The notes beneath the pieces were generated by a model, which had not been told where the DNA came from, searched no databases, and saw only the letters and a program-made list of their open reading frames with translations. From Plantibacter sp. ME-Dv--P-122b (GTDB taxonomy: Bacteria; Actinomycetota; Actinomycetes; Actinomycetales; Microbacteriaceae), in NCBI RefSeq assembly GCF_030209375.1, contig NZ_JARVSC010000005.1:1-64000 (forward strand): DNA of 64,000 nucleotides, in the 5' to 3' direction. Below, piece after piece: positions 1 through 64,000 of the stretch; the stretch's first letter is position 1; the number at the start of each line of letters is the position of its first letter. Made by a program: the position numbers and the translations under genes.

Positions 1-10
1 TCTTCGTTGA

Positions 11-44
11 AATGGCCACCCAAGGTTCTTGGGTGGCCATTTTG
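11..44. terminator. Intrinsic terminator, probably bidirectional
   Basis: A perfect 12-bp stem (11-22 with 30-41) with a 7-nt loop is followed by a short T run; the left arm begins AA, so it could also work on the minus strand. It must end a gene to the left of the window and isolates the operon starting at 136. Confidence 0.85.
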
Positions 45-135
45 CGTTAAGTCGTCGTTTCGCGGGTACCGTGGGACAAGAATTCAACAGTAGGTTGACG
101 CCGGGTGACGGCGTCCGAGCACCGTGGAGATCATC

Positions 136-1578
136 GTGAGTGACCAGTCAGCAGACCAGCCCGACAAGGGTGAGCGACGTCCTCCGAGATCTTCCGGTGA
201 CAACCGTGGGAACGGTGGTGCTCCGCGCCGCGATGATCGCGCTCGTGGCACCGACCGCCCGCAGCGGTCCGATGCGCCCAGGGGCGATCGTCCGCGCACG
301 GATCGACCGCAGCGATCCGACCGTCCTGCACGCAGCGGCGACCGTCCGTCATCCGGGGATCGTCCGCAGCGCTCGGATCGTCCGGCATGGCAGAAAGATC
401 GCCCGGCGTCGGGGGACCGTCCGCAGCGCTCGGACCGTCCTGCGCGCAGTGGCGACCGTCCGTCATCCGGTGATCGTCCGCAGCGCTCTGATCGTCCCGC
501 GTGGCAGAAGGATCGTCCAGCCTCTGGCGACCGTCCGCAGCGCTCGGACCGTCCCGCGCGCAGCGGTGACCGTCCGTCGTCCGGTGATCGTCCGGACCGC
601 GGAAACCGCACCGACCGGGGACACTCCTCTGAGCGTGGTGGCCGTCCCGACCGCGGGCGCGAGAGCGGTGGACGTGAGCTGTGGACGCGCGACGGCGCTC
701 CGGCTCGCGGCGACCGAGACGCGTTCCGGCGCGAGCGCGAGCTGACCGAGGAAGAGCGCATCGCCTTCGAGCTCAAGTCGATCCGTCCGCGCCACGACGA
801 CCCGGAGATCCCTGACGACGTCACGCCGCAGGACCTCGACAAGGGTGCGCGGAACGAGCTGAAGACCTTGAGCAAGGAGAACGCGGACGGCGTCGCCCAG
901 CACCTCGCGATGGCGGCGCGTCTGATCGACAGCGATCCTGCGTTGGCCCACCTCCACGCGATGTCCGCTGCCCGTCGGGCCGGCCGGATCGCGATGGTCC
1001 GCGAGACCCTCGCGATCACCGCGTACGAGACCGGGGACTACGCCCTCGCGCTTCGTGAGCTGCGGACCTATCGCCGTATCTCCGGCAAGGACGACCAGTT
1101 GCCACTCATGGTCGACAGTGAACGCGGCGTCGGCCGACCGGAGCGTGCCCTGGAGCTCGGACGGTCCGTCGATCGCTCGACCCTCGACGTGCCGGTGCGT
1201 GTGGCCCTCGCGATCGCGATGTCGGGTGCCCGACTCGACCTCGGGCAGACCGAGGACGCACTGCTCGAGCTCCAGATCCCGCAGCTCGACCCGAAGCGTG
1301 CGTTCTCCTACAGCCCGGCCCTGTTCAACGCGTACGCCGAGACCCTCGAGGTCCTCGGTCGTGAGGAGGAGGCGGCCGTCTGGCACGACCGGGCGATGAT
1401 CGCTTCCGAGGCGATCGAGCAGTCCGCTGCGGACGACGAGGGCGAGACGATGGTGGTCGTGGAGGAGTTCATCGAGTTCGACGACGAACCCGAGTCGCCC
1501 ACGGCTGATGCCGCTGCATCCGACGATCAGCCCGGGGAGGAGCCGTCCGGTGAGTCCGCTGCTGACGAGAAGGCCTAA
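136..1578 (+). CDS. TPR-like protein with a long repetitive Arg/Asp/Pro N-terminus (Rv1691-position homologue)
   Basis: The protein has 480 residues. GTG at 136 is preferred over GTG at 124 because GGAG at 126-129 then sits 6 nt upstream as ribosome binding site. Residues 1 to about 195 are low complexity, rich in Arg, Asp, Pro, Ser and Gly, and include five tandem 19-residue repeats. Residues from about 200 to 430 are alpha-helical with TPR-like character (for example LAMAARLIDSDPALAHLHA), followed by an acidic tail. It sits directly before the HAD phosphatase gene, which it overlaps by 29 nt, matching the position of Rv1691 in M. tuberculosis. The helical part is likely a protein-interaction scaffold. 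The function of the basic/acidic disordered region is unknown; nucleic acid binding or condensate formation is possible but unproven. Confidence 0.8.
   Translation: MSDQSADQPDKGERRPPRSSGDNRGNGGAPRRDDRARGTDRPQRSDAPRGDRPRTDRPQRSDRPARSGDRPSSGDRPQRSDRPAWQKDRPASGDRPQRSDRPARSGDRPSSGDRPQRSDRPAWQKDRPASGDRPQRSDRPARSGDRPSSGDRPDRGNRTDRGHSSERGGRPDRGRESGGRELWTRDGAPARGDRDAFRRERELTEEERIAFELKSIRPRHDDPEIPDDVTPQDLDKGARNELKTLSKENADGVAQHLAMAARLIDSDPALAHLHAMSAARRAGRIAMVRETLAITAYETGDYALALRELRTYRRISGKDDQLPLMVDSERGVGRPERALELGRSVDRSTLDVPVRVALAIAMSGARLDLGQTEDALLELQIPQLDPKRAFSYSPALFNAYAETLEVLGREEEAAVWHDRAMIASEAIEQSAADDEGETMVVVEEFIEFDDEPESPTADAAASDDQPGEEPSGESAADEKA
301..585 (+). repeat. In-frame 57-bp tandem repeat (5 copies, alternating A/B units)
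   Basis: Five 57-bp units encode alternating 19-residue repeats: DRPQRSDRPARSGDRPSSG (A) and DRPQRSDRPAWQKDRPASG (B) in the order A-B-A-B-A, so there is also a 114-bp super-repeat. Copies differ mostly at third codon positions. The array lies wholly inside the gene starting at 136 and keeps its frame, so copy number can vary without disrupting the protein. Confidence 0.9.
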
Positions 1579-2584
1579 GCCCGTGACCCCGCTCGACGGC
1601 GTCGACGTGGTCCTCGCGGATCTGGACGGCGTGGTCTATGCCGGCCCGAACCCGATCCCGCACGCAATTGAATCGCTGAACCTGGCGGCGGAGCACGTTC
1701 GCGTCGGATACATCACGAACAACGCGTCCCGGACGGACGCCTCCGTCGCGCAGCACCTGACCGATCTCGGTCTCAGCGTCGCGCCGGCAGAGGTCGTCAC
1801 GAGCCCACAGGCTGCGGTCCGGCTGCTGGCCGGCCTGGTGCCCGCCGGGTCCACGATCCTGGTCGTCGGTGGCGCGGGGCTCGTCGACGAGGTCGAGAAG
1901 GGTGGCTTCGTCGTCACCCGCTCGGCTGAAGACTCGCCGGCTGCGGTGATCCAGGGCTTCGCTCCCGAGGTCGGCTGGTCGCAGCTGGCCGAAGCGGCGT
2001 TCGCGCTGCAGACGCCGACCGCTGACGGTTCCGAGCTGCCGTGGGTCGCGACGAACACGGACTGGACCATCCCGCAGGCTCGTGGGATCGCTCCGGGCAA
2101 CGGGACGCTGGTGTCGGCCGTCCACACGGCGGTCGGCCGTCTTGCGACCGTCGCCGGGAAGCCGGAGGTACCGATCTTCGACGAGGCGAAGGTGCGTTTC
2201 GGCGCATCGAAGCCGCTCTTCATCGGCGACCGACTCGACACCGACATCCTCGGCGCGAACCGCGCCGGAATCGCGTCAGCCCTCGTCCTGACCGGCATCG
2301 ATCGAGCCAAGCACGTCCTCGCGGCCGATCAACACTCCCGGCCGACCTTCATCCTCGAGGACCTGCGGCAGCTGCACGAGCCGTATCCGGCCACCACCAT
2401 GTCGCGCGACGGCAAGGCGGCGACGGTCGGTGCGGCCACGGTGCGGATCCACGGGAACGACGTCGTGGTGGAGTCGGACGGCCCGTCCCGGATCGACCTG
2501 TTGCGCGCCGCGTGTGCCGCGATCTGGGCGTCCGGCCGTGCCATCTACGGACTCAACGTCCCGGAGCACCTGTACGCGGAGTGA
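1550..2584 (+). CDS. HAD-IIA family phosphatase (Rv1692-like, likely glycerol-phosphate phosphatase)
   Basis: The protein has 344 residues. GTG at 1550 is chosen because GGGGAGGAG at 1533-1541 precedes it at good spacing; GTG at 1583 is the alternative. HAD motif I reads LADLDGVVYAG near residue 20, motif II is in YITNNASR, the lysine motif is VAGKPEVPIF and motif III/IV is IGDRLDTDILGA. A C-terminal extension of about 75 residues follows the HAD core, as in the mycobacterial homologue. Rv1692 has been described as a glycerol 3-phosphate phosphatase in lipid turnover; assigning that substrate here is by homology and gene order only. Confidence 0.85.
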   Translation: MSPLLTRRPKPVTPLDGVDVVLADLDGVVYAGPNPIPHAIESLNLAAEHVRVGYITNNASRTDASVAQHLTDLGLSVAPAEVVTSPQAAVRLLAGLVPAGSTILVVGGAGLVDEVEKGGFVVTRSAEDSPAAVIQGFAPEVGWSQLAEAAFALQTPTADGSELPWVATNTDWTIPQARGIAPGNGTLVSAVHTAVGRLATVAGKPEVPIFDEAKVRFGASKPLFIGDRLDTDILGANRAGIASALVLTGIDRAKHVLAADQHSRPTFILEDLRQLHEPYPATTMSRDGKAATVGAATVRIHGNDVVVESDGPSRIDLLRAACAAIWASGRAIYGLNVPEHLYAE

Positions 2585-2675
2585 CGCGGGCCCCTCGGGA
2601 AGCGCGGGTCGCCACCGGTGTTCGCCCACAGCGGTTCCCGGGGGCGGCGACGGTGGCGGCCGGTAGGGTTGCCCT

Positions 2676-2834
2676 GTGACGAACGAACCGGAGCACCCGA
2701 CCGACGGCCTCGTGTCCCGCGTCCACCTCATCGACGAGCAGCCGCTCGAGGAGCGGGCCACCGCATACAGCCAGCTCGTCGACGAACTGCGGGCGACGCT
2801 CGAGGGGAGCGACTCGCCGAAGACCTCGGCGTAG
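2676..2834 (+). CDS. Small acidic protein between HAD phosphatase and tlyA (Rv1693 position)
   Basis: This 52-residue ORF starts with GTG at 2676 and ends at 2834, 3 nt before tlyA. It encodes an acidic, helix-forming peptide that includes LEERATAYSQLVDELRATLE. A short gene occupies the same place in mycobacteria (Rv1693), which supports it being real. No domain is recognised. Translation may be coupled to tlyA because of the 3-nt spacing. Confidence 0.7.
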   Translation: MTNEPEHPTDGLVSRVHLIDEQPLEERATAYSQLVDELRATLEGSDSPKTSA

Positions 2835-2837
2835 CGC

Positions 2838-3689
2838 ATGGAGCACACACCCGGACCACCAGCCGTAGCAGCGTCGCCGGACGGCGCCGCGCAGCCCGCC
2901 CGCCTCGACGCCGCCCTCGCCGCGCGAGGACTCGCCCGCTCCAGGACCCACGCGGCCCAGCTCATCGCCGACGGGCTCGTGAGCGTCGACGACCGCACGA
3001 TCGTGAAGGCCTCCCACCGGGTCCACCCGGATGCTCGGGTCGTCGTCGCCGGCGCCGACCACTACGTCAGTCGAGCCGCCCACAAGTTGCTCGCCGCCCT
3101 GGACGCCTTCCCGGTCGTCGTCGACGACGCACTCGTCCTCGACGCCGGCGCCTCCACCGGCGGATTCACCCAGGTCCTGCTCGAGCGTGGAGCGCGTCGG
3201 GTGATCGCGCTCGACGTCGGGCACGACCAGCTCGTGCCGCAGCTCCGAGCAGACGAGCGGGTGCGGGTCGTCGAGGGGTGCAACGTCCGCTTCCTGACGC
3301 CGGAGCAGCTCAGCGAGCTCACCGGCCTGGACGAGCGTCCGTCGCTCGTGGTCGGCGACCTCTCGTTCATCTCCCTCACGCAGGTGCTCCCGGCACTCGT
3401 GTCGGTCGTCGCGTCACCGGCGGAACTCCTCCTGCTCGTCAAACCGCAGTTCGAGGTCGGTCGTGGTGGCGTCCGTGAGGGCGTCGTCACCGATCCCGGG
3501 CTCCGTGCCGACGCCGTCGCCGGCGTCCTGTGGGCGGCCTGGGACCTCGGTCTCGGGACGGCCGGGCTCATCCCGTCGCCGATCGTCGGCACCCACGGCA
3601 ACCGCGAGTACGTGGTGTGGATATCGGCGGAGCACGGAACCAATCCGACAGAATGGATGCAGCAGATCACCTCGATGGCTGGAGCGTAA
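2838..3689 (+). CDS. tlyA: TlyA family rRNA 2'-O-methyltransferase
   Basis: The protein has 283 residues. An S4 RNA-binding domain (about residues 17-75, RLDAALAARGLARSRTHAAQ) precedes an FtsJ-type methyltransferase domain with SAM motif LDAGASTGGFTQ near residue 100. The catalytic Lys-Asp-Lys set is visible as YVSRAAHK, VVGDLSFIS and LLVKPQFEVG. In mycobacteria TlyA methylates ribose 2'-OH groups of 16S and 23S rRNA and is needed for capreomycin sensitivity. The gene overlaps nothing and is followed after 4 nt by nadK. Confidence 0.93.
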   Translation: MEHTPGPPAVAASPDGAAQPARLDAALAARGLARSRTHAAQLIADGLVSVDDRTIVKASHRVHPDARVVVAGADHYVSRAAHKLLAALDAFPVVVDDALVLDAGASTGGFTQVLLERGARRVIALDVGHDQLVPQLRADERVRVVEGCNVRFLTPEQLSELTGLDERPSLVVGDLSFISLTQVLPALVSVVASPAELLLLVKPQFEVGRGGVREGVVTDPGLRADAVAGVLWAAWDLGLGTAGLIPSPIVGTHGNREYVVWISAEHGTNPTEWMQQITSMAGA

Positions 3690-3693
3690 CCCG

Positions 3694-4704
3694 ATGGCAC
3701 ATTCCACCGATCCTGCGGTCGCGGCGAGGAACATCCTGATCGTCGCGCACACCGGCCGCGACGACTCGCGCGATGCCGCCGTGCTCGTCTCCAGGCTGCT
3801 CCTGGAGGCGGGCGTCCGCCCGGTCCTCAGCGCGCTGGAGCGGGCCGACCTCATCGCCGTCGACCCGGAGCTCGACGTCGTCTCCATCCTCGACGAGGAG
3901 GTCTCCCTCGGCGACATCGAGCTGGCGATCGTCCTCGGTGGCGACGGCACGATCCTGCGAGCGGCCGAGGTCACACGTGGATCGGCGGCGCCATTGCTCG
4001 GGGTGAACCTCGGTCACATCGGCTTCCTCGCCGAGAGCGAGCGCGACGACCTCGCCGAGACGGTCGAGCGGGTCGTCCGACGCGACTACTTCGTCGAGGA
4101 GCGCATGACGCTCTCCGTCCGGGTCAAGGTCGGCGCCGAGGTCGTCTACGAGACCTGGGCCCTCAACGAGGCCACGGTCGAGAAGGCGAGCCGGGAACGC
4201 ATGCTCGAGGTCGTGATCGAGGTCGATCAGCGTCCGCTCTCCTCCTTCGGGTGCGACGGGGTGGTCATCTCGACCCCGACCGGTTCCACCGCCTACAACT
4301 TCTCGGCGGGCGGCCCGGTCGTGTGGCCGTCGGTGGAGGCCATCACCCTCGTCCCGCTGAGCGCGCACGCCCTGTTCGCGAAGCCGCTCGTGGTCGGCCC
4401 GGAGTCGTCCCTCGCCGTCGAGGTGCTGGAACGCACCGACGGCCTCGGGGTGCTCTGGTGCGACGGCCGCCGAGCCAAGGACCTCCAGCCGGGCGCCCGG
4501 GTGGTCGTCAGACGCTCCTCGGTGCCGGTCCGCCTCGCGCGCCTCCACGAGAGCACCTTCACCGATCGACTCGTCAACAAGTTCCGGCTGCCGGTCACCG
4601 GTTGGCGTGGCCCCGTCGGACGTGAGGAGCCGATGACCGGCACGATCCACCTCCCGGCCTCCACGGCCACCCGACCCCACAGCGATCAGGAGGGCACCGC
4701 ATGA
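3694..4704 (+). CDS. nadK: NAD kinase
   Basis: The protein has 336 residues and phosphorylates NAD to NADP in the cytosol. The GGDG signature is in IVLGGDGTILRAAE near residue 77 and the second nucleotide-binding motif is ALNEATVEK. The diglycine-rich segment STPTGSTAYNFSAGGP is also present. ATG at 3694 is preferred over upstream in-frame starts inside tlyA because GGAG at 3681 gives a fitting ribosome binding site. It overlaps recN by 4 nt (ATGA). Confidence 0.95.
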   Translation: MAHSTDPAVAARNILIVAHTGRDDSRDAAVLVSRLLLEAGVRPVLSALERADLIAVDPELDVVSILDEEVSLGDIELAIVLGGDGTILRAAEVTRGSAAPLLGVNLGHIGFLAESERDDLAETVERVVRRDYFVEERMTLSVRVKVGAEVVYETWALNEATVEKASRERMLEVVIEVDQRPLSSFGCDGVVISTPTGSTAYNFSAGGPVVWPSVEAITLVPLSAHALFAKPLVVGPESSLAVEVLERTDGLGVLWCDGRRAKDLQPGARVVVRRSSVPVRLARLHESTFTDRLVNKFRLPVTGWRGPVGREEPMTGTIHLPASTATRPHSDQEGTA

Positions 4705-6398
4705 TCGAGGAGATCGAGATCCGCGACCTCGGCGTCATCGCGTCCGGGACGCTCCCACTCGGACCCGGTTTCACCGCCGTGACGGGTGAGACCGGCGCAG
4801 GCAAGACGATGGTGGTCACCGCCCTCGGGCTGCTGCTCGGTCAGCGGTCGGACAGCGGGGTCGTGCGAGCGGGCCAGAAGCAGACGAGCGTCCAGGGACG
4901 TTGGTTGGTGCCGGGCGACGGCGCGGTCGCGGAGCGCGTCCGCGAGGCCGGGGGAGACCTCGATCCCGCGGGTGATGCGGCAGAGCTGTTGCTCGGTCGG
5001 ATCGTGACCGCCGAGGGCCGCGGTCGAGCGATCGTCGGTGGCCGGACGGCGCCCATCGGGATCCTCTCCGAACTCGGCGAGCAGCTCGTCGTCGTGCACG
5101 GGCAATCCGACCAGATCCGCCTGCGGGCCGCGCCGGCCCAGCGGGACGCCCTGGACCGCTTCGCCGGTGAACCGCTCCAACTGGCCCTCGGCGACTACCA
5201 GCGGCGCTACACGGAGCTCCTGGAGCTGCGGACGGAACTCGAGACCCTGACGAGCGAACGCGACACGCGGCTCCTGGAGGCCGAGCAGCTGCGCGTCGCG
5301 CTGGCCGAGATCGAGCAGGCCGACCCGCAGCCAGGCGAGGACGCCGAGCTGGCCGAGCGCGCCGATCGACTGACCAACCTCGAGGAGCTCCGTCTCTCGG
5401 CGGCCGGCGCCCGAGAACTCGTCTCGGCCGAGGCGGGCGAGGAGAGCGACGTCGTCGGGCTGCTCGAAGGCGCGCGGCGGCAGCTCGACCGGGCCTCGGT
5501 GCACGATCCCGCCCTCGGCGCGATCGCCGCGAGTGTCGCCAATGCGAGCTACCTGGCCGCGGAGATCGCCGCCGAGCTCTCGAGCTACCTCGCCGGACTC
5601 GACGAGGACGGCGCTCGCGAACTCGAGGTCGTCCAGGAGCGTCGCGCCACCCTCGCGACGCTCGCCAGGAAGTACGGCCCGACGCCCGAGGACGTCCTGC
5701 ACCTGCTCGAGACGGGCAGCACGCGCCTGATGGAACTCGACGGCGACTCCGACCGCATCACCCAGCTCGAGGGCGACGTCGAACGACTCTCCGGGGAGGT
5801 CGACGCCGCTGCCGCGACGTTGAGCGCCGTCCGGGTCGAAGCCGCCGCTCGACTCGGCGCAGCCGCGAGCGCGGAACTGCGCTCGCTCGCCATGGCCGAG
5901 GCTGAGCTGGTCGTCGAGGTGTCCGATCGCGACGACCTCACGCTGCACGGCAAGGACGTGATCGCCTTCCTCCTCCGGCCGCACGTGGGTGCCGAGCCCC
6001 GACCGCTCGGCAAGGGCGCCTCGGGTGGAGAGCTGTCGCGCGTGATGCTCGCCCTCGAGGTCGTCATCGCCGGTGCCGACCCCGTGCCCACCTTCGTGTT
6101 CGACGAGGTCGACGCCGGCGTCGGCGGAGCCGCGGCGATCGAGATCGGCCGTCGCCTCGCGGCCCTCGCCGAGCGCTCGCAGGTGATCGTCGTCACCCAC
6201 CTCGCGCAGGTCGCGGCCTTCGCTAACAACCACCTGAGCGTGGTCAAGGGCGGAGACGGTTCGGTGACCGCGTCGAGCGTGCGCCAGCTCGTCGGCGCCG
6301 AGCGGGAGGCGGAGATGGCGCGGCTGCTCTCCGGGCTGGCAGAGTCCGACAGCGGCCTCGCCCACGCCCGCGAACTGCTCGCCCTCGCAGCCTCCTGA
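4701..6398 (+). CDS. recN: DNA repair protein RecN
   Basis: The protein has 565 residues, normal for this SMC-like ATPase of double-strand break repair. Walker A is TGETGAGKT at about residues 29-37. A central coiled-coil region runs from about 165 to 380. The ABC signature is KGASGGELSRVMLALE and Walker B is FVFDEVDAGVGG. The N-terminal phenylalanine-to-leucine variation (IRDLGVIASGTL) is usual for the family. It is translationally coupled to nadK and is followed by the pyrG promoter. Confidence 0.95.
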   Translation: MIEEIEIRDLGVIASGTLPLGPGFTAVTGETGAGKTMVVTALGLLLGQRSDSGVVRAGQKQTSVQGRWLVPGDGAVAERVREAGGDLDPAGDAAELLLGRIVTAEGRGRAIVGGRTAPIGILSELGEQLVVVHGQSDQIRLRAAPAQRDALDRFAGEPLQLALGDYQRRYTELLELRTELETLTSERDTRLLEAEQLRVALAEIEQADPQPGEDAELAERADRLTNLEELRLSAAGARELVSAEAGEESDVVGLLEGARRQLDRASVHDPALGAIAASVANASYLAAEIAAELSSYLAGLDEDGARELEVVQERRATLATLARKYGPTPEDVLHLLETGSTRLMELDGDSDRITQLEGDVERLSGEVDAAAATLSAVRVEAAARLGAAASAELRSLAMAEAELVVEVSDRDDLTLHGKDVIAFLLRPHVGAEPRPLGKGASGGELSRVMLALEVVIAGADPVPTFVFDEVDAGVGGAAAIEIGRRLAALAERSQVIVVTHLAQVAAFANNHLSVVKGGDGSVTASSVRQLVGAEREAEMARLLSGLAESDSGLAHARELLALAAS

Positions 6399-6443
6399 CG
6401 ACGCGACCGCGAAGGAAGCGACACATGAACCCGAACTGGATGG

Positions 6444-8810
<2,367 letters not shown>

Positions 8811-8813
8811 GGC

Positions 8814-9749
8814 GTGGCGCTCGATCGCGCGGTCGCCGACTACCTGCGGCACATCGCGATCGAGCGCGGCCTGTCGGCCAACACGCAGGCCGCCTACCGA
8901 CGGGATCTCGAGGGCTATCTCGCCTGGCTCGGCGCGCACGGCGTCGTCGAGGCACCGGCCGTCACCGCTGCGCACGTGTCGGAGTACACGGCGTCGCTCC
9001 GGACACCGGAGGGGCAGCCGGTGCGTGCGTCCTCGCTCGCCAGGGTGCTGTCGTCCATCCGCGGCCTCCATCGGTTCCTGCTCGACGAACAGCTCGTCGA
9101 GGTCGACGTCGCACGTGAGGTGCGGCCGCCGAAGCTCCCGGGGCGGCTCCCGAAGGCGATCACGATCGACCAGGTCCGTGCGCTGCTCGAGACGACCGAC
9201 GGCGACGGCCTGCTGGCCGTTCGCGACAAGGCGCTCCTCGAACTGCTCTACGCGACGGGGGCCCGCGTCTCCGAGGCCGTCGGTCTGAACGTCGACGACG
9301 TCATCGACACCGACATCGTCCGGCTCCTCGGCAAGGGCGGCAAGCAGCGGATCGTGCCACTCGGCAGCTTCGCCCGTGACGCCGTTGACCGCTACCTCGT
9401 GCGCGTCCGGCCCGTCTTCTCCGGCCTCGGTCGATCCACGCCGGCGCTCTTCCTCGGGCAGCGCGGTGCGCGGCTGTCCCGGCAGAGCGCGTGGCTCGTC
9501 CTCCAACGCGCCGCCGAGCGCGCAGGACTCGAATCGCACGTCTCACCGCACACCCTCCGACACTCCTTCGCGACGCACCTGCTGCAGGGTGGAGCCGACG
9601 TCCGGGTCGTGCAGGAACTCCTCGGTCACTCCTCGGTGGCGACGACGCAGCTGTACACGCTGGTGACGGTCGACAACCTCCGCGACGTGTACACGCAGTC
9701 CCATCCCCGGGCCAGATGGACCACGGGCGGAGCGGCACCGCAGGCCTGA
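8814..9749 (+). CDS. xerD: Site-specific tyrosine recombinase XerD
   Basis: The protein has 311 residues, normal for XerD, which resolves chromosome dimers at dif with XerC. An N-terminal SAM-like domain (about 1-90) precedes the catalytic domain. Catalytic residues are seen in ATGARVSE (Arg), GKGGKQR (Lys), [12 protein letters not shown] (His, Arg), [13 protein letters not shown] (His and Tyr nucleophile). GTG at 8814 follows the NUDIX stop. It belongs to the conserved locus and is not an island integrase. Confidence 0.93.
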
Positions 9750-9807
9750 CCCGTGGCCCGGTAGACTCGTCACTCGAACGACAGCAAGCGGGAGCGAGGC
9801 AACACCG

Positions 9808-10710
9808 GTGGCCGGTACGAAGCACACGAGCGCAGTGCAGGATTCTGCGCGCAAGACCGCCGCCGAACTGAACCCGAACGGCCCGACCGGCCGCCCGCGT
9901 CGTGAGTTCGCGGTGCCGCCCACGCTGGCGCAGCACGGTCCGGCACGCATCATCTCGCTCTGCAACCAGAAGGGTGGCGTCGGCAAGACGACGACCACCA
10001 TCAGTCTGTCCGCCGCGCTCGCCGAATACGGCCGCCGGGTGCTCGTCGTCGACTTCGACCCGCAGGGCGCGCTGTCCGCCGGTCTCGGCATCTCCACCCA
10101 CGACTCCAACACCGTGTACGACCTGCTGCTGGGCACCGTCAAGGACCCGGCCGAGGTCATCCAGCACACCGCCATCGAGGGTCTCGACGTGCTCCCGGCC
10201 AACATCGACCTCTCGGCCGCCGAGGTCCACCTCGTCAACGAGGTCGCGCGCGAGACGATCCTGGCCCGGGTGCTCCGCAAGGTGTCCGACGACTACGACG
10301 TCATCCTGATCGACTGCCAGCCCTCGCTCGGCCTGCTCACGGTCAACGCCCTCACCGCCAGCCACGGGGTCCTCATCCCGCTCGAGTGCGAGTTCTTCGC
10401 GCTCCGCGGTGTCGCGCTGCTCATCGAGACCATCGACAAGGTGCGCGACCGCCTCAACCCGGCGATCGAGCTCGACGGCATCCTCGCCACCATGTACGAC
10501 TCCCGGACCCTGCACTCGCGTGAGGTCCTCGAGCGCGTCGTCGACGCGTTCGGAGAGAAGGTCCTCGAGACGGTCATCGGACGGACGGTGAAGTTCCCCG
10601 ACGCGAGCGTCGCCGGAACCCCGATCACCGAGTTCGCGCCGGAGCACGCCGCCGCGAAGGCCTACCGTCAGCTCGCGAGAGAGCTCATCTCCCGTGGCGC
10701 GATCGCCTGA
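9808..10710 (+). CDS. ParA/Soj family ATPase (Rv1708-like)
   Basis: The protein has 300 residues. The deviant Walker A is NQKGGVGKTTTT near residue 55, followed by VLVVDFDPQGALSAG (A' motif) and a Walker B in DVILIDCQPSLGLLT. A ParA-like ATPase stands immediately before scpAB in many actinobacteria. There is no ParB gene beside it, so it is distinct from the origin-proximal parAB pair and may assist SMC-ScpAB function. GTG at 9808 has GGAGCGAGG upstream. TAGACT at 9762-9767 is a possible -10 for this gene. Confidence 0.9.
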   Translation: MAGTKHTSAVQDSARKTAAELNPNGPTGRPRREFAVPPTLAQHGPARIISLCNQKGGVGKTTTTISLSAALAEYGRRVLVVDFDPQGALSAGLGISTHDSNTVYDLLLGTVKDPAEVIQHTAIEGLDVLPANIDLSAAEVHLVNEVARETILARVLRKVSDDYDVILIDCQPSLGLLTVNALTASHGVLIPLECEFFALRGVALLIETIDKVRDRLNPAIELDGILATMYDSRTLHSREVLERVVDAFGEKVLETVIGRTVKFPDASVAGTPITEFAPEHAAAKAYRQLARELISRGAIA

Positions 10711-11581
10711 TCCCGCGCGGACGCCCGTGGCCGTCCTCCCTCCGGCCGGCGACACCGGCTCGCGCTCCGCTGAGGCGACGACCGTCGACCCCGCACCGGC
10801 ACCGTCGTTCCGGGTGTCGTTCGAGGGCTTCGAAGGGCCCTTCGACCTCCTGCTGACCCTCATCGGCAAGCACGAACTCGACATCACCGAGGTCTCGCTC
10901 AGCCGCGTGACCGACGAGTTCATCGCCTACCTGCGCACGCTCGAGGCCGACGACGAACTCGACCAGGCGAGCGAGTTCCTCGTCGTCGCGGCCACCCTGC
11001 TCGACCTCAAGATCGCGGGGCTGCTGCCGCAGGGTGAGCTCGTCGACGCGGAGGACGTCGCCCTGCTGGAGGCGCGGGACCTGCTGTTCGCGCGCCTGCT
11101 GCAGTACCGCGCCTTCAAGCAGGCGTCGGCGTGGTTCGCGGAGCGCCTCGACCTGGAGGCGGCGCGCCACTTCCGGGCGGTCCGGCTGGAGGAGCAGTAC
11201 CGTCAGCAGACCCCGGAACTCGTCTGGACGCTGACCGCGCAGGACTTCGGCGCACTCGCGACGCTCGCGTTCACGCCGCGTGAGGTCCCGACGGTGGGCC
11301 TCGACCACCTGCACGCACCGCTCGTGAGCATCCGGGAGCAGGCGGCGCACGTCGTCGCCATCCTGCGCCGCGGCGGGTCCCACACCTTCCGCGAGCTCGT
11401 GGCCGGCACGGAGCTGAAGGGCGTCGTCATCGCGCGCTTCATCGCCGTGCTCGAACTGTACCGACACGCCGCGCTGTCCTTCGAGCAGATCGAACCGCTC
11501 GGCGAGCTCACGCTCCGCTGGACCGCCGAGACCTGGAACGACGACAGCCTCGCCAACCTGGGAGCCGAATACGATGCCTGA
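10694..11581 (+). CDS. scpA: Segregation and condensation protein A
   Basis: The protein has 295 residues and is the kleisin subunit that bridges SMC heads. The ScpA start motif appears as FEGFEGPFDLLLTLIGKHEL near residue 38, after a proline/alanine-rich tail. A C-terminal winged-helix segment includes ELVAGTELKGVVIARFIAVL. The first GTG at 10694 overlaps parA by 17 nt; GTG at 10727 is an alternative. It overlaps scpB by 8 nt. Confidence 0.93.
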   Translation: MARSPDPARTPVAVLPPAGDTGSRSAEATTVDPAPAPSFRVSFEGFEGPFDLLLTLIGKHELDITEVSLSRVTDEFIAYLRTLEADDELDQASEFLVVAATLLDLKIAGLLPQGELVDAEDVALLEARDLLFARLLQYRAFKQASAWFAERLDLEAARHFRAVRLEEQYRQQTPELVWTLTAQDFGALATLAFTPREVPTVGLDHLHAPLVSIREQAAHVVAILRRGGSHTFRELVAGTELKGVVIARFIAVLELYRHAALSFEQIEPLGELTLRWTAETWNDDSLANLGAEYDA

Positions 11582-12209
11582 CGCGACACCCGAGTCGATC
11601 GAGCGGCCGACGGACGCTGCCCAGGGCCTGCCGGCCGAGCCCGCGCCGGTGCCCGCACCGGACGTCCCGAGGGCGCTCGAGGCGATCCTCATGGTCGCCG
11701 ACGAACCGCAGAGCCTCGTGAACCTCGCCGCCGCCGTGCACGTCCCGGTCGGCGCCGTCCGACGCGCCATCGCCGAACTCGTCGCCGACTACGACGGCGA
11801 ACGCGGTGGCGTCCGACGCGGGTTCGAACTCCGCGAGGTCGGTGGCGGCTGGCGGATCTACGTCCGAGCCGACTACGACGCGCTCGTCACCGACTACGTC
11901 GTGACCCAGAACCCGACGAAGCTGTCGCAGGCGGCGCTCGAGACCCTGGCCGTGATCGCCTACAAGCAGCCGATCAGCCGCGGCGCGATCGCCTCGATCC
12001 GCGCCGTCAACGTCGACTCCGTCGTCCGCACCCTCCTCGGTCGCGGACTCATCACGGAGATGTTCACCGACAGTGAGACGGGTGCCATCAACTACGGCAC
12101 CACCGATCTCCTGCTCACCCAACTTGGTATCAACGCCATCGAGGAGCTGCCGCGGATCTCGCCGTTGCTCGACGATGGCCGGGAAGGATTCGACAGTGAC
12201 CAGCACTGA
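11574..12209 (+). CDS. scpB: Segregation and condensation protein B
   Basis: The protein has 211 residues. Two winged-helix domains follow a short disordered N-terminus, with the family hallmark LSQAALETLAVIAYKQPISR near residue 118 and VRTLLGRGLI after it. ScpB dimers bind the kleisin ScpA in the SMC complex. It overlaps scpA upstream and the pseudouridine synthase downstream, so all three are probably translated together. Confidence 0.93.
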   Translation: MPDATPESIERPTDAAQGLPAEPAPVPAPDVPRALEAILMVADEPQSLVNLAAAVHVPVGAVRRAIAELVADYDGERGGVRRGFELREVGGGWRIYVRADYDALVTDYVVTQNPTKLSQAALETLAVIAYKQPISRGAIASIRAVNVDSVVRTLLGRGLITEMFTDSETGAINYGTTDLLLTQLGINAIEELPRISPLLDDGREGFDSDQH

Positions 12210-12996
12210 ATCAGAAGGCATCCGCTTGCAGAAGGTGCTGGCGAACGCCGGCGTCGCCTCGAGGCGCGTGTCTGAGCAACTCATCGAGGACGGCCGTGTG
12301 GAGGTGAACGGCGTCGTCGTCACCGAGCTCGGCTCGCGGATCGACCCGGAGCACGATCTCGTTTCCGTCGACGGCAGCGCCATCCAGCTCGACGCCTCGA
12401 AGCGCTACCTCATGCTCAACAAGCCGGTGGGCATCTACAGCTCGCTGAAGGACGACCGCGGTCGCCCCGACCTGCGCCGCTTCACCGAGCAGTACGAGGA
12501 ACGACTCTTCAACGTCGGCCGCCTCGACGCCGAGACGAGCGGTCTGCTCATCCTCACCAACGACGGCGACCTCGCGCACGTGCTCGCGCACCCGTCGTTC
12601 GGTGTGCAGAAGACGTACATCGCGAAGGTCACCGGCAAGGTGACCCCGCAGGTCCTCGCGAAGCTGACCGCGGGCATCGACCTCGAGGACGGACCGATCT
12701 CCGCCGACAAGGCCCGCCTGCTCGGGAACGAGGACGGCTTCAGCCTCGTGGAGCTCACGCTGCACTCCGGTCGGAACCGCATCGTCCGTCGCATGCTCGA
12801 CGCCGTCGGCCACCCGGTCGTCGACCTCGTGCGCCGTCAGTTCGGCCCCCTGCATCTCGGGACACTCGGATCCGGCCAGCTGCGCGAGCTGAGCAAGGAC
12901 GAACTCGGCGCCATCCTGACCATCGCCCGCGCTCACGGTCCTGAAGCCCGCGCGGCCGACGGCACGGCAGCGGAGGCGTCGGAGCCGACGGCATGA
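12196..12996 (+). CDS. rluB: RluB/RsuA family rRNA pseudouridine synthase
   Basis: The protein has 266 residues. An S4 domain (LQKVLANAGVASRRVSEQLI, near residue 10) precedes the synthase domain with the catalytic aspartate in VGRLDAETSGLLILTNDGDL. The family isomerises a uridine in 23S or 16S rRNA. GTG at 12196 is chosen because GGGAAGG lies 8 nt upstream, inside scpB; ATG at 12175 is also in frame. A 4-nt ATGA overlap links it to tyrA. Confidence 0.9.
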   Translation: MTSTESEGIRLQKVLANAGVASRRVSEQLIEDGRVEVNGVVVTELGSRIDPEHDLVSVDGSAIQLDASKRYLMLNKPVGIYSSLKDDRGRPDLRRFTEQYEERLFNVGRLDAETSGLLILTNDGDLAHVLAHPSFGVQKTYIAKVTGKVTPQVLAKLTAGIDLEDGPISADKARLLGNEDGFSLVELTLHSGRNRIVRRMLDAVGHPVVDLVRRQFGPLHLGTLGSGQLRELSKDELGAILTIARAHGPEARAADGTAAEASEPTA

Positions 12997-14093
12997 GCGA
13001 CCTGAGTTCCGCGCCCGCGCGCGTGCAGGGGTCGGTCCGCATCGTCGGAGCCGGCCTCCTCGGTGCGAGCATCGGACTCGCGCTGCGCACCAAAGGCGTC
13101 GACATCATCCTCGACGACGCGTCGCCCAGCCAGTTGCGCCTCGCCATCGACTACGGCGCGGGTCGTGCGGCGGAATCCACCGACGACCCGTCCGTCGTCG
13201 TCATCTGCGTCCCGCCGGACGTCACCGCCCGCGTCATCGAGGCCGAACTCGCCGCGTTCCCGAGCGCCGTCGTCACCGACGTCGCGAGCGTGAAGCTCGA
13301 ACCGTACCGGGCACTGCTCGAGCGCGGTGTCGACCTCACCCGCTACATCGGGTCCCACCCGCTTGCCGGTCGTGAGCGCGGGGGAGCGATCTCGGCGCGC
13401 GCCGACCTCTTCCTCGGCCGCCCGTGGGTGATCTGCCGCGACGCCGAGACACCCGCCTGGGCACTGTCGCAGGTGGAGGGCCTCGCGCTCGACCTCGGCA
13501 CCATCCCGATGGAGATGACGCCGGACGAGCACGACCGCTTCGTCGCGCTCGTCTCGCACACGCCGCAACTCGTCGCGAGCCTCCTGGCCGCCCAGCTGCA
13601 GGACGCCGAGGAGGGCGCGATCCAGCTCGCCGGGCAGGGTCTGCGCGACACCGTCCGTATCGCCTCGAGCGCTCCGGAGCTCTGGGTGCAGATCCTCAGT
13701 GCCAACCACGCCGAGGTCCTCCCCGTGCTGGAGCAGCTGTCCACCGACCTCGCGTCGGTCATCTCGGCACTCCGGGACCCGGAGGTGCCGGGCGCTCGCC
13801 GCACGATCGCGGACACGATCGCCGCCGGCAACACCGGCGTCGCACGGCTCCCGGGCAAGCACGGCCAGAACCGCCGGTTCGCGAGCATCGTCGTCCTCCT
13901 CGACGACCGCCCCGGCCAGCTGGGCGCCCTGTTCACGGAGCTCGGGGAGATCGGCGTCAACATCGAGGACCTGCGTCTGGAGCACTCGCCCGGCGCGAAC
14001 ATCGGTCTCGCGGAGGTCCAGGTCCTCCCCGAGGTGAAGCAGCGCACCGTCGACGACCTCGAGTCGCGCGGCTGGCGTATCGCGGAAGTATAG
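12993..14093 (+). CDS. tyrA: Prephenate dehydrogenase with C-terminal ACT domain
   Basis: The protein has 366 residues and converts prephenate to 4-hydroxyphenylpyruvate in tyrosine synthesis. The dinucleotide-binding motif is [14 protein letters not shown] near residue 15, and the catalytic histidine region is [13 protein letters not shown]. The last 75 residues form an ACT domain ([20 protein letters not shown]), suggesting tyrosine feedback control. It sits between rRNA-modification and cmk genes, an arrangement seen in other Actinobacteria. Confidence 0.93.
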
Positions 14094-14101
14094 GAAGAGA
14101 C

Positions 14102-14839
14102 ATGACCGAACAGCACCCCACCAGCACCGACGCGTCGACGACGCCGGACGCACCCGTCGTGGTCGCGATCGACGGACCGGCCGGCAGCGGCAAGTCCAGC
14201 GTGAGCAAGGCCGTCGCCCGTCGGCTCGGCTACCGCTACCTCGACACGGGCGCCTGGTACCGCGCGCTCGCGCTCCACACGCTCGACGCGGACGTCGACC
14301 CCGAGGACTCGGCGGCGGTGATCGGCTCGCTCGACGCGTTCGGTGGCGCCTTCACCGTCTCACTCGACCCGGACGTGACCGCGTTCTCGCTCGGGGATCG
14401 CGACGTCACCGACGAGATCCGCGGCCCTCGCGTGACGGCCGTCGTGTCCGCCGTCGCCCGCGTCCCGGAGGTGCGAGCGTGGATCAACGAGACCTTCCGA
14501 TCGCTCATCGCCGACGTCGACCGCCCGGGCATCGTCGTCGAGGGACGCGACATCACCACGGTGGTCGCACCGGATGCTCAGGCTCGGATCCTGCTCACGG
14601 CATCCGAAGCGGCTAGAATGGCCAGGCGTTCAGCGGAATTCGAGAGCCACCCTGCCGGCGACGTCGCGGAACAACTGCAGCGGCGTGATCGGGCGGACTC
14701 CAGGGTCGTCGACTTCATGAACGCGGCGGACGGAGTGACCACGGTCGACTCCACGCACATCGACTTCGACGAGACGGTCGACGCGGTCGTCCGCGTCACC
14801 GAATCCCTCACAGCAAGGAACTCCCATGGCTCACGATGA
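14102..14839 (+). CDS. cmk: Cytidylate kinase
   Basis: The protein has 245 residues and phosphorylates CMP and dCMP. The P-loop is [20 protein letters not shown] near residue 20, followed by [13 protein letters not shown], and [25 protein letters not shown] immediately upstream of ATG 14102 is the ribosome binding site; longer in-frame ORF sequence upstream lies inside tyrA and is not coding. It overlaps der by 14 nt. Confidence 0.95.
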
Positions 14840-16334
14840 CGAGCAGTTCGACGGAGGCCCCGACGACCTCGCGGACCGCCTCCAGGACATGGACGAGGAG
14901 CTCGCGACCCAGCGGGCCGCGTCCCTCCGCTCCGGCCTGGCCGACTACGACCTCGAGGGCGACGACCTCGACATCCTCGACGGCGCGACGGAGGACCCGG
15001 ACGAGATCCGCTTCCTGCCGGCGCTGCCCGTCGTGGCGATCGTCGGTCGCCCGAACGTGGGTAAGTCCGCACTGGTGAACCGCATCCTCGGCCGTCGTGA
15101 GGCCGTCGTGGAGGACACCCCCGGTGTCACCCGCGACCGCGTCAACTACAAGGCCGAGTGGAACGACCGTCGCTTCACGGTCGTCGACACCGGTGGGTGG
15201 GAACCCGACGCCAAGGGGATCGACGCGTCCGTCGCTGCCCAGGCCGAGGTCGCCATCGACCTCTCCGACGTCGTGATCTTCGTGGTCGACGCCATGGTCG
15301 GTGCCACGGCGACCGACGAGCAGGTCGTCAAGCTGCTCCGCAAGACTGGCCGTCCGGTCTTCCTCGTCGCCAACAAGGTCGACGACGCCCGTCAGGAGCC
15401 GGAGGCCGCAGCGCTCTGGAACCTCGGTCTCGGCGAGCCCCACCCGGTCTCCGCGATCCACGGCCGTGGTGTCGCCGACCTCCTCGACAAGATCCTCAAG
15501 GTCCTCCCGCAGGTCTCGGCCGTCGCGAAGGACGAGTTCGGCGGCCCCCGCCGCGTCGCGATCCTCGGTCGCCCGAACGTCGGCAAGTCCAGCCTGCTCA
15601 ACAAGACCGCGGGCGAGGAGCGCGTCGTCGTCAACGACCTCGCCGGGACCACCCGCGACCCGGTCGACGAGCAGATCGAGCTCGGTGGCAAGATCTGGCG
15701 GTTCGTCGACACCGCCGGCATCCGTCGCCGGGTGCACCTGTCGCAGGGTGCCGACTTCTACGCGTCGCTCCGCACGAGCACGGCGCTCGAGAAGGCCGAG
15801 GTGGCCGTCGTCCTCATCGACGTCACCGAGGTGATCAGCGAGCAGGATGTGCGGATCATCGACCTCGTGCTCGAGAGCGGTCGCGCCCTCGTGCTCGCCT
15901 TCAACAAGTGGGACCAGCTCGACGACGAACGCCGGAAGTACCTGGAGCGCGAGATCGAGCAGGACCTCTCGCACGTGTCGTGGGCGCCGCGCGTCAACAT
16001 CTCCGCGCGCACGGGCCGCCACCTGGAGCGCCTCGTCCCGGCGCTCGAGGTCGCACTCGAGTCGTGGGACATGCGCATCCCCACGGGCAAGTTCAACGCC
16101 TTCCTCGCCGAGCTCACGGCGGCGCACCCGCACCCGCTGCGTGGTGGCAAGCAGCCCCGTATCCTGTTCGGCACGCAGGCCGCGAGCCGCCCGCCGACCT
16201 TCGTGCTCTTCACGACCGGCTTCCTCGACCCCGGCTACCGTCGCTACGTGGTCCGTCGCCTGCGCGAGATCTGGGGCTTCGAGGGCACGCCGATCAACGT
16301 CAACATGCGTGTCCGCGAGAAGCGCCAGCGCTGA
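14826..16334 (+). CDS. der: Ribosome assembly GTPase Der (EngA)
   Basis: The protein has 502 residues with an acidic N-terminal extension of about 65 residues before two tandem G domains and a KH-like domain. G1 motifs are [15 protein letters not shown] and [15 protein letters not shown], with [14 protein letters not shown] and [14 protein letters not shown] switch motifs. NKVD and NKWD supply guanine specificity. Der acts in 50S subunit maturation. It is the last gene of the conserved operon. Confidence 0.96.
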
Positions 16335-16361
16335 TCCGCGCCGCTCGTCCCTCAGACGGTG

Positions 16362-16411
16362 ACGACGAAGGCCCGGGACCGCTCCATGGAGGGGTCCCGG
16401 GCCTTCGTCGT
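16362..16411. terminator. Long convergent hairpin terminator between der and the TetR gene
   Basis: A perfect 19-bp stem (16362-16380 with 16393-16411) encloses a 12-nt loop. No strong T run follows. Its place between convergent genes suggests it ends both transcripts. Confidence 0.75.
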
Positions 16412-16427
16412 ACTGGTCGAGGTGTGA

Positions 16428-17075
16428 TCAGGAGCGAGCGAGGGCGGACTCGTCCGCGGGTGCCAAGGCCGACCCGTGTTCAGTCTGGAACGGCCACCAG
16501 CTCGGGAGCAGTTCGCCGATGACCTCGAGGAACGACGCGATGTCGCGTGGTGCGGGGGTGTCGAGCCAGACCCGGAACGCCGCGACGGAGCCCGCGGCGA
16601 CGAAGTGGGCCGCCGATCGCGTGAACAACTCGCGCTGGTCCTCACTCAGGCATTCGGCGTGGGGGAGGGTGATCGCCCCGCGCTCGAAGATGTCGAGCAC
16701 CGTCGAGGTGAAGACCCGGTTGAGCATGGGCTGCAGACTCGCACCGAGGAGGTCGTCGCCGAGGCCGACACGGTAGATGTCGGCTCGTTCGTCGAGGTGG
16801 CGGAGCGTCGCGACCGTGGCCCTGGTGATCGCCGCTGCGGCGTCGTCCGCAGAGACGGTGGACAGGTGGGTGATACTCAGTTCCGTGAGCTCTTCGGCGA
16901 GGACCGACTCGAGCAGCTCGCATGGAGCGGCGGCGTGCTGGTAGAAGGTCGATCGGTTGATGCCGGCGCGCGCGGCGATCTCGGAGACGGAGATCTCGGA
17001 GGTGGGGCGTTCGGCGGCGAGTTGCAGGATCGTGCGCGCGAGCCGTGCCCGCGTCCGGCGTTGACGTGCATCCAT
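16428..17075 (-). CDS. TetR family transcriptional regulator
   Basis: The protein has 215 residues. The N-terminal helix-turn-helix is seen in ISVSEIAARAGINRSTFYQH (about residues 27-46); the ligand-binding domain is unremarkable. ATG at 17075 is selected because GAAGGA precedes it on the minus strand and because upstream codons run into an A/T-rich promoter region. It is divergent from the NUDIX-NYN gene, 147 nt away, and may regulate it and itself through the palindrome at 17155. The ligand is unknown. Confidence 0.88.
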   Translation of the reverse strand: MDARQRRTRARLARTILQLAAERPTSEISVSEIAARAGINRSTFYQHAAAPCELLESVLAEELTELSITHLSTVSADDAAAAITRATVATLRHLDERADIYRVGLGDDLLGASLQPMLNRVFTSTVLDIFERGAITLPHAECLSEDQRELFTRSAAHFVAAGSVAAFRVWLDTPAPRDIASFLEVIGELLPSWWPFQTEHGSALAPADESALARS

Positions 17076-17128
17076 GAGAGGTCCTTCGCGTGGGTTGGGT
17101 GCGGCGGGCGCGAGCGCGGCCAATGCAA

Positions 17129-17166
17129 TACTGGAGTTCAATATATAACATATTCCGCACGTGCGG
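17129..17166. promoter_or_regulatory. A/T-rich divergent promoter with CCGCACGTGCGG operator
   Basis: CCGCACGTGCGG at 17155-17166 is a perfect 12-bp palindrome adjoining an unusually A/T-rich stretch (CAATATATAACATATT) that can supply -10 boxes. It lies between the TetR gene and the NUDIX-NYN gene, so it is the best candidate operator for the TetR protein. Confidence 0.5.
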
Positions 17167-17222
17167 CGGAGATGACCCGAGGCAAGGGCGTGGCTCACAG
17201 CGTTTCGTGCCAGGCTGGTCCA

Positions 17223-18137
17223 ATGACTGATGCGCATCCCCCCGGCGGCCCCGTCCGGGACGCTGGGGATGCCTGGGTCGAGTCGGGCGACGGCCGGAAG
17301 TTCTGGGGGCGGTTCGGCGCAGCCGGACTGCTCGTACACGATCGAGCGCGCGGCGTGCTGCTGCAGCATCGGGCCGGTTGGAGTCACTTCGGCGGCACCT
17401 GGGGCATCCCGGGCGGCGCGCGCCATCAGTTCGAAAGCGCTGTCGACGGCGCGGTCCGCGAGTCCCACGAGGAGGCGGGTGTCCCCGCCGAGTCGATCGA
17501 GCTGCGGTTCGACTCCGTGCTCGATTTCGGGTTCTGGTCGTACACGACGGTGATCGTCGAGGCGGTCGAGCCGTTCGAGCCAGTGGTCTCCGACCCGGAG
17601 AGCATCGCCCTCGCCTGGGTGCCGCTGGACGAGGTCGAGACGTTGCCCCTGCACCCCGGCTTCGCCGATTCGTGGCCCGGCCTGCGGTCGCAGCTCGAGC
17701 GCCGCGTCACGGTCGTCGTCGACGTCGCGAACGTCGTCGGCTCACGTCCGGACGGCTGGTGGAAGGACCGCGCGGGCGCCGCGCAGCGGTTCGTCGCACG
17801 ACTCGGCCACCTCGCACACGAGGGACTCGACGCCCAGGCACTCGACCTCGACTTCAACCGCTGGTGGCCGGCGTACATCGCCGTCGTCGAAGGACAGGCC
17901 CGTGGCGTCCACACCGATGACGACGTGCGAGAGCCTGGTCACGAGCTGCGGGCGGGCGTCTCGGTCGTCGATGCGGCGGAAAGTGGCGATGACGCGATCG
18001 TGGCCGTCGTCCGCGAACTCGACGGGGCGGTCGTCGTGGTCACCTCGGACCGTGAGCTGCGGGAACGCGTCGAGCGCCTGGGCGCAACGACGCGCAGAGC
18101 CGGCTGGCTGACGGACCTGCTCGACGCAGTGAGCTGA
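17223..18137 (+). CDS. NUDIX hydrolase fused to a NYN/PIN-like (YacP-type) nuclease domain
   Basis: The protein has 304 residues. Residues from about 30 to 155 are a NUDIX domain with box GGARHQFESAVDGAVRESHE followed by EAG. Residues from about 162 to 304 begin VTVVVDVANVVGSRPDGWWK, where the Asp-x-x-Asn pattern and the later VVVTSDRELRERVERLGA resemble NYN/PIN nuclease folds of the YacP/Rae1 type. ATG at 17223 is the first plausible start after the promoter. The protein could clean up damaged nucleotides and act on RNA; neither activity is demonstrated. It is divergent from the TetR gene. Confidence 0.75.
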   Translation: MTDAHPPGGPVRDAGDAWVESGDGRKFWGRFGAAGLLVHDRARGVLLQHRAGWSHFGGTWGIPGGARHQFESAVDGAVRESHEEAGVPAESIELRFDSVLDFGFWSYTTVIVEAVEPFEPVVSDPESIALAWVPLDEVETLPLHPGFADSWPGLRSQLERRVTVVVDVANVVGSRPDGWWKDRAGAAQRFVARLGHLAHEGLDAQALDLDFNRWWPAYIAVVEGQARGVHTDDDVREPGHELRAGVSVVDAAESGDDAIVAVVRELDGAVVVVTSDRELRERVERLGATTRRAGWLTDLLDAVS

Positions 18138-18305
18138 GTCGCTGATCTCAGCGCGGAGCTGGCGATCATCCACGACGCCGGGGCCATTCCCGCCGGACCC
18201 TTTGGAGCTTGTCAAGCGGTCAGGGCGCATCCCCGGTCGGGCATACGCGCCCGCCTAGGGTGGAGGCATGCGTGCGGTGCGCACGGTGTCATCTGGAGGA
18301 TCGTC

Positions 18306-20087
18306 GTGGACCATCGAGGAAACACAGCCGAGCAGCGCGAGGGCGAGCCGTCGTCGGAGCCGACCGAGGCCGGCGAGGCGCAGCGTCAGCGTCTGGCCGA
18401 GCGGCCCTGGCTGTCGTCCTACGCCAGTGGCGTGCCCGCAGACATCGACGAGGTCACCGAGACGCTCGTCGACCTGCTCGACACCTCGGTGAAGCGCTTC
18501 GGTGATCGCATCGCCCTGGAGTTCTTCGGTGCCGAGACGAGCTACAGCGAGCTGGGTGAACAGGTCGCTCGAGCGGCCGAGGGGCTCCGCAAGCTCGGTG
18601 TGAAGCCGGGCGACCGCGTGGCGCTCGTGCTGCCGAACTGCCCGCAGCACGTCGTCGCGTTCTACGCGGCGCTCCGGCTCGGTGCGACGGTCATCGAGCA
18701 CAACCCGCTCTACACGGCTCGCGAGCTGCGTCATCAGTTCGAGGACCACGGCGCGCACGTCGCGATCGTGTGGGACAAGGTCTACGACCTCGTGGCCGAC
18801 CTCCCGGCCGACGTCATGCGCGGCCGCATCGTCTCGGTCGACATCACCCAGGCCCTCCCGTTGTCGAAGCGGCTCGCCCTCCGGCTGCCGGTGAAGCGTG
18901 CGCGCGAATCGCGTGCGGCGATGACCGCGACCCCGTCGGCCAAGCACGTGCTCCCATGGGAACGGCTGATCGGCGGACGGAAGCTGTCGAAGCGGGTCGT
19001 GCGTCCGACGCTCGACGACACTGCGCTCCTGCAGTACACGAGCGGGACGACCGGGGCACCGAAGGGTGCCATCCTGACGCACCGCAACCTGCGGGCGAAT
19101 GCTGCGCAGGGTCGCGCCTGGGTGCCTGGCCTGAGCGAGGGCGGCGAGGTCTTCTACGGGGTGCTGCCGCTGTTCCACGCGTACGGCATGACGCTGTGCC
19201 TGACGTTCGCGATGAGCATCGGGGCGCGGCTCGTGCTGTTCCCGAAGTTCGACCTGGAGCTGGTGCTCACTGCGGCCAAGAAGTCCCCGCCGACGTTCCT
19301 GCCGGCGGTCCCGCCCATCTACGACGCGCTGTCGCGTGCGTCGAGCCGTAAGGGTGTCGACCTGACCAGTGTCCGCTTCGCGATCTCCGGGGCGATGAGC
19401 CTGCCGGTGTCGACGGTCACGCGCTGGGAGGAGGCGACCGGCGGTCTGCTCGTCGAGGGCTACGGGATGACGGAGTCGTCGCCGGTGGCGCTCGGCAACC
19501 CGATCGGTCCGTCGCGGCGGCCGGGCACCGTGGGGGTGCCGTTCCCGAGCACCGAGATCCGCGTCGTCGATCCCGAGAACCCGACGGTCGATCGTGCGGC
19601 GGGGGAGTCGGGCGAGTTGCTGCTCCGTGGGCCGCAGGTCTTCCAGGGGTACTGGGGTCGTCCGGACGAGTCGCGCGAGGCGTTGCTCGAGGGTGGCTGG
19701 TTGCGGACCGGCGACATCGTGACGGTGTCGGCGGACGGCTTCGTGACGGTCATCGACCGCGTGAAGGAGCTCATCATCACCGGAGGGTTCAACGTGAGTC
19801 CGTCCGAGGTGGAGGAGACGCTCCTGTCGCACCCGGACGTCGAGTCGGCCGCAGTGGTCGGCCTACCGCGCGATTCCGGTGGTGAGGACGTGACGGCGGC
19901 GGTCGTCATGCGTGCCGGTACCGTCTTCGACGCCGGCTCGCTGCGTGACTACTGCCGGACCCGCCTCACGGCGTACAAGGTGCCGAAGCGGGTCGTGCAG
20001 CTCGACGAGCTGCCGACATCGCTCATCGGCAAGGTGCTGCGCCGGAAGGTGCGCGATCAGCTCGTCGCGGATCGTAAGGCCGAGTAG
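18306..20087 (+). CDS. Long-chain fatty acid-CoA ligase (FadD-type AMP-binding enzyme)
   Basis: The protein has 593 residues and activates a carboxylic acid to its CoA thioester through an acyl-adenylate. The AMP-binding signature is YTSGTTGAPKGAILTHRNL near residue 243, with GYGMTESSP (A5), GWLRTGDIVTV (A7) and IGKVLRRKVRDQ (A10, catalytic lysine). GTG at 18306 follows GGAGGA by 5 nt. An N-terminal acidic tail precedes the domain. The exact chain length cannot be read from the sequence. Confidence 0.9.
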   Translation: MDHRGNTAEQREGEPSSEPTEAGEAQRQRLAERPWLSSYASGVPADIDEVTETLVDLLDTSVKRFGDRIALEFFGAETSYSELGEQVARAAEGLRKLGVKPGDRVALVLPNCPQHVVAFYAALRLGATVIEHNPLYTARELRHQFEDHGAHVAIVWDKVYDLVADLPADVMRGRIVSVDITQALPLSKRLALRLPVKRARESRAAMTATPSAKHVLPWERLIGGRKLSKRVVRPTLDDTALLQYTSGTTGAPKGAILTHRNLRANAAQGRAWVPGLSEGGEVFYGVLPLFHAYGMTLCLTFAMSIGARLVLFPKFDLELVLTAAKKSPPTFLPAVPPIYDALSRASSRKGVDLTSVRFAISGAMSLPVSTVTRWEEATGGLLVEGYGMTESSPVALGNPIGPSRRPGTVGVPFPSTEIRVVDPENPTVDRAAGESGELLLRGPQVFQGYWGRPDESREALLEGGWLRTGDIVTVSADGFVTVIDRVKELIITGGFNVSPSEVEETLLSHPDVESAAVVGLPRDSGGEDVTAAVVMRAGTVFDAGSLRDYCRTRLTAYKVPKRVVQLDELPTSLIGKVLRRKVRDQLVADRKAE

Positions 20088-20166
20088 AGCCAGCGTCCGG
20101 GCACGTGCCCGTCCTCGTGGCACGTCGTACAAGACGGGTCACGAGCGCTTCGTTGTGCCGCGGTGG

Positions 20167-20367
20167 TCAGCCGCGGGACTCGGGGTGCAGCCAGTGGCGC
20201 ATGACGGGGATGAGCAGTGACAGCGCGACGAAGGTGATGGCGCCGCCGATGATGGCGTCGTCGATCGGCGTGTTGCGGCTGACCTGCACGAAGCCGGAGA
20301 CGATCGCGACGGGTAGAGCGGTGAGGGCCGCGACGCGGACCTCTCTCCAGTAGTGGCTGTAGCGCAT
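20167..20367 (-). CDS. Small two-helix membrane protein
   Basis: The protein has 66 residues with two predicted membrane helices (AALTALPVAIVSGFV and IIGGAITFVALSLLIPV). AAGGA on the minus strand precedes ATG at 20367. It converges on the acyl-CoA ligase gene. No family is recognised. Coding is supported by the ribosome binding site and the clean hydrophobic pattern. Confidence 0.6.
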   Translation of the reverse strand: MRYSHYWREVRVAALTALPVAIVSGFVQVSRNTPIDDAIIGGAITFVALSLLIPVMRHWLHPESRG

Positions 20368-20547
20368 GGTGGTCCTTCGTCGGGTGACCGGATCGGTCGG
20401 CTCGTCCTGTCGCGCGGGTGCGGACGGATCACGGTAGCGTGCCCCGTGCGGGGGCGGGCAGGGGAGACCTCCTACCCGACGAGTGCGGCTTGTCTGGACC
20501 GCGCTGTGGCCGTCGGAGGCGTGTCACGGAGCGCTCTCGGAATCCGC

Positions 20548-20553
20548 TAGACT
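20548..20553 (+). promoter_or_regulatory. Possible -10 box of the tRNA-Pro promoter
   Basis: TAGACT at 20548-20553 lies 35 nt before the mature tRNA 5' end. The -35 is not clear. The rest of 20368-20588 shows no gene on either strand. Confidence 0.4.
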
Positions 20554-20588
20554 GTTCGAGTTGTCTTCTCCGCCCGCGGAGATGGCAT

Positions 20589-20662
<74 letters not shown>

Positions 20663-20667
20663 CAGAA

Positions 20668-20714
20668 AAGCCCTGGTGAGAATGATCCTCTCGCCAGGGC
20701 TTCGTCGTTTTTGG
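20668..20714 (+). terminator. Intrinsic terminator after tRNA-Pro
   Basis: A 14-bp stem (20668-20681 with 20689-20702, one G-T pair) has a 7-nt loop and is followed by a T-rich tail (CGTCGTTTTT). It ends the tRNA transcript and lies just inside the island. Confidence 0.85.
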
Positions 20715-20810
20715 GAATATCATTGGCTGGTCCATTCGCTTGATTTGTTCGAGCCTTTCGCTTTGGCTACGTGGTCTAGCGCCGTTCGGGCTCGTCGCTC
20801 GTGGAGTGCG

Positions 20811-21140
20811 CTAATAGGTGCCTATGAGGTGGACTAACATCCAGGCGGGCCTATGCTTTGGCCCCTTCCGGGAGAGTCTGAGCGGCTGTTCACCGTAGGT
20901 CATGGGTTGTGGTTCGTCGCGGCGGTCTGCATTCCTTCTGGTCGGTGCTGCGGAGAGGGCCTGATTGGCCCGTCTGGCGGCTTCGATGAGGTGTCGGCGG
21001 TCCGGCGTGCAGGTAGAGCCGTATATGGTCTCGCGCGACTGGTGTAGGAGGTTCTTTTGGCGCACGGGGAGGCAGGTGCCGGCGGTCGGCCATCCAGGTT
21101 GCTCCAGTGCGACCGAGCCCCTGGAGGGTGAGATTGCCAC
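20811..21140 (-). pseudogene. Possible decayed tyrosine integrase C-terminus
   Basis: A minus-strand frame contains LLHQSRETIYG followed by TPDRRHLIEAARRANQAL. This loosely resembles the end of tyrosine integrases, where a GHxSxxxT...Y box is followed by a ...PDrlreAAr... helix. The catalytic Arg and the HxLRH box are not recognisable, and the expected upstream domains are missing or frame-shifted. Its place beside attL with the 3' end towards the tRNA is typical for island integrases. The match is weak and could be chance. No other gene is convincing in 20715-21385. Confidence 0.22.
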
Positions 21141-21385
21141 AGCTGTTTGCTGCGAGGTCGTCCCAGCGGGTGGCGTCGCAGACCGTCGTTGAGGTGAGGA
21201 TGCTGCCGCGCGGCCCCGCAGGAGCGGGTAGCAGGGCTCATTCTCGGCGGTGCGCGATCGGCCCTCTGTGACCGCGATTCGCTAGGCGTTGGGGCCTCAG
21301 CTAATGGGCCAGCCATAGCGGCAGGCGCAGGACGTTCTGTACGACACGCGGTTGGAAATCGAACGCGAATTACTGCTTACGGGTG

Positions 21386-21398
21386 TAGAATTGGCATA
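21386..21398 (+). promoter_or_regulatory. Leaderless promoter of the island operon
   Basis: TAGAAT at 21386-21391 lies 6 nt before ATG 21398, so transcription would start at or near the A of the start codon. No ribosome binding site precedes the ATG. This is the only clear promoter-like element ahead of the eight-element run that ends at 29509. Confidence 0.5.
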
Positions 21399-22198
21399 TG
21401 AGCGAACGAGACGACCTGGTAGCTGCGCTGGATAGTGCTGGTGTGCTCGCGGGTATCCGCTGGGCCTACCTGTCAGCCTCAGACCGTGTGTTGGAGGACT
21501 ACTCAGAGGCTGCGGGCCACGACGCGACTTGGGTCGGCGTTACTCGGTTCACTCTCTTCCGCGACCGCCTCGATCGAGTGTTCTCCTGCCGCCGGTACGC
21601 TGTCGCCGAAGGCGCGGACGGAGAGTTGAGCCTTGACATCCTCCACGCTGAACTGAATGAGCGTGACGTCAAGACTCTCCCGAAGCTCAATCCTGAGCTC
21701 GTTGTGCGCGCTGATCTCAGCGGCAGCCCCGGCTGGTCACACGAGGGAACTCGTTGGCTCCTCGTGTCGTCTGAGTTCGGCAAGCTCGACGAAGTTCCCT
21801 GGCCGCAGAAGAGCACCACCAAGCAGCGTGTCGCTCAACAGCCGACCAACGAACCGGACGAGCCGACATTGTTCGACTATCTCACAGGCGACGAGCGGGC
21901 CGGTCTGGCAACTCTTATGACCGGCTCCAAACTCGATCTGCACACCTTGGTCATCGGGCACTCCCTGGATGCCGAGCACGGAGGCCGCGAAATGGCTATC
22001 GGCCAGCCGCGTCTAAACTCTGGTGGTGGCTCCGCCTGGTATTGGAAGCACGATCTGCTGCAAGCGCCTCCGTCGGAAGGCGGACGCCTGCGTCCGAGCG
22101 CGCCTGCACCCGTCGGCCCCGACACGACGCCCGACGCCCCGGTCAAGCTCCGGCGCCCGGCGGCCGAGCAGCCCACCCGTGGACAGGCAGGGCTTTGA
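21398..22198 (+). CDS. Unknown protein, first gene of the island operon
   Basis: The protein has 266 residues and no recognised domain. It is mixed alpha/beta through about residue 215 (for example WVGVTRFTLFRDRLDRVFSC and IGHSLDAEHGGREMAIGQPR), then a proline-rich tail of about 45 residues. The start codon ATG at 21398 appears leaderless. It overlaps the XRE/ImmA gene by 4 nt, so the two products probably act together; it may be a substrate or partner of that metallopeptidase. This is inference from gene order. Confidence 0.7.
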   Translation: MSERDDLVAALDSAGVLAGIRWAYLSASDRVLEDYSEAAGHDATWVGVTRFTLFRDRLDRVFSCRRYAVAEGADGELSLDILHAELNERDVKTLPKLNPELVVRADLSGSPGWSHEGTRWLLVSSEFGKLDEVPWPQKSTTKQRVAQQPTNEPDEPTLFDYLTGDERAGLATLMTGSKLDLHTLVIGHSLDAEHGGREMAIGQPRLNSGGGSAWYWKHDLLQAPPSEGGRLRPSAPAPVGPDTTPDAPVKLRRPAAEQPTRGQAGL

Positions 22199-23394
22199 GC
22201 GACAGCGACCGCACAGCGACCGCAGCTGCGTTCTTCGACGGTGCACGCCTGACCATGGCACGCCACCTGGCAGGGTTGCGCAAGAACGATCTTGCGGCGC
22301 TGATCAAGAAGAGTCCAACCGCGGTATCCGCATGGGAGACAGGCGCGAAGAAGCCGACTCCCTCCACCGTCGCGCAGCTCGCTCTCGGACTCTCGGTCGA
22401 TCCAGGGTTCTTCGCCGCACGCCCGAACGATGTCGCGAAGGCCAGCGCCCTCCCACACTTCCGATCACTGCGGTCAACGAGCCAACTCGCACGCGACCAA
22501 GCCTTCGCCTACGGTCAGATCGCCCTCGACATCGCCGAGTCGCTAGAGCGCCACGTTGAGCTACCGGATGTCAACCTACTGTCTCGACCCGTCGAGCTGG
22601 ACGACCTAGAGAACGACGGGCCCGAACAAGCCGCACAGGAGCTACGCGACGCATGGGAGCTCGGTGCCGGGCCAGCCGGACACCTGGTACGTGCCCTGGA
22701 GAACCACGGAGTCCTCGTCGTCTTCAGCCCGCACCAGACCGCCTCGGTAGACGCCTACTCATTCGATAGCCGCCTGCGCCCGGTAGTGGTCCTCAACCCC
22801 GTGAAGCGTGACTACTACCGCCAACGCTTCGACGTCGCCCACGAACTAGGTCATCTGATCATGCACAGCGACGCAGAACCCGGCGGACGAGCTGTAGAAG
22901 AGCAAGCTCACAGATTCGCCTCTGAGCTGCTGATGCCAGCATCCGAGATAACTGAGCTGTTGCCAACCGCAATGAACCGCGGCGCCTGGGTCACCCTCGC
23001 CAAGCTCAAGGAACAGTGGGGAGTGAGCATCCAAGCGCTTCTCTTCCGAGCACGCCGCCTCGGGCGGCTCGGTGACGTCTCCTACCGCAACGCGATGGTC
23101 ACCCTGTCAACACGAGGCTGGAGACGCAACGAACCCGGCCTTGTCACCGCCATTGAACAGCCATCCCTGCTGCCACGAGCGATCGAACTACTTGAGAATG
23201 AAGGCATCGAAGAACTCAGCCTCGTCGAGCAATGCCGCGTACCGGCCGAGCTCTTCCGCCTCGTTACAGCACGCACCCCTCAGGCCCCCGAACCGGATCA
23301 GGCCGACGTGGACCTTGCGACGTCCGAGATCAGGAAAGTCGTATCTCTGCTACCGCGACTGAGCGCGCGGGCCGAAAGCAAGAGTGATGCATAG
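22195..23394 (+). CDS. XRE helix-turn-helix regulator fused to ImmA/IrrE metallopeptidase
   Basis: The protein has 399 residues. TTG at 22195 overlaps the previous stop and is the best start; ATG 22255 is an alternative. Residues from about 20 to 75 are a Cro/CI-type helix-turn-helix (LAALIKKSPTAVSAWETGAK). The zinc peptidase motif HELGH is at 216-220 within FDVAHELGHLIMH, with a downstream acidic segment EEQAHRFASELLMP giving the third ligand. Such proteins cleave repressors after a signal, as ImmA does in ICEBs1 and IrrE in Deinococcus. It probably controls this operon. Confidence 0.87.
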   Translation: MSDSDRTATAAAFFDGARLTMARHLAGLRKNDLAALIKKSPTAVSAWETGAKKPTPSTVAQLALGLSVDPGFFAARPNDVAKASALPHFRSLRSTSQLARDQAFAYGQIALDIAESLERHVELPDVNLLSRPVELDDLENDGPEQAAQELRDAWELGAGPAGHLVRALENHGVLVVFSPHQTASVDAYSFDSRLRPVVVLNPVKRDYYRQRFDVAHELGHLIMHSDAEPGGRAVEEQAHRFASELLMPASEITELLPTAMNRGAWVTLAKLKEQWGVSIQALLFRARRLGRLGDVSYRNAMVTLSTRGWRRNEPGLVTAIEQPSLLPRAIELLENEGIEELSLVEQCRVPAELFRLVTARTPQAPEPDQADVDLATSEIRKVVSLLPRLSARAESKSDA

Positions 23395-23421
23395 ATTCCC
23401 ACCTCACCGAAGGAGAACCTC

Positions 23422-23661
23422 ATGACCGATCCGAACAAGCGCGTCGTCCAGCGCCGGGACGACGGAAACTGGGAAGTACGGAAGCCTGGCGCCGATCGCG
23501 CGAGCGCTGTCACTCCCACACAGACCGAGGGCATCAACCGCGCACGCGACATCCTCCGCAACGACGGCGGAGGCGAACTACAGGTGCGCTCGCTGGAGGG
23601 CACCATCCGAGAGCAGGACACGATCCCTCGCGGGAACGACCCTCGCTCGTCCAAGGGCTGA
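23422..23661 (+). CDS. DUF2188 family small protein
   Basis: The protein has 79 residues. The pattern RRDDGNWEVRKPGADRAS followed by T-x-x-E-x-x-x-x-A-R-x-I-L and a C-terminal GTIREQDT is that of DUF2188 proteins, short beta-rich domains often beside stress or mobile genes. AAGGAGAACCTC before ATG 23422 is a strong ribosome binding site. It stands 27 nt after the metallopeptidase gene and 15 nt before the SIR2 gene. The molecular role is unknown. Confidence 0.8.
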   Translation: MTDPNKRVVQRRDDGNWEVRKPGADRASAVTPTQTEGINRARDILRNDGGGELQVRSLEGTIREQDTIPRGNDPRSSKG

Positions 23662-23676
23662 GGGACTGGAAAAAGG

Positions 23677-24951
23677 ATGACGACGAACGACTCCCAGCGC
23701 TCAGTTGCGTTCTATAAGGGGAAGACCAACACGCTTGACGCGGAGTCATCCGAAACGATGGCCACTGTGCGTCGGGATATTGCGGACGCGCTCAACTCAA
23801 AGAATCTCGCTTTCCTGCTTGGGTCGGGGTGCTCATCGTTCCAACAAGATGGTCGTGAGCTCGGCATTCCCACCATGGGACCAATGGCTAAGAAGTTCAT
23901 GAACGCCACCACGGGCAAGCATCGAGTTACAGCCACCGATCGCCAGAGGCTGGAGTCGAGCCTGGGACTGAATCTCGATGACGAGAATTACCAAAACAAT
24001 CTCGAGCGCCTCTTGGAAGTATTGTTCGCTCAAGAACTTGCCCTACGGGCGAGCACGCGGCCGGCGATGCAAAAAGTGCACGCCGTCGTTCTGCGAGTCA
24101 TTAGCTCTGTCACTGCATATGTTCGTGCCGCCTGCACAGACGGCGAGTTTTCTCGCGGCGACGAGACCGTCCTCAGAACCTACATGCAGTTCTATCGTCG
24201 CCTGGCACAGAGGGACCGAGCGCTCCCACGCCCTTGGGTTTTCACAACGAACTACGACCTCTTCAACGAGACCGCAATGGATCGGCTAGGCATCCCGTAC
24301 ATCAACGGCTTCCTGGGGTCGATCGAGCGCCGCTTCAACCCGTCGGTGTTCAGGTACGCGCTCTCCGAGCAACTTGATATCAGCAATCGAAAATGGAGTT
24401 CCGTTGACAGTCTGATGTACTTCGCCAAGCTTCACGGATCGGTTAGTTGGGAGTCCCGCGGCGACGGATTGTTTCCTGTGGTGGAGACTGCGCCCTCTCT
24501 GATAGAGAGCGACCAATTGCTCATCTATCCCAGTCCGGCGAAACAGAACGCCAGCTTTGCCGCACCCTACTCAGACATGTTCCGTGAGTTCCAAACTCGA
24601 GTCGTCCGCGATCAGAGCGTCCTCGTCACCGTGGGATACAGCTTCGGCGATGAACATGTGAACAACATCATTTTCCAGGCACTCACGATCCCCACCTTCC
24701 GACTTGTTGCGTTCATCGACCCTTCAGTCAACGAGATGGTGACGAGGCTCAGAGACCTCGATGATCCGCGGATATGGATAGTCGGCACTGAGGACAGACA
24801 AGCCACCTGGAAGGCACACTACTTCGCTCCGCTCGTCGAGGACATATTGGCGACCGGCGGTTCCGACAACGCCGAGGAAGCAATCAACTCAGTCCTGACG
24901 AATCTTCTCGGGCGCGGGCACACGACTTCTGACAGCGGTGCGCGCCGTTGA
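23677..24951 (+). CDS. SIR2-like NADase, defence effector of a SIR2-HerA pair
   Basis: The protein has 424 residues. The SIR2 nucleotide-binding motif is LLGSGCSSF (48-55), followed by FTTNYDLFNE (about 189-198), KLHGSVSW with the catalytic histidine near 253, and VTVGYSFGDEHVNNIIF. Its context before a HerA ATPase defines the SIR2-HerA type of anti-phage module, in which the SIR2 part consumes NAD. It is a defence-type SIR2 rather than a Sir2/CobB deacylase, as the zinc-binding cysteine quartet is absent. Stop and HerA start overlap by 4 nt. Confidence 0.88.
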   Translation: MTTNDSQRSVAFYKGKTNTLDAESSETMATVRRDIADALNSKNLAFLLGSGCSSFQQDGRELGIPTMGPMAKKFMNATTGKHRVTATDRQRLESSLGLNLDDENYQNNLERLLEVLFAQELALRASTRPAMQKVHAVVLRVISSVTAYVRAACTDGEFSRGDETVLRTYMQFYRRLAQRDRALPRPWVFTTNYDLFNETAMDRLGIPYINGFLGSIERRFNPSVFRYALSEQLDISNRKWSSVDSLMYFAKLHGSVSWESRGDGLFPVVETAPSLIESDQLLIYPSPAKQNASFAAPYSDMFREFQTRVVRDQSVLVTVGYSFGDEHVNNIIFQALTIPTFRLVAFIDPSVNEMVTRLRDLDDPRIWIVGTEDRQATWKAHYFAPLVEDILATGGSDNAEEAINSVLTNLLGRGHTTSDSGARR

Positions 24952-26933
24952 GTTCCATCGAACGCCGACGCTCCCTCGGCAAGGTCATCGCAGTCAACGC
25001 CGAGAAGTTCACTGTAGAGCTGAACGCCGGCTCGGATAGCTTCACACTTGTCGGGTTCGATGCTCAACACTATGTCGCGCGAATCGGGTCATTTGTCCTG
25101 ATCCCGTTGCAGACCGAGCACGTCGTAGGCGAGGTAGTCGGTCTCCGCGAACGTGAGCTGTCAGCAAGCGAGCAACTCCAGTCAGAGCTTCAGGACACAC
25201 ACGCACTTCGAGCATTGAAGTTCCTAGATGTCGTCCCTATCGGTACTCTCTCCTTTCGCGCCGAGGATCGGTTCCGATTCGGCGTCTCAGTCTTTCCTGC
25301 ACTTTACACCGAAGTCCTGTATGCCGAATCGCAGGATCTAGATCGAATTTTTGACTCAACTAACGCGATTGAGGCCGACGAATCATCTGAGACTGAGCCA
25401 GTACCCACCCGTTTGCGTGCATTCAACATCGGTACATCTGTCGTCTTTGATGACTACGACGTGAAAGTAGCCGTAGACGAGTTTTTCGGCGGCCACGCAG
25501 CGATTCTCGGCAACACAGGAAGCGGAAAGTCCTGCACTGTCGCATCGGTAGTTCAATCTATCTTCACCAAGCACGATGCCCACGCTGCCGTCGGCGCGAC
25601 GTTCGTGTTCTTCGACACAAACGGTGAGTACAGGCAAGCTTTTACCGACTTGCCGAAGCCAATCAGAAGGCTCTATGCACTTGTTCCAGGGCGCGACGCC
25701 CAGGCACCGCCAGGCGCTGACAAGAGGGAGGAGGTCGTCGGGTTCCGGCTGCCTCATTGGTTCCTATCGCCGGAAGAGTGGGAACTACTACTCCGCGCTA
25801 GCGACCGAGCGCAGCGGCCGATCTTGAGAAATGCGCTAGGGCTGACGAGTTTGTTCGCGACGAACGACGCAACCCTCATACCGCTCAAGAACCATGTTCT
25901 TGCCTCCGCGATACTCGCCATCCTGGCCAGTTCTGAAAGCGCGACGGCGAGCGTCGGCCGAATTCAAGGACTGTTGCTCTCTTTCAGCACGCCGGAGCTC
26001 GACCGACGAACTGTGCACCCGCACCTTGCTATCAACTTCGGCGCCTTCATCAACCCCAATGGACTTCCCGACCTTCTGCGCCCACACATTCAAGATGCCG
26101 TCGTGCTCCCGGACTATAAGTACGCCCCATTCGAGTTTTCCCTGCTTGAGCAAGCACTCGATCTCGCCATCCTCTACGAGGAGGCGCATGGCAACCGACA
26201 CGTCCGCGACTACAGCTCATCAATGTTGACGCGATACAAATCGATTCGTGATCGCGCAGAGTTCGTATTCTTGCGGCCGGCTACAACCACTCTGGCTCCG
26301 CACGAGACTGACTCGAGGGTTTTCGTAGATAAGTGGCTCGGCCTCATCGAAGAGCAAACCAGTGGCGAACTACGGAAGCGCTCTCAAATCACCATCTTCG
26401 ACATGAACGAGGTTGAGGACGAAGTTGTCGAGATAGTCTCAGCCGTCGTGACTCGAATGATCTTCGAGCGGCTCCGACGCTCACACGCTCGGAACACCTT
26501 CCCAGTAAATCTCGTCCTTGAAGAGGCGCATCGCTACGTCGCCGAGCGCCCATCTGACTTTGCGATTGATGCAACCAAGATATTCGAACGAGTGGCAAAA
26601 GAGGGGAGGAAGTACGGTCTCTTCATTCTTCTCGCCTCGCAACGACCCAGCGAACTATCGCGGACCGTACTCTCTCAATGCTCTAACTTCGTCGTACACA
26701 GAATCCAGAACCCGGAAGACTTGCAGCACGTTCGACGTATGACGCCGTTCATCTCCGAATCCGTGCTGAGTCGACTTCCGTCTCTCCCGAAACAGCATGC
26801 CCTCATTTTCGGCAACTCCGTTAGCATCCCCACGACCTTCCGAGTGCGAGACGCATCACCCAAACCGAAGAGCGACGATTCACCAATCCGTCAGGTGTGG
26901 TTCACGAAACGTGATCACACCATCGAGATCTGA
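24948..26933 (+). CDS. HerA-type hexameric ATPase/translocase, partner of SIR2
   Basis: The protein has 661 residues. An N-terminal HAS-barrel-like beta region (about 10-70) precedes the ATPase core. Walker A is GNTGSGKS at 188-195, and Walker B is in NLVLEEAHRYV near 520-530, followed by LLASQRPSELSRTVLSQCSN, a typical HerA/FtsK sensor segment. TTG at 24948 overlaps the SIR2 stop, so translation is coupled. HerA partners assemble with the effector and gate or stimulate it. PRTase begins only 14 nt downstream. Confidence 0.88.
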   Translation: MSSIERRRSLGKVIAVNAEKFTVELNAGSDSFTLVGFDAQHYVARIGSFVLIPLQTEHVVGEVVGLRERELSASEQLQSELQDTHALRALKFLDVVPIGTLSFRAEDRFRFGVSVFPALYTEVLYAESQDLDRIFDSTNAIEADESSETEPVPTRLRAFNIGTSVVFDDYDVKVAVDEFFGGHAAILGNTGSGKSCTVASVVQSIFTKHDAHAAVGATFVFFDTNGEYRQAFTDLPKPIRRLYALVPGRDAQAPPGADKREEVVGFRLPHWFLSPEEWELLLRASDRAQRPILRNALGLTSLFATNDATLIPLKNHVLASAILAILASSESATASVGRIQGLLLSFSTPELDRRTVHPHLAINFGAFINPNGLPDLLRPHIQDAVVLPDYKYAPFEFSLLEQALDLAILYEEAHGNRHVRDYSSSMLTRYKSIRDRAEFVFLRPATTTLAPHETDSRVFVDKWLGLIEEQTSGELRKRSQITIFDMNEVEDEVVEIVSAVVTRMIFERLRRSHARNTFPVNLVLEEAHRYVAERPSDFAIDATKIFERVAKEGRKYGLFILLASQRPSELSRTVLSQCSNFVVHRIQNPEDLQHVRRMTPFISESVLSRLPSLPKQHALIFGNSVSIPTTFRVRDASPKPKSDDSPIRQVWFTKRDHTIEI

Positions 26934-26947
26934 TTCGGCAGTAACCA

Positions 26948-28189
26948 ATGGCTAGCACCTATCGAGCAGTTCGACCAAGTGAGACTCGGAGAGGTCAGGC
27001 ATGGTTAACAAATTTCTCTCCCGAAGATGAAGGTCCGGCCCGTCAGCTGCTTGATTCACTGCGTTTCGTATCGCTCAGCGACGTTCGGGCTGGACTACAA
27101 GTCCGGCTCCGCTCTCTCATTGCGCAAGGGAAGATCCAGGTCCCAGCGCTCCTGGTTTCCGCACTGTCCATTGAAGATCTCCGCCTCGACGAAGGCCAGA
27201 CCGCCCCTTCGGTGGCCTTCGAGAGTTTTCAGCTCGATGACCCGATCAACGTTGTGCCAGGCAGCGAAGGCTTCGTTGGTAACCTGATACGCGACCTCGT
27301 GTCGCCGGCCCTAGCTGGGACAGATGCACTACTAGCGCCATCTACGAAGTTGAATGAGCTTCGTGACAAGCGATGTCGGTCGATCGTGGTCATCACTGAT
27401 TACGCGGGCTCAGGGACACAACTCCGAAACTATGCAATGACGCTCGTCCGCCATCCGACGCTAAGGAGCTGGCGGTCATACGGCCTTCTCCGCATACACG
27501 CGCTCTCGTATGCCGGATCTTCCCAAGCGCTCGCTACGCTGCAGCGGGAAGATGGTCCCTTCGACGGGATATGGACTGTCGAAACAGCGCCCTCGTTTCA
27601 GGACGCGCCTTGGACTGCGAGCCAGCGTGATGCGATCGAGGAGATATGCGCCCGCTATGTACACAAGAAGGATCGGAAGAGAGCGCTCGGCTTCAAGGAA
27701 AGTGCGGGGCTCTTCGCAACGGATGCGAGTGTGCCCAACAACCTCCCGCTGATCCTGAGGCAGGCCCACTCCGGGTGGCATCCATTCTTCGAACGACGGA
27801 CTGTTCCCCCCGATTTGTTCATGGAGCTAGGAAGCTATGCGCCGGATGTGGTCTTCAAGGATGTCGCCACCCGCATCGGCCAGCCCAGGCTGTCAAGCAA
27901 TCTGGGCGTGAAGTACATGAGAAGTGCCACTGACGAGATGTTTCTCGTTTTGGCCTTGCTGCTCGATCGTTCTCGTTCTGATTCCGACCTTGCTCGGGAA
28001 CTCAGCAAACCGGTTGCGACTGTCGATTTGCTCCTGCGGGCTCTCCGCACGCTTGGACTGATCGATGACCAGCGCAACGTTACCTCGGCAGGTAAGAAGG
28101 AACTGACGACGGGCAAGCGGGCTCCTCGCCACGTCTCCACTGGCATCGAGGGCTCGGGCGCCCCGTACTATCCTGGGAGCATGAGATGA
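26948..28189 (+). CDS. Retron-associated PRTase-like effector with C-terminal winged helix
   Basis: The protein has 413 residues. A PRPP-loop-like motif lies in IVVITDYAGSGTQ near residues 145-157, the pattern of the PRTase-CE family found in bacterial conflict systems. Residues from about 325 to 390 (ELSKPVATVDLLLRALRTLG and neighbours) form a winged-helix domain ending before a short tail. It directly precedes a retron RNA and reverse transcriptase, which fits the retron classes whose effector is a PRTase-like protein. The substrate is unknown; a nucleotide or NAD-related base is plausible. Its stop codon lies in the a1 arm of the RNA. Confidence 0.82.
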   Translation: MASTYRAVRPSETRRGQAWLTNFSPEDEGPARQLLDSLRFVSLSDVRAGLQVRLRSLIAQGKIQVPALLVSALSIEDLRLDEGQTAPSVAFESFQLDDPINVVPGSEGFVGNLIRDLVSPALAGTDALLAPSTKLNELRDKRCRSIVVITDYAGSGTQLRNYAMTLVRHPTLRSWRSYGLLRIHALSYAGSSQALATLQREDGPFDGIWTVETAPSFQDAPWTASQRDAIEEICARYVHKKDRKRALGFKESAGLFATDASVPNNLPLILRQAHSGWHPFFERRTVPPDLFMELGSYAPDVVFKDVATRIGQPRLSSNLGVKYMRSATDEMFLVLALLLDRSRSDSDLARELSKPVATVDLLLRALRTLGLIDDQRNVTSAGKKELTTGKRAPRHVSTGIEGSGAPYYPGSMR

Positions 28190-28402
28190 GGGGGAGAACC
28201 AGTCTGCTTAGTGATGCAGCCGGCACGTTGTGCCGGCTCGTGGAGTCGACTGGCTCCAGGACGCGGCTGACCGCGTTCAACGGACGAGCTCAGGCTACGC
28301 GTGGTGGGGCAAACGCCACCTACCTACGGGGCCTGGGGAGGCGTTCGCCCCACCCTTCGGGACCGGGGGTCAAAGTAAGTGGCTGACTCTTCCCCTCATC
28401 TC
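28183..28402 (+). ncRNA. Retron non-coding RNA (msr-msd)
   Basis: The ends form an a1/a2 duplex: 28183-28204 pairs with 28381-28402 at 20 of 22 positions (18 Watson-Crick, 2 G-U), including 15 in a row. Inside are msr-type hairpins at 28218-28238 (9-bp stem AGCCGGCAC, 3-nt loop), 28241-28258 (5 bp) and 28261-28276 (6 bp, ACGCGG/CCGCGT). A long msd-type stem pairs 28303-28317 with 28340-28354 at 14 of 15 positions and has a 22-nt loop. The order a1, msr hairpins, msd stem, a2, reverse transcriptase is that of characterised retrons. The priming guanosine cannot be placed with certainty. Confidence 0.82.
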
Positions 28403-29509
28403 TACATCGCACAGGGCCTCGCGCAGGGACATGCCACGGAGGTTGTCTCCCGTGCGAGCATTGTTCGCTCTCGATTGCTTGCACATGGTGTCCCGCCAAT
28501 CCTGAGCTTGCGACATCTGGCCCAACTGACCGGAGTTTCCTATCGCTATCTCCGTGAAATAGTCGGAAGGGTTAGGGACCCGTACCTCGATATCAACCGG
28601 CGGAAGCGAGACGGCAGCATCCGCGAGATATCGAGCCCCGAGCCCGTGCTTATGGACGTGCAGCGCTGGCTCCTCCACAACGTGTTCTCATCGGTCCCTA
28701 TGCACCCCGCCAGTTACGCCTATCAGCGTGACCGTTCAATTGTTCAATGCGCTGAGCAACATGTGGGAGCGCGATGGTTGGTGAAGCTCGACCTTCATGA
28801 CTTCTTCGGAAGCATCCAAGAGAAACGCGTATTCGATATTCTTCTGCGGCTGGGATATTCGAAGCTCATGAGCTTGGAAATAGCCCGAATTTGCACCCGA
28901 CTTCGCAACCCCAGGTACGAGGGGTATCAGAACTTCTGGGCGTACAACGCGATCCCGCCCTATGTGGTGGGTAGCCAAGGCGTGCTACCGCAGGGTGCGC
29001 CAACCAGCGGTGCCCTAGCCAATACTGTGGCGAGCAATCTTGACGCGAAACTCAATGATTTGGCCGCGTCAAGAGGGCTGGGCTACACAAGGTACTCGGA
29101 CGATCTCACCTTTTCAGCTGGCCCAGATTACGATCGAAAGCAAGCAACGGCTCTCATCGCCCAGGTCCGAAACATCGTGCGGGACCAAAATTTTGTGCTG
29201 CACGAGAAGAAGACACACGTGGTCCCTCCAGGCGCAAGGACTGTCGTTCTCGGCCTTCTGGTGGACTCGCAGCGGGTCCGGCTTCTACCCGAGTACAAGC
29301 GCCGCCTTCAGGTTCACGTTCGCGGCGTGGGGAAGTTCGGCCTGGTAGAGCATGCTTCTCACCGCGGGTTTGAGTCGGTTCTGTCGTTCGTGAACCACGT
29401 CGACGGCTTGATTGCGTTTGCTGCAGGTGTGGAACATGAGTATGCACAACACATGCGGCGAGCTTGGAATGATGCCTTGGCCAGGAGCGGCTACCCACTG
29501 GAGGTCTGA
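28379..29509 (+). CDS. Retron reverse transcriptase
   Basis: The protein has 376 residues. Catalytic motifs are LVKLDLHDFFGSI with Asp138, LPQGAPTSGALAN from residue 203 and YTRYSDDLTF with YSDD at 239-242, followed by NFVLHEKKTHV. Two retron hallmarks are present in altered form: the NAxxH motif reads CAEQH, and the VTG motif reads VLG in VVLGLLVD. GTG at 28379 directly follows an in-frame TAA and has GGGGGT upstream; no later start before the conserved region is convincing. The first eight codons coincide with the a2 arm of the RNA. Confidence 0.9.
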   Translation: MADSSPHLYIAQGLAQGHATEVVSRASIVRSRLLAHGVPPILSLRHLAQLTGVSYRYLREIVGRVRDPYLDINRRKRDGSIREISSPEPVLMDVQRWLLHNVFSSVPMHPASYAYQRDRSIVQCAEQHVGARWLVKLDLHDFFGSIQEKRVFDILLRLGYSKLMSLEIARICTRLRNPRYEGYQNFWAYNAIPPYVVGSQGVLPQGAPTSGALANTVASNLDAKLNDLAASRGLGYTRYSDDLTFSAGPDYDRKQATALIAQVRNIVRDQNFVLHEKKTHVVPPGARTVVLGLLVDSQRVRLLPEYKRRLQVHVRGVGKFGLVEHASHRGFESVLSFVNHVDGLIAFAAGVEHEYAQHMRRAWNDALARSGYPLEV

Positions 29510-29664
29510 GCTGGCTCGCTCAGGGGACTATGCATGCGGTGGCATCGGCAAGTTGACCAATCAAGTGACGAACAATCTGCAGGCCGTGCAAAATGTGACG
29601 AGCAGAGCGCGCTTGTGAACGGAAAACACCAGGTCAGGTGGGTTATGAACCCTCTTCCTGGCAC
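29510..29664. other. Island right-end spacer without a gene
   Basis: Nothing coding is supported between the reverse transcriptase stop and the right repeat. The stretch holds no clear promoter or inverted repeat. Confidence 0.5.
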
Positions 29665-29704
29665 CTGGGGATCAAGGGGTCGCAGGTTCAGATCCTGTCA
29701 GCCC
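29665..29704 (+). repeat. attR-like direct repeat
   Basis: This 40-bp copy of the tRNA-Pro 3' half differs at two positions from 20621-20660. The 5' half of the tRNA is absent, so it is an attachment-site remnant and not a gene. Confidence 0.88.
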
Positions 29705-29711
29705 TACCATG

Positions 29712-29746
29712 AAGTCCCGGAAACCATCTGGTTTCCGGGACTTTCT
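29712..29746. terminator. Hairpin terminator just outside the island
   Basis: A perfect 14-bp stem (29712-29725 with 29730-29743) with a 4-nt loop ends in a T-rich tail. It follows attR by 7 nt, the same relation the terminator at 20668 has to the tRNA, so it was probably the original terminator of tRNA-Pro before insertion. It can also serve the convergent HxlR gene. Confidence 0.8.
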
Positions 29747-29771
29747 CGTTGTTCGCAGTGTGGCCCGGTGG

Positions 29772-30146
29772 TCAGAACCGCTCGTCGTATGCCGTTCGAC
29801 TCGCCTCGATCACGGGGACGTGCTCGCCGGCCCACTCGGCGAGTGCCACCGCATGGGGGATGAGCGACTGCGCGAGGTCCGTCAGCTCGTACTCGACCCG
29901 TGGCGGCACTTCCGCGAAGGTGGTGCGGATGACGAGCCCGTCGCGCTCCAGATTCCTGAGGGTGAGGGTGAGCATGCGTCGGGAGATGCCCGGGATGCGC
30001 TGCTCGAGCTCGGTGAACCGGAACGGCCCGTCATGGAGCGTCGCGATGAGGAGGAGCGCCCACTTGTCGGCGATGCGGTCGAGGAGTGAGCGGATGGCCT
30101 TGCCCTGATCGCCTCGAACCGAACACAGCCTTGCGTAGCGGAACAT
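29772..30146 (-). CDS. HxlR family transcriptional regulator
   Basis: The protein has 124 residues, normal for HxlR. The winged helix includes IADKWALLLIATLHDGPFRF and ISRRMLTLTLRNLERDGLV. ATG at 30146 is preferred since AGAGG precedes it; the longer frame upstream has no such site. A conserved cysteine near the N-terminus (ARLCSVRG) recalls redox-sensing members. It is divergent from the DoxX-like gene with an inverted repeat between them. Confidence 0.9.
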   Translation of the reverse strand: MFRYARLCSVRGDQGKAIRSLLDRIADKWALLLIATLHDGPFRFTELEQRIPGISRRMLTLTLRNLERDGLVIRTTFAEVPPRVEYELTDLAQSLIPHAVALAEWAGEHVPVIEASRTAYDERF

Positions 30147-30168
30147 GGCGCCTCTCGGGACTCGGGTA

Positions 30169-30235
30169 CACACGTGTGCCTTTTGTACGCCGTTTCGATC
30201 CGGTCCACACTTGCGTTGGTTACCCATCGTAACCA
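30169..30235. promoter_or_regulatory. HxlR/DoxX divergent operator region
   Basis: TGGTTAC (30217-30223) and GTAACCA (30229-30235) form a 7-bp inverted repeat with a 5-nt spacer. A second perfect palindrome, CACACGTGTG, lies at 30169-30178. Both sit in the 119-nt gap between divergent genes, so they are the likely binding sites of the HxlR protein. Confidence 0.6.
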
Positions 30236-30265
30236 TCAACGCATGCATACACTCGGAGGTAGCTG

Positions 30266-30631
30266 ATGGTCATCGCCTATTGGATCGTTGCAGGACTGCT
30301 CGCGGTCCTGTACGTGTACTCGGGCGGCATGAAGCTCGTCCGCTCTGCAGAGCAGCTCCGCCCGATGATGGCGTGGGTCGACGGCATGCCACTCTCGGCG
30401 GTTCGAGTGATCGGGCTCCTTGAGGTCCTGGGCGTGGTCGGTCTCATCCTGCCGCCGCTCGTGGGCGTCCTCACCTGGTTGACCGTCGCCGCGGCGGTCG
30501 GACTGGTCCTGGTGCAGCTCGGCGGCATCACCCTGCACGTGCGTCGCGGCGAGATCCGGGTACTCGGGCTGAACGTCGCCCTGCTGGTGCTCGCCGCCGT
30601 CGAGATCTGGCTGGCGACCGTCTGGCTGTAG
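30266..30631 (+). CDS. DoxX-like small membrane protein
   Basis: The protein has 121 residues with four predicted membrane helices (for example YWIVAGLLAVLYVYSG and LNVALLVLAAVEIWLATV). The YSGGMKL motif after helix 1 is typical of DoxX/SURF4-like proteins. GGAGG precedes ATG 30266. DoxX relatives are often induced by quinone or thiol stress beside HxlR-type regulators; that role here is inferred from position. Confidence 0.85.
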   Translation: MVIAYWIVAGLLAVLYVYSGGMKLVRSAEQLRPMMAWVDGMPLSAVRVIGLLEVLGVVGLILPPLVGVLTWLTVAAAVGLVLVQLGGITLHVRRGEIRVLGLNVALLVLAAVEIWLATVWL

Positions 30632-30710
30632 CGATGGCGGGTCGCCGTGCGCGCAGCCGACCAGTCCTCGGGCGGGGCTCTCCGTTCCGCGAGGGGCGAC
30701 TCCGGCTTCG

Positions 30711-31961
30711 TCAGCCTGGAGGCGAGGTGCCGGCGGTCACGCCACGGACGCTTCGCGTCGACACCGCGACGATCGAGGCGAGCAGCACGACGAGGGCGCA
30801 TCCGATCAGGGTGCGCGTCGTCCCGAACGATTGCGCGAGTGGACCCACCAGGGTCTCGCCGAGGGGGACGGCGATGAACGACCCCACCATGTCGTACGAG
30901 TACACCCGCGACAACGCCTCGCGCGGGACGTTGGTCTGCAGGGATTGGTCCCAAGCGATGGAGAAGAGCTCGAGCGCTATCCCGCCGAGCCCGAATGCGA
31001 CCAGCAGCACCGGGAGGGACGGCAGTAGCCCGAGCGCTGCGACCGGGACGGCGGTGACAGCCATGAGTCCGACGCCGATGGCCAGCGCTCGCTGTGACCG
31101 CCAGCGCAGCGCGACCAGGGCACCCACCGCGAGGCCGGCCGCTTGCGCCGCGACGATGAGCCCCCACGAGGCGCGGCCGAACGAATGGTCGGCGACGACG
31201 GGTCCCAGAACGGTGGTCGCACCGACGAAGGCGGCGTTCAGGACCGCGAACTGGGCCACGACGATCCAGATCCAGCGCCGACCGGAGAACTCGCGCCAGC
31301 CGTCGCGAAGGTCGGAGAGGATGGACCCGCTCGACGCCGATCTCGCGGTCTGCGCGAGCCGCATCCAGCCGTAGCAGACGGCAGCCAGGGCGAAGGAGGC
31401 CGCATCGACGGCAAGTCCCACGCCTGGCCCGACCACCGCGACCACTCCTGCCCCCGCGGACGCGCCGAGGATGGTCCCGCCGTTCAGCCCGAGCCGCAGG
31501 AGCGCATTCGCGGGGCGAAGCGCTGCAGCTGGGACGGTCTCGGCGACCATGGCGGCGGACGCGGGGAGGCTCATGGCGGCGACCGCACCATTGACCACGC
31601 TCAGGACGACGAGGGACCAGATCGCCGCCGTCCCGGTCAGCACGAGCGCAGCGACCACCCCCTGCGTGATCGAAGCGGCGAGCGAGGTGCCGATGAGCAC
31701 GACTCGGCGAGGGAGTCGATCGGCGATCACGCCGCCGAACAACAGTACGGCGACGTTCGCGACGGACCGTGCTCCGACGACCAGCCCCAGGTCGGCGGCA
31801 GATCCGGTGAGATCGAGGACAGCGAATGCCAGTGCGATCGGTGCCGCGGCGTTGCCGAGCACGCCGACGGTCCGAGCAGCGAGGAGCCAGCGGAACGCCC
31901 CGTGTCGCAGTGGGCCGCCGGTCTGCTTTGCGGTCGACGACCCGGGGACCGCGCCGGTCAC
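30711..31961 (-). CDS. MFS transporter, probable drug or metabolite exporter
   Basis: The protein has 416 residues with about twelve membrane helices. The loop motif ADRLPRRVVLIGT between helices 2 and 3 is the MFS motif A. The best start is GTG at 31961, which overlaps the ArsR stop by 4 nt (GTGA); the longer frame upstream lies inside the regulator. It is cotranscribed with the ArsR-type gene, which probably controls it. The substrate is unknown. Confidence 0.87.
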   Translation of the reverse strand: MTGAVPGSSTAKQTGGPLRHGAFRWLLAARTVGVLGNAAAPIALAFAVLDLTGSAADLGLVVGARSVANVAVLLFGGVIADRLPRRVVLIGTSLAASITQGVVAALVLTGTAAIWSLVVLSVVNGAVAAMSLPASAAMVAETVPAAALRPANALLRLGLNGGTILGASAGAGVVAVVGPGVGLAVDAASFALAAVCYGWMRLAQTARSASSGSILSDLRDGWREFSGRRWIWIVVAQFAVLNAAFVGATTVLGPVVADHSFGRASWGLIVAAQAAGLAVGALVALRWRSQRALAIGVGLMAVTAVPVAALGLLPSLPVLLVAFGLGGIALELFSIAWDQSLQTNVPREALSRVYSYDMVGSFIAVPLGETLVGPLAQSFGTTRTLIGCALVVLLASIVAVSTRSVRGVTAGTSPPG

Positions 31962-32485
31962 GAACGCTTCATGGGGAAGAGCGCGGCCGTCATCGACACC
32001 GGCATCGTGCCGGGAGTACGCGGCCGTTGTGCAGCGGCGTGGAGGAGTGCCGAGGCCTCGCCGATCCGGCGGACGACCTGTCGCCAAACCTCCGGCTCCA
32101 CCCACAGTTCGGCATCGGTGGAAACCGACGGCCCCGGGCCGCGCCGGCGTGCACGACGCTGCAGCTCTGCATGGAGGGCGTCGTAGTACTCCATCTGCTC
32201 CTCCCTGAGGTCGCCGGAAGCGGATTGAGCTGCGGCAAGGGAGAAGGGCTCGGCCGACGCCTGATGCCGGTATCGCTTCGCTTCCCCACCCCGCAGCCGG
32301 ACCACCTCCACGACCCGCACCAGCCCGGCGCGCTCCAACACCCGGAGGTGGTAGCTCGCCGTCGCCTGGGTGTACCCGAGTTCGCGTCCTGCCTCGGCGG
32401 CGCTCATCGCGGCACCGGTCAGTAACGACAGAAGTCGGAGACGGATCGGGTGGGCGGTGGCGCGGAGTTCCTCGAGCGTGGACAT
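31958..32485 (-). CDS. ArsR-type winged-helix regulator
   Basis: The protein has 175 residues. The N-terminal winged helix reads ATAHPIRLRLLSLLTGAAMS then GRELGYTQATASYHLRVLER. No metal-binding cysteine pair is visible, so it is probably not a metalloregulator. The C-terminal half is helical and specific to MFS-linked members. It is the first gene of a two-gene operon with the exporter. Confidence 0.87.
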   Translation of the reverse strand: MSTLEELRATAHPIRLRLLSLLTGAAMSAAEAGRELGYTQATASYHLRVLERAGLVRVVEVVRLRGGEAKRYRHQASAEPFSLAAAQSASGDLREEQMEYYDALHAELQRRARRRGPGPSVSTDAELWVEPEVWRQVVRRIGEASALLHAAAQRPRTPGTMPVSMTAALFPMKRS

Positions 32486-32591
32486 GCCGCCATGTTCGCG
32501 CCCGAGCCGCCGACCGTCAAATGTGTCTTTGGGGGTTGGGTCGGGGAGTGACCCATTCCCGGGCTGAGTGACGCCCGCGCAGCCGGCCCGG

Positions 32592-33554
32592 TCAGGGCAC
32601 GAGCACGATGCGCCCGAACACGTCCCCGGCGTCCATGAGGCGGTGCGCCTCGGCGGCTTCGCTCAGTGGCAGGGTGTCGTGGACCACCGGCGAGAGCGTG
32701 CCTCGGACGGCGTCGTCGAACACCTCGGCCCGGACCCGGGCGAGGTCCTCGCGCGGCACGGTGTCGAGGCTCAGGGTTCCGAAGGTGATCGATCGGCGGA
32801 AGCCGGCCAGCAGAGCCGTGCCGAAGTCGGCGGGCGGGAACCCGCCCACCACGCCCACGGCGATCAGGCGGCCGTTCGGCGAGAGCCGCTCGATGAACCG
32901 GGGGAGGTCGGGGCCGCCGACGATGTCGAGGATGACGTCGAACTCGGCCGGGGCGTCCGTATCGCCTGCACCGGAGCGGTCGAGCACGTGGGTTGCACCG
33001 AACGCCCGCAGTCGATCCCCGCGTTGCGGGGACGACGTGGTGACGGCGATGACCCCGGCACCGGCCCGAGCGGCCAGCTCGACGCCGGCCAGGCCGATGC
33101 TCCCGGCGGCCCCGCGCACGAGGACGGATTCGCCCGCGGCCAGGCGAGCGCGTTCGAGCGCGAAGTGCGCGACCGGGAACGCGCTCCCCAGCGTCACCGC
33201 CTGGAAGGATGTCAGGTCGGATGGCAGCTCGACGATCTCGTCTGCTCGCGCGATCACGTACTCGGCGTACGCGCCCGAGGTCCCCGTGAACGCCCAGACC
33301 CGTCGACCGACCCACGCGGGGTCGACGTCGGGCCCGGTCGCCGTGATGACGCCGGCGGCTTCGCTCCCCGGGATCATCCCCGAGTCCCGGGTGGCTTCGG
33401 CGATCCCGCCCCGGCGGATCACGACGTCGACCCCGCCGACGCCGGCGGCCTCCGTTTCAACGAGGACCTCACCGACCCCGGGCGTGGGGACGGGCAGGTC
33501 CGTCACCTCCATCCCACTCGGGTCGCCGAAGGTCCGGATGATCACTGCGCGCAT
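32592..33554 (-). CDS. Zinc-independent alcohol dehydrogenase/quinone oxidoreductase-like protein
   Basis: The protein has 320 residues. The GroES-like domain begins MRAVIIRTFGDPSGMEV and contains GSEAAGVITATG; the NADPH-binding domain has VLVRGAAGSIGLAGVELAAR near 150. Zinc-ligand cysteines are missing. ATG at 33554 has a GGAG site upstream. It is divergent from a TetR gene, 86 nt away, which probably regulates it. Confidence 0.87.
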   Translation of the reverse strand: MRAVIIRTFGDPSGMEVTDLPVPTPGVGEVLVETEAAGVGGVDVVIRRGGIAEATRDSGMIPGSEAAGVITATGPDVDPAWVGRRVWAFTGTSGAYAEYVIARADEIVELPSDLTSFQAVTLGSAFPVAHFALERARLAAGESVLVRGAAGSIGLAGVELAARAGAGVIAVTTSSPQRGDRLRAFGATHVLDRSGAGDTDAPAEFDVILDIVGGPDLPRFIERLSPNGRLIAVGVVGGFPPADFGTALLAGFRRSITFGTLSLDTVPREDLARVRAEVFDDAVRGTLSPVVHDTLPLSEAAEAHRLMDAGDVFGRIVLVP

Positions 33555-33640
33555 GGGTGCACTCCGTTTCACGGCGGGGGGTCTGACCCGCCTCCCGAAA
33601 CGTAACGGACGCACCCGTCCACTTGAGTAATGTGAGACAC

Positions 33641-34270
33641 ATGTCCGCGACACTGCCTCAGAACCTGCGTTCCGACGCGCAGGAGAACCGTGACCGCGTC
33701 CTCGCGGCGGCCCGCGAACTGTTCGGGACCGACGGTCTCCACGTGACGATGCGAGAGATCGCCCGACGAGCCGGCGTCGGGCCGGCCACCCTCTACCGAC
33801 GGTTCCCGACCAAAGCCGATCTCGTCAGAGCCGCCTTCGTGAACGAGCTCGACGCCTGCCGCTCGATCGTGGTCGACGCCCTCGCGGACGTCGACCCCTG
33901 GCACGGCTTCCGCGGCATCGTCGAGGAGGTCCTGGTCCTCAACGCTCGGAACCGGGGGTTCACGGACGCGTTCCTCGCCGCCTACCCCGATGCCGTCGAT
34001 TTCCGGACCCAGCGCGAACAGGCCGTGCGGGCGATCACCGACGTCGCTCGTCGTGCCATCGACGCCGGCGCGCTGCGCGCGGACTTCGTCCTCGACGACT
34101 TCCTCGTGGTCCTGCTCGCGGCTCGCGGACTCTCGAGGACGTCGGAGACGGAGCGCGTCCGAGCTGCGCGACGCTACGCCGCACTCGTGATCGACGGACT
34201 GCGCGCGTCCGACCGGCACGGACCGCTCCCTCCGGCGCCGCGACTCATCCCGAGCGTCATCCCGGCGTAG
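33641..34270 (+). CDS. TetR family regulator beside the oxidoreductase
   Basis: The protein has 209 residues. The helix-turn-helix is in MREIARRAGVGPATLYRRFP (about 36-55). ATG at 33641 is preferred over upstream codons; TAATGT at 33628-33633 lies 7 nt before it and could make a leaderless start. GGACG-N4-CGTCC at 33607-33620 may be its operator. It is divergent from the oxidoreductase gene. Confidence 0.85.
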   Translation: MSATLPQNLRSDAQENRDRVLAAARELFGTDGLHVTMREIARRAGVGPATLYRRFPTKADLVRAAFVNELDACRSIVVDALADVDPWHGFRGIVEEVLVLNARNRGFTDAFLAAYPDAVDFRTQREQAVRAITDVARRAIDAGALRADFVLDDFLVVLLAARGLSRTSETERVRAARRYAALVIDGLRASDRHGPLPPAPRLIPSVIPA

Positions 34271-34285
34271 CCCGCCGGTGCGGGT

Positions 34286-34684
34286 TCACGATGCGACGCG
34301 TTCGCCTGCGTCAGCGGTGATCGGGGTGAAGACGTTCACGAGGTTGCCGTCGGGGTCGCGGAACAGCAGCGACCGGTTGCCCCACGGCATGTCCGTCGGC
34401 TCGTTCACGAACGTCTCCACGACGCCCTGGAGCGTCGCGTAGACCGCATCGACGTCGTCGACGAGGAAGTCGAGGATGACGGATCGATTGGCACGCGGCG
34501 CGGCGGCGTGCTCGCCCAACAGAGGGATGGTCGCTGAACTGGCGATGGCGAGCGTGCCGGTGTCGGTGCGCACCTCGGCGAACAGCGGGTGCAAGCGTGC
34601 CGCGGTCACGCCGGTGACCCGCTCGTAGAACGCGACCAGAGTGTCGACGTCGTCAGTGATGATCCGGGTGGCTGCGAATTGCAT
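34286..34684 (-). CDS. VOC superfamily (glyoxalase/bleomycin-resistance fold) protein
   Basis: The protein has 132 residues in two beta-alpha-beta-beta-beta units. FAATRIITDDVDTLVAFYER is the usual VOC start, and LLFRDPDGNLVNVFTP is the C-terminal half-site with the acidic ligand region. AAGGAGACACGT before ATG 34684 is a strong ribosome binding site. It is divergent from the WYL regulator, whose operator is in the 97-nt gap. Confidence 0.87.
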   Translation of the reverse strand: MQFAATRIITDDVDTLVAFYERVTGVTAARLHPLFAEVRTDTGTLAIASSATIPLLGEHAAAPRANRSVILDFLVDDVDAVYATLQGVVETFVNEPTDMPWGNRSLLFRDPDGNLVNVFTPITADAGERVAS

Positions 34685-34745
34685 ACGTGTCTCCTTGGCA
34701 GGCGGGGTTGCCCCGCGGGTGCGGCGGCGGTGACGACGATAGAAC

Positions 34746-34775
34746 GAATACCGGACAGTTTCCGCCCGGTATTCT
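34746..34775. promoter_or_regulatory. 9-bp inverted repeat operator overlapping a leaderless WYL promoter
   Basis: GAATACCGG (34746-34754) and CCGGTATTC (34766-34774) are a perfect inverted repeat with an 11-nt spacer, giving 20-bp centre spacing. TATTCT (34770-34775) in the right arm lies 6 nt before ATG 34782 and can act as a -10. Binding here would block the regulator's own promoter and influence the divergent VOC gene. Confidence 0.75.
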
Positions 34776-34781
34776 CATCAC

Positions 34782-35774
34782 ATGGGAACCGCCGGCTCGC
34801 CGATCGCTCGTGCGTTGCAGCTCCTGGAGCTGCTGCAGTCGGCGGAGATCCGCAGCGTGCCTGAACTCGCGGAGCGGTTGAGCGTGGATGAGCGGACCGT
34901 GCGTCGCTCGGTGCAGCGGCTCGTGGACATGGATGTCCCGATCGAGTCGGTGCGTGGCCGCTACGGCGGGTACCGCCTCGCCGCCGGCCGACGGGTGTCA
35001 CCGGTCATGCTCTCCGACGAGGAGGCGGCCGCCGTCTTCCTCGGCTTGAGCGAAGCCCAATCGACCTCGGACTCTCCGGATGTCGCAGCGCAGATCGCCC
35101 TCGCGAAGATCCGGCGTTCCCTCCCGGCCGCATCCGTGGATCGCCTCGATGCGGTCATGCACGCCGCAGCGCTGAGTTCGTCCCGCCTCGACGTGCCCGA
35201 CGCCGGCGTCCTGCTCACCGTGTCGGATGCGCTCCGAGCGAGGCGTCCCCTGGAACTGCGCTACCGCAGCGCGGAGGACACGCCCTCGCGCCGCACGGTG
35301 CACCCGTACGACCTGCTCGTCCATGCCGGTCGCTGGTACCTCGACGCATTCGACGTCGAGCGAGCGGAGGAGCGCACCTTCCGTGTCGACCGCATCCGAT
35401 CCGCGCGGACGCTGCCCGGCGTGTTCTCGGCGCCGGTTGCTCGAGCGGAGCGTCCTCGACTCGTCGATCGCTTCGCGGGGGCGGACTACCGATGGCACGT
35501 CCGGTTGCGCATCCAGGCGAGCGTCCCGCAGATACGGGCCCACTTCCCGGAGAGCGTGGCCGTCGTGGAGCCGATCGAAGATGCACCCGGCTGGCATCGG
35601 GTCTCGATCCGTGCCAAACGCCTCGACTGGCTTCCAGCGGTGATCGCCGGGCTGGGGGATCACGCGGTGATCATCGACGAGCCCGAGGACCTCCGCGAAC
35701 TCCTCGATGCGACAGCGACGCGGATGCTCCGCATCGCGCGCGGTGCGGACGGAGCACCGCCGATCCCTGAGTAG
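34782..35774 (+). CDS. YafY/PafC-type WYL-domain transcriptional regulator
   Basis: The protein has 330 residues. The N-terminal HTH_11-type winged helix is RALQLLELLQSAEIRSVPEL with ERTVRRSVQRL. The WYL domain begins near 145 and contains LLVHAGRWYLDAFDVERAEE, where the WYL triad is intact. A C-terminal WCX extension follows. It is divergent from the VOC gene. Such regulators sense small molecules or nucleic acids; the ligand here is unknown. Confidence 0.88.
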   Translation: MGTAGSPIARALQLLELLQSAEIRSVPELAERLSVDERTVRRSVQRLVDMDVPIESVRGRYGGYRLAAGRRVSPVMLSDEEAAAVFLGLSEAQSTSDSPDVAAQIALAKIRRSLPAASVDRLDAVMHAAALSSSRLDVPDAGVLLTVSDALRARRPLELRYRSAEDTPSRRTVHPYDLLVHAGRWYLDAFDVERAEERTFRVDRIRSARTLPGVFSAPVARAERPRLVDRFAGADYRWHVRLRIQASVPQIRAHFPESVAVVEPIEDAPGWHRVSIRAKRLDWLPAVIAGLGDHAVIIDEPEDLRELLDATATRMLRIARGADGAPPIPE

Positions 35775-35865
35775 GGCGCGACCCTGCGCATCACCTCGAA
35801 GCACGCCACCGGCGGCCGCGGGCGGCGGCGATCGCCGCGAGATTCGGCGAGTGACGCGCGTGCGC

Positions 35866-35893
35866 GGTCGGTCGGTCGGTGGGTGGGTGGGGG
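35866..35893. repeat. Tetranucleotide run (GGTC)3(GGTG)3 with G-quadruplex potential
   Basis: Three GGTC units are followed by three GGTG units and a G run; the plus strand carries GG, GGG, GGG and GGGGG runs separated by single T residues. It lies between convergent genes, 4 nt from the short-chain dehydrogenase stop codon. Confidence 0.6.
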
Positions 35894-35897
35894 CGCA

Positions 35898-36818
35898 TCA
35901 CCGTCCGATGAGCCGCTCCGACTCGTCCCAGAGCCGGCGGGCGTCTTCCAGGTTCCGCATCGGTGGCCACAGGGTCGGGAGGAGGGCGGGACGGCCGCCC
36001 ATCGTGCGGACCGGTCCGTAGAACTCGTCGCCTCGCGCGGTCGAAGCCGTTGCGGCCATGAGCGCGGGCTGAGCGGCGCTCGACACCGTGCCTGCGACGC
36101 CGAGGCGTGAGAGCAAGCGGACCACGCGACGGGCTCCGGTGTCCCGCTGCCGGCCCATGCCCGGTTGGGCGGCCAACAGGTTGGTGGGGGAGACGCCGGG
36201 GTGGGCCAGGTTGCTGGAGACACCCCAGCCGCCGGCTCTGCTCCTCGCGTCGAGTTCGCGGGCGAACAGCGCGACGGCGATCTTGGACTGCTGATAGGCC
36301 CGCATCCCGTCGTAGCTGTTCTTCCAGTCGAGGTCGTCCCAGTTGATCGAGCCGCTCCGGGCGGCGATGCTCGTCTGGTGCGTGACACGCGCCCCGCCGG
36401 CCTTGAGCAGCGGGAGCAGGCCGAGGGTGAGCGCGAAGTGACCGAGGTGGTTGACGCCGAACTGGAGCTCGAAGCCGTCCCGCGTCTCCTGCCGCTCCGG
36501 CGGCGTCATGACGCCCGCATTGTTGACGAGCAGGTCGATCGGGCGGCCCTCCGCGGTGAGCTGGTCGACGAGTGCGGCGACGGACTCCAGAGAGGCGAGG
36601 TCCAGACGGCGGACCGACACCGTCGCGCCGGGAACGGCCGCACGGATGCCGTCGGCGACGTGCTCGCCCTTCGTCGTCGAGCGCACGGGCAGGACGACCT
36701 CGGCGCCTGCCCGGGCGAGGTCGGTGGCGATGACTCGACCGAGGCCGTCGCTCGCGCCGGTGACGACGGCGAACGACCCGGTCAGGTCGGGGATGGTGAA
36801 CGCGGGTGTTCGTGGCAT
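35898..36818 (-). CDS. Short-chain dehydrogenase/reductase (retinol dehydrogenase-like)
   Basis: The protein has 306 residues. The cofactor motif is [18 protein letters not shown] near residue 17, NNAGV follows near 90 and the active site is YQQSK (about 168-172). ATG at 36818 has GAAGGA upstream. It is divergent from the MmyB-type regulator, as often seen for SDR genes under that regulator class. The substrate cannot be inferred. Confidence 0.87.
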
Positions 36819-36895
36819 GGTCGGTCCTTCTCGTGGGAGGTGGCACAGCGTGGTGTGTGGGATCAAGACTGCGGTCTCGCCCACGGCGGGTGCCA

Positions 36896-36930
36896 GGACC
36901 GGTCCATCCACTGATCGCCGGTCCGTGGAT
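36896..36930. promoter_or_regulatory. Candidate operator between SDR and MmyB-type regulator
   Basis: GGACCGGTCC at 36896-36905 is a perfect 10-bp palindrome. ATCCAC (36906-36911) and GTGGAT (36925-36930) form an inverted repeat just beside it. The rest of the 244-nt intergenic gap shows no gene. Confidence 0.45.
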
Positions 36931-37062
36931 AACGCCGCTGCCGCGGCACGGAGACAGCTCAGCGCGGTCATCCTCGTCAGGGGTGGATCGACAGGCCGTG
37001 GCTGTCCGCCCCCACGCACGATAGAAAGGGACTCGACCGACTGCAGCAGGAGAAGGAGCGCG

Positions 37063-37920
37063 ATGATCGATCGACCGGGTCTGGCGACCTTCCTCAGCCA
37101 TCGGCGGCACCTGCTCCAACCTGAGGACGTCGGGCTGCCGCGCGGTCCACGGCGACGGACGGACGGCCTTCGGCGGGAGGAGGTCGCGGCGCTCTGCAAC
37201 ATGTCGACCGACTACTACGCGCGGCTCGAGCGCGGCGTCGGGCCGCAGCCGTCCGAGCAGATGATCGCCGCGATCGCGCAGGGCCTGCACCTCTCCCTCG
37301 ACGAACGGGACCACGTCTTCCGACTGGCCGGCCGCACGCCTCCCGTCCGGGGAGCGCACGGCGACCACGTCGGCCCCGGTCTGTTGCGGATCCTCGACCG
37401 CTTGCAGGACACCCCCGCCGAGATCATCAACGAACTCGGCGAGACGCTTCGCCAGACACCGATGGCCGTCGCGCTCAACGGCGACGCCTCCCGCTTCAGC
37501 GGTGACGACCGGAGCCTCGGCTACCGGTGGTTCACCGACCCGGCCGCGAGTTCGGCCTACCCGCCCGCCGATCGCCGGCTGCTCTCGCGCGTGTACGCCG
37601 CCGGGCTCCGCGAGGTCGTCACGATGCGTGGTCCCGGATCGCGTGCGGAACAACTGGCGAACGCCCTGTTGGAACGGAGCGAGGACTTCCGCGAGTTGTG
37701 GGCCGCGCAGGAGGTCGGGCTCCGCCCCACCGAGGTCAAGCGGTTCCTCCACCCCGAGGTCGGCGAACTGGAACTGCACTGCCAGACGCTGCTGGACCCC
37801 GACCAGTCCCACCGGCTGCTCGTCTACACAGCTGAGCCCGGGAGCGAAAGCGCCGAGAAACTGCGACTCCTCGCGGTGATCGGCGCGCAATCGTTGCCAG
37901 GCCGACCGACGGACTCCTGA
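37063..37920 (+). CDS. XRE-family regulator with MmyB-like ligand-binding domain
   Basis: The protein has 285 residues. The helix-turn-helix is in [20 protein letters not shown] (about 36-55) followed by LERG. The C-terminal MmyB-like domain, a PAS-related ligand-binding fold, spans about 105-270. AGGAGAAGGAGCG precedes ATG 37063. These regulators commonly repress an adjacent divergent SDR gene, which is the arrangement here. Confidence 0.87.
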
Positions 37921-37945
37921 GAACGGTGGTCCGCGTCGGGGCCGC

Positions 37946-38134
37946 TCAGCTCGTCGGCTTCTGCTCCGCCACGGGGAAGACGACCAGGAGGAACGCACCG
38001 ATCGGTCCGAAGAAGAAGACGAGCAGGAACCAGATCCATGCCGACCGGTTGCGGGTACGGGCGTAGCCGCCGGCGAGGATGGCGACGGTCAGCCAGAGGG
38101 CGGAGGCGAATGAGTAGACGTATTCGATCTGCAT
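37946..38134 (-). CDS. Small two-helix membrane protein (PLDc_N-like length)
   Basis: The protein has 62 residues with two membrane helices (ALWLTVAILAGGYA and WIWFLLVFFFGPIGAFLLVV) and a short charged tail. The WxxxxxxFGPIG pattern recalls phospholipase D N-terminal-like small membrane proteins. It converges on the MmyB-type gene. The role is unknown. Confidence 0.65.
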   Translation of the reverse strand: MQIEYVYSFASALWLTVAILAGGYARTRNRSAWIWFLLVFFFGPIGAFLLVVFPVAEQKPTS

Positions 38135-38238
38135 GCACCGAGGCTAGGGGATACTCGCCGCCTGGCTGGACCGACCTCGCACGGGTTGAGGATCGCGGCA
38201 GTTCACCGGACGCGATCGCGGTCCTGCGTGCGAAACCC

Positions 38239-38562
38239 CTACGAACTCGGGAACGGACGCAGCTCCAGACGGCCGTTGCGGGCCATCGGGTGGCGGGCGG
38301 CGATGTCGATCGCCTCGTCGAGGTCGGCGCACTCGAGGATGTCGAAGCCCCAGAGCGTGTCGGTCGCTCCCGGGACCGGGCCATTGGTGACGAGGCGCTC
38401 ACCGGCGCGGACTCGGACGCCGCGCGCCTCGCTCGGATCGAGCACGTCGCCGAGGAGTCGCCGTCCGGTCGTGTCCAGCTCCTGGACCCAGTGGTCGACG
38501 TCGGAGTCGTCGGTGGGCTCGTCGGGCACGGGGTCCGTGAGGACGAACATCATGAATCGCAT
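38239..38562 (-). CDS. YciI-related (DGPF/YCII) domain protein
   Basis: The protein has 107 residues. It starts MRFMMFVLTDP, has a central LLGDVLDPSEARGVRVR segment with PVPGATDTLWGFDILECADL and ends IAARHPMARNGRLELRPF, matching the YCII family with its conserved His near the end. AGAGGAAATCC precedes ATG 38562. Paralogues often accompany ECF sigma factors; none is adjacent here. The enzymatic role is uncertain. Confidence 0.85.
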   Translation of the reverse strand: MRFMMFVLTDPVPDEPTDDSDVDHWVQELDTTGRRLLGDVLDPSEARGVRVRAGERLVTNGPVPGATDTLWGFDILECADLDEAIDIAARHPMARNGRLELRPFPSS

Positions 38563-38606
38563 GGATTTCCTCTCATTCGACGCTCTCGGGAGCGCACTCG
38601 TGGTCG

Positions 38607-40019
38607 CTATGGGGCCGGGTTGACGACCGGTACTGCGCTCTCGTGACGCCAGAGGGTCTCGATGGGGATCGACTGACCGAGGACGCGCTCCGCGGCCCGG
38701 TGGCCGGAGTGGAATGCCGCCGTCACCGTCGCCGGGTCGTCGGTCCAGGTCGCCTCGCCCGCGAGGTGCAGGACGCCACCGACCGGGGTCGCGAGGGCGT
38801 CGTGGTCGTCGGTCGTCGAGCCGACGGTCATGTAGGCGTAGGACCCGCGGGAGAACGGGTCGTCCTGCCAGCGCGTGACGTGCACCTCCGTCGGCTCTTC
38901 GACGCGGTCGCCGTACAGACGCCGCAGCTGCTCGAGGATCGAATCCACGACGCGCGGTTCGTCCCAGTCCCGGATCTCCACGGCCGTCGGGCCGGCGGCG
39001 AACGTGAGCAGCGTCGGCGATCCGTGCGCCGTCGTGAGGTCGTACCAGGAGTGCCAGCGTCGACTTTCCGGTCCTTGCTGTCGAATCGCGTAGACGTCCT
39101 CGTCCCAGAATCGCCGCTCGAACCGGAGGAAGACCTTCTCGAACGCGTTCATCCGCAACCGGGAGAGTGCGCCGGCGACCGGCTCCGGCAGCGAGGGATC
39201 GATCGTGAACTCCTCCGACTGCAGCACCCCGACCGGCACCGTCACCACCACCGAGCCCGCGCGCAGCACCACCTCGCCAGTGGGTCCTTGAGCGGTGACC
39301 TCGACGCCGTCCGCGGACCACCGCACGTTCGTCACCACGTGCTCGAGGCGCACGTCGAGTCCCTCGGCAAGGTGCCGGGGGAGCATGTCGTACCCGTCGG
39401 GGAACACGACCTCGTCACCGTCGATCGCGTCGTCGTCGAGCCCGTGGGCCGCGAGGTCGTCGATCCACGCGCCGTACTGCTCCTCCGACCGATGCTCCAG
39501 GTACTCACGGACCCGCTGCACCCGCTCGGCGTCCCAGTCCTGCACCGCGAGCGCCGCCTCGGTCACGTCACGGTAGGACGCGTCCGGCGCGGACTCGGCG
39601 ACGACACCGAGCAGCGTCGCGTCGAGGGCGTGGACATCCTCGGCGAAGCCGCGAGCCTCGGCGTCCGACAAGCGCTCGCCGTCGGGTCCGTAGTACGCGA
39701 TCGGTCGGCTGTCCGGCTGGTAGCCGCCGACGGTGAACTCGACCGTCCGCATCCCGAACGCATCGGCCGCCGCCACCACCGCACTGTCATTCACCCCGTG
39801 CACCCACGATGCGCCGAGATCGGTCACCTGACCGTCGCGACGCTCGGTCGACACCCGCCCGCCGACCCGGTCACGGGCCTCCACGATGACCACCGTGCGT
39901 CCGGCGGCCGCGAGGAGCCGTGCAGCGACGAGCCCGGCGACGCCGGCACCGACGACGACCGTGTCGAAGCGGGTGTCGGCTTCGGGCGACTGCGCCGACG
40001 CCTCGTCCGATGCGCTCAT
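38607..40019 (-). CDS. FAD-dependent amine oxidase (polyamine/monoamine oxidase family)
   Basis: The protein has 470 residues. The FAD-binding motif is VVVGAGVAGLVAARLLAAAG near residue 22, followed by VEARDRVGGRVST. The C-terminal FAD segment contains LHLAGEATW. There is no signal peptide. The start ATG at 40019 overlaps the upstream reductase stop by 4 nt. It would oxidise an amine to an aldehyde or imine with release of peroxide; a glutathione peroxidase gene lies divergently just upstream. Confidence 0.87.
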   Translation of the reverse strand: MSASDEASAQSPEADTRFDTVVVGAGVAGLVAARLLAAAGRTVVIVEARDRVGGRVSTERRDGQVTDLGASWVHGVNDSAVVAAADAFGMRTVEFTVGGYQPDSRPIAYYGPDGERLSDAEARGFAEDVHALDATLLGVVAESAPDASYRDVTEAALAVQDWDAERVQRVREYLEHRSEEQYGAWIDDLAAHGLDDDAIDGDEVVFPDGYDMLPRHLAEGLDVRLEHVVTNVRWSADGVEVTAQGPTGEVVLRAGSVVVTVPVGVLQSEEFTIDPSLPEPVAGALSRLRMNAFEKVFLRFERRFWDEDVYAIRQQGPESRRWHSWYDLTTAHGSPTLLTFAAGPTAVEIRDWDEPRVVDSILEQLRRLYGDRVEEPTEVHVTRWQDDPFSRGSYAYMTVGSTTDDHDALATPVGGVLHLAGEATWTDDPATVTAAFHSGHRAAERVLGQSIPIETLWRHESAVPVVNPAP

Positions 40020-40642
40020 CGTGGGTCGCCCATGTCGCCCGTGGCCGGTGTGCCGTCGATCCGTTCGTACCTGAGGTGGACCGTCCCTGCGGGGGAGGTG
40101 GTCGCCGGGCCGAGCAGGCGCAGCGAGGACGGCACGGTGCCGGTGGCGAAGACGCGCTTCCCGATGCCGAGCGTGATCGGGTACACCCAGAGGTTCAGCT
40201 GATCGAACAACGCGTCGGCGAGCAGGGTCTGCACGAGGTCGAGGCTGCCGATGACGTGGATCTGCGAGTGACGCTCGCGCAGTGCTCCAACGGCCTCCGG
40301 GAGGTCCGGTCCGAGTTGCGTCGAGTTCGCCCATCCCAGCTCCCTCGGCTCGCGTGACGCGACGTACTTCGGCAGTCGGTTGAAGAGCCTGGCGATGCCG
40401 TCGTCCTGGCCACCCTCCTGGTGCGGCCAGTACCCGGCGAAGATGTCGTAGGTCCGGCGCCCGAGCAGGAGGGCGTCCATGCCCACCATGCCGGCGTCGA
40501 TCTGCTCCCCGTCGACCTCGTCGATGAGCGGCGCCTGCCAGCCACCGAACGCGAACCCGTCACTGGGGTCCTCCTCCGGCCCACCCGGTGCCTGCGCGAC
40601 GCCGTCGAGGGTCATGAAGAGGTCGATGTTGATGCGTCCCAT
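40016..40642 (-). CDS. Dihydrofolate reductase-family protein (RibD C-terminal domain type)
   Basis: The protein has 208 residues. NIDLFMTLDGVAQAPGG is the usual start, LLLGRRTYDIFAGYW and IHVIGSLDLVQTLLAD are the reductase signatures. ATG at 40642 follows GGAGCAGGAC. It is the first gene of a two-gene operon with the amine oxidase. Members of this group are rarely true DHFRs; the reaction is unknown. Confidence 0.85.
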   Translation of the reverse strand: MGRINIDLFMTLDGVAQAPGGPEEDPSDGFAFGGWQAPLIDEVDGEQIDAGMVGMDALLLGRRTYDIFAGYWPHQEGGQDDGIARLFNRLPKYVASREPRELGWANSTQLGPDLPEAVGALRERHSQIHVIGSLDLVQTLLADALFDQLNLWVYPITLGIGKRVFATGTVPSSLRLLGPATTSPAGTVHLRYERIDGTPATGDMGDPR

Positions 40643-40827
40643 GTCCTGCTCCGATCTGCTGCACTCACGATCCACCGGCGGGCAGGCGGTGTCAACGGCT
40701 GTCGGCTGGGAACGCCCTGCCGAAAGGGCGCCGGCCGTGCCCTGGGCGAGTAGCGTTCGGAGTGGATCCGCTCGCGCACACCGGTGCTCGGGCAGGACGT
40801 CGTTCGACAGATGAGAGGCATCACACC

Positions 40828-41313
40828 ATGACCGATCTGGACACCATCCCCGTCACCACCCTCGACGGCCGTGACACGACCCTCGCGGAGTGGGACGGGA
40901 AGGCCAAACTCGTGGTCAACGTCGCGAGCCGCTGCGGCCTCGCACCGCAGTACGAGAAGCTCGAGGCACTCCAGAAGGAGTACGCCGACCGCGGCTTCAC
41001 GGTGATCGGCTTCCCGAGCAACCAGTTCCTGCAGGAGCTCGGCGACAACGAGAAGATCGCCGAGTACTGCTCAGCCACCTGGGGCGTCACCTTCCCGATG
41101 ATGGACAAGGTGAAGGTCAACGGCCGCAACCGGCACCCGCTCTATCAGGAGCTCGTGAAGACCGCCGACGCCAACGGCAAGGCGGGCAACGTCAAGTGGA
41201 ACTTCGAGAAGTTCCTCATCGCTCCCGACGGCACCGTGCACCGCTTCCGGCCGACGACCGAGCCGGACGCCCCGGAGGTCATCGCCGCGATCGAGGAGAG
41301 CCTGCCCGCGTGA
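40828..41313 (+). CDS. Glutathione peroxidase-family thiol peroxidase (Cys type)
   Basis: The protein has 161 residues. Catalytic Cys36 is in NVASRCGLAPQY, in place of selenocysteine, with the glutamine in IGFPSNQF and tryptophan in VKWNFEKFLI completing the site. Actinobacterial members normally use thioredoxin or mycothiol systems. ATG at 40828 is the domain start, with GAGAGG about 10 nt upstream. It is divergent from the reductase-amine oxidase pair. Confidence 0.92.
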   Translation: MTDLDTIPVTTLDGRDTTLAEWDGKAKLVVNVASRCGLAPQYEKLEALQKEYADRGFTVIGFPSNQFLQELGDNEKIAEYCSATWGVTFPMMDKVKVNGRNRHPLYQELVKTADANGKAGNVKWNFEKFLIAPDGTVHRFRPTTEPDAPEVIAAIEESLPA

Positions 41314-41334
41314 CGCCGGAACGGCCGGGCGCGC

Positions 41335-42207
41335 TCACCGGTAGGTGACTCCGGTGAGCGCTTCGGCCGTCGTCCAGAGCTCGGCGGCGACGTGCTCGTC
41401 GCGGGCCGCCGAGGTCCGGCCGACGGGCTTCGGACCACCGCGCATCTCACCGAACCCGCCTGGACCGTAGTAGCCGCCGGGCTCGACGTCGGGCGACGTC
41501 GCCGCGTACAGCGTCGGAAGCGCACCCATGTCCGCGCTCTGACCGAGGAGCCGGGTTCCCCACGCGAGCAGCGGGCCCTGCGCGGACTCGGTGTGGGACT
41601 GGAGCTTGGTCGACGCGAAGCCGGGGTGTGCGGCCACGGACAGCACCGAGGAACCTTCCGTCGTGAGGCGTCGCTGCAGTTCGGCCGAGAACATGAGGTC
41701 GGCGAGCTTCGACTGGCCGTAGGCCGACCAGCGTCGATACGTCCGGTTGCGCCAGTTGAGATCGGCCAGGTCGATCTTGCCGGCACGATGCGCAGCACTC
41801 GACAGCGTCACGACCCGCGTGGTGATGCGGTCGATCAGCAGGCCGGTGAGGGCGAAGGGCCCGAGGAAGTTCGTGCCGATCTGCATCTCGAAGCCGTCGG
41901 CCGTGCGTCGTTCGGGAACCGCCATGACGCCCGCGTTGTTCACCAGCACGTCGACCCGCTCGACGCCGTCGGCGAATCGACGGACGGACGCGAGGTCGGC
42001 GAGGTCCAGCTGTCGCACCTCGACGTCGCCGGTCATCGTCGCCGCAGCCCGCGCGCCCTTGTCCGTGTCGCGGCAGGCGAGGATCACGGCGGCACCGTGG
42101 GCGGCGAGCTCGCGGGCCGTGACCGCGCCGATCCCGCTGTTCGCGCCGGTCACGATCGCGACGCGGCCGTGCTGATCGGGGATGTCTGCTGCGGTCCAGG
42201 GGCTCAT
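41335..42207 (-). CDS. Short-chain dehydrogenase/reductase
   Basis: The protein has 290 residues. The cofactor motif is VTGANSGIGAVTARELA (about 19-35), NNAGVM follows, and the active site is YGQSK (about 162-166). It belongs to the retinol dehydrogenase/protochlorophyllide-reductase-like SDR group, as does the protein at 35898. It is divergent from the PadR gene, which probably controls it. The substrate is unknown. Confidence 0.88.
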   Translation of the reverse strand: MSPWTAADIPDQHGRVAIVTGANSGIGAVTARELAAHGAAVILACRDTDKGARAAATMTGDVEVRQLDLADLASVRRFADGVERVDVLVNNAGVMAVPERRTADGFEMQIGTNFLGPFALTGLLIDRITTRVVTLSSAAHRAGKIDLADLNWRNRTYRRWSAYGQSKLADLMFSAELQRRLTTEGSSVLSVAAHPGFASTKLQSHTESAQGPLLAWGTRLLGQSADMGALPTLYAATSPDVEPGGYYGPGGFGEMRGGPKPVGRTSAARDEHVAAELWTTAEALTGVTYR

Positions 42208-42245
42208 GAGGGCGACGTTACGCCATCACGATCTTCCGATTACAC

Positions 42246-42289
42246 ATATCGTTCACAGCTTTACCGATATATCGTTGAGCATCGTTCAC
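42246..42289. promoter_or_regulatory. PadR-type operator between SDR and padR genes
   Basis: CGATATATCG at 42265-42274 is a perfect 10-bp palindrome, and ATATCG (42246-42251) with CGATAT (42265-42270) forms a longer inverted repeat. The sequence ATCGTTCAC occurs twice as a direct repeat, at about 42248 and 42281. The region is unusually A/T-rich for this genome. Confidence 0.6.
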
Positions 42290-42310
42290 GTACGACGAAG
42301 GAGAGCAATC

Positions 42311-42898
42311 ATGGGTGGATTCCCAAGCGGTGGCGCAGGATTCGGTGGCGCAGGGTTCGGTAACGGCGGAGGCTTCGGCAACGGAGCCGGCTTCGGTACC
42401 GATGGCATGTGGCAGATGATGGAGCAGCTGCGTTCGAAGTTCGAGAAGAGCGCCGGCTCGCGCGTCGGCCGCGGCGACGTCCGCTCCGCCGTGCTGGCCC
42501 TCCTGGCCGAGCAGCCGATGCACGGATATCAGATCATCCGCGAGATCGAAGAGCGCAGCGGTGGCTCCTGGAAGCCCAGCGCAGGCTCGGTCTACCCGAC
42601 GCTGCAACTCCTCTCCGACGAGGGCATCATCACGGCCGAGGAGTCGGGCGGACGCAAGACCTACGCACTGACCGAGGCCGGTCGCGACGAGGTCGCCGAG
42701 TCCGGGGCATCCGCTCCGTGGCAGAACGCCGAGTCGTCCGAGCACCCCGGCTTCACCGCCCTGCCGAAGGCCGGCGTCGAGCTGGCCCAGGCCGCAGCCC
42801 AGGTCGGCCGCACCGGTACGCCCGAGCAGGTCCAGCAGGCCGTCACCATCCTCGACGACGCTCGCAAGCGCCTCTACGCGATCCTCGCCCAGGACTGA
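42311..42898 (+). CDS. PadR family regulator with Gly/Phe-rich N-terminus
   Basis: The protein has 195 residues. Residues 1-30 are low complexity, with GFG and GAGFG repeats. The PadR winged helix follows at about 57-130 (VLALLAEQPMHGYQIIREIE, PSAGSVYPTLQLLSDEGIIT). The C-terminal part is helical and probably dimerises. AAGGAGAGC precedes ATG 42311. It is divergent from the SDR gene and lies 4 nt upstream of the AarF-like gene. Confidence 0.88.
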   Translation: MGGFPSGGAGFGGAGFGNGGGFGNGAGFGTDGMWQMMEQLRSKFEKSAGSRVGRGDVRSAVLALLAEQPMHGYQIIREIEERSGGSWKPSAGSVYPTLQLLSDEGIITAEESGGRKTYALTEAGRDEVAESGASAPWQNAESSEHPGFTALPKAGVELAQAAAQVGRTGTPEQVQQAVTILDDARKRLYAILAQD

Positions 42899-42902
42899 CC
42901 GA

Positions 42903-44663
42903 GTGACGTCGACCGGCGGGACGCCCAGCGACTCGGCGTCCCGTTTCGGCGAGCTCCCCATGAGCGGGCGGGCCGGCGTTCCAGCCGGCCCGCCCGCTCA
43001 CGGCCGCGCCCGGTACCGTCGCATCCTGCGCTTCGCGAGCTGGCACCTGGCCGCCGCCTGGTGGTTCGAGATCGTCCTGCCGCGGTTCGGGCTCATCAAG
43101 CTGACGGAGCGGACCCGCACGCGCCGCATGCAGCAGTTCGCACGACGGTTCCACGTGCTCGCCGTCGACCTCGGCGGCCTCATGATCAAGGTCGGCCAGT
43201 TCATGTCGTCGCGCCTCGACGTGCTCCCGCCGGAGATCACGAAGGAGCTCGAAGGCCTCCAGGATGAAGTCCCACCCGTCGCCTTCCCCCGCATCCGCGC
43301 GCTCGCGGAGTCGGAACTCCGCGTCCCGCTCGCGCAGGTCTTCGCCGGCATCGACGAACGCCCCGTCGCGGCGGCCTCACTCGGCCAGGCGCACCGCGCG
43401 TTGCTCGCTCCGGCGCTCGCCGCAGACACCGGGCTCGACGCCGTCGTACTCAAGGTCCAGCGACCGGGCATCGACGAGATCGTCGCAGTCGACCTCGCGG
43501 CCCTGCGCAAGGTGGGCGGCTGGTTGCGCCGCGTCCGGCTCGTCTCCGACCGCGTCGACATGCCCGCACTCGTCGAGGAGTTCGCCGCGACGAGCCTCGA
43601 GGAGATCGACTACCTCCACGAGGCCGCGAGTTCCGAGCGGTTCGCCGCCGACTTCGCCGGCGACGACCGCGTCTCCGTACCCGCCGTGGTGTGGGAGCGC
43701 ACGACCCAGCGCGTCCTGACGCTCGAAGACGTCACCGCGATCAAGATCACCGACGCGGACGCCCTGCTCGCCGCCGGCATCGACCCGGTCGACGTGGCGC
43801 CCGTCTTCGCCGCCGTCATGTTCGACCAGCTCTTCACCAACGGGTTCTTCCATGCCGACCCGCACCCAGGCAACATCTTCGTGACGCCGGTCGACGCGGC
43901 CCCGGGCGAACGTCCCTGGAAGCTGACCTTCATCGACTTCGGGATGATGGGCGAGGTCCCGCCGACCACGAGGCGCGGCCTCCGGAAGCTCCTCATCGCC
44001 GCCGCATCGCGCGACGGCAAGGGCCTGGTCGACGCGATCCGCGACCTCGGCGTCCTCCTGCCCTCGGCCGACACGACCGAGCTCGAGCGGGCCATGACCG
44101 CGCTGTTCGGACGCTTCGGCGGTATGGGGTTCGCGGAACTGCGCGACGTCGACCCGAAGGAGTTCCGCGACTTCGGGAACCAGTTCAGCGAGGTCATCCG
44201 CACGCTGCCGTTCCAGCTGCCCGAGAACTTCCTGCTCATCATCCGCGCGATCTCGCTCACCTCCGGTGTCTGCAGCGCCCTCGACCCCGAGTTCAACCTC
44301 TGGGACTCCGTCGAGCCCTACGCCGCGCAGCTGCTCCGCGACGAGCGCGGCAACGTCGTCCAGGACCTCGGTCGCGAGGCACTCGACATCGCCACGGTCG
44401 CCGTCCGCCTGCCGAAGCGTCTCGACGCGTTCATCACGCGGGTCGAAGCCGGCACGGTCGCGACCACCAACCCGAGACTGGAACAGCGGATCGCGCGTCT
44501 CGACCGCGCCACGGGCCGGGTCGTCTCGGCCGTGCTGTTCGCCGCGCTGCTCGTCGCGGGTGCCGTGCTCCGGGCCGATGACGCCGTGCTCGGCACCGTC
44601 TTCATGGTGGCCTCCCTCCTGCCTCTGCTTCATGCACTCTTCTCGGGACGCCGCGGGCGCTGA
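42903..44663 (+). CDS. ABC1/AarF/UbiB-type kinase-like protein
   Basis: The protein has 586 residues. Family motifs are LMIKVGQFMSSR (KxGQ), AASLGQAHRA (alanine-rich loop), VVLKVQRPG, FFHADPHPGNIF and FIDFGMMG. One or two membrane helices lie at the C-terminus (VVSAVLFAALLVAGAVL, VFMVASLLPLLHALF). UbiB relatives act on quinone or other lipid metabolism at the membrane; actinobacteria use menaquinone, so the target here is uncertain. GTG 42903 is taken as start; ATG 42960 is possible. Confidence 0.9.
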   Translation: MTSTGGTPSDSASRFGELPMSGRAGVPAGPPAHGRARYRRILRFASWHLAAAWWFEIVLPRFGLIKLTERTRTRRMQQFARRFHVLAVDLGGLMIKVGQFMSSRLDVLPPEITKELEGLQDEVPPVAFPRIRALAESELRVPLAQVFAGIDERPVAAASLGQAHRALLAPALAADTGLDAVVLKVQRPGIDEIVAVDLAALRKVGGWLRRVRLVSDRVDMPALVEEFAATSLEEIDYLHEAASSERFAADFAGDDRVSVPAVVWERTTQRVLTLEDVTAIKITDADALLAAGIDPVDVAPVFAAVMFDQLFTNGFFHADPHPGNIFVTPVDAAPGERPWKLTFIDFGMMGEVPPTTRRGLRKLLIAAASRDGKGLVDAIRDLGVLLPSADTTELERAMTALFGRFGGMGFAELRDVDPKEFRDFGNQFSEVIRTLPFQLPENFLLIIRAISLTSGVCSALDPEFNLWDSVEPYAAQLLRDERGNVVQDLGREALDIATVAVRLPKRLDAFITRVEAGTVATTNPRLEQRIARLDRATGRVVSAVLFAALLVAGAVLRADDAVLGTVFMVASLLPLLHALFSGRRGR

Positions 44664-44751
44664 CCCCGGCGGGCGGTCGTCGCCACGGCACACTGCCGAC
44701 GCGAAAACCTGGATCATCGGTCCATAGGCCGGTCTCCGGCGCTCCAGCACA

Positions 44752-44774
44752 CTTGCCTGAATCGATCGGGCAAG
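44752..44774. promoter_or_regulatory. Inverted repeat ahead of the oxidase-ABC operon
   Basis: CTTGCC (44752-44757) and GGCAAG (44769-44774) form a 6-bp inverted repeat with an 11-nt spacer, ending 19 nt before the oxidase start. It could be an operator of the catabolic operon. Confidence 0.4.
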
Positions 44775-44793
44775 CATGAGGGAGCACCACCGG

Positions 44794-45954
44794 ATGGAAT
44801 CGTTCGACGTCGCGGTTGTCGGCATGGGAGCTCTCGGCAGTGCCGCCGCCTACCACCTCGCCCGTCGGGGCGCGAAGGTCGTCGCCTTCGAGCAGTTCGA
44901 ACTCGGGCACGTCCGCGGCGCGTCGCACGACACCTCGCGGATCGTCCGGACGTCGTACGGCGCACCGCAGTACGTGCGACTCGCGCAGTCGGCGTACCGC
45001 GACTGGGCTGACCTCGAGCAGGAGTCTGGCGAACGGTTGCTCACCATCACCGGCGGCGTCATCTTCCTGCCGGTGGACGGACCATACTCCGCGTCAGACT
45101 TCACCGCCGCGCTCGAGGAGTGCGAGGTTCCGCACGAATTGCTGACGCCGGCCGAGGTGCAGGCGCGATGGCCGCAGTTCCGGGTCCCCGAGAACGTCGA
45201 GACGGTCTACACCGCCGACACCGGCATCGCCCACGCGGCGCGAACCGTCGCGACGCTGCAGCTCCGTGCTCGGGCGCTGGGTGCGGACATCCGCGACCGC
45301 ACCCGGGTCGACGCGCTGACCCCTGATGGATCCGGCGTCGTGGTGCAGACCTCCAGCGGTCCGGTGCGTGCCCGCAAGGTCGTCCTGGCCGCGGACGCCT
45401 GGGCCAACGAGCTACTCGAACCCCTCGGCGCGGCGATCCCGCTCGACGTCATGCAGGAGCAGGTCACCTACTTCCGACCGGGCGACGCCGAGCATCTCGA
45501 TCGCGAGCGGTTCCCGGTGTGGATCTGGGAGGACGAGGAGTGTTACTACGGCTTCCCGACCTTCGGGGAACCGACCGTCAAGGCCGCACGAGACGTGTCG
45601 GAGAACCGGATGTCACCGGCGGAACGGACCTTCGTCCCGTCGCCGGAGCTCACCGGGCAACTGGCCGACTTCATGGCGGACCTCGTGCCGGCGTCGGGCC
45701 CCGAGCTCCGCACGGTGACCTGCCAGTACGCGCTCACCCCGGACCGGAACTTCGTCCTCGGCCCGCTCGAGGAGCACCCGGACGTCATCGTCGCCCTCGC
45801 CGCCGGTCACGGCTTCAAGTTCACGCCCGCGTTCGGACGCATCCTCGCGGAGCTCGCGCTCGACGGGGAGACGAGCGACGACATCGCGAGCTTCGCCCCG
45901 TCCCACGCTCGCAGCGCCGACCGCGTCTCACCGATGCCGACCTCCGCGAGCTGA
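44794..45954 (+). CDS. N-methyl amino acid oxidase (monomeric sarcosine oxidase/SolA family)
   Basis: The protein has 386 residues. The FAD-binding motif is VVGMGALGSAAAYHLARRGA at the N-terminus. TCQYALTPDRNF near residue 310 aligns with the C-x-Y-x-x-T-P-D motif whose cysteine carries covalent flavin in monomeric sarcosine oxidase, and GHGFKFTPAFG follows. ATG at 44794 is preferred to 44776 because GAGGGAG lies 8 nt before it. It heads an operon with an oligopeptide-type importer, so it likely oxidises an imported N-methylated or secondary amine compound. Confidence 0.87.
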   Translation: MESFDVAVVGMGALGSAAAYHLARRGAKVVAFEQFELGHVRGASHDTSRIVRTSYGAPQYVRLAQSAYRDWADLEQESGERLLTITGGVIFLPVDGPYSASDFTAALEECEVPHELLTPAEVQARWPQFRVPENVETVYTADTGIAHAARTVATLQLRARALGADIRDRTRVDALTPDGSGVVVQTSSGPVRARKVVLAADAWANELLEPLGAAIPLDVMQEQVTYFRPGDAEHLDRERFPVWIWEDEECYYGFPTFGEPTVKAARDVSENRMSPAERTFVPSPELTGQLADFMADLVPASGPELRTVTCQYALTPDRNFVLGPLEEHPDVIVALAAGHGFKFTPAFGRILAELALDGETSDDIASFAPSHARSADRVSPMPTSAS

Positions 45955-45958
45955 TCCC

Positions 45959-46909
45959 ATGGCGCGATACATCGTCTCCCGGGTCCTGTCGTCGCTCTTC
46001 GTCCTGTTCGTCCTGTCCGTCCTCGTCTTCTCGATGGTCCGGGTGATCCCGGGCGACCCGCTGTCGGCGTTCGCGGACCCCTCGAACCCCGACCCGGCCG
46101 CGCTGGACGCCCTCCGCACGGAACTCGGCCTCGACCGACCCTGGCTGACGCAGTACTTCGCGTGGCTGCTCGGCGTCCTCCAGGGGGACTTCGGGCGAGC
46201 CATCACCGTCCCCAACGAGGTGTCCAACCTCATCGCCCAGCGGCTCCCGCTCAGCCTCACCCTCGCCGTCATGGCGACCCTGTTCGGAACGGTGCTCGGC
46301 ATCCCGGCCGGCGTCCTCGCAGCGACCCGGTGGCGTCGGGCCCCCGACAACGCGGTGCGCGGGCTGTCCTTCGTGCTCCTCGCGACCCCGCCGTTCGTGC
46401 TCGGCACCGTCCTCATCCTCGTGAACTCACTCACCCTGCGCCTGCCGCTCGTGGGTACCGCGGGGGCGAGCGGGGATCCGCTGCGACTCGTCGGCGTGCT
46501 CATCCTGCCGGCGCTCCTCATCGGTCTCGTCCTCGCGGCGATCGTCGCGAGGTACACCCGCGGCACCCTGCTCGACACGCTCGGGCAGGACTTCGTCCGC
46601 ACGGCGCGAGCCAAGGGGGCGTCACCGTCCCGACTGGTCGGGCGGCACGCGCTGCGCAACGCCCTCATCCCCGTCACGACCGTGATCGGGATCGAACTCG
46701 CCGCGCTCGTCGGTGGAACGGTCGTGATCGAGACCGTGTTCGCGCTCCCGGGGATAGGCTCGTTGCTCCTCACCGGCATCCGTTCGTCCGACTACCCGAT
46801 CATCCAGGCGACCGTGCTCCTCATCGGCGCGGTCTACGTGCTCATCAACTTCATCGTCGATCTGATCTACCCCCTGATCGACCCACGAGTGAGGGTCCAC
46901 ACGTCATGA
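45959..46909 (+). CDS. ABC importer permease, DppB/OppB type
   Basis: The protein has 316 residues with six membrane helices; it begins RYIVSRVLSSLFVLFVLSVL. The EAA-like loop is in FVRTARAKGASPSRLVGRHA, and the family ends DLIYPLIDPRVR. It lies 4 nt after the oxidase stop and overlaps the second permease by 4 nt. The substrate is probably a peptide or peptide-like compound. Confidence 0.92.
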   Translation: MARYIVSRVLSSLFVLFVLSVLVFSMVRVIPGDPLSAFADPSNPDPAALDALRTELGLDRPWLTQYFAWLLGVLQGDFGRAITVPNEVSNLIAQRLPLSLTLAVMATLFGTVLGIPAGVLAATRWRRAPDNAVRGLSFVLLATPPFVLGTVLILVNSLTLRLPLVGTAGASGDPLRLVGVLILPALLIGLVLAAIVARYTRGTLLDTLGQDFVRTARAKGASPSRLVGRHALRNALIPVTTVIGIELAALVGGTVVIETVFALPGIGSLLLTGIRSSDYPIIQATVLLIGAVYVLINFIVDLIYPLIDPRVRVHTS

Positions 46910-47886
46910 CGGTCACCCGCGCCATCGCGCTCGCGAAGATCGACGGCCGCCGCCGTCGCAACGGGTTCGGTCCCGCCTTCTGGAGCGGCTCCGGCATCCT
47001 CGTCGGCATCCTGCTCCTGGCCGGATGGATGACCCTCTCGCCGCCCTACGACCCGTTCGCCGCCTCCGGACCGGCGCTCGCCGCGCCGAGCCTCGACCAC
47101 CTGCTCGGCACCGACAACCTCGGCCGCGACAACCTCACCCGCCTGGCGCTCGCCGCCCGGACGAGTCTGCTCATCTCGGGCGCCGCCGCCCTGCTCGGTG
47201 CCGTCATCGGTACGGCCCTGGGACTGGTGGCCGGGTACCTGGGCGGCTGGGTCGACGCGATCATCATGCGGATCGTGGACGCGGCGCTCGCGCTGCCGGC
47301 GATCCTCGTCGCGCTCGTCGTCGGGGTCGTCATCGGCACTGGGCCGTGGCCGCTCATCATCGCCCTCGGCCTCGTGTTCGCTCCGGGCTTCGCCCGCGTC
47401 ATGCGGGCCCCGGTCATCGCCCTGCGCGAACGGGACTTCGTCCTCGCAGCGACGCTCAGTGGCGTGCGTGGACATCGGGTGATCGTCGAGCACCTGCTGC
47501 CGAACGTCCTGACGCCACTGTTCGTGCAGTTCGCGTCCGTCGCCTCGCAGGTGGTCCTCATCGAAGCCGCGCTCAGCTACCTCGGTCAGGGCGTCCAGGC
47601 GCCCGAACCCTCGGCCGGCCGCATGATCAGCGAGTTCACGCGCTTCATGCAGGTGCAGCCACTCCTCATCGTCCTGCCCTCCCTCGTGATCATCCTGCTC
47701 TCGGCGGCCTGGAACCTCCTCGCCGACGGGCTCCAGGACCACTTCGCCCCGAGGCGGGAGCCCGCGTTCTCGCTCGGCCGCCCGCGCGGGCGTCGGGGAG
47801 CGGCAGCGGCGCACCACGGCACGTCATCCCGCACCATCATCGACGCGGCGTCCACGGACGACGCTCCAGAGAAGAGGCAGCAATGA
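46906..47886 (+). CDS. ABC importer permease, DppC/OppC type
   Basis: The protein has 326 residues. LLGTDNLGRDNLTRLALAAR is the DppC hallmark near residue 65, and the EAA-like loop is FVLAATLSGVRGHRVIVEHL. The C-terminal 45 residues form a charged tail not usual in the family. It is translationally coupled on both sides. Confidence 0.92.
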   Translation: MTVTRAIALAKIDGRRRRNGFGPAFWSGSGILVGILLLAGWMTLSPPYDPFAASGPALAAPSLDHLLGTDNLGRDNLTRLALAARTSLLISGAAALLGAVIGTALGLVAGYLGGWVDAIIMRIVDAALALPAILVALVVGVVIGTGPWPLIIALGLVFAPGFARVMRAPVIALRERDFVLAATLSGVRGHRVIVEHLLPNVLTPLFVQFASVASQVVLIEAALSYLGQGVQAPEPSAGRMISEFTRFMQVQPLLIVLPSLVIILLSAAWNLLADGLQDHFAPRREPAFSLGRPRGRRGAAAAHHGTSSRTIIDAASTDDAPEKRQQ

Positions 47887-49454
47887 AGACACGCATCCTC
47901 GCGGGGACGGTCGCCATCGTGGCGGCGTCCCTCGCGCTCAGCGGCTGTGCGCCCGGCGGATCCACGGCCGACGCGGGCGGCGACCCGGTCGCCGGTGGCA
48001 CCCTGCATTGGGGCGTCCCGGCCGAGCCGTCGGCCGGCGGTCTCGACCCGATGGCCGCGAGCGCGATCGCCGCCGAGGTCATCAACGCCGTCGCGTACGA
48101 CACGCTGCTCGCGAAGGACGACGACGGCGAGGTCATCCCGGCGCTCGCCACCGAGTGGTCGCAACCGGACGAGCTCACCTGGGTCTTCGAGCTGCGCGAC
48201 GACGTCACCTTCGCCGACGGCAGCGCGTTCAGCGCCGACGACGTCGTCTACTCCTTCAACCTCATGAAGGAGGCCACCACCTCGGCGAGCACCTACCTCG
48301 CGAACGTCTCGAGCATCGAGAAGACCGGTGAGACCGAGGTCACGTTCCGGTTCAGCGCGCCGGACGGCACCTTCGTGGACGCGGTCTCCGCGCGCCAGAC
48401 GTTCTTCATCGTGAGCGAGGAGGGCTATGGCGCGGCGACCCCGGACGAGCGGCAGCGGACCACCTTCGGGACCGGCGCGTTCCAGGTGACCGACTGGAGC
48501 GACGGCGTCAGCGTCACGATGGCGAAGAACGAGAATGCCTGGCAGGACACGAAACCGTACCTCGACGAGATCGTCTTCGACTTCATCCCCGACGAGTCCG
48601 CACGCCTCGCCGCGCTGCAGCAGGGCAGCATCCAGGCCGCGTACTTCACGGACGGGAGCCTCGCCGACCAGGCGGTCCAGGCGGGCTTCACGCTCGGGGA
48701 GGCGTCCTACCGCCAGAACCTCGCGATCTACATCAACCCGGAGACCGGGCCGCTCGCCGACATCGACGTCCGTCGGGCCGTCGCGCTGTCCCTCGACCGA
48801 CAGGCGCTCGTCGACACCGCGATGCTCGGATACGCCGCGCTGTCGTTCGTACCGCCGGCCGGAGATCCGGGTGCGCTCGACCCGGCGGGTCTGCCGTACT
48901 ACGAGCGCGACGTCAGCCGCGCGAAGGAACTCCTCGCGGACGCCGGCCAGCCGAACCCGACCATCACGCTCAGCTACATGGGCGACGTCGCGCAGTCGCA
49001 CCACCCCGTCTACGAGATGATGCAGCAGCAGCTCGCCGAAGCGGGGATCACCCTGAAGCTCGACGCGAAGCCCCTGTCGGAGATCGCCCCGGTCTTCACG
49101 ACCGGTGAGAGCTGGACCGACCTCGTCGCCATCCCGGGCAGCCCTCGCGCTGCATCGCTGTTCTACTACGACCCCGTGCTCGTCGACGGCGGTGTCTACA
49201 ACCACTGGGAGGGCAACCCGGAGGCGGACGCGGCTCGAGAGCTGTTCCAGCAGGCGAAGAGCGCGTCGGATCCGGCCGAGTACGCGAAGCTCGTCGACCA
49301 GCTGGCCGAAGAAGCGGCCGAGCAGGTGCTCGAGATCGTGCCGGTGGCCGTCCCGGTCTACTTCGAGGTCTGGGACAGCGCCAAGCTGCGCGACTACCAG
49401 AGTGACGCGTACTACTCCCGGTACCGGCTCGACGAGGCGTGGTTGAGCCAGTAG
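47883..49454 (+). CDS. ABC substrate-binding lipoprotein, family 5
   Basis: The protein has 523 residues. The signal peptide ends in the lipobox LALSGC near residue 22, so the protein is anchored to the outer face of the membrane. The family-5 signature appears as LATEWSQPDELTWVFELRDD with FADGSAFSADDVVYSFNLM. It supplies substrate to the two permeases upstream. The start ATG overlaps the permease stop by 4 nt. Confidence 0.93.
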   Translation: MKTRILAGTVAIVAASLALSGCAPGGSTADAGGDPVAGGTLHWGVPAEPSAGGLDPMAASAIAAEVINAVAYDTLLAKDDDGEVIPALATEWSQPDELTWVFELRDDVTFADGSAFSADDVVYSFNLMKEATTSASTYLANVSSIEKTGETEVTFRFSAPDGTFVDAVSARQTFFIVSEEGYGAATPDERQRTTFGTGAFQVTDWSDGVSVTMAKNENAWQDTKPYLDEIVFDFIPDESARLAALQQGSIQAAYFTDGSLADQAVQAGFTLGEASYRQNLAIYINPETGPLADIDVRRAVALSLDRQALVDTAMLGYAALSFVPPAGDPGALDPAGLPYYERDVSRAKELLADAGQPNPTITLSYMGDVAQSHHPVYEMMQQQLAEAGITLKLDAKPLSEIAPVFTTGESWTDLVAIPGSPRAASLFYYDPVLVDGGVYNHWEGNPEADAARELFQQAKSASDPAEYAKLVDQLAEEAAEQVLEIVPVAVPVYFEVWDSAKLRDYQSDAYYSRYRLDEAWLSQ

Positions 49455-49522
49455 TCACGTCCTCCATGACACCCACCCCGTCCACCCCACCCGCACCACC
49501 CGAGCGAAAGCTGGTCTGACCC

Positions 49523-50392
49523 ATGGATCGAGACGTCGACGCCCTCCACGTGGAGGGGTTGAGCATCGCCTACGGTGGCGCGGCGCCGTCGGTGCAGGAC
49601 GTGTCCCTGCGCGTCGGGCCCGGGGAGATCGTCGGGGTGATCGGCGAGTCCGGCAGCGGGAAGTCCAGCATCGCCCTCGCGATGATGGGACTGCTGCCGG
49701 ACTCGGCGACGGTCACGGCGTCCCGCCTCGACGTCGCGGGGACCGACATGCAGGGCGCCACGGAACGGGACTGGTCGGGGCTCCGCGGTGCGCGCGCCTC
49801 GATGGTGTTCCAGGAGCCGATGTCCGCCCTCAACCCGTGCATGCGGATCGGGGCGCAGATCGCCGAGGTCCTCCGCATCCACGGGATCGCCGACAGACGG
49901 CAGGCCCGGGCGCGGGCGTTGGAGATCCTCCACCTCGTGCGGATGCCCGACGCGGAACGCCGGCTCGGCTACTACCCCCACCAGCTGTCCGGCGGTCAAC
50001 GCCAGCGAGTCGTGATCGCCATCGCGGTGGCCGCCGGACCGACCCTGCTCGTCGCGGACGAGCCGACGACCGCGCTCGACGTGACGGTGCAGGCGCAGAT
50101 CCTGGAGCTGTTGCGGACCCTGCGCGACGAGACGGGGATGGGCGTGCTGTTCATCAGCCACGACCTCGGCGTCATCGGGCAGCTCTGCGAGCGGGTCGCC
50201 GTGATGTACCGCGGGCGGATCGTCGAGACCGGACGCGCCGAGCGGGTCCTCGCCGACCCGCAGCATCCGTACACCCGGGCGCTGCTCGAGAGCATCCCGC
50301 GGCCCTCGGTCCCGGTGCGGTCGCCGTTGGCGGTCATCCCCGTCGACAACGACTTCGACGAGGCGCCGGCGGTCCTGGAGGAGGTCCGATGA
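49523..50392 (+). CDS. ABC importer ATPase, DppD/OppD type
   Basis: The protein has 289 residues. Walker A is GESGSGKSS near residue 40, the signature is [20 protein letters not shown] and Walker B is [13 protein letters not shown]. The oligopeptide C-terminal extension begins [14 protein letters not shown], here without the cysteine cluster found in some members. It overlaps the second ATPase gene by 4 nt. Confidence 0.93.
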
Positions 50393-51162
50393 GCGACACC
50401 CTGCTCCGCGTCGACGGCATCACGCAACGGTTCGGTCACGGTGAGCACGCGACGCTCGCGCTCGACGACGTGTCGCTCGAGGTGCGCCGGGGCGAGACGC
50501 TCGGACTCGTCGGGGAATCCGGCTCCGGGAAGAGCACCCTCGCCCGGGCGATCCTCCTGATGCGGCGACCGAGCTCGGGCCGCATCGAGTTCGACGGCGG
50601 CGACGTCTCGCGGCTCCGCGGGTCGGCGCTGCGGACGCACCGGCGGCGGGTGCAGATGGTGTTCCAGGACCCCAACGACTCCCTCGACCCGCGCTTCACG
50701 GTGGCACGTTCGATCGCCGAACCGCTCGTCGCTGCGGGGATGGGCGCGGCCGCGCGTCGAGCCCGGGTCGTCGAATCGCTCCACCAGGTGGGGCTGCCCG
50801 GGGACGCCGCGGGACGGTTCCCGCACGAGTTCTCCGGCGGCCAACGGCAGCGCATCGCGATCGCCCGGGCCATGGCGGCGAAACCGGAGTTCGTCGTCCT
50901 GGACGAGCCGACCTCCGCCCTCGACGTCTCCGTCCAGGCTCAGGTGCTCAACCTGCTCGTCCGGCTCCAGGAGGAGACGGGTGTGACCTACCTCTTCATC
51001 ACCCACAACCTCGCGGTCGTCCATCACGTCGCGCATCGGGTGGCGGTGATGCGCAACGGTCGCGTCGTGGAGGAGGGGACGGGGGAGCAGGTCATGACCC
51101 GGCCTCAGGACGCCTACACGCGCGAACTCCTCGAGTCGATGCCCGTCCTCTACCGGACCTGA
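50389..51162 (+). CDS. ABC importer ATPase, DppF/OppF type
   Basis: The protein has 257 residues. Walker A is [13 protein letters not shown], the signature is [20 protein letters not shown] and Walker B is [13 protein letters not shown]. Together with the preceding four genes it completes a five-component importer. It ends [15 protein letters not shown]. Confidence 0.93.
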
Positions 51163-51202
51163 TCCCACCACCGAGCGGCCGACGACCACGAGGAGGAACC
51201 GG

Positions 51203-51628
51203 ATGCGCGTGCAACGACTCGGCGACAACGCCCATGAGGTGGCGCTGTACGAAGGACCTGGTCGGATCGAGTTGGAGTGGTACTTCCAGCAGACCACGGC
51301 GCTTCCGTCGTCGGTCATGCGATACCGCCTCGAGCCCGGGGCGGCCGAGGGCGAACACCTCCACCTGGCGGGGGACGACGCGAGTTGTTCGCCGAACAGC
51401 TCCGACGAACTGTACGTCGTCACCGCGGGCGAACTCGTCGTGACCTCGGGTGAGCACCGGAGGCTGTTGCGATCCGGCGACGCGTTCTACGCGCCGGCCG
51501 GGCTCGTCCACGGTGTCCGCAACGAGTCCGACGCTGTGGCCGAGATGATCCTCGTCTTCGGCACGCCGACGGGGAACCCGTTCCCGCAATCGGGCGAGGA
51601 GGCCTTCTCCATGGACACGGACCGCTGA
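51203..51628 (+). CDS. Cupin-domain protein
   Basis: The protein has 141 residues. A single cupin barrel is seen, with metal-ligand type residues in [13 protein letters not shown] and [14 protein letters not shown] and [20 protein letters not shown] between them. GAGGAGGAACCGG precedes ATG 51203. As last gene of the oxidase-importer operon it may be a small enzyme or sensor of the pathway. It converges on the PucR-type gene 14 nt away. Confidence 0.85.
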
Positions 51629-51642
51629 ACCGGCGACCTCGC

Positions 51643-53466
51643 CTACCGTCCGGACTGCAACTGCTCGCGGAGCTCGTCGAGGCGGACGGCGATGCCGAGC
51701 CGGAACATGCGCTCGTCCTCGCGCCAGGACGCTCCGAGCACCTGGTCCAGCCGGTCGAGCCGCTGCAGGATGGTGTTCGTGTGGAAGTTCAGGGCGCGCG
51801 CCGTGCGGGTCGGGCTCGCGTTGTTCCGCACGAACGCACGCAGCGTCCCGAGCAGGTCGGCGTTCCGCTCCGCGTCGTAGCGCCGGACGAGTCCAATGGT
51901 GTCGCGCAGGAAGTCGGCGAGCGCCCGCGCATCGGTGTCGAAGATCGCCGAGTAGGGCAGGAAGTCGTCGGTCGATGCGGTGAGGTCCGAGAGCTCCAGC
52001 GCGGCGATGAGTCTGGCGGTACGCATCGCGCTGGTGAACGCCGAGGTGAGGGCGTCGGGGGCGGTGCGGGGGACGACGGCGACGACGGGTTGCTGGATGC
52101 TGCCGGCGATGTGTCTGCGGACGGCGTCGGCGTCCAGAGGGCGGCGGTCGGAGGAATGGGCGGCGACGACGTACCCGCGGTACTCGCCGACGAGCGCGTG
52201 ATCGTCGAGTCGGCGGCTGAGCGCCCGGGCGGCGGTGGTCTGCTGGTCTCCGGGGACGGCGAGGAGGAGCAGGGAGTCGAGTTCGTGCAGATCGATGCCG
52301 AGGCGTCTGGCGCGTCGTTCGACGTCGGATCGGCGTTCGGGCACGTCGTCGAGGAGGTCGGCGATGAGTTCACTGCGGACGCGGTGGTCGGCGCCCGAGG
52401 CCGCCTCCTGCTGCAGCTCGAGGAGGGCCGCGACCTGTGCCGCGCGTTCGACGGTGCGGAGGTCCACTGCGCCGAGCTCGAAGTCGCCGTCGCCGAGGAT
52501 GAGGGCACCGAAGTGCTGGCTGCCGGCGGACAGGGCGGCGACCGCTCCGACACCGGCGCTCGCGACCAGGACGCAGTGGCCCGAGCGACGGCTGTCGGCG
52601 ATGGCCGCACGGGTGACGTCGTCGAGGTCGAGCATGCCGGGGGAGAGCGGGAGACCGGCTGCCGCGATCACCCGGTCCTGCGCGTCGGTCACGGCGACCG
52701 CACGGCCGAGTGCGGTGGCGAGCGTCTCCGCGACGGGTGCGAATCCGCCCCCGGCGAGGACCGCCTGGACGAGTTCCTGGTGGACGGTGTTCGCCCGATC
52801 GCGTTCGACGAGGTGGGCGGTGAGGTCCGCGAGGTTCCGCCGGCTGGCGTCCTCGGAGTCCTGCAGGTCGCGGAGGGTCTGCGTCGTCTGGAGGATCACC
52901 GAGGCATGGTCCGCGAGCGCCGCCAGGAGCGCGACCTCGTCGGGGGAGAAGTCCTTCCGGTCGCGGTTGCCGACGAAGAGGACGCCGAGGACGTCGTCGC
53001 TCGTGAGCATCGGCACGCCGAGCAGCGAGACGAGCCCCTCCGCTGCGACCGCGTCGTCGATGCCGCGCTCGTGTCGGTCGGTCGAGTAGTCGGAGTAGTC
53101 CGCGACCCACTGGGCCGTGCGCGATTCGACGACGACGCTCGCGAGTCCGCGCCCGGGAGGCACCCGGAGCGACTGGAACGACGGGCTGACGGAGCCACTC
53201 GTCTCGCGGACCCGCAACTCGTGGGTGACCGGGTCGAACTCGGACAGGTAGGCCAGATCGACGCCCATCATCTGGTGGGCGCGCTGGACGAGCCTGGCGA
53301 GCACGGCGTCGCTGTCGCGGAGCTCGGCCAGTTCGCGGGCGCTCGAGAACAGGGCTGAGAGCTCGTGCTCGCGGCGTCGCAGCCGGATCAGCTCCCGCTC
53401 GGTGTCGTGGACGGGTTCGGCGTCGACGAGGTCGGTGGCCGTTCGCACGTCGGCAGGCTCTCGCAT
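51643..53466 (-). CDS. GAF-domain PucR/CdaR-type transcriptional regulator
   Basis: The protein has 607 residues. A coiled region (about 20-45) precedes a GAF domain (about 50-190, with LLGVPMLTSDDVLGVLFVGN), a long linker with a GGDEF-like CdaR segment, and the C-terminal PucR helix-turn-helix (ASPTRTARALNFHTNTILQR near 560-580). ATG at 53466 has CAGGAG upstream. It lies between the two catabolic blocks and is divergent from mvaA, so it probably controls both. The sensed ligand is unknown. Confidence 0.88.
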   Translation of the reverse strand: MREPADVRTATDLVDAEPVHDTERELIRLRRREHELSALFSSARELAELRDSDAVLARLVQRAHQMMGVDLAYLSEFDPVTHELRVRETSGSVSPSFQSLRVPPGRGLASVVVESRTAQWVADYSDYSTDRHERGIDDAVAAEGLVSLLGVPMLTSDDVLGVLFVGNRDRKDFSPDEVALLAALADHASVILQTTQTLRDLQDSEDASRRNLADLTAHLVERDRANTVHQELVQAVLAGGGFAPVAETLATALGRAVAVTDAQDRVIAAAGLPLSPGMLDLDDVTRAAIADSRRSGHCVLVASAGVGAVAALSAGSQHFGALILGDGDFELGAVDLRTVERAAQVAALLELQQEAASGADHRVRSELIADLLDDVPERRSDVERRARRLGIDLHELDSLLLLAVPGDQQTTAARALSRRLDDHALVGEYRGYVVAAHSSDRRPLDADAVRRHIAGSIQQPVVAVVPRTAPDALTSAFTSAMRTARLIAALELSDLTASTDDFLPYSAIFDTDARALADFLRDTIGLVRRYDAERNADLLGTLRAFVRNNASPTRTARALNFHTNTILQRLDRLDQVLGASWREDERMFRLGIAVRLDELREQLQSGR

Positions 53467-53491
53467 CGGGTCTCCTGACTGGTCCCTCAGG

Positions 53492-53538
53492 AGTCTAAAG
53501 CGGTGGCCGTTCCAGCGGGGTGTGGGTTCCACCCACAC
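53492..53538. promoter_or_regulatory. PucR promoter -10 and 8-bp inverted repeat operator
   Basis: GTGTGGGTtccACCCACAC at 53520-53538 is a perfect 8-bp inverted repeat. On the minus strand TAGACT (53497-53492) gives a -10 about 26 nt before the regulator's ATG, which places the inverted repeat at or just upstream of its -35. It is about 112 nt upstream of mvaA, a fitting position for activation of that operon. TTGACC at 53601 may belong to the mvaA promoter. Confidence 0.68.
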
Positions 53539-53650
53539 GATCGCCGATCCGCTGAGTCATCCGCCCATCGTCGTCGACGATCACCGCTCCTAGGGTCGTC
53601 TTGACCGCAGCACCGAGGATCCGGTGTCTGCCTGTACCGAAGGGCGACCC

Positions 53651-54925
53651 ATGCCGAGAAACAGCCGAATCCAGGGGCTGCGCGACCACACGCCGGACGA
53701 GCGGCTCGACCTCGTCGCCGAGGGGGCCGGTATCGAGGCAGCGGCGCTCGCCGCACTGCGACCCGACGCCGGCCTGTCGATCGCCCAGGCGGACCACCTC
53801 GTCGAGAACGTCGTCGGCGTCATCGCCGTCCCGGTGGGCGTCGCGACGAACTTCACCATCGACGGCGAGGACCGACTCGTCCCCATGGCGACCGAAGAGC
53901 CGAGCGTCGTCGCCGCGGCCTCCAACGCCGCCCGCATCGCGCGCATCCACGGCGGGTTCCGGACGTCGTCGTCGGGCGACGTCATGATCGCGCAGATCCA
54001 GATCCTCGACGCCGTCGACCCGCACGCCGCGCGGCTCCGCGTCCTCGAAGCCCGCGACGAACTGCTCGCCCTCGCGAACGAGCTCGACCCGATCCTCGTC
54101 TCCTTCGGCGGTGGCGCCCGGGACATCGACGTCCGGATCCTGCCGACGCGGATGGGGACGCAGGTCATCGTCCACCTCCACGTCGACGTCCGCGACGCCA
54201 TGGGCGCGAACGCCGTGAACACGATGGCCGAGGCGATCGCGCCCCGCATCGCCGAGATCGCCGGATCGCGGACGCTCCTGCGGATCCTCACCAATAAGGC
54301 CGATCAGCGCATCACCCGTGCCAGGGCGGTCTTCGACGCCGACCTCCTCGGTGGCGCGCGGGTCGTCGCCGACATCGTCGCCGCGAGCGCGTTCGCCGAG
54401 GCCGACCCGTACAGGGCGGCCACGCACAACAAGGGCATCATGAACGGCATCACGGCCGTCGTCCTCGCCACGGGCAACGACACCCGGGCGGTCGAGGCCG
54501 GCTGCCACTCCCACGCCGCGCGGTCCGGTCGCTACTCGGCGCTGTCGCAGTTCGAGCAGGACGCCGACGGGAACCTCGTCGGCACGATCGAGGTCCCACT
54601 GGCCGTCGGACTCGTCGGCGGAGCGACGAAGGCACACCCGACCGCGCAGGCGGGCGTGACCCTCCTCGGCGTCGAGACGGCCCGGGAACTCGCGGCCGTC
54701 ATCGCCTCGGTCGGCCTCGCCCAGAACCTGGCTGCGTGTCGGGCACTCGCCGCCGAGGGCATCCAGCGCGGTCACATGACCCTCCACGCCCGGACGATCG
54801 CGGCGAGTGCCGGCGCGACCGTGGACGAGATCGGGGCGGTCGCGGCGCGGATCGTCGCCGACCGTCGGATCCGGGTCGAGTACGCGCGCGAGGTGCTCGA
54901 CGAGCTCCGGGCGACGTCGGCATGA
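53651..54925 (+). CDS. mvaA: Hydroxymethylglutaryl-CoA reductase, class II (degradative type)
   Basis: The protein has 424 residues, close to Pseudomonas mevalonii MvaA. Class II landmarks are MATEEPSVVAAASN (catalytic Glu), DVRDAMGANAVNTM (catalytic Asp region), HNKGIMNGITAVVLATGND (catalytic Lys) and HMTLHAR (catalytic His). With HMG-CoA lyase overlapping downstream, the enzyme should run from mevalonate to HMG-CoA using NAD and CoA. No mevalonate kinase or HMG-CoA synthase is nearby, so a biosynthetic role is unlikely. ATG at 53651 is the domain start. Confidence 0.9.
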   Translation: MPRNSRIQGLRDHTPDERLDLVAEGAGIEAAALAALRPDAGLSIAQADHLVENVVGVIAVPVGVATNFTIDGEDRLVPMATEEPSVVAAASNAARIARIHGGFRTSSSGDVMIAQIQILDAVDPHAARLRVLEARDELLALANELDPILVSFGGGARDIDVRILPTRMGTQVIVHLHVDVRDAMGANAVNTMAEAIAPRIAEIAGSRTLLRILTNKADQRITRARAVFDADLLGGARVVADIVAASAFAEADPYRAATHNKGIMNGITAVVLATGNDTRAVEAGCHSHAARSGRYSALSQFEQDADGNLVGTIEVPLAVGLVGGATKAHPTAQAGVTLLGVETARELAAVIASVGLAQNLAACRALAAEGIQRGHMTLHARTIAASAGATVDEIGAVAARIVADRRIRVEYAREVLDELRATSA

Positions 54926-55902
54926 GCGGCCTTCCGCAGCCCCGGACGGAACCGGTCGACGGTCTCCCGACGCGGGTGCGCGTGTACGAGGTGGCGCCGC
55001 GCGACGGGCTGCAGGCCGAGACGGACATCCTGCCCACGGCGGTGAAGGCGGAGCTCTGTCGGCGCCTGTACGAGGCGGGCTCGCGGGATCTCGAGGTGAC
55101 GAGTTTCGTGCCGGCCACCTGGATCCCGCAGTTCGCGGATGCGGAACGGCTCGTCGCAGGGCTTGAAGTGCCGGCGGGTGCCCGGGCGGTCGGCCTCGTG
55201 CCGAACCTGCGTGGCCTGCATCGGGCGATCGACGCGGGTGTGCGGGAGGTGTCCGTGGTCGTGAGCGCGTCGGAGTCGTTCGCCAGGGCCAACCTCAACA
55301 CCTCGCGCGAGGGGGCCGTCGAACGGGCCGAGGAGGTCGTCGCCGCCGCGACCGCGGAGGGCGTGCCGGTGCGCGGCTACGTGTCGATGGCGTTCGGGGA
55401 CCCCTGGGAGGGTGCGGTCGATCCGGCGACGGTCGTCGAGGCCGCCGTGCGGCTGTACCGCGCCGGGTGTTCGACGGTCGCCGTCAGCGACACGATCGGG
55501 GTCGGGACGCCCGGGCTCACGACCCGGGTCGTCCGGGACGTGCTCGCCGCCGGGATCCCGGTCGAAGCGGTCGCGCTGCATCTGCACGACACCTACGGGC
55601 AGGGACTCGCCAACGTGTTCGCGGCGCTCTCGCTGGGCGTCGCCGAGTTCGACTCCTCCGTGGGTGGTCTGGGTCGCTGCCCGTACGCGAAGGGCGCCAC
55701 CGGTAACCTCGCAACCGAGGACCTCGTGTGGATGCTCCACGGGCTCGGGATCGAGACCGGGCTCGACCTCGGGGCCCTCGCCGCGACGACCGCCTGGTTG
55801 GCGCGCGTCCGGGGCGTCGCAGCCCCCTCGAACGTGGCGACGGCTTTGGCGGCCGCAGCGTCCGCGGTCGACACCCCGAGCACCGCAGGAGGCGGCAGAT
55901 GA
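54922..55902 (+). CDS. mvaB: Hydroxymethylglutaryl-CoA lyase
   Basis: The protein has 326 residues. RVYEVAPRDGLQAE carries the catalytic Arg-Asp pair, LHLHDTYGQGLANV the metal-binding histidines and GLGRCPYAKGATGNLATED the catalytic cysteine loop. It splits HMG-CoA into acetyl-CoA and acetoacetate. ATGA overlap with mvaA strongly supports sequential function. It overlaps the next gene by 4 nt. Confidence 0.9.
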   Translation: MSGLPQPRTEPVDGLPTRVRVYEVAPRDGLQAETDILPTAVKAELCRRLYEAGSRDLEVTSFVPATWIPQFADAERLVAGLEVPAGARAVGLVPNLRGLHRAIDAGVREVSVVVSASESFARANLNTSREGAVERAEEVVAAATAEGVPVRGYVSMAFGDPWEGAVDPATVVEAAVRLYRAGCSTVAVSDTIGVGTPGLTTRVVRDVLAAGIPVEAVALHLHDTYGQGLANVFAALSLGVAEFDSSVGGLGRCPYAKGATGNLATEDLVWMLHGLGIETGLDLGALAATTAWLARVRGVAAPSNVATALAAAASAVDTPSTAGGGR

Positions 55903-56573
55903 GGCACACCACCGAGTACGCGCTCGAGGACGTCGAAGCGGTCCGCGCCCTGGTGCGCGATCACCCGTGGGCGACGGTGGTCAGCTTCGTCCCCGGTCGG
56001 GGGCTCGTCTCATCTCACTATCCGGTCCTGCTCGAGGAGGACGAGGACGGGATCGTGCTCCTCAGCCACGTCGGGCGACCGGATGAGCGACTGCACGAGC
56101 TCGGTCAGCATGAGGCCATGGTGATCGTCTACGGCCCCCAGGGGTACGTCTCGCCGAGCTGGTACGACACGTCGCCGGCCGTGCCGACCTGGAACTTCGC
56201 GGTCGCCCACCTGTACGGGGTGCCCGAACTGCTCTCGGACGAGGAGAATCTGCAGGTGCTCGACCGCCTCGTCGCCCACTTCGAGCGCGTGCTGCCCGAG
56301 CCGTACCTCTTGAACGGGACGATCGCCAACAGCGAGTACGCGGCACGCATCGTCCACGGCACGGTCGGATTCCGCCTGCGCGTGACCCGGTTCGAGGCCA
56401 AGGAGAAGATGAGCCAGGACAAACCGGCGGAGGTCGTCGACCGGGTCATCGCAGCGCTCGGGGAGCCGGGTCCGTACCGGAACCCGAGCCTCGCCGCCCG
56501 CATGGCTGCCCTCCACGGGCTCGACACAGGGACACCGGCACCGACCACCGACGACGGGACACGCGCACCGTGA
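55899..56573 (+). CDS. PaiB-like FMN-binding protein
   Basis: The protein has 224 residues. The split-barrel flavin domain includes WATVVSFVPGRGLVSSHYPV, VYGPQGYVSPSWY and VPTWNFAVAHLYG, with FEAKEKMSQDKP near the C-terminus, matching PaiB/FMN_bind_2 proteins. It could be a flavin reductase or regulator; its place in the operon suggests a part in the pathway. It overlaps both neighbours by 4 nt. Confidence 0.85.
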   Translation: MRHTTEYALEDVEAVRALVRDHPWATVVSFVPGRGLVSSHYPVLLEEDEDGIVLLSHVGRPDERLHELGQHEAMVIVYGPQGYVSPSWYDTSPAVPTWNFAVAHLYGVPELLSDEENLQVLDRLVAHFERVLPEPYLLNGTIANSEYAARIVHGTVGFRLRVTRFEAKEKMSQDKPAEVVDRVIAALGEPGPYRNPSLAARMAALHGLDTGTPAPTTDDGTRAP

Positions 56574-58039
56574 CCGTGACCGACCTCACGCTCCGGAACG
56601 CAAGGCCCTCCGGTGGCGAGCCGATCGACATCATCGTCCGCGACGGCCGGATCGCCGAGATCGGACCGGCCGGGACGGCCCCGGCGTCCGGCGAAGTCGT
56701 GGACGTCGCCGGACGCACGGTCGGACCGGGGCTCTGGGACGCGCACGTCCATATGACCCAGTGGGTGATCCAGCGGCGACGGATCGACCTGACGGACACC
56801 GCCAGCGCCGCCGACGTCCTCGCGGCCGTCCGTCGCGCGGTCGACGCCGGTGCACCCCTCACCGACGGGTTCCTCATGGGGTACGGCTTCCGCGACGGCC
56901 TGTGGACGCAGCCGGCGACGCTCGCCGCGCTGGAGGCCACCGAATCGGACGTACCCGTCGTCCTCGTCAGCGGCGACCTGCACTGTGCCTGGATGAACAC
57001 GCGCGCCGCGCGACGACTCGGCTTGGACCTCGACGCGAGTGGTGTGGTCGCCGAAGCGCCGTGGATCGAGGCACTCCAGCGGATCGACCAGCACTCGGGG
57101 CTCGCCGCACGCGCCTACCGGGACGCCGCCGACGCGGCAGCCCGACGCGGTGTCGTCGGAGTCGTCGAGTTCGAGAACACCGACAACCTCGGTGAGTGGA
57201 CCGAGCGGATCGCGAACGGCGCGACGAGCCTGCGGATCGAGGCCGCCGCGTGGCCCGACCGCCTGGAGTCCGTCATCGCGGCGGGACGCCGCACCGGCGA
57301 TGCGATCGACCCGGCCGGACTCCTCACCATGGGGCGACTCAAAGTCGTCGTCGACGGTTCACTCAACACGAGGACCGCCTGGTGCTGGGACCCGTATCCG
57401 GGCGTCGACCCGTCGAGCCCGCACGCCTGCGGTGTCGAGAGCGTCTCGGTCGAGGAGCTCCGTCGACTGCTCGAGTGTGCGCGGGGTGCCGGGATCGAGG
57501 CGGCCGTCCACGCGATCGGCGACCGGGCCAACACCGAGGTCCTCGACACCTTCGAATCGCTCGGGATGCGCGGCGTCATCGAGCACGCCCAGCTCGTGCG
57601 CGAGCAGGACTTCGCCCGGTTCGCGAGCATCGGGCTCATCGCGAGCGTGCAGCCCGAGCACGCGATGGACGACCGGGACGTCGCCGACCGCCACTGGAGC
57701 GGCCGCACGGGTCGTGCCTTCGCGTTCGGATCCCTGCACCGCGCTGGCGTCGGCCTCCGGCTCGGCTCGGACGCTCCGGTCTCGCCACTCGACCCGTGGC
57801 AGGCGATCGCCTCCGCGACGAGCCGGAGTCGCGACGGACGCGACGCCTGGCACCCCGAGCAACGGCTTCCGCTGGACGTGGCGATGACCGCGAGCGTCCG
57901 GACGTCGATCGCGGTGGGGCAACCCGCCGACCTCGTCATCACGGACGTCGACCCGCTCCACGCCGACGCCGAGCAGCTGCGGTCGATGCCGGTCGCAGCG
58001 ACCCTGCTCGGCGGCCGCTTCACCTGGCGCGCGATCTGA
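56570..58039 (+). CDS. YtcJ-type metal-dependent amidohydrolase (1)
   Basis: The protein has 489 residues. GLWDAHVHMTQW gives the HxH metal site, VEFENTDN and AAVHAIGDRANTEVLD carry later ligands and LRLGSDAPVSPLD the catalytic aspartate. Members hydrolyse amides or imidates. GTG at 56570 overlaps the previous stop. It precedes a second, clearly diverged YtcJ-type gene. Confidence 0.87.
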   Translation: MTVTDLTLRNARPSGGEPIDIIVRDGRIAEIGPAGTAPASGEVVDVAGRTVGPGLWDAHVHMTQWVIQRRRIDLTDTASAADVLAAVRRAVDAGAPLTDGFLMGYGFRDGLWTQPATLAALEATESDVPVVLVSGDLHCAWMNTRAARRLGLDLDASGVVAEAPWIEALQRIDQHSGLAARAYRDAADAAARRGVVGVVEFENTDNLGEWTERIANGATSLRIEAAAWPDRLESVIAAGRRTGDAIDPAGLLTMGRLKVVVDGSLNTRTAWCWDPYPGVDPSSPHACGVESVSVEELRRLLECARGAGIEAAVHAIGDRANTEVLDTFESLGMRGVIEHAQLVREQDFARFASIGLIASVQPEHAMDDRDVADRHWSGRTGRAFAFGSLHRAGVGLRLGSDAPVSPLDPWQAIASATSRSRDGRDAWHPEQRLPLDVAMTASVRTSIAVGQPADLVITDVDPLHADAEQLRSMPVAATLLGGRFTWRAI

Positions 58040-59709
58040 TGGCAGCTGAGACTGAGACGGAGACCCCCACCGTGACACCGCACCCCACAGCGACGCCGAC
58101 GCGCTCACAGCTCTTCACGAACGCCCGAGTGTTCACCGGGACGGACGAGACGGGCTTCGCCTCAGCGTTCCGCATCGTCGACGGCCGCTTCGACTGGGTG
58201 GGGGAGGCGTCGACGGCCGAGGGCGAACCATCGGTCGACCTCGGCGGGCGTACCGTGCTCCCCGGCCTCATCGACAGCCACACCCACCCGGCGCTCATGG
58301 CCGCCACCGCCGTCGCCGCCGAGTGCTTCCCGCCGTCGGTGGTCTCGATCGACGGCCTCGTGGAGCGGCTGCGCGAGCACCAGGCGTCGCTGACCGCGCC
58401 GAGCGCCTGGGTGCTCGGCCGCGGGTTCGACGACACGAAGTTCCCCGAGGGACGGATGCCGACCACGGCCGACCTCGACGCGGTGTCCGCAGAACGCCCC
58501 GTCCTCGTCTGGCGCTGCGACGCCCATTCCGCCGTCTGCAACACCGCGGCGCTCCGCCTCGCGGGCATCACGGCCACCACGCCCGACCCGGCCGGTGCGC
58601 GGTTCGAACGTGGACCGGACGGCGAACCGAACGGCGTCCTCACCGAGATCGCCGCGGTCGAGGCGGTCGCCAGGTTCATCCCGGTGCCGGAACGCGAGGA
58701 GCAGATCGCGTCGCTCGTGGCGATCGGCGAGGAACTGGCCTCGCGCGGGATCGTCGCCGTGTGCGACCTGCTGTCCAACCGACTGCACGACCCCCTCGAC
58801 GCCTTCCGCGCCGCTGCCGCCAAGGGGCTCCGCACCCGCGTCGCCCTCTACCCGGGCTGGGATCCCTCCGCACCGCTCGCCGAGCTGACCCCGGACGATC
58901 GCGAGGGGCGGATCCGCATCGGCGGGGTGAAGGTCGTCCTCGACGGGGCCTACTCGAACCGCACCGCCTGGGTCGCCGAACCCTATCCGGAATCCTGCGA
59001 CCACGGACTCCGTCTCGTCGAAGACGACGACGTCCTCGCAGCCGGCGCCTGGGCTCGCCGCAACGGCGTCCAACTCGCGGTGCACGCCATGGGTGACCGC
59101 GCGCTCGACCGCGTCGCGACCCTCTTCGAAGACCAGGAGCCCTGGCTCGACGGCATCCCGTCCGTCCGCATCGAACACGCGACCATCATCAGCGAGGAGT
59201 ACGCCGAACGGCTCCGCTCCGCGCGCATGACGTTCGGGATCGCCACCCACACCGTGTTCTTCTTCGCCGAATACGACGGCTACGAGCTCGCCCTCCGCAC
59301 CGAACAGGTCCCCGACGCCTACCCGATCGCCCGGTTGTTCCGCACCATCGGACCGCTCGCGCTCTCCTCCGACCGCCCGGCCACCGCCTGGAGCGGCGCC
59401 GACGACGTCATGCTCTCCGTCGAGGCCGCCGTCCGCCGCCAGGCCTACAACGGCGCCGACTTCGTCCCCGAGGAGGCCATCAGCGTCGCCCAAGCGCTCC
59501 TGCTGTACACGGGACGCGCCGGCCTGCTCTCGCCGCTCGACCGCGTCGGACGGATCGCCACGGGATACGACGGCAGCTTCGCCGTCCTCGACCGCGACGT
59601 CTTCTCCGTCCCCGCGGACGAGATCGCCACCGTCCGGGTCGCCGAGACCTGGATCCGCGGCGAGCAGGTGTACCGGCGCTCGCCGCAGGACGAGGGGGTC
59701 CGCTCATGA
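58039..59709 (+). CDS. YtcJ-type metal-dependent amidohydrolase (2)
   Basis: The protein has 556 residues. The metal site is VLPGLIDSHTHPALM, with ILGRGFDDTKFPEG-like YtcJ insert (VLGRGFDDTKFPEG), AVHAMGDRALDRVATLFED and LALSSDRPATAWSG. It is longer than its neighbour through insertions in the barrel. ATG at 58039 shares one base with the previous stop codon. Two tandem members suggest related substrates or steps. Confidence 0.87.
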   Translation: MAAETETETPTVTPHPTATPTRSQLFTNARVFTGTDETGFASAFRIVDGRFDWVGEASTAEGEPSVDLGGRTVLPGLIDSHTHPALMAATAVAAECFPPSVVSIDGLVERLREHQASLTAPSAWVLGRGFDDTKFPEGRMPTTADLDAVSAERPVLVWRCDAHSAVCNTAALRLAGITATTPDPAGARFERGPDGEPNGVLTEIAAVEAVARFIPVPEREEQIASLVAIGEELASRGIVAVCDLLSNRLHDPLDAFRAAAAKGLRTRVALYPGWDPSAPLAELTPDDREGRIRIGGVKVVLDGAYSNRTAWVAEPYPESCDHGLRLVEDDDVLAAGAWARRNGVQLAVHAMGDRALDRVATLFEDQEPWLDGIPSVRIEHATIISEEYAERLRSARMTFGIATHTVFFFAEYDGYELALRTEQVPDAYPIARLFRTIGPLALSSDRPATAWSGADDVMLSVEAAVRRQAYNGADFVPEEAISVAQALLLYTGRAGLLSPLDRVGRIATGYDGSFAVLDRDVFSVPADEIATVRVAETWIRGEQVYRRSPQDEGVRS

Positions 59710-60887
59710 CCGGCTTCCAGGAGGACGCGACCGCGATGCGCGACGAACTCGTGGCCGTCCGGCGCGAACTGCACCAGGCCGTCGAGATCGGCCTCGACCT
59801 GCCCGTGACCCAGGGGGTCATCCTGCGCGAACTCGCGGGACTCGGCCTGGAGATCACGACGGGGACCGGACTCTCCTCGGTCGTCGCCGTCCTCCGGGGT
59901 GGTTTCCCGGGCCCGACCGTCCTGCTCCGTGCCGACATGGACGGCCTACCGGTCACCGAGGCGACGGGGCTGCCGTTCGCGTCGACGTCCGGGGGCATGC
60001 ACGCCTGCGGGCACGATCTCCACATGGCGGGTCTCCTCGGTGCCGTCCGCCTGCTCGTCGCCCGTCGCGCCGACCTCGCCGGCACGGTCGTGTTCGTGTT
60101 CCAGCCCGGGGAGGAGGGGCAGGCCGGCGCGCGGCTCATGCTCGAGGAAGGTCTGCTCGACATCGCCGGAGAGCGACCCGTCGCGGCGTACGCGCTGCAC
60201 GTCGACTGCAGCACCCCACGCGGGCAGCTCGTCACGCGGAAGGGCGCGATGATGGCGAGTGCCAACGCGTTGCAGCTCACCGTCCGTGGGACGGGCGGTC
60301 ACGCGGCGTTCCCGCACCTCGCCGTCGACCCGGTGCCGGTCGCCGCGCACCTCATCCTCGCCGTGCAGACCTTCGCGGCCCGGAGGCTTCCGGCCACCGA
60401 CCAGGCGGTCATCTCCGTCACTCGGCTGAGGAGCGACTCGGAGGCCAGCAATGTGCTCGCCTCGGCCGTCAGCCTGGAGGCGAACATCCGCACGCTGTCG
60501 AAGGCGACGCTCGAGACGGTGCGTGAGCAGCTGCCGGAGCTGTTGACCGCGATCGCCGAGGCGCACGGCTGCACCCTCGATTCGACGTTCATCGCGTCCT
60601 ATCCCGTCACCGTCAACGACCCGGAGGAGACGCGGTTCGTCCTCGGCACGCTCGACGCGCTCGTGGGACCAGACCGGGTCATCCGGCAGGAGGTGCCGTC
60701 GATGGCGTCGGAGGACTTCGCCTACATCCTCGACGAGGTCCCCGGCACGCTCGTCTTCGTCGGTGCCGCCCCCGATGAGGGCTCCGTCGCCCTGCATTCC
60801 GAACGCGCGGTGTTCGACGACGGTGTCCTGGACCTGCAGGCCGCGGTGCTCGCCGAACTCGCCTGGAGGCGCCTCCAGCTCGTGTGA
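59706..60887 (+). CDS. M20 family amidohydrolase/aminoacylase
   Basis: The protein has 393 residues. Metal ligands are in LLRADMDGLPVTE, GGMHACGHDLHMAGLLGA and QPGEEGQAGARLML, with a dimerisation domain in the middle and VPSMASEDFAYIL near the end. This is the HipO/N-acyl amino acid amidohydrolase group, which removes an acyl group from an amino acid. It ends the mva operon; start overlaps the previous stop by 4 nt. Confidence 0.9.
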   Translation: MTGFQEDATAMRDELVAVRRELHQAVEIGLDLPVTQGVILRELAGLGLEITTGTGLSSVVAVLRGGFPGPTVLLRADMDGLPVTEATGLPFASTSGGMHACGHDLHMAGLLGAVRLLVARRADLAGTVVFVFQPGEEGQAGARLMLEEGLLDIAGERPVAAYALHVDCSTPRGQLVTRKGAMMASANALQLTVRGTGGHAAFPHLAVDPVPVAAHLILAVQTFAARRLPATDQAVISVTRLRSDSEASNVLASAVSLEANIRTLSKATLETVREQLPELLTAIAEAHGCTLDSTFIASYPVTVNDPEETRFVLGTLDALVGPDRVIRQEVPSMASEDFAYILDEVPGTLVFVGAAPDEGSVALHSERAVFDDGVLDLQAAVLAELAWRRLQLV

Positions 60888-60889
60888 GC

Positions 60890-60903
60890 GACGGTCGACC
60901 GTC
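60890..60903. other. 14-bp perfect palindrome after the operon
   Basis: GACGGTCGACCGTC begins 3 nt after the M20 stop codon. It may be part of a terminator or an operator for the following histidine kinase gene; no T run follows. Confidence 0.35.
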
Positions 60904-61010
60904 CGGGTGGCGAGTGGCACATCTCGGACGTATCCGACAGCCAGGGCAGTGCATGTGCCCTGGATGGGTAGCATGGACACGTTCCGGATTCCGACGACGA
61001 AAGGGCGCGC

Positions 61011-62195
61011 GTGATCACCGCAGAGGACATCACGAGGCGCTCCGCGATCGCCGAGTACCAGGTCGTCGGTCGTCCGCCCGAGACGGACCTCGAGAGCCTC
61101 GTCCATCTCGCCGCGACCATGTGCGACGTGCCGACCGCCGTGATCAACATCATCGACGACCGGTTCCAACATCAGATCGCTGCGGTCGGGTTGGAACCGG
61201 CGAGCTGCTCGCGCGAGGACTCGATGTGCGCGGTCGTGTTCCAACAGCAGGTGCGGACGATCGTCTCGGACGCTCGTGAGGATCCTCGCTTCGCGGCGAA
61301 CCCCTTCGTCACCGGTGAGCTCGCCAACGTCCGCTTCTACGCGTCGAGCCCGCTCATCACCCCCGACGGCGTCCCGATCGGCACCCTGTGCATCTTCGAC
61401 GACCGGGTCCGAGAGCTGTCCCCGGAACAGGGCAGAGCCCTGGACCTCCTCGCGAGGCAGGTCGTCGACGTCCTCGAGCTGCTCCGCCTCACGCACGAGC
61501 TCGGCCAGTCCAACGAGCAGCTCGCCCAGTTCGCCGGCCAGGTGAGTCACGACCTGCGCAACCCGCTCATGGCGGTCTCCGGGTTCCTCGAGCTTGCGAC
61601 CGACAGCCCGGAGATGGTGAACGCGCCGCACGCGGCGAAGGCGCTCGCGCGAGCCGAGTCGGCCGCCGACCGGATGGCGGCGATGATCACCGACCTGCTC
61701 GACTTCGCCCGGATCGGTGGCGCCCGTCCGCGACGCGTCCCGATCGAGCTCGAGCCGCTCGTGGTATCGGTGGTCGAGGACCTCGACGCGACCATCACCT
61801 CGACCGGCGCGACCGTCGAGGTCGACACCTCCCTCGCGGTGCACGGTGACGAGACGCTCCTGCGCGCCCTGCTGCAGAACCTGATCGCGAACGCCGTGAA
61901 GTTCAGTGCGGCCGCCGGAGTCGTCCCGCACGTGCTGGTGCAGGCCGAGCGGGTCTCCGCCGGGGTGCTGGTCGCGGTCGAGGACAACGGCCCCGGTGTC
62001 GCTCCGGAGCAGCGAGAGCGCGTCTTCGACCTCATGGAACGCGCGGCGGGGAGCGAGGTCGCCGGCCTCGGCATCGGCCTCTCGACCTGCCGACGCATCG
62101 TCGAGGCGCACGGTGGCCGGATCGAGATCGACGAGTCGGGGCTGGGGGGAGCGAGCGTCTGGTTCCTGTTGCCCGACGCCCGATCAGCGGGCTGA
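61011..62195 (+). CDS. GAF-domain sensor histidine kinase
   Basis: The protein has 394 residues and no membrane helix. A GAF domain (about 25-165, with VPTAVINIIDDRFQHQIAAV and SSPLITPDGVPIGTLCIFDD) precedes the HisKA site FAGQVSHDLRNPLMAVSGFL (His near 183) and an ATPase domain with VEDNGPGVAPE and GLGIGLSTCRRIVEAHGGRI. GTG 61011 is the first plausible start. No partner response regulator is adjacent, so it is an orphan cytosolic sensor. Confidence 0.88.
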   Translation: MITAEDITRRSAIAEYQVVGRPPETDLESLVHLAATMCDVPTAVINIIDDRFQHQIAAVGLEPASCSREDSMCAVVFQQQVRTIVSDAREDPRFAANPFVTGELANVRFYASSPLITPDGVPIGTLCIFDDRVRELSPEQGRALDLLARQVVDVLELLRLTHELGQSNEQLAQFAGQVSHDLRNPLMAVSGFLELATDSPEMVNAPHAAKALARAESAADRMAAMITDLLDFARIGGARPRRVPIELEPLVVSVVEDLDATITSTGATVEVDTSLAVHGDETLLRALLQNLIANAVKFSAAAGVVPHVLVQAERVSAGVLVAVEDNGPGVAPEQRERVFDLMERAAGSEVAGLGIGLSTCRRIVEAHGGRIEIDESGLGGASVWFLLPDARSAG

Positions 62196-62729
62196 GCCGC
62201 CCGCGCGTGCGCGGTGTCTGCGGACGCCCGACCGGTTGGCGCACCGCACCGAGCAGTAGCGCTGACGGCCGTTGCGGGTGACGTCGACGACGACCCTGCG
62301 GCACGTGTCGCCGGGCTCGGTCCCCGCGGCACACCGACCGAGACGCTGCATCCCCCTCGTCGTCAGGTGGAGGGCGGTCCCGACGCTGATCACGGCGGCG
62401 AGGACCTCGGGGAGCGCCTGGTGCTCGTCGCGGTAGTGCAGGTGCCACCCCTCGCCGTCATGGTCCGTCAGCCGCGGGAACGCGGCCGCAGAAGCCATCT
62501 GGCGGTTGAGCGCGTGCGCCCTGGCCTGATCGCCGGCCGCGTCGACGACGGCCAGCCAGTCGTCGACGACCAGGCGGACGCGGGCGTGGTCATGGGCGAC
62601 CTCGGCGAAGGGCATCGTCATCCCGTGCTCGCGGGTGCGGGCGACGATGCCGTCCCGGTCGTCGGGCCAGTCGTTCGCCAGCGACGCGGCCAGGAGGACG
62701 GCGTAGGAACCGTAAGGGTTGAGATGCAT
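62184..62729 (-). CDS. ABATE/CGNR zinc-finger regulator
   Basis: The protein has 181 residues. The N-terminal ABATE-type region begins MHLNPYGSYAVLLAASLAND, and the C-terminal CGNR finger has RCAAG, DTCRRVVVDVTRNGRQRYCS and RCANR with four metal cysteines. TGTAAT on the minus strand lies 6 nt before the start, so it may be leaderless. It is a probable stress-linked regulator. Its 3' end overlaps the kinase gene by 12 nt. Confidence 0.87.
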   Translation of the reverse strand: MHLNPYGSYAVLLAASLANDWPDDRDGIVARTREHGMTMPFAEVAHDHARVRLVVDDWLAVVDAAGDQARAHALNRQMASAAAFPRLTDHDGEGWHLHYRDEHQALPEVLAAVISVGTALHLTTRGMQRLGRCAAGTEPGDTCRRVVVDVTRNGRQRYCSVRCANRSGVRRHRARAGGSAR

Positions 62730-62754
62730 AACGCCATTACATCATGGTGGAGTC

Positions 62755-62973
62755 ATGACCCTCCTCGACGCACCCCCGGAGTCCTTCGAACCGTCACCGA
62801 ACGCCCTCGACGCCTGCCTCCACGCCTGGGCGACGGAGTCGGCGCACACCACCTCGGAGGGGTCGCTGCGCTACCTCCGGTGCATCGCCTGCGGCAGTCG
62901 TCGGGTGGAACTGCGACCCTACGACGACGCACCCACGGTCCCGGTCTCGCGTCGCGACATCCCGCCACGGTGA
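62755..62973 (+). CDS. Small zinc-ribbon-like protein divergent from the CGNR gene
   Basis: The protein has 72 residues. One CxxC pair lies in LRCIACGSRRVELRPYD near residue 42-45. GGTGGAG precedes ATG 62755. Only 25 nt separate it from the divergent CGNR gene, so both share a promoter region. No family is recognised; the gene is plausible but small. Confidence 0.6.
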   Translation: MTLLDAPPESFEPSPNALDACLHAWATESAHTTSEGSLRYLRCIACGSRRVELRPYDDAPTVPVSRRDIPPR

Positions 62974-63046
62974 CGTCCTCCCGCCACGCGCGTTAGCGTT
63001 GGACCAGTGCACGCGGGACCGCCCGCCGATCGACGAGAGGAACCCC

Positions 63047-63511
63047 ATGAGCGCCGACGTCTGGCTCGACAAGGAATCACCCGAGGTCTATCAGGCGCTC
63101 GTGGAGACCGGACGTGCCGCGGGTCGCGCGGCACTCGACGCCGGCATCGACAAGCGGCTCATCGAGCTGATCCGGATCCGCGCCTCGCAGATCAACGGTT
63201 GCGCGTACTGCCTGCGCCTCCACGTCGCCGATGCGATCGCGCTCGGCGAGACCACGGAGCGCCTCGCCATCCTGTCCGCCTGGCGCGACAGCGAGTACTT
63301 CAGCCCGGTGGAGCAGGCCGCACTCGCGATCACCGAGGACGTCACCCTCATCGCGGACGTGCAGCACCGCCGACGCCTGCCGGACGACGACCTGTCGACG
63401 CTCACGAACGGTCAGATCGCCGCGGTCCGCTGGCTGGCGATCGTCATCAACGCCTTCAACCGCGTCTCGATCACGAGCCACTACCCGGTGCACCCGGAGC
63501 AAGCGGACTGA
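63047..63511 (+). CDS. AhpD-like carboxymuconolactone decarboxylase-family protein
   Basis: The protein has 154 residues. The peroxidase-type motif INGCAYCLRLHVADA has the CxxC and following histidine of the AhpD family. It reduces peroxides or other thiol-linked substrates. GAGAGG precedes ATG 63047 by 6 nt. It stands alone on the plus strand between the mini-protein and the response regulator. Confidence 0.9.
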   Translation: MSADVWLDKESPEVYQALVETGRAAGRAALDAGIDKRLIELIRIRASQINGCAYCLRLHVADAIALGETTERLAILSAWRDSEYFSPVEQAALAITEDVTLIADVQHRRRLPDDDLSTLTNGQIAAVRWLAIVINAFNRVSITSHYPVHPEQAD

Positions 63512-63517
63512 CGGCGC

Positions 63518-63703
63518 TCAGTCCTTCCGGCGCTTCGCGCCACGGAACCACGCTGCGACGCGGGTGCGCAGTCCGTCGGAGTACTCGTTCGAGAGGTCGA
63601 GGGTCTCCTTGCCGAGATCGCCGCCGTTCCTGATCGACTCGAGCGCACGCAGCGCCCGGGCCTCCTGCTCGGCGGCTCGCTTCCGGCGGTCCTCATCACC
63701 CAT
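63518..63703 (-). CDS. Small charged protein of unknown function
   Basis: The protein has 61 residues, almost wholly helical and rich in Arg, Glu and Ala (RRKRAAEQEARALRALESIR), ending GAKRRKD. It converges on the AhpD-like gene 6 nt away. Coding is plausible since a start codon and codon usage fit, but evidence is thin. Confidence 0.5.
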   Translation of the reverse strand: MGDEDRRKRAAEQEARALRALESIRNGGDLGKETLDLSNEYSDGLRTRVAAWFRGAKRRKD

Positions 63704-63827
63704 GCGCCCAGCCTAGACGGGGGTCCACGCCGGACCGTCCCGCTTCAGCACTGCTTCAGCTTGTCCGCGCCAGACTGGGACGCGCCGCTCGACCGTCGAC
63801 CGGCACGGAGCCTGGAGGTTGCACCGG

Positions 63828-64000
63828 ATGCGGATACTCGTCGTGGACGATGAGGTGCGACTCGCCGAGGGTGTCCGGCGAGGGCTCGAAGCGGAGGGCT
63901 TCGCCGTCGACGTCGCTGCGAACGGGGTCGACGGCCTGTGGATGGCCGGCGAGCATCGTTACGACGCCATCATCCTCGACATCATGATGCCGGGCCTCAG
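63828..64000 (+). CDS. OmpR-type response regulator, N-terminal part (runs off the window)
   Basis: The visible 57 residues start MRILVVDDEVRLAEGVRRGL, with the acidic pair at 8-9 and the phosphoacceptor aspartate in DAIILDIMMPGL near residue 52. GGAGG lies about 12 nt upstream of ATG 63828. The output domain lies outside the window. The gene may belong to a two-component pair continuing to the right. Confidence 0.85.
   Translation, partial: MRILVVDDEVRLAEGVRRGLEAEGFAVDVAANGVDGLWMAGEHRYDAIILDIMMPGL

Follow-up and report, generated by a model that had tools for sequence, protein, structure and literature searches.

The 64,000-nt stretch of Plantibacter DNA analysed here (the window) carries, between positions 21398 and 29509, seven genes and one structured RNA, which fill this interval and, as inspection of the open reading frames showed, all lie on the plus strand (Table 1). 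An earlier note on this DNA had described them as one eight-element run, and re-examination of the reading frames bore this out, with 4-nt overlaps at 22195-22198 and 24948-24951 and gaps of 27, 15 and 14 nt. The note had also placed a SIR2-HerA pair and a PRTase-RNA-RT retron in this co-directional run, and our profile searches found both modules correctly named. The run is composed of three known kinds of defence module: RosmerTA, accompanied by a DUF2188 protein, then SIR2-HerA and finally a retron of type III-A. As each module is mostly solitary elsewhere, the run represents a new arrangement of parts that were already known.

Table 1. Features of the defence run and of its tRNA-Pro surroundings (positions in the window).
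Feature	Position	Strand	Basis
tRNA-Pro (GGG), likely integration target	20589..20663	+	ARAGORN, Rfam tRNA
Broken tyrosine integrase remnant, split over two frames, residues 289-395 of 396	20907..21228	-	tblastn
Probable RosmerTA promoter/operator element, TACTG-N7-GTGTA	21371..21390	+	Like elements in RmrT loci
RmrT-like predicted toxin, 266 aa, without Pfam domain	21398..22198	+	PADLOC RmrT E 2e-5; place before RmrA
RmrA predicted antitoxin, XRE HTH and ImmA/M78 peptidase, TTG start	22195..23394	+	PADLOC RmrA E 1.4e-107; Pfam Peptidase_M78, HTH_3
DUF2188 small protein (PADLOC PDC-S16)	23422..23661	+	Pfam, PADLOC
SIR2 NADase-type protein, TTNYD and LHG motifs	23677..24951	+	PADLOC SIR2 E 2.7e-185; solved SIR2 8yhx E 5.9e-39
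HerA ATPase, TTG start	24948..26933	+	PADLOC HerA E 5.9e-263
Retron III-A effector, PRTase-CE and winged HTH	26948..28189	+	Pfam PF24390, PF24409; PADLOC PRTase_III-A E 4.8e-82
Retron msr-msd ncRNA	about 28185..28400	+	Fold stability, covariation
Retron reverse transcriptase (RT) type III-A, GTG start, YSDD	28379..29509	+	PADLOC RT_III-A E 6.4e-147; ten-RT alignment
Repeat of tRNA-Pro 3' end, distal att-like site	29665..29707	+	Similarity to tRNAs

The first gene is a homologue of the RosmerTA toxin and, its PADLOC profile match being weak, counts as RmrT mainly through its linkage to RmrA. An RmrT homologue lies directly 5' of an RmrA relative in all four plasmid loci and in all five further loci of the window's bacterial family; at L286, one of those five, the match to RmrA is broken across three frames. 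The AlphaFold model of RmrT, built from two sequences, reached a mean pLDDT of 31 and was unusable. The second gene had been taken for a shared repressor of metallopeptidase type. Its XRE/ImmA make-up is as described; its reading as a mere repressor fails, because the PADLOC match places it in the RmrA antitoxin family, and the protein is better read as the antitoxin belonging to a third module, RosmerTA. The DUF2188 protein is probably a partner of this module. A plasmid of R. ruber carries RmrT-RmrA-DUF2188 without the other two modules, and its DUF2188 protein is 75% identical to that of the window.

In the SIR2 protein, TTNYD and LHG, which we take to be the sites of the NADase catalytic Asn and His, align with the solved SIR2 8yhx. 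GNTGSGKS of HerA, presumably the Walker A motif, is invariant across eight sequences. Among the matches listed, no relative of HerA exceeds 57% identity apart from that of L024, a locus of Microbacterium ginsengisoli. In a FastTree phylogeny that carried a long-branch warning, the remaining members of the window's HerA clade are L014 and L083, both of which are without the other modules. SIR2-HerA pairs also stand right beside further defence genes, including AbiE toxin-antitoxin genes, restriction-modification (R-M) genes and an exonuclease gene, the last downstream of the pair in 30 of 86 loci. The pair lies directly behind an AbiE toxin gene in at least 15 of the 86 loci (14 that group by BLAST with L015, where the gene carries the annotation AbiEii, plus L039, recognized by Pfam); upstream neighbour counts are lower bounds, and upstream ORFs shorter than 90 aa were dropped before clustering. 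An AbiEi-type regulator precedes AbiEii in the one locus checked. Regulation of SIR2-HerA may come from whichever operon the pair joins.

According to the available part of PMC12548924, type III-A retrons are defined by a PRTase effector with a winged HTH. The class of the RT follows from profile score, RT_III-A being its best PADLOC profile (489 bits). The proposed retron RNA proved real, since the segment 28160-28400 folds at z = -6.0 and none of 200 shuffles was as stable. Moreover, two-sided changes occur in 20 of 49 pairs across six aligned retrons, among them the nearly alike window and L024, compared with 9.0 in shuffles; none of 500 shuffles reached 20, and control structures slid along the alignment gave 5 to 11 pairs. 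Given its approximate extent, the RNA extends into the PRTase gene on one side and the RT gene on the other, and its outer arms a1 and a2 fall within these gene ends. Its stretch 28183-28378 shares 96.9% nucleotide identity with M. ginsengisoli, the highest value among the stretches compared.

Upstream of RmrT, we chose by eye an element of the form TACTG-N6/7-GTRTA from six RmrT loci, four of which match it without mismatch, L024 with one and L153 with two. Among six held-out loci, the full element was exact in two (L284 and L285) and no better than shuffled sequence in the other four, and in all six the TACTG half alone could be read at a similar position. The window contains one exact match, and two with at most one mismatch against 0.38 expected. 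The promoter previously proposed at 21386 was rejected as a sigma-70 promoter, as a consensus scan returned no sites against 2.3 expected in shuffles. Between 20600 and 30300, terminator-like sites numbered 8, about as many as expected by chance (7.2 in shuffles).

The run is preceded by a tRNA-Pro gene and by remnants of an integrase, recognized with the intact 396-aa integrase that adjoins tRNA-Pro in M. ginsengisoli as tblastn query. The att-like repeat beyond the run is 95% identical to the window tRNA over 29665-29704, and over 29665-29707 it shares 91% identity with the tRNA of M. ginsengisoli. These features mark the three modules as the predicted cargo of an island at tRNA-Pro whose integrase has decayed. 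Megablast of the island against plasmids gave matches limited to the tRNA stretch and its surroundings. In another member of the same bacterial family, a III-A retron and a tRNA-Pro gene lie about 8 kb apart.

The eight-element order recurs in one more genome, that of M. ginsengisoli, and in that one only among the best 80 of 554 confirmed SIR2-HerA genome loci. Both genomes with the full set probably belong to one bacterial family. They share an 8.4-kb block (21341-29707) at 89.3% nucleotide identity, compared with 71-74% for the syntenic core DNA that flanks the island on its left. The block is limited by the promoter element at one end and the tRNA-derived repeat at the other, and its edges are sharp, with identity of 41% just before and 43% just after. 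The intergenic gaps in the M. ginsengisoli copy are -4, -8, 13, -4, 13 and 189 nt. All seven genes show dN/dS of 0.04-0.12 between the two copies, which indicates purifying selection on each. The block appears to have been transferred horizontally; since rpoB (87% nucleotide identity, dS 0.38) lies within the dS range of the island genes (0.23-0.69), transfer is argued from the left flank and not from every core gene. Synonymous divergence is uneven, with pS of 0.39 left of HerA and 0.25 in HerA and beyond it, a difference reached by 0 of 5000 permutations; this implies that the two copies recombined or were assembled in steps. Since only two genomes were found to have the set, with the same tRNA locus in both and probably a common family, a single origin accounts for everything.

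Elsewhere, the modules were found apart. Neither retron, RmrT nor DUF2188 was found in the 79 other SIR2-HerA genome loci of the best 80, of which 60 extend at least 3 kb and 54 at least 5 kb on both sides. RmrA matches there comprised a relative about 5.5 kb off on the opposite strand (L076) and weak matches in L063 and L057. The plasmid sample of SIR2-HerA consisted of the top six from 258 records, 62 of which had at least 80% cover. Neither SIR2-HerA nor RosmerTA accompanies the type III-A retron in any of the four other loci of the window's family or of the six plasmid loci, which were taken from 20 records matched by RT. RmrTA occurs without SIR2-HerA and retron in five family and four plasmid loci, with or without DUF2188. 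In genome G1127, RmrT-RmrA is present at 93-96% on a 3.7-kb contig that stops inside RmrA; the downstream modules, sought elsewhere in the assembly, were not found, which may reflect a gap or a real absence. SIR2-HerA and retron did not occur together in any of 121 viral loci, no relative turned up when viral contigs were scanned with single PRTase, RmrA and RT proteins, and tblastn of the PRTase against phages gave no match. Two of the four phylum-sample genomes with a PRTase profile match (G136 and G257) had no RT or PRTase by tblastn in the 20 kb searched and, together with G196, were left out of further comparisons.

Altogether, the locus is, as a fairly probable reading, a mobile defence cassette at tRNA-Pro with three modules, [RmrT-RmrA-DUF2188], [SIR2-HerA] and [PRTase-ncRNA-RT], which is led by the RosmerTA promoter and whose modules act separately. 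From sequence, we infer a single transcript, autorepression by RmrA and independent module action. The RosmerTA promoter at about 21371 would read into all three modules, each probably acting separately in abortive infection and answering to a trigger of its own. Loss or cleavage of RmrA would free RmrT. Members of the SIR2-HerA family deplete NAD upon phage activation, and the pair in the window would do likewise. In retrons, damage to the RT-msDNA complex releases the effector, here presumably the PRTase.

The earlier note had suggested a single regulated system. Recurrence of the whole order as a block in a second genome agrees with that proposal; an obligate joint system finds no support, the modules having been found apart. 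In its coupled form, RmrA would be a master switch repressing a shared promoter for all modules, and its phage-triggered cleavage would free RmrT and induce SIR2-HerA and the retron in a graded response ending in NAD depletion and PRTase toxicity. The complete order with short gaps preserved in two genomes, a leader element similar to that of standalone RosmerTA loci and the AbiE-led SIR2-HerA runs speak for such coupling, as does the precedent of RptR, described in the available part of PMC12255303 as the repressor, encoded by the first gene, of a seven-ORF island that has DarTG2 within a type I R-M system. However, all three module kinds exist apart, and GC content is 63-67% for RosmerTA-DUF2188 and 56-59% for the remaining modules, which suggests later joining; we regard coupling as unlikely. 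Equally tentative is the broader notion that self-regulated toxin-antitoxin pairs are leader switches of composite abortive-infection operons, a phage that disarms the antitoxin freeing the first toxin and boosting NAD depletion and the retron. RmrA here, and the AbiEi-type antitoxin in AbiE-SIR2-HerA-exonuclease runs, would then repress one transcript, an idea we hold to be doubtful. If there is one transcript, the locus would be a small and testable example of suicide defence in layers, headed by a toxin-antitoxin leader and moving as a block; as only two copies were found, the claim stays modest.

An ordinary defence island, with unrelated and unlinked cargo between tRNA and att site and short gaps due to compact integration, would fit the tRNA-Pro target, the att-like repeat, the integrase remnants and the family member with a retron near tRNA-Pro. 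Yet with 13-15 nt between them the modules have no space for promoters of their own outside the coding DNA, and a second species preserves the arrangement, which makes this explanation improbable. That RosmerTA is an addiction module retaining SIR2-HerA and retron cargo after the death of the integrase, neither control nor defence layer, accords with the truncated integrase and with SIR2-HerA runs being headed by toxin-antitoxin genes of at least two unrelated kinds (RosmerTA and AbiE), and is nevertheless very improbable, RosmerTA being described in the available part of PMC10440598 as antiphage in its own right.

The cassette reading can be set beside known systems. With RosmerTA, the window shares an XRE-ImmA antitoxin and an adjacent upstream toxin gene; it differs in the weak RmrT match and in the DUF2188 gene that follows, and then two further defence modules. 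Like SIR2-HerA systems (Nezha, Gao19), it has SIR2 directly 5' of HerA with a 4-nt overlap, and TTNYD, LHG and GNTGSGKS are present, but the pair is placed between a toxin-antitoxin module and a retron. The order of PRTase-CE/winged HTH effector, ncRNA and RT, and the outer a1/a2 helix of the ncRNA, are those of type III-A retrons, whereas the PRTase begins 14 nt past herA and the four other family members have neither SIR2-HerA nor RosmerTA nearby. Finally, the RptR-R-M-DarTG2 island of E. coli likewise has a regulator gene at the head of a run that unites several defence systems; as presented in the accessible part of that report, its regulator is a dedicated 9-kDa repressor with demonstrated binding, whereas the putative regulator in the window is a toxin-antitoxin antitoxin (PMC12255303).

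The run at 21398-29509 comprises seven genes and one structured RNA, all on the plus strand, and the spacings described in the earlier note (4-nt overlaps at 22195 and 24948; gaps of 27, 15 and 14 nt) were all confirmed. From the profile identities of the seven genes (table), the run is thus RosmerTA, SIR2-HerA and a type III-A retron. Judged from its sequence, the block is real and intact. Its constituent parts are already known; the one paper found with SIR2-HerA, RosmerTA and retrons together, on S. thermophilus, treats them as separate systems. The joint arrangement, which the earlier note had put forward as new, is rare and was not found in print among the matches listed: their titles and abstract openings show no such order. 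That the three modules act as one functional unit is unproven.

Features of the block and of its tRNA-Pro setting
Feature	Coordinates	Strand	Basis or position
tRNA-Pro	20589-20663		left of block
RmrT-like		plus	weak profile match, E 2e-5
RmrA		plus	profile E 1.4e-107; XRE plus ImmA/M78
DUF2188		plus	profile search; PADLOC PDC-S16
SIR2		plus	profile E 2.7e-185
HerA		plus	profile E 5.9e-263
PRTase_III-A with winged HTH		plus	profile E 4.8e-82
Retron ncRNA	about 28185-28400	plus	
RT_III-A		plus	profile E 6.4e-147
Copy of tRNA-Pro 3' end	29665-29707		right of block

We compared 80 SIR2-HerA loci, the best 80 of 554 confirmed in a scan of species genomes, and SIR2 precedes HerA in all of them. One locus, L024 of Microbacterium ginsengisoli DSM 18659, carries all seven genes in the same order at 87-96% protein identity. 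The search for this order elsewhere that the earlier note had proposed finds it again in L024, but not in the other 79 loci of the best 80, where no retron, RmrT or DUF2188 match was detected (54 of these loci extend at least 5 kb to either side). An RmrA relative lies about 5.5 kb away on the opposite strand in L076, and L063 and L057 give weak RmrA matches.

The nucleotide match between the window and M. ginsengisoli spans 21341-29707 at 89.3% identity, whereas syntenic core DNA to the left of the island, on that same contig, reaches 71-74%; directly outside the block, identity is 41% on the left and 43% on the right. Because of this difference and the sharp drop at both ends, we infer that the whole block moved horizontally. 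This reading calls for caution, as rpoB of the two genomes (87% identity) has a dS of 0.38, within the island's range of 0.23-0.69. In M. ginsengisoli, a tRNA-Pro lies at the corresponding place and the integrase is intact; in the window, a tyrosine integrase between the tRNA-Pro and the block is broken and reduced to a C-terminal piece. A 42-nt copy of the tRNA-Pro 5' part stands directly before the tRNA gene in M. ginsengisoli (L115, 7131-7172). Another genome of the window's family (L149) has a III-A retron at 5780-8393 and, some 8 kb away, a tRNA-Pro(GGG) gene at 16286-16360; this tRNA is thus a possible retron hotspot.

All seven genes show a dN/dS of 0.04-0.12 between the window and L024. 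Along 21398-29506, synonymous divergence falls near the SIR2/HerA junction from mostly 0.4-0.8 to mostly 0.2-0.5, and pS is 0.39 before the HerA gene versus 0.25 from it on (0 of 5000 permutations). The block has thus recombined or been assembled stepwise. Moreover, GC content is 70% in the flanking DNA, 63-67% in RosmerTA and DUF2188 and 56-59% in SIR2-HerA and the retron, with the step between the latter two ranges at DUF2188/SIR2; this difference suggests that the block was joined from at least two sources.

The modules also occur apart. III-A retrons with high scores (at least 399 bits) are present in 5 of 398 family genomes, the window's own included, and the four other loci have neither SIR2-HerA nor RosmerTA within the fetched 20 kb. 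A second RT, whose scores of 252 bits or below set it apart from III-A, occurs in 47 further genomes of the 398 (L123-L147 among the matches). The other modules are likewise absent around six retrons and six SIR2-HerA pairs on plasmids, and RmrT-RmrA is found without SIR2-HerA and the retron in five family loci and four plasmids. On one of these four plasmids (R. ruber), DUF2188 adjoins RmrT-RmrA, so it probably belongs with the RosmerTA side. At one family locus, a standalone RmrT relative has next to it an RmrA match spread across three frames (L286, 4814-5768); that antitoxin gene may therefore be broken or misassembled. A 3687-bp contig from a third genus (L284) carries RmrT-RmrA at 93-96% identity to the window's; the match starts at window position 21246, and the contig stops within RmrA. 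Within the genus, the block is present in one of seven genomes, that of the window. Of 396 genomes in the phylum sample, only the window's gives a PRTase protein match and four, again including it, a profile match; a close HerA occurs in two of 396 genomes in the order sample, one being the window's. Among 121 viral loci, SIR2-HerA and the retron never occur together; SIR2 is present at 27 of 42 HerA loci and the PRTase at 2 of 79 RT loci.

Neighbours were surveyed at 86 SIR2-HerA loci (the best 80 of 554 plus six plasmids). The gene immediately upstream is an AbiEii toxin in at least 15 (one assigned by Pfam and 14 by sharing a cluster with an annotated gene), a type III restriction subunit in at least five (L061, L063, L070, L077 and L078; Pfam on the first two) and an MmeI-type enzyme in at least two (L093 and L100; Pfam on L093), and an RNase_T exonuclease lies downstream in 30. 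Thus, SIR2-HerA repeatedly adjoins other defence genes, and it has two unrelated kinds of toxin-antitoxin genes ahead of it. In L015, the sole locus checked, AbiEii is preceded by an AbiEi-type antitoxin, and the HerA tree requires at least six changes of AbiE linkage, gain and loss not being distinguished. The run AbiEii-SIR2-HerA-RNase_T exonuclease is seen in L013, L015, L016, L051, L060, L062, L067 and L072-L075. An HsdR-like gene lies downstream of HerA in L091 and L094 (Pfam on L091), with an HsdS-like domain upstream in L094.

The stretch 28160-28400, which contains the retron ncRNA, folds with a z of -6.0 (0 of 200 shuffles equally stable), the outer arms of the ncRNA falling within the last PRTase and first RT codons. 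In an alignment of six III-A-type retrons, two of them nearly alike, 90.4% of cells at the 49 predicted pairs are paired versus 78.2% in shuffles, and 20 pairs show two-sided changes versus 9.0 (0 of 500 shuffles reach either value); sliding the structure gives 39-46% and 5-11 pairs, respectively. The stretch 28183-28378 has 96.9% identity to M. ginsengisoli, the highest among those compared. No Rfam family matched at gathering score.

A TACTG-N6/7-GTRTA element, picked by eye, lies directly before RmrT at six loci. At six held-out loci, the full element is exact in two and does not exceed shuffled sequence in four, and TACTG alone is readable at a roughly corresponding position in each of the six; the window has a single exact match to the N7 form. 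We propose that this element is part of the RosmerTA promoter, which would read through the remaining modules. RmrA may exert shared control over all three. SIR2-HerA depletes NAD, and damage to the RT-msDNA frees the retron effectors. According to the respective reports, RosmerTA is an antiphage system with ImmA-type antitoxins (PMC10440598), III-A retrons combine PRTase/WH effectors with an RT and ncRNA (PMC12548924), and RptR is a repressor whose gene stands first in an island of several systems that it controls (PMC12255303).
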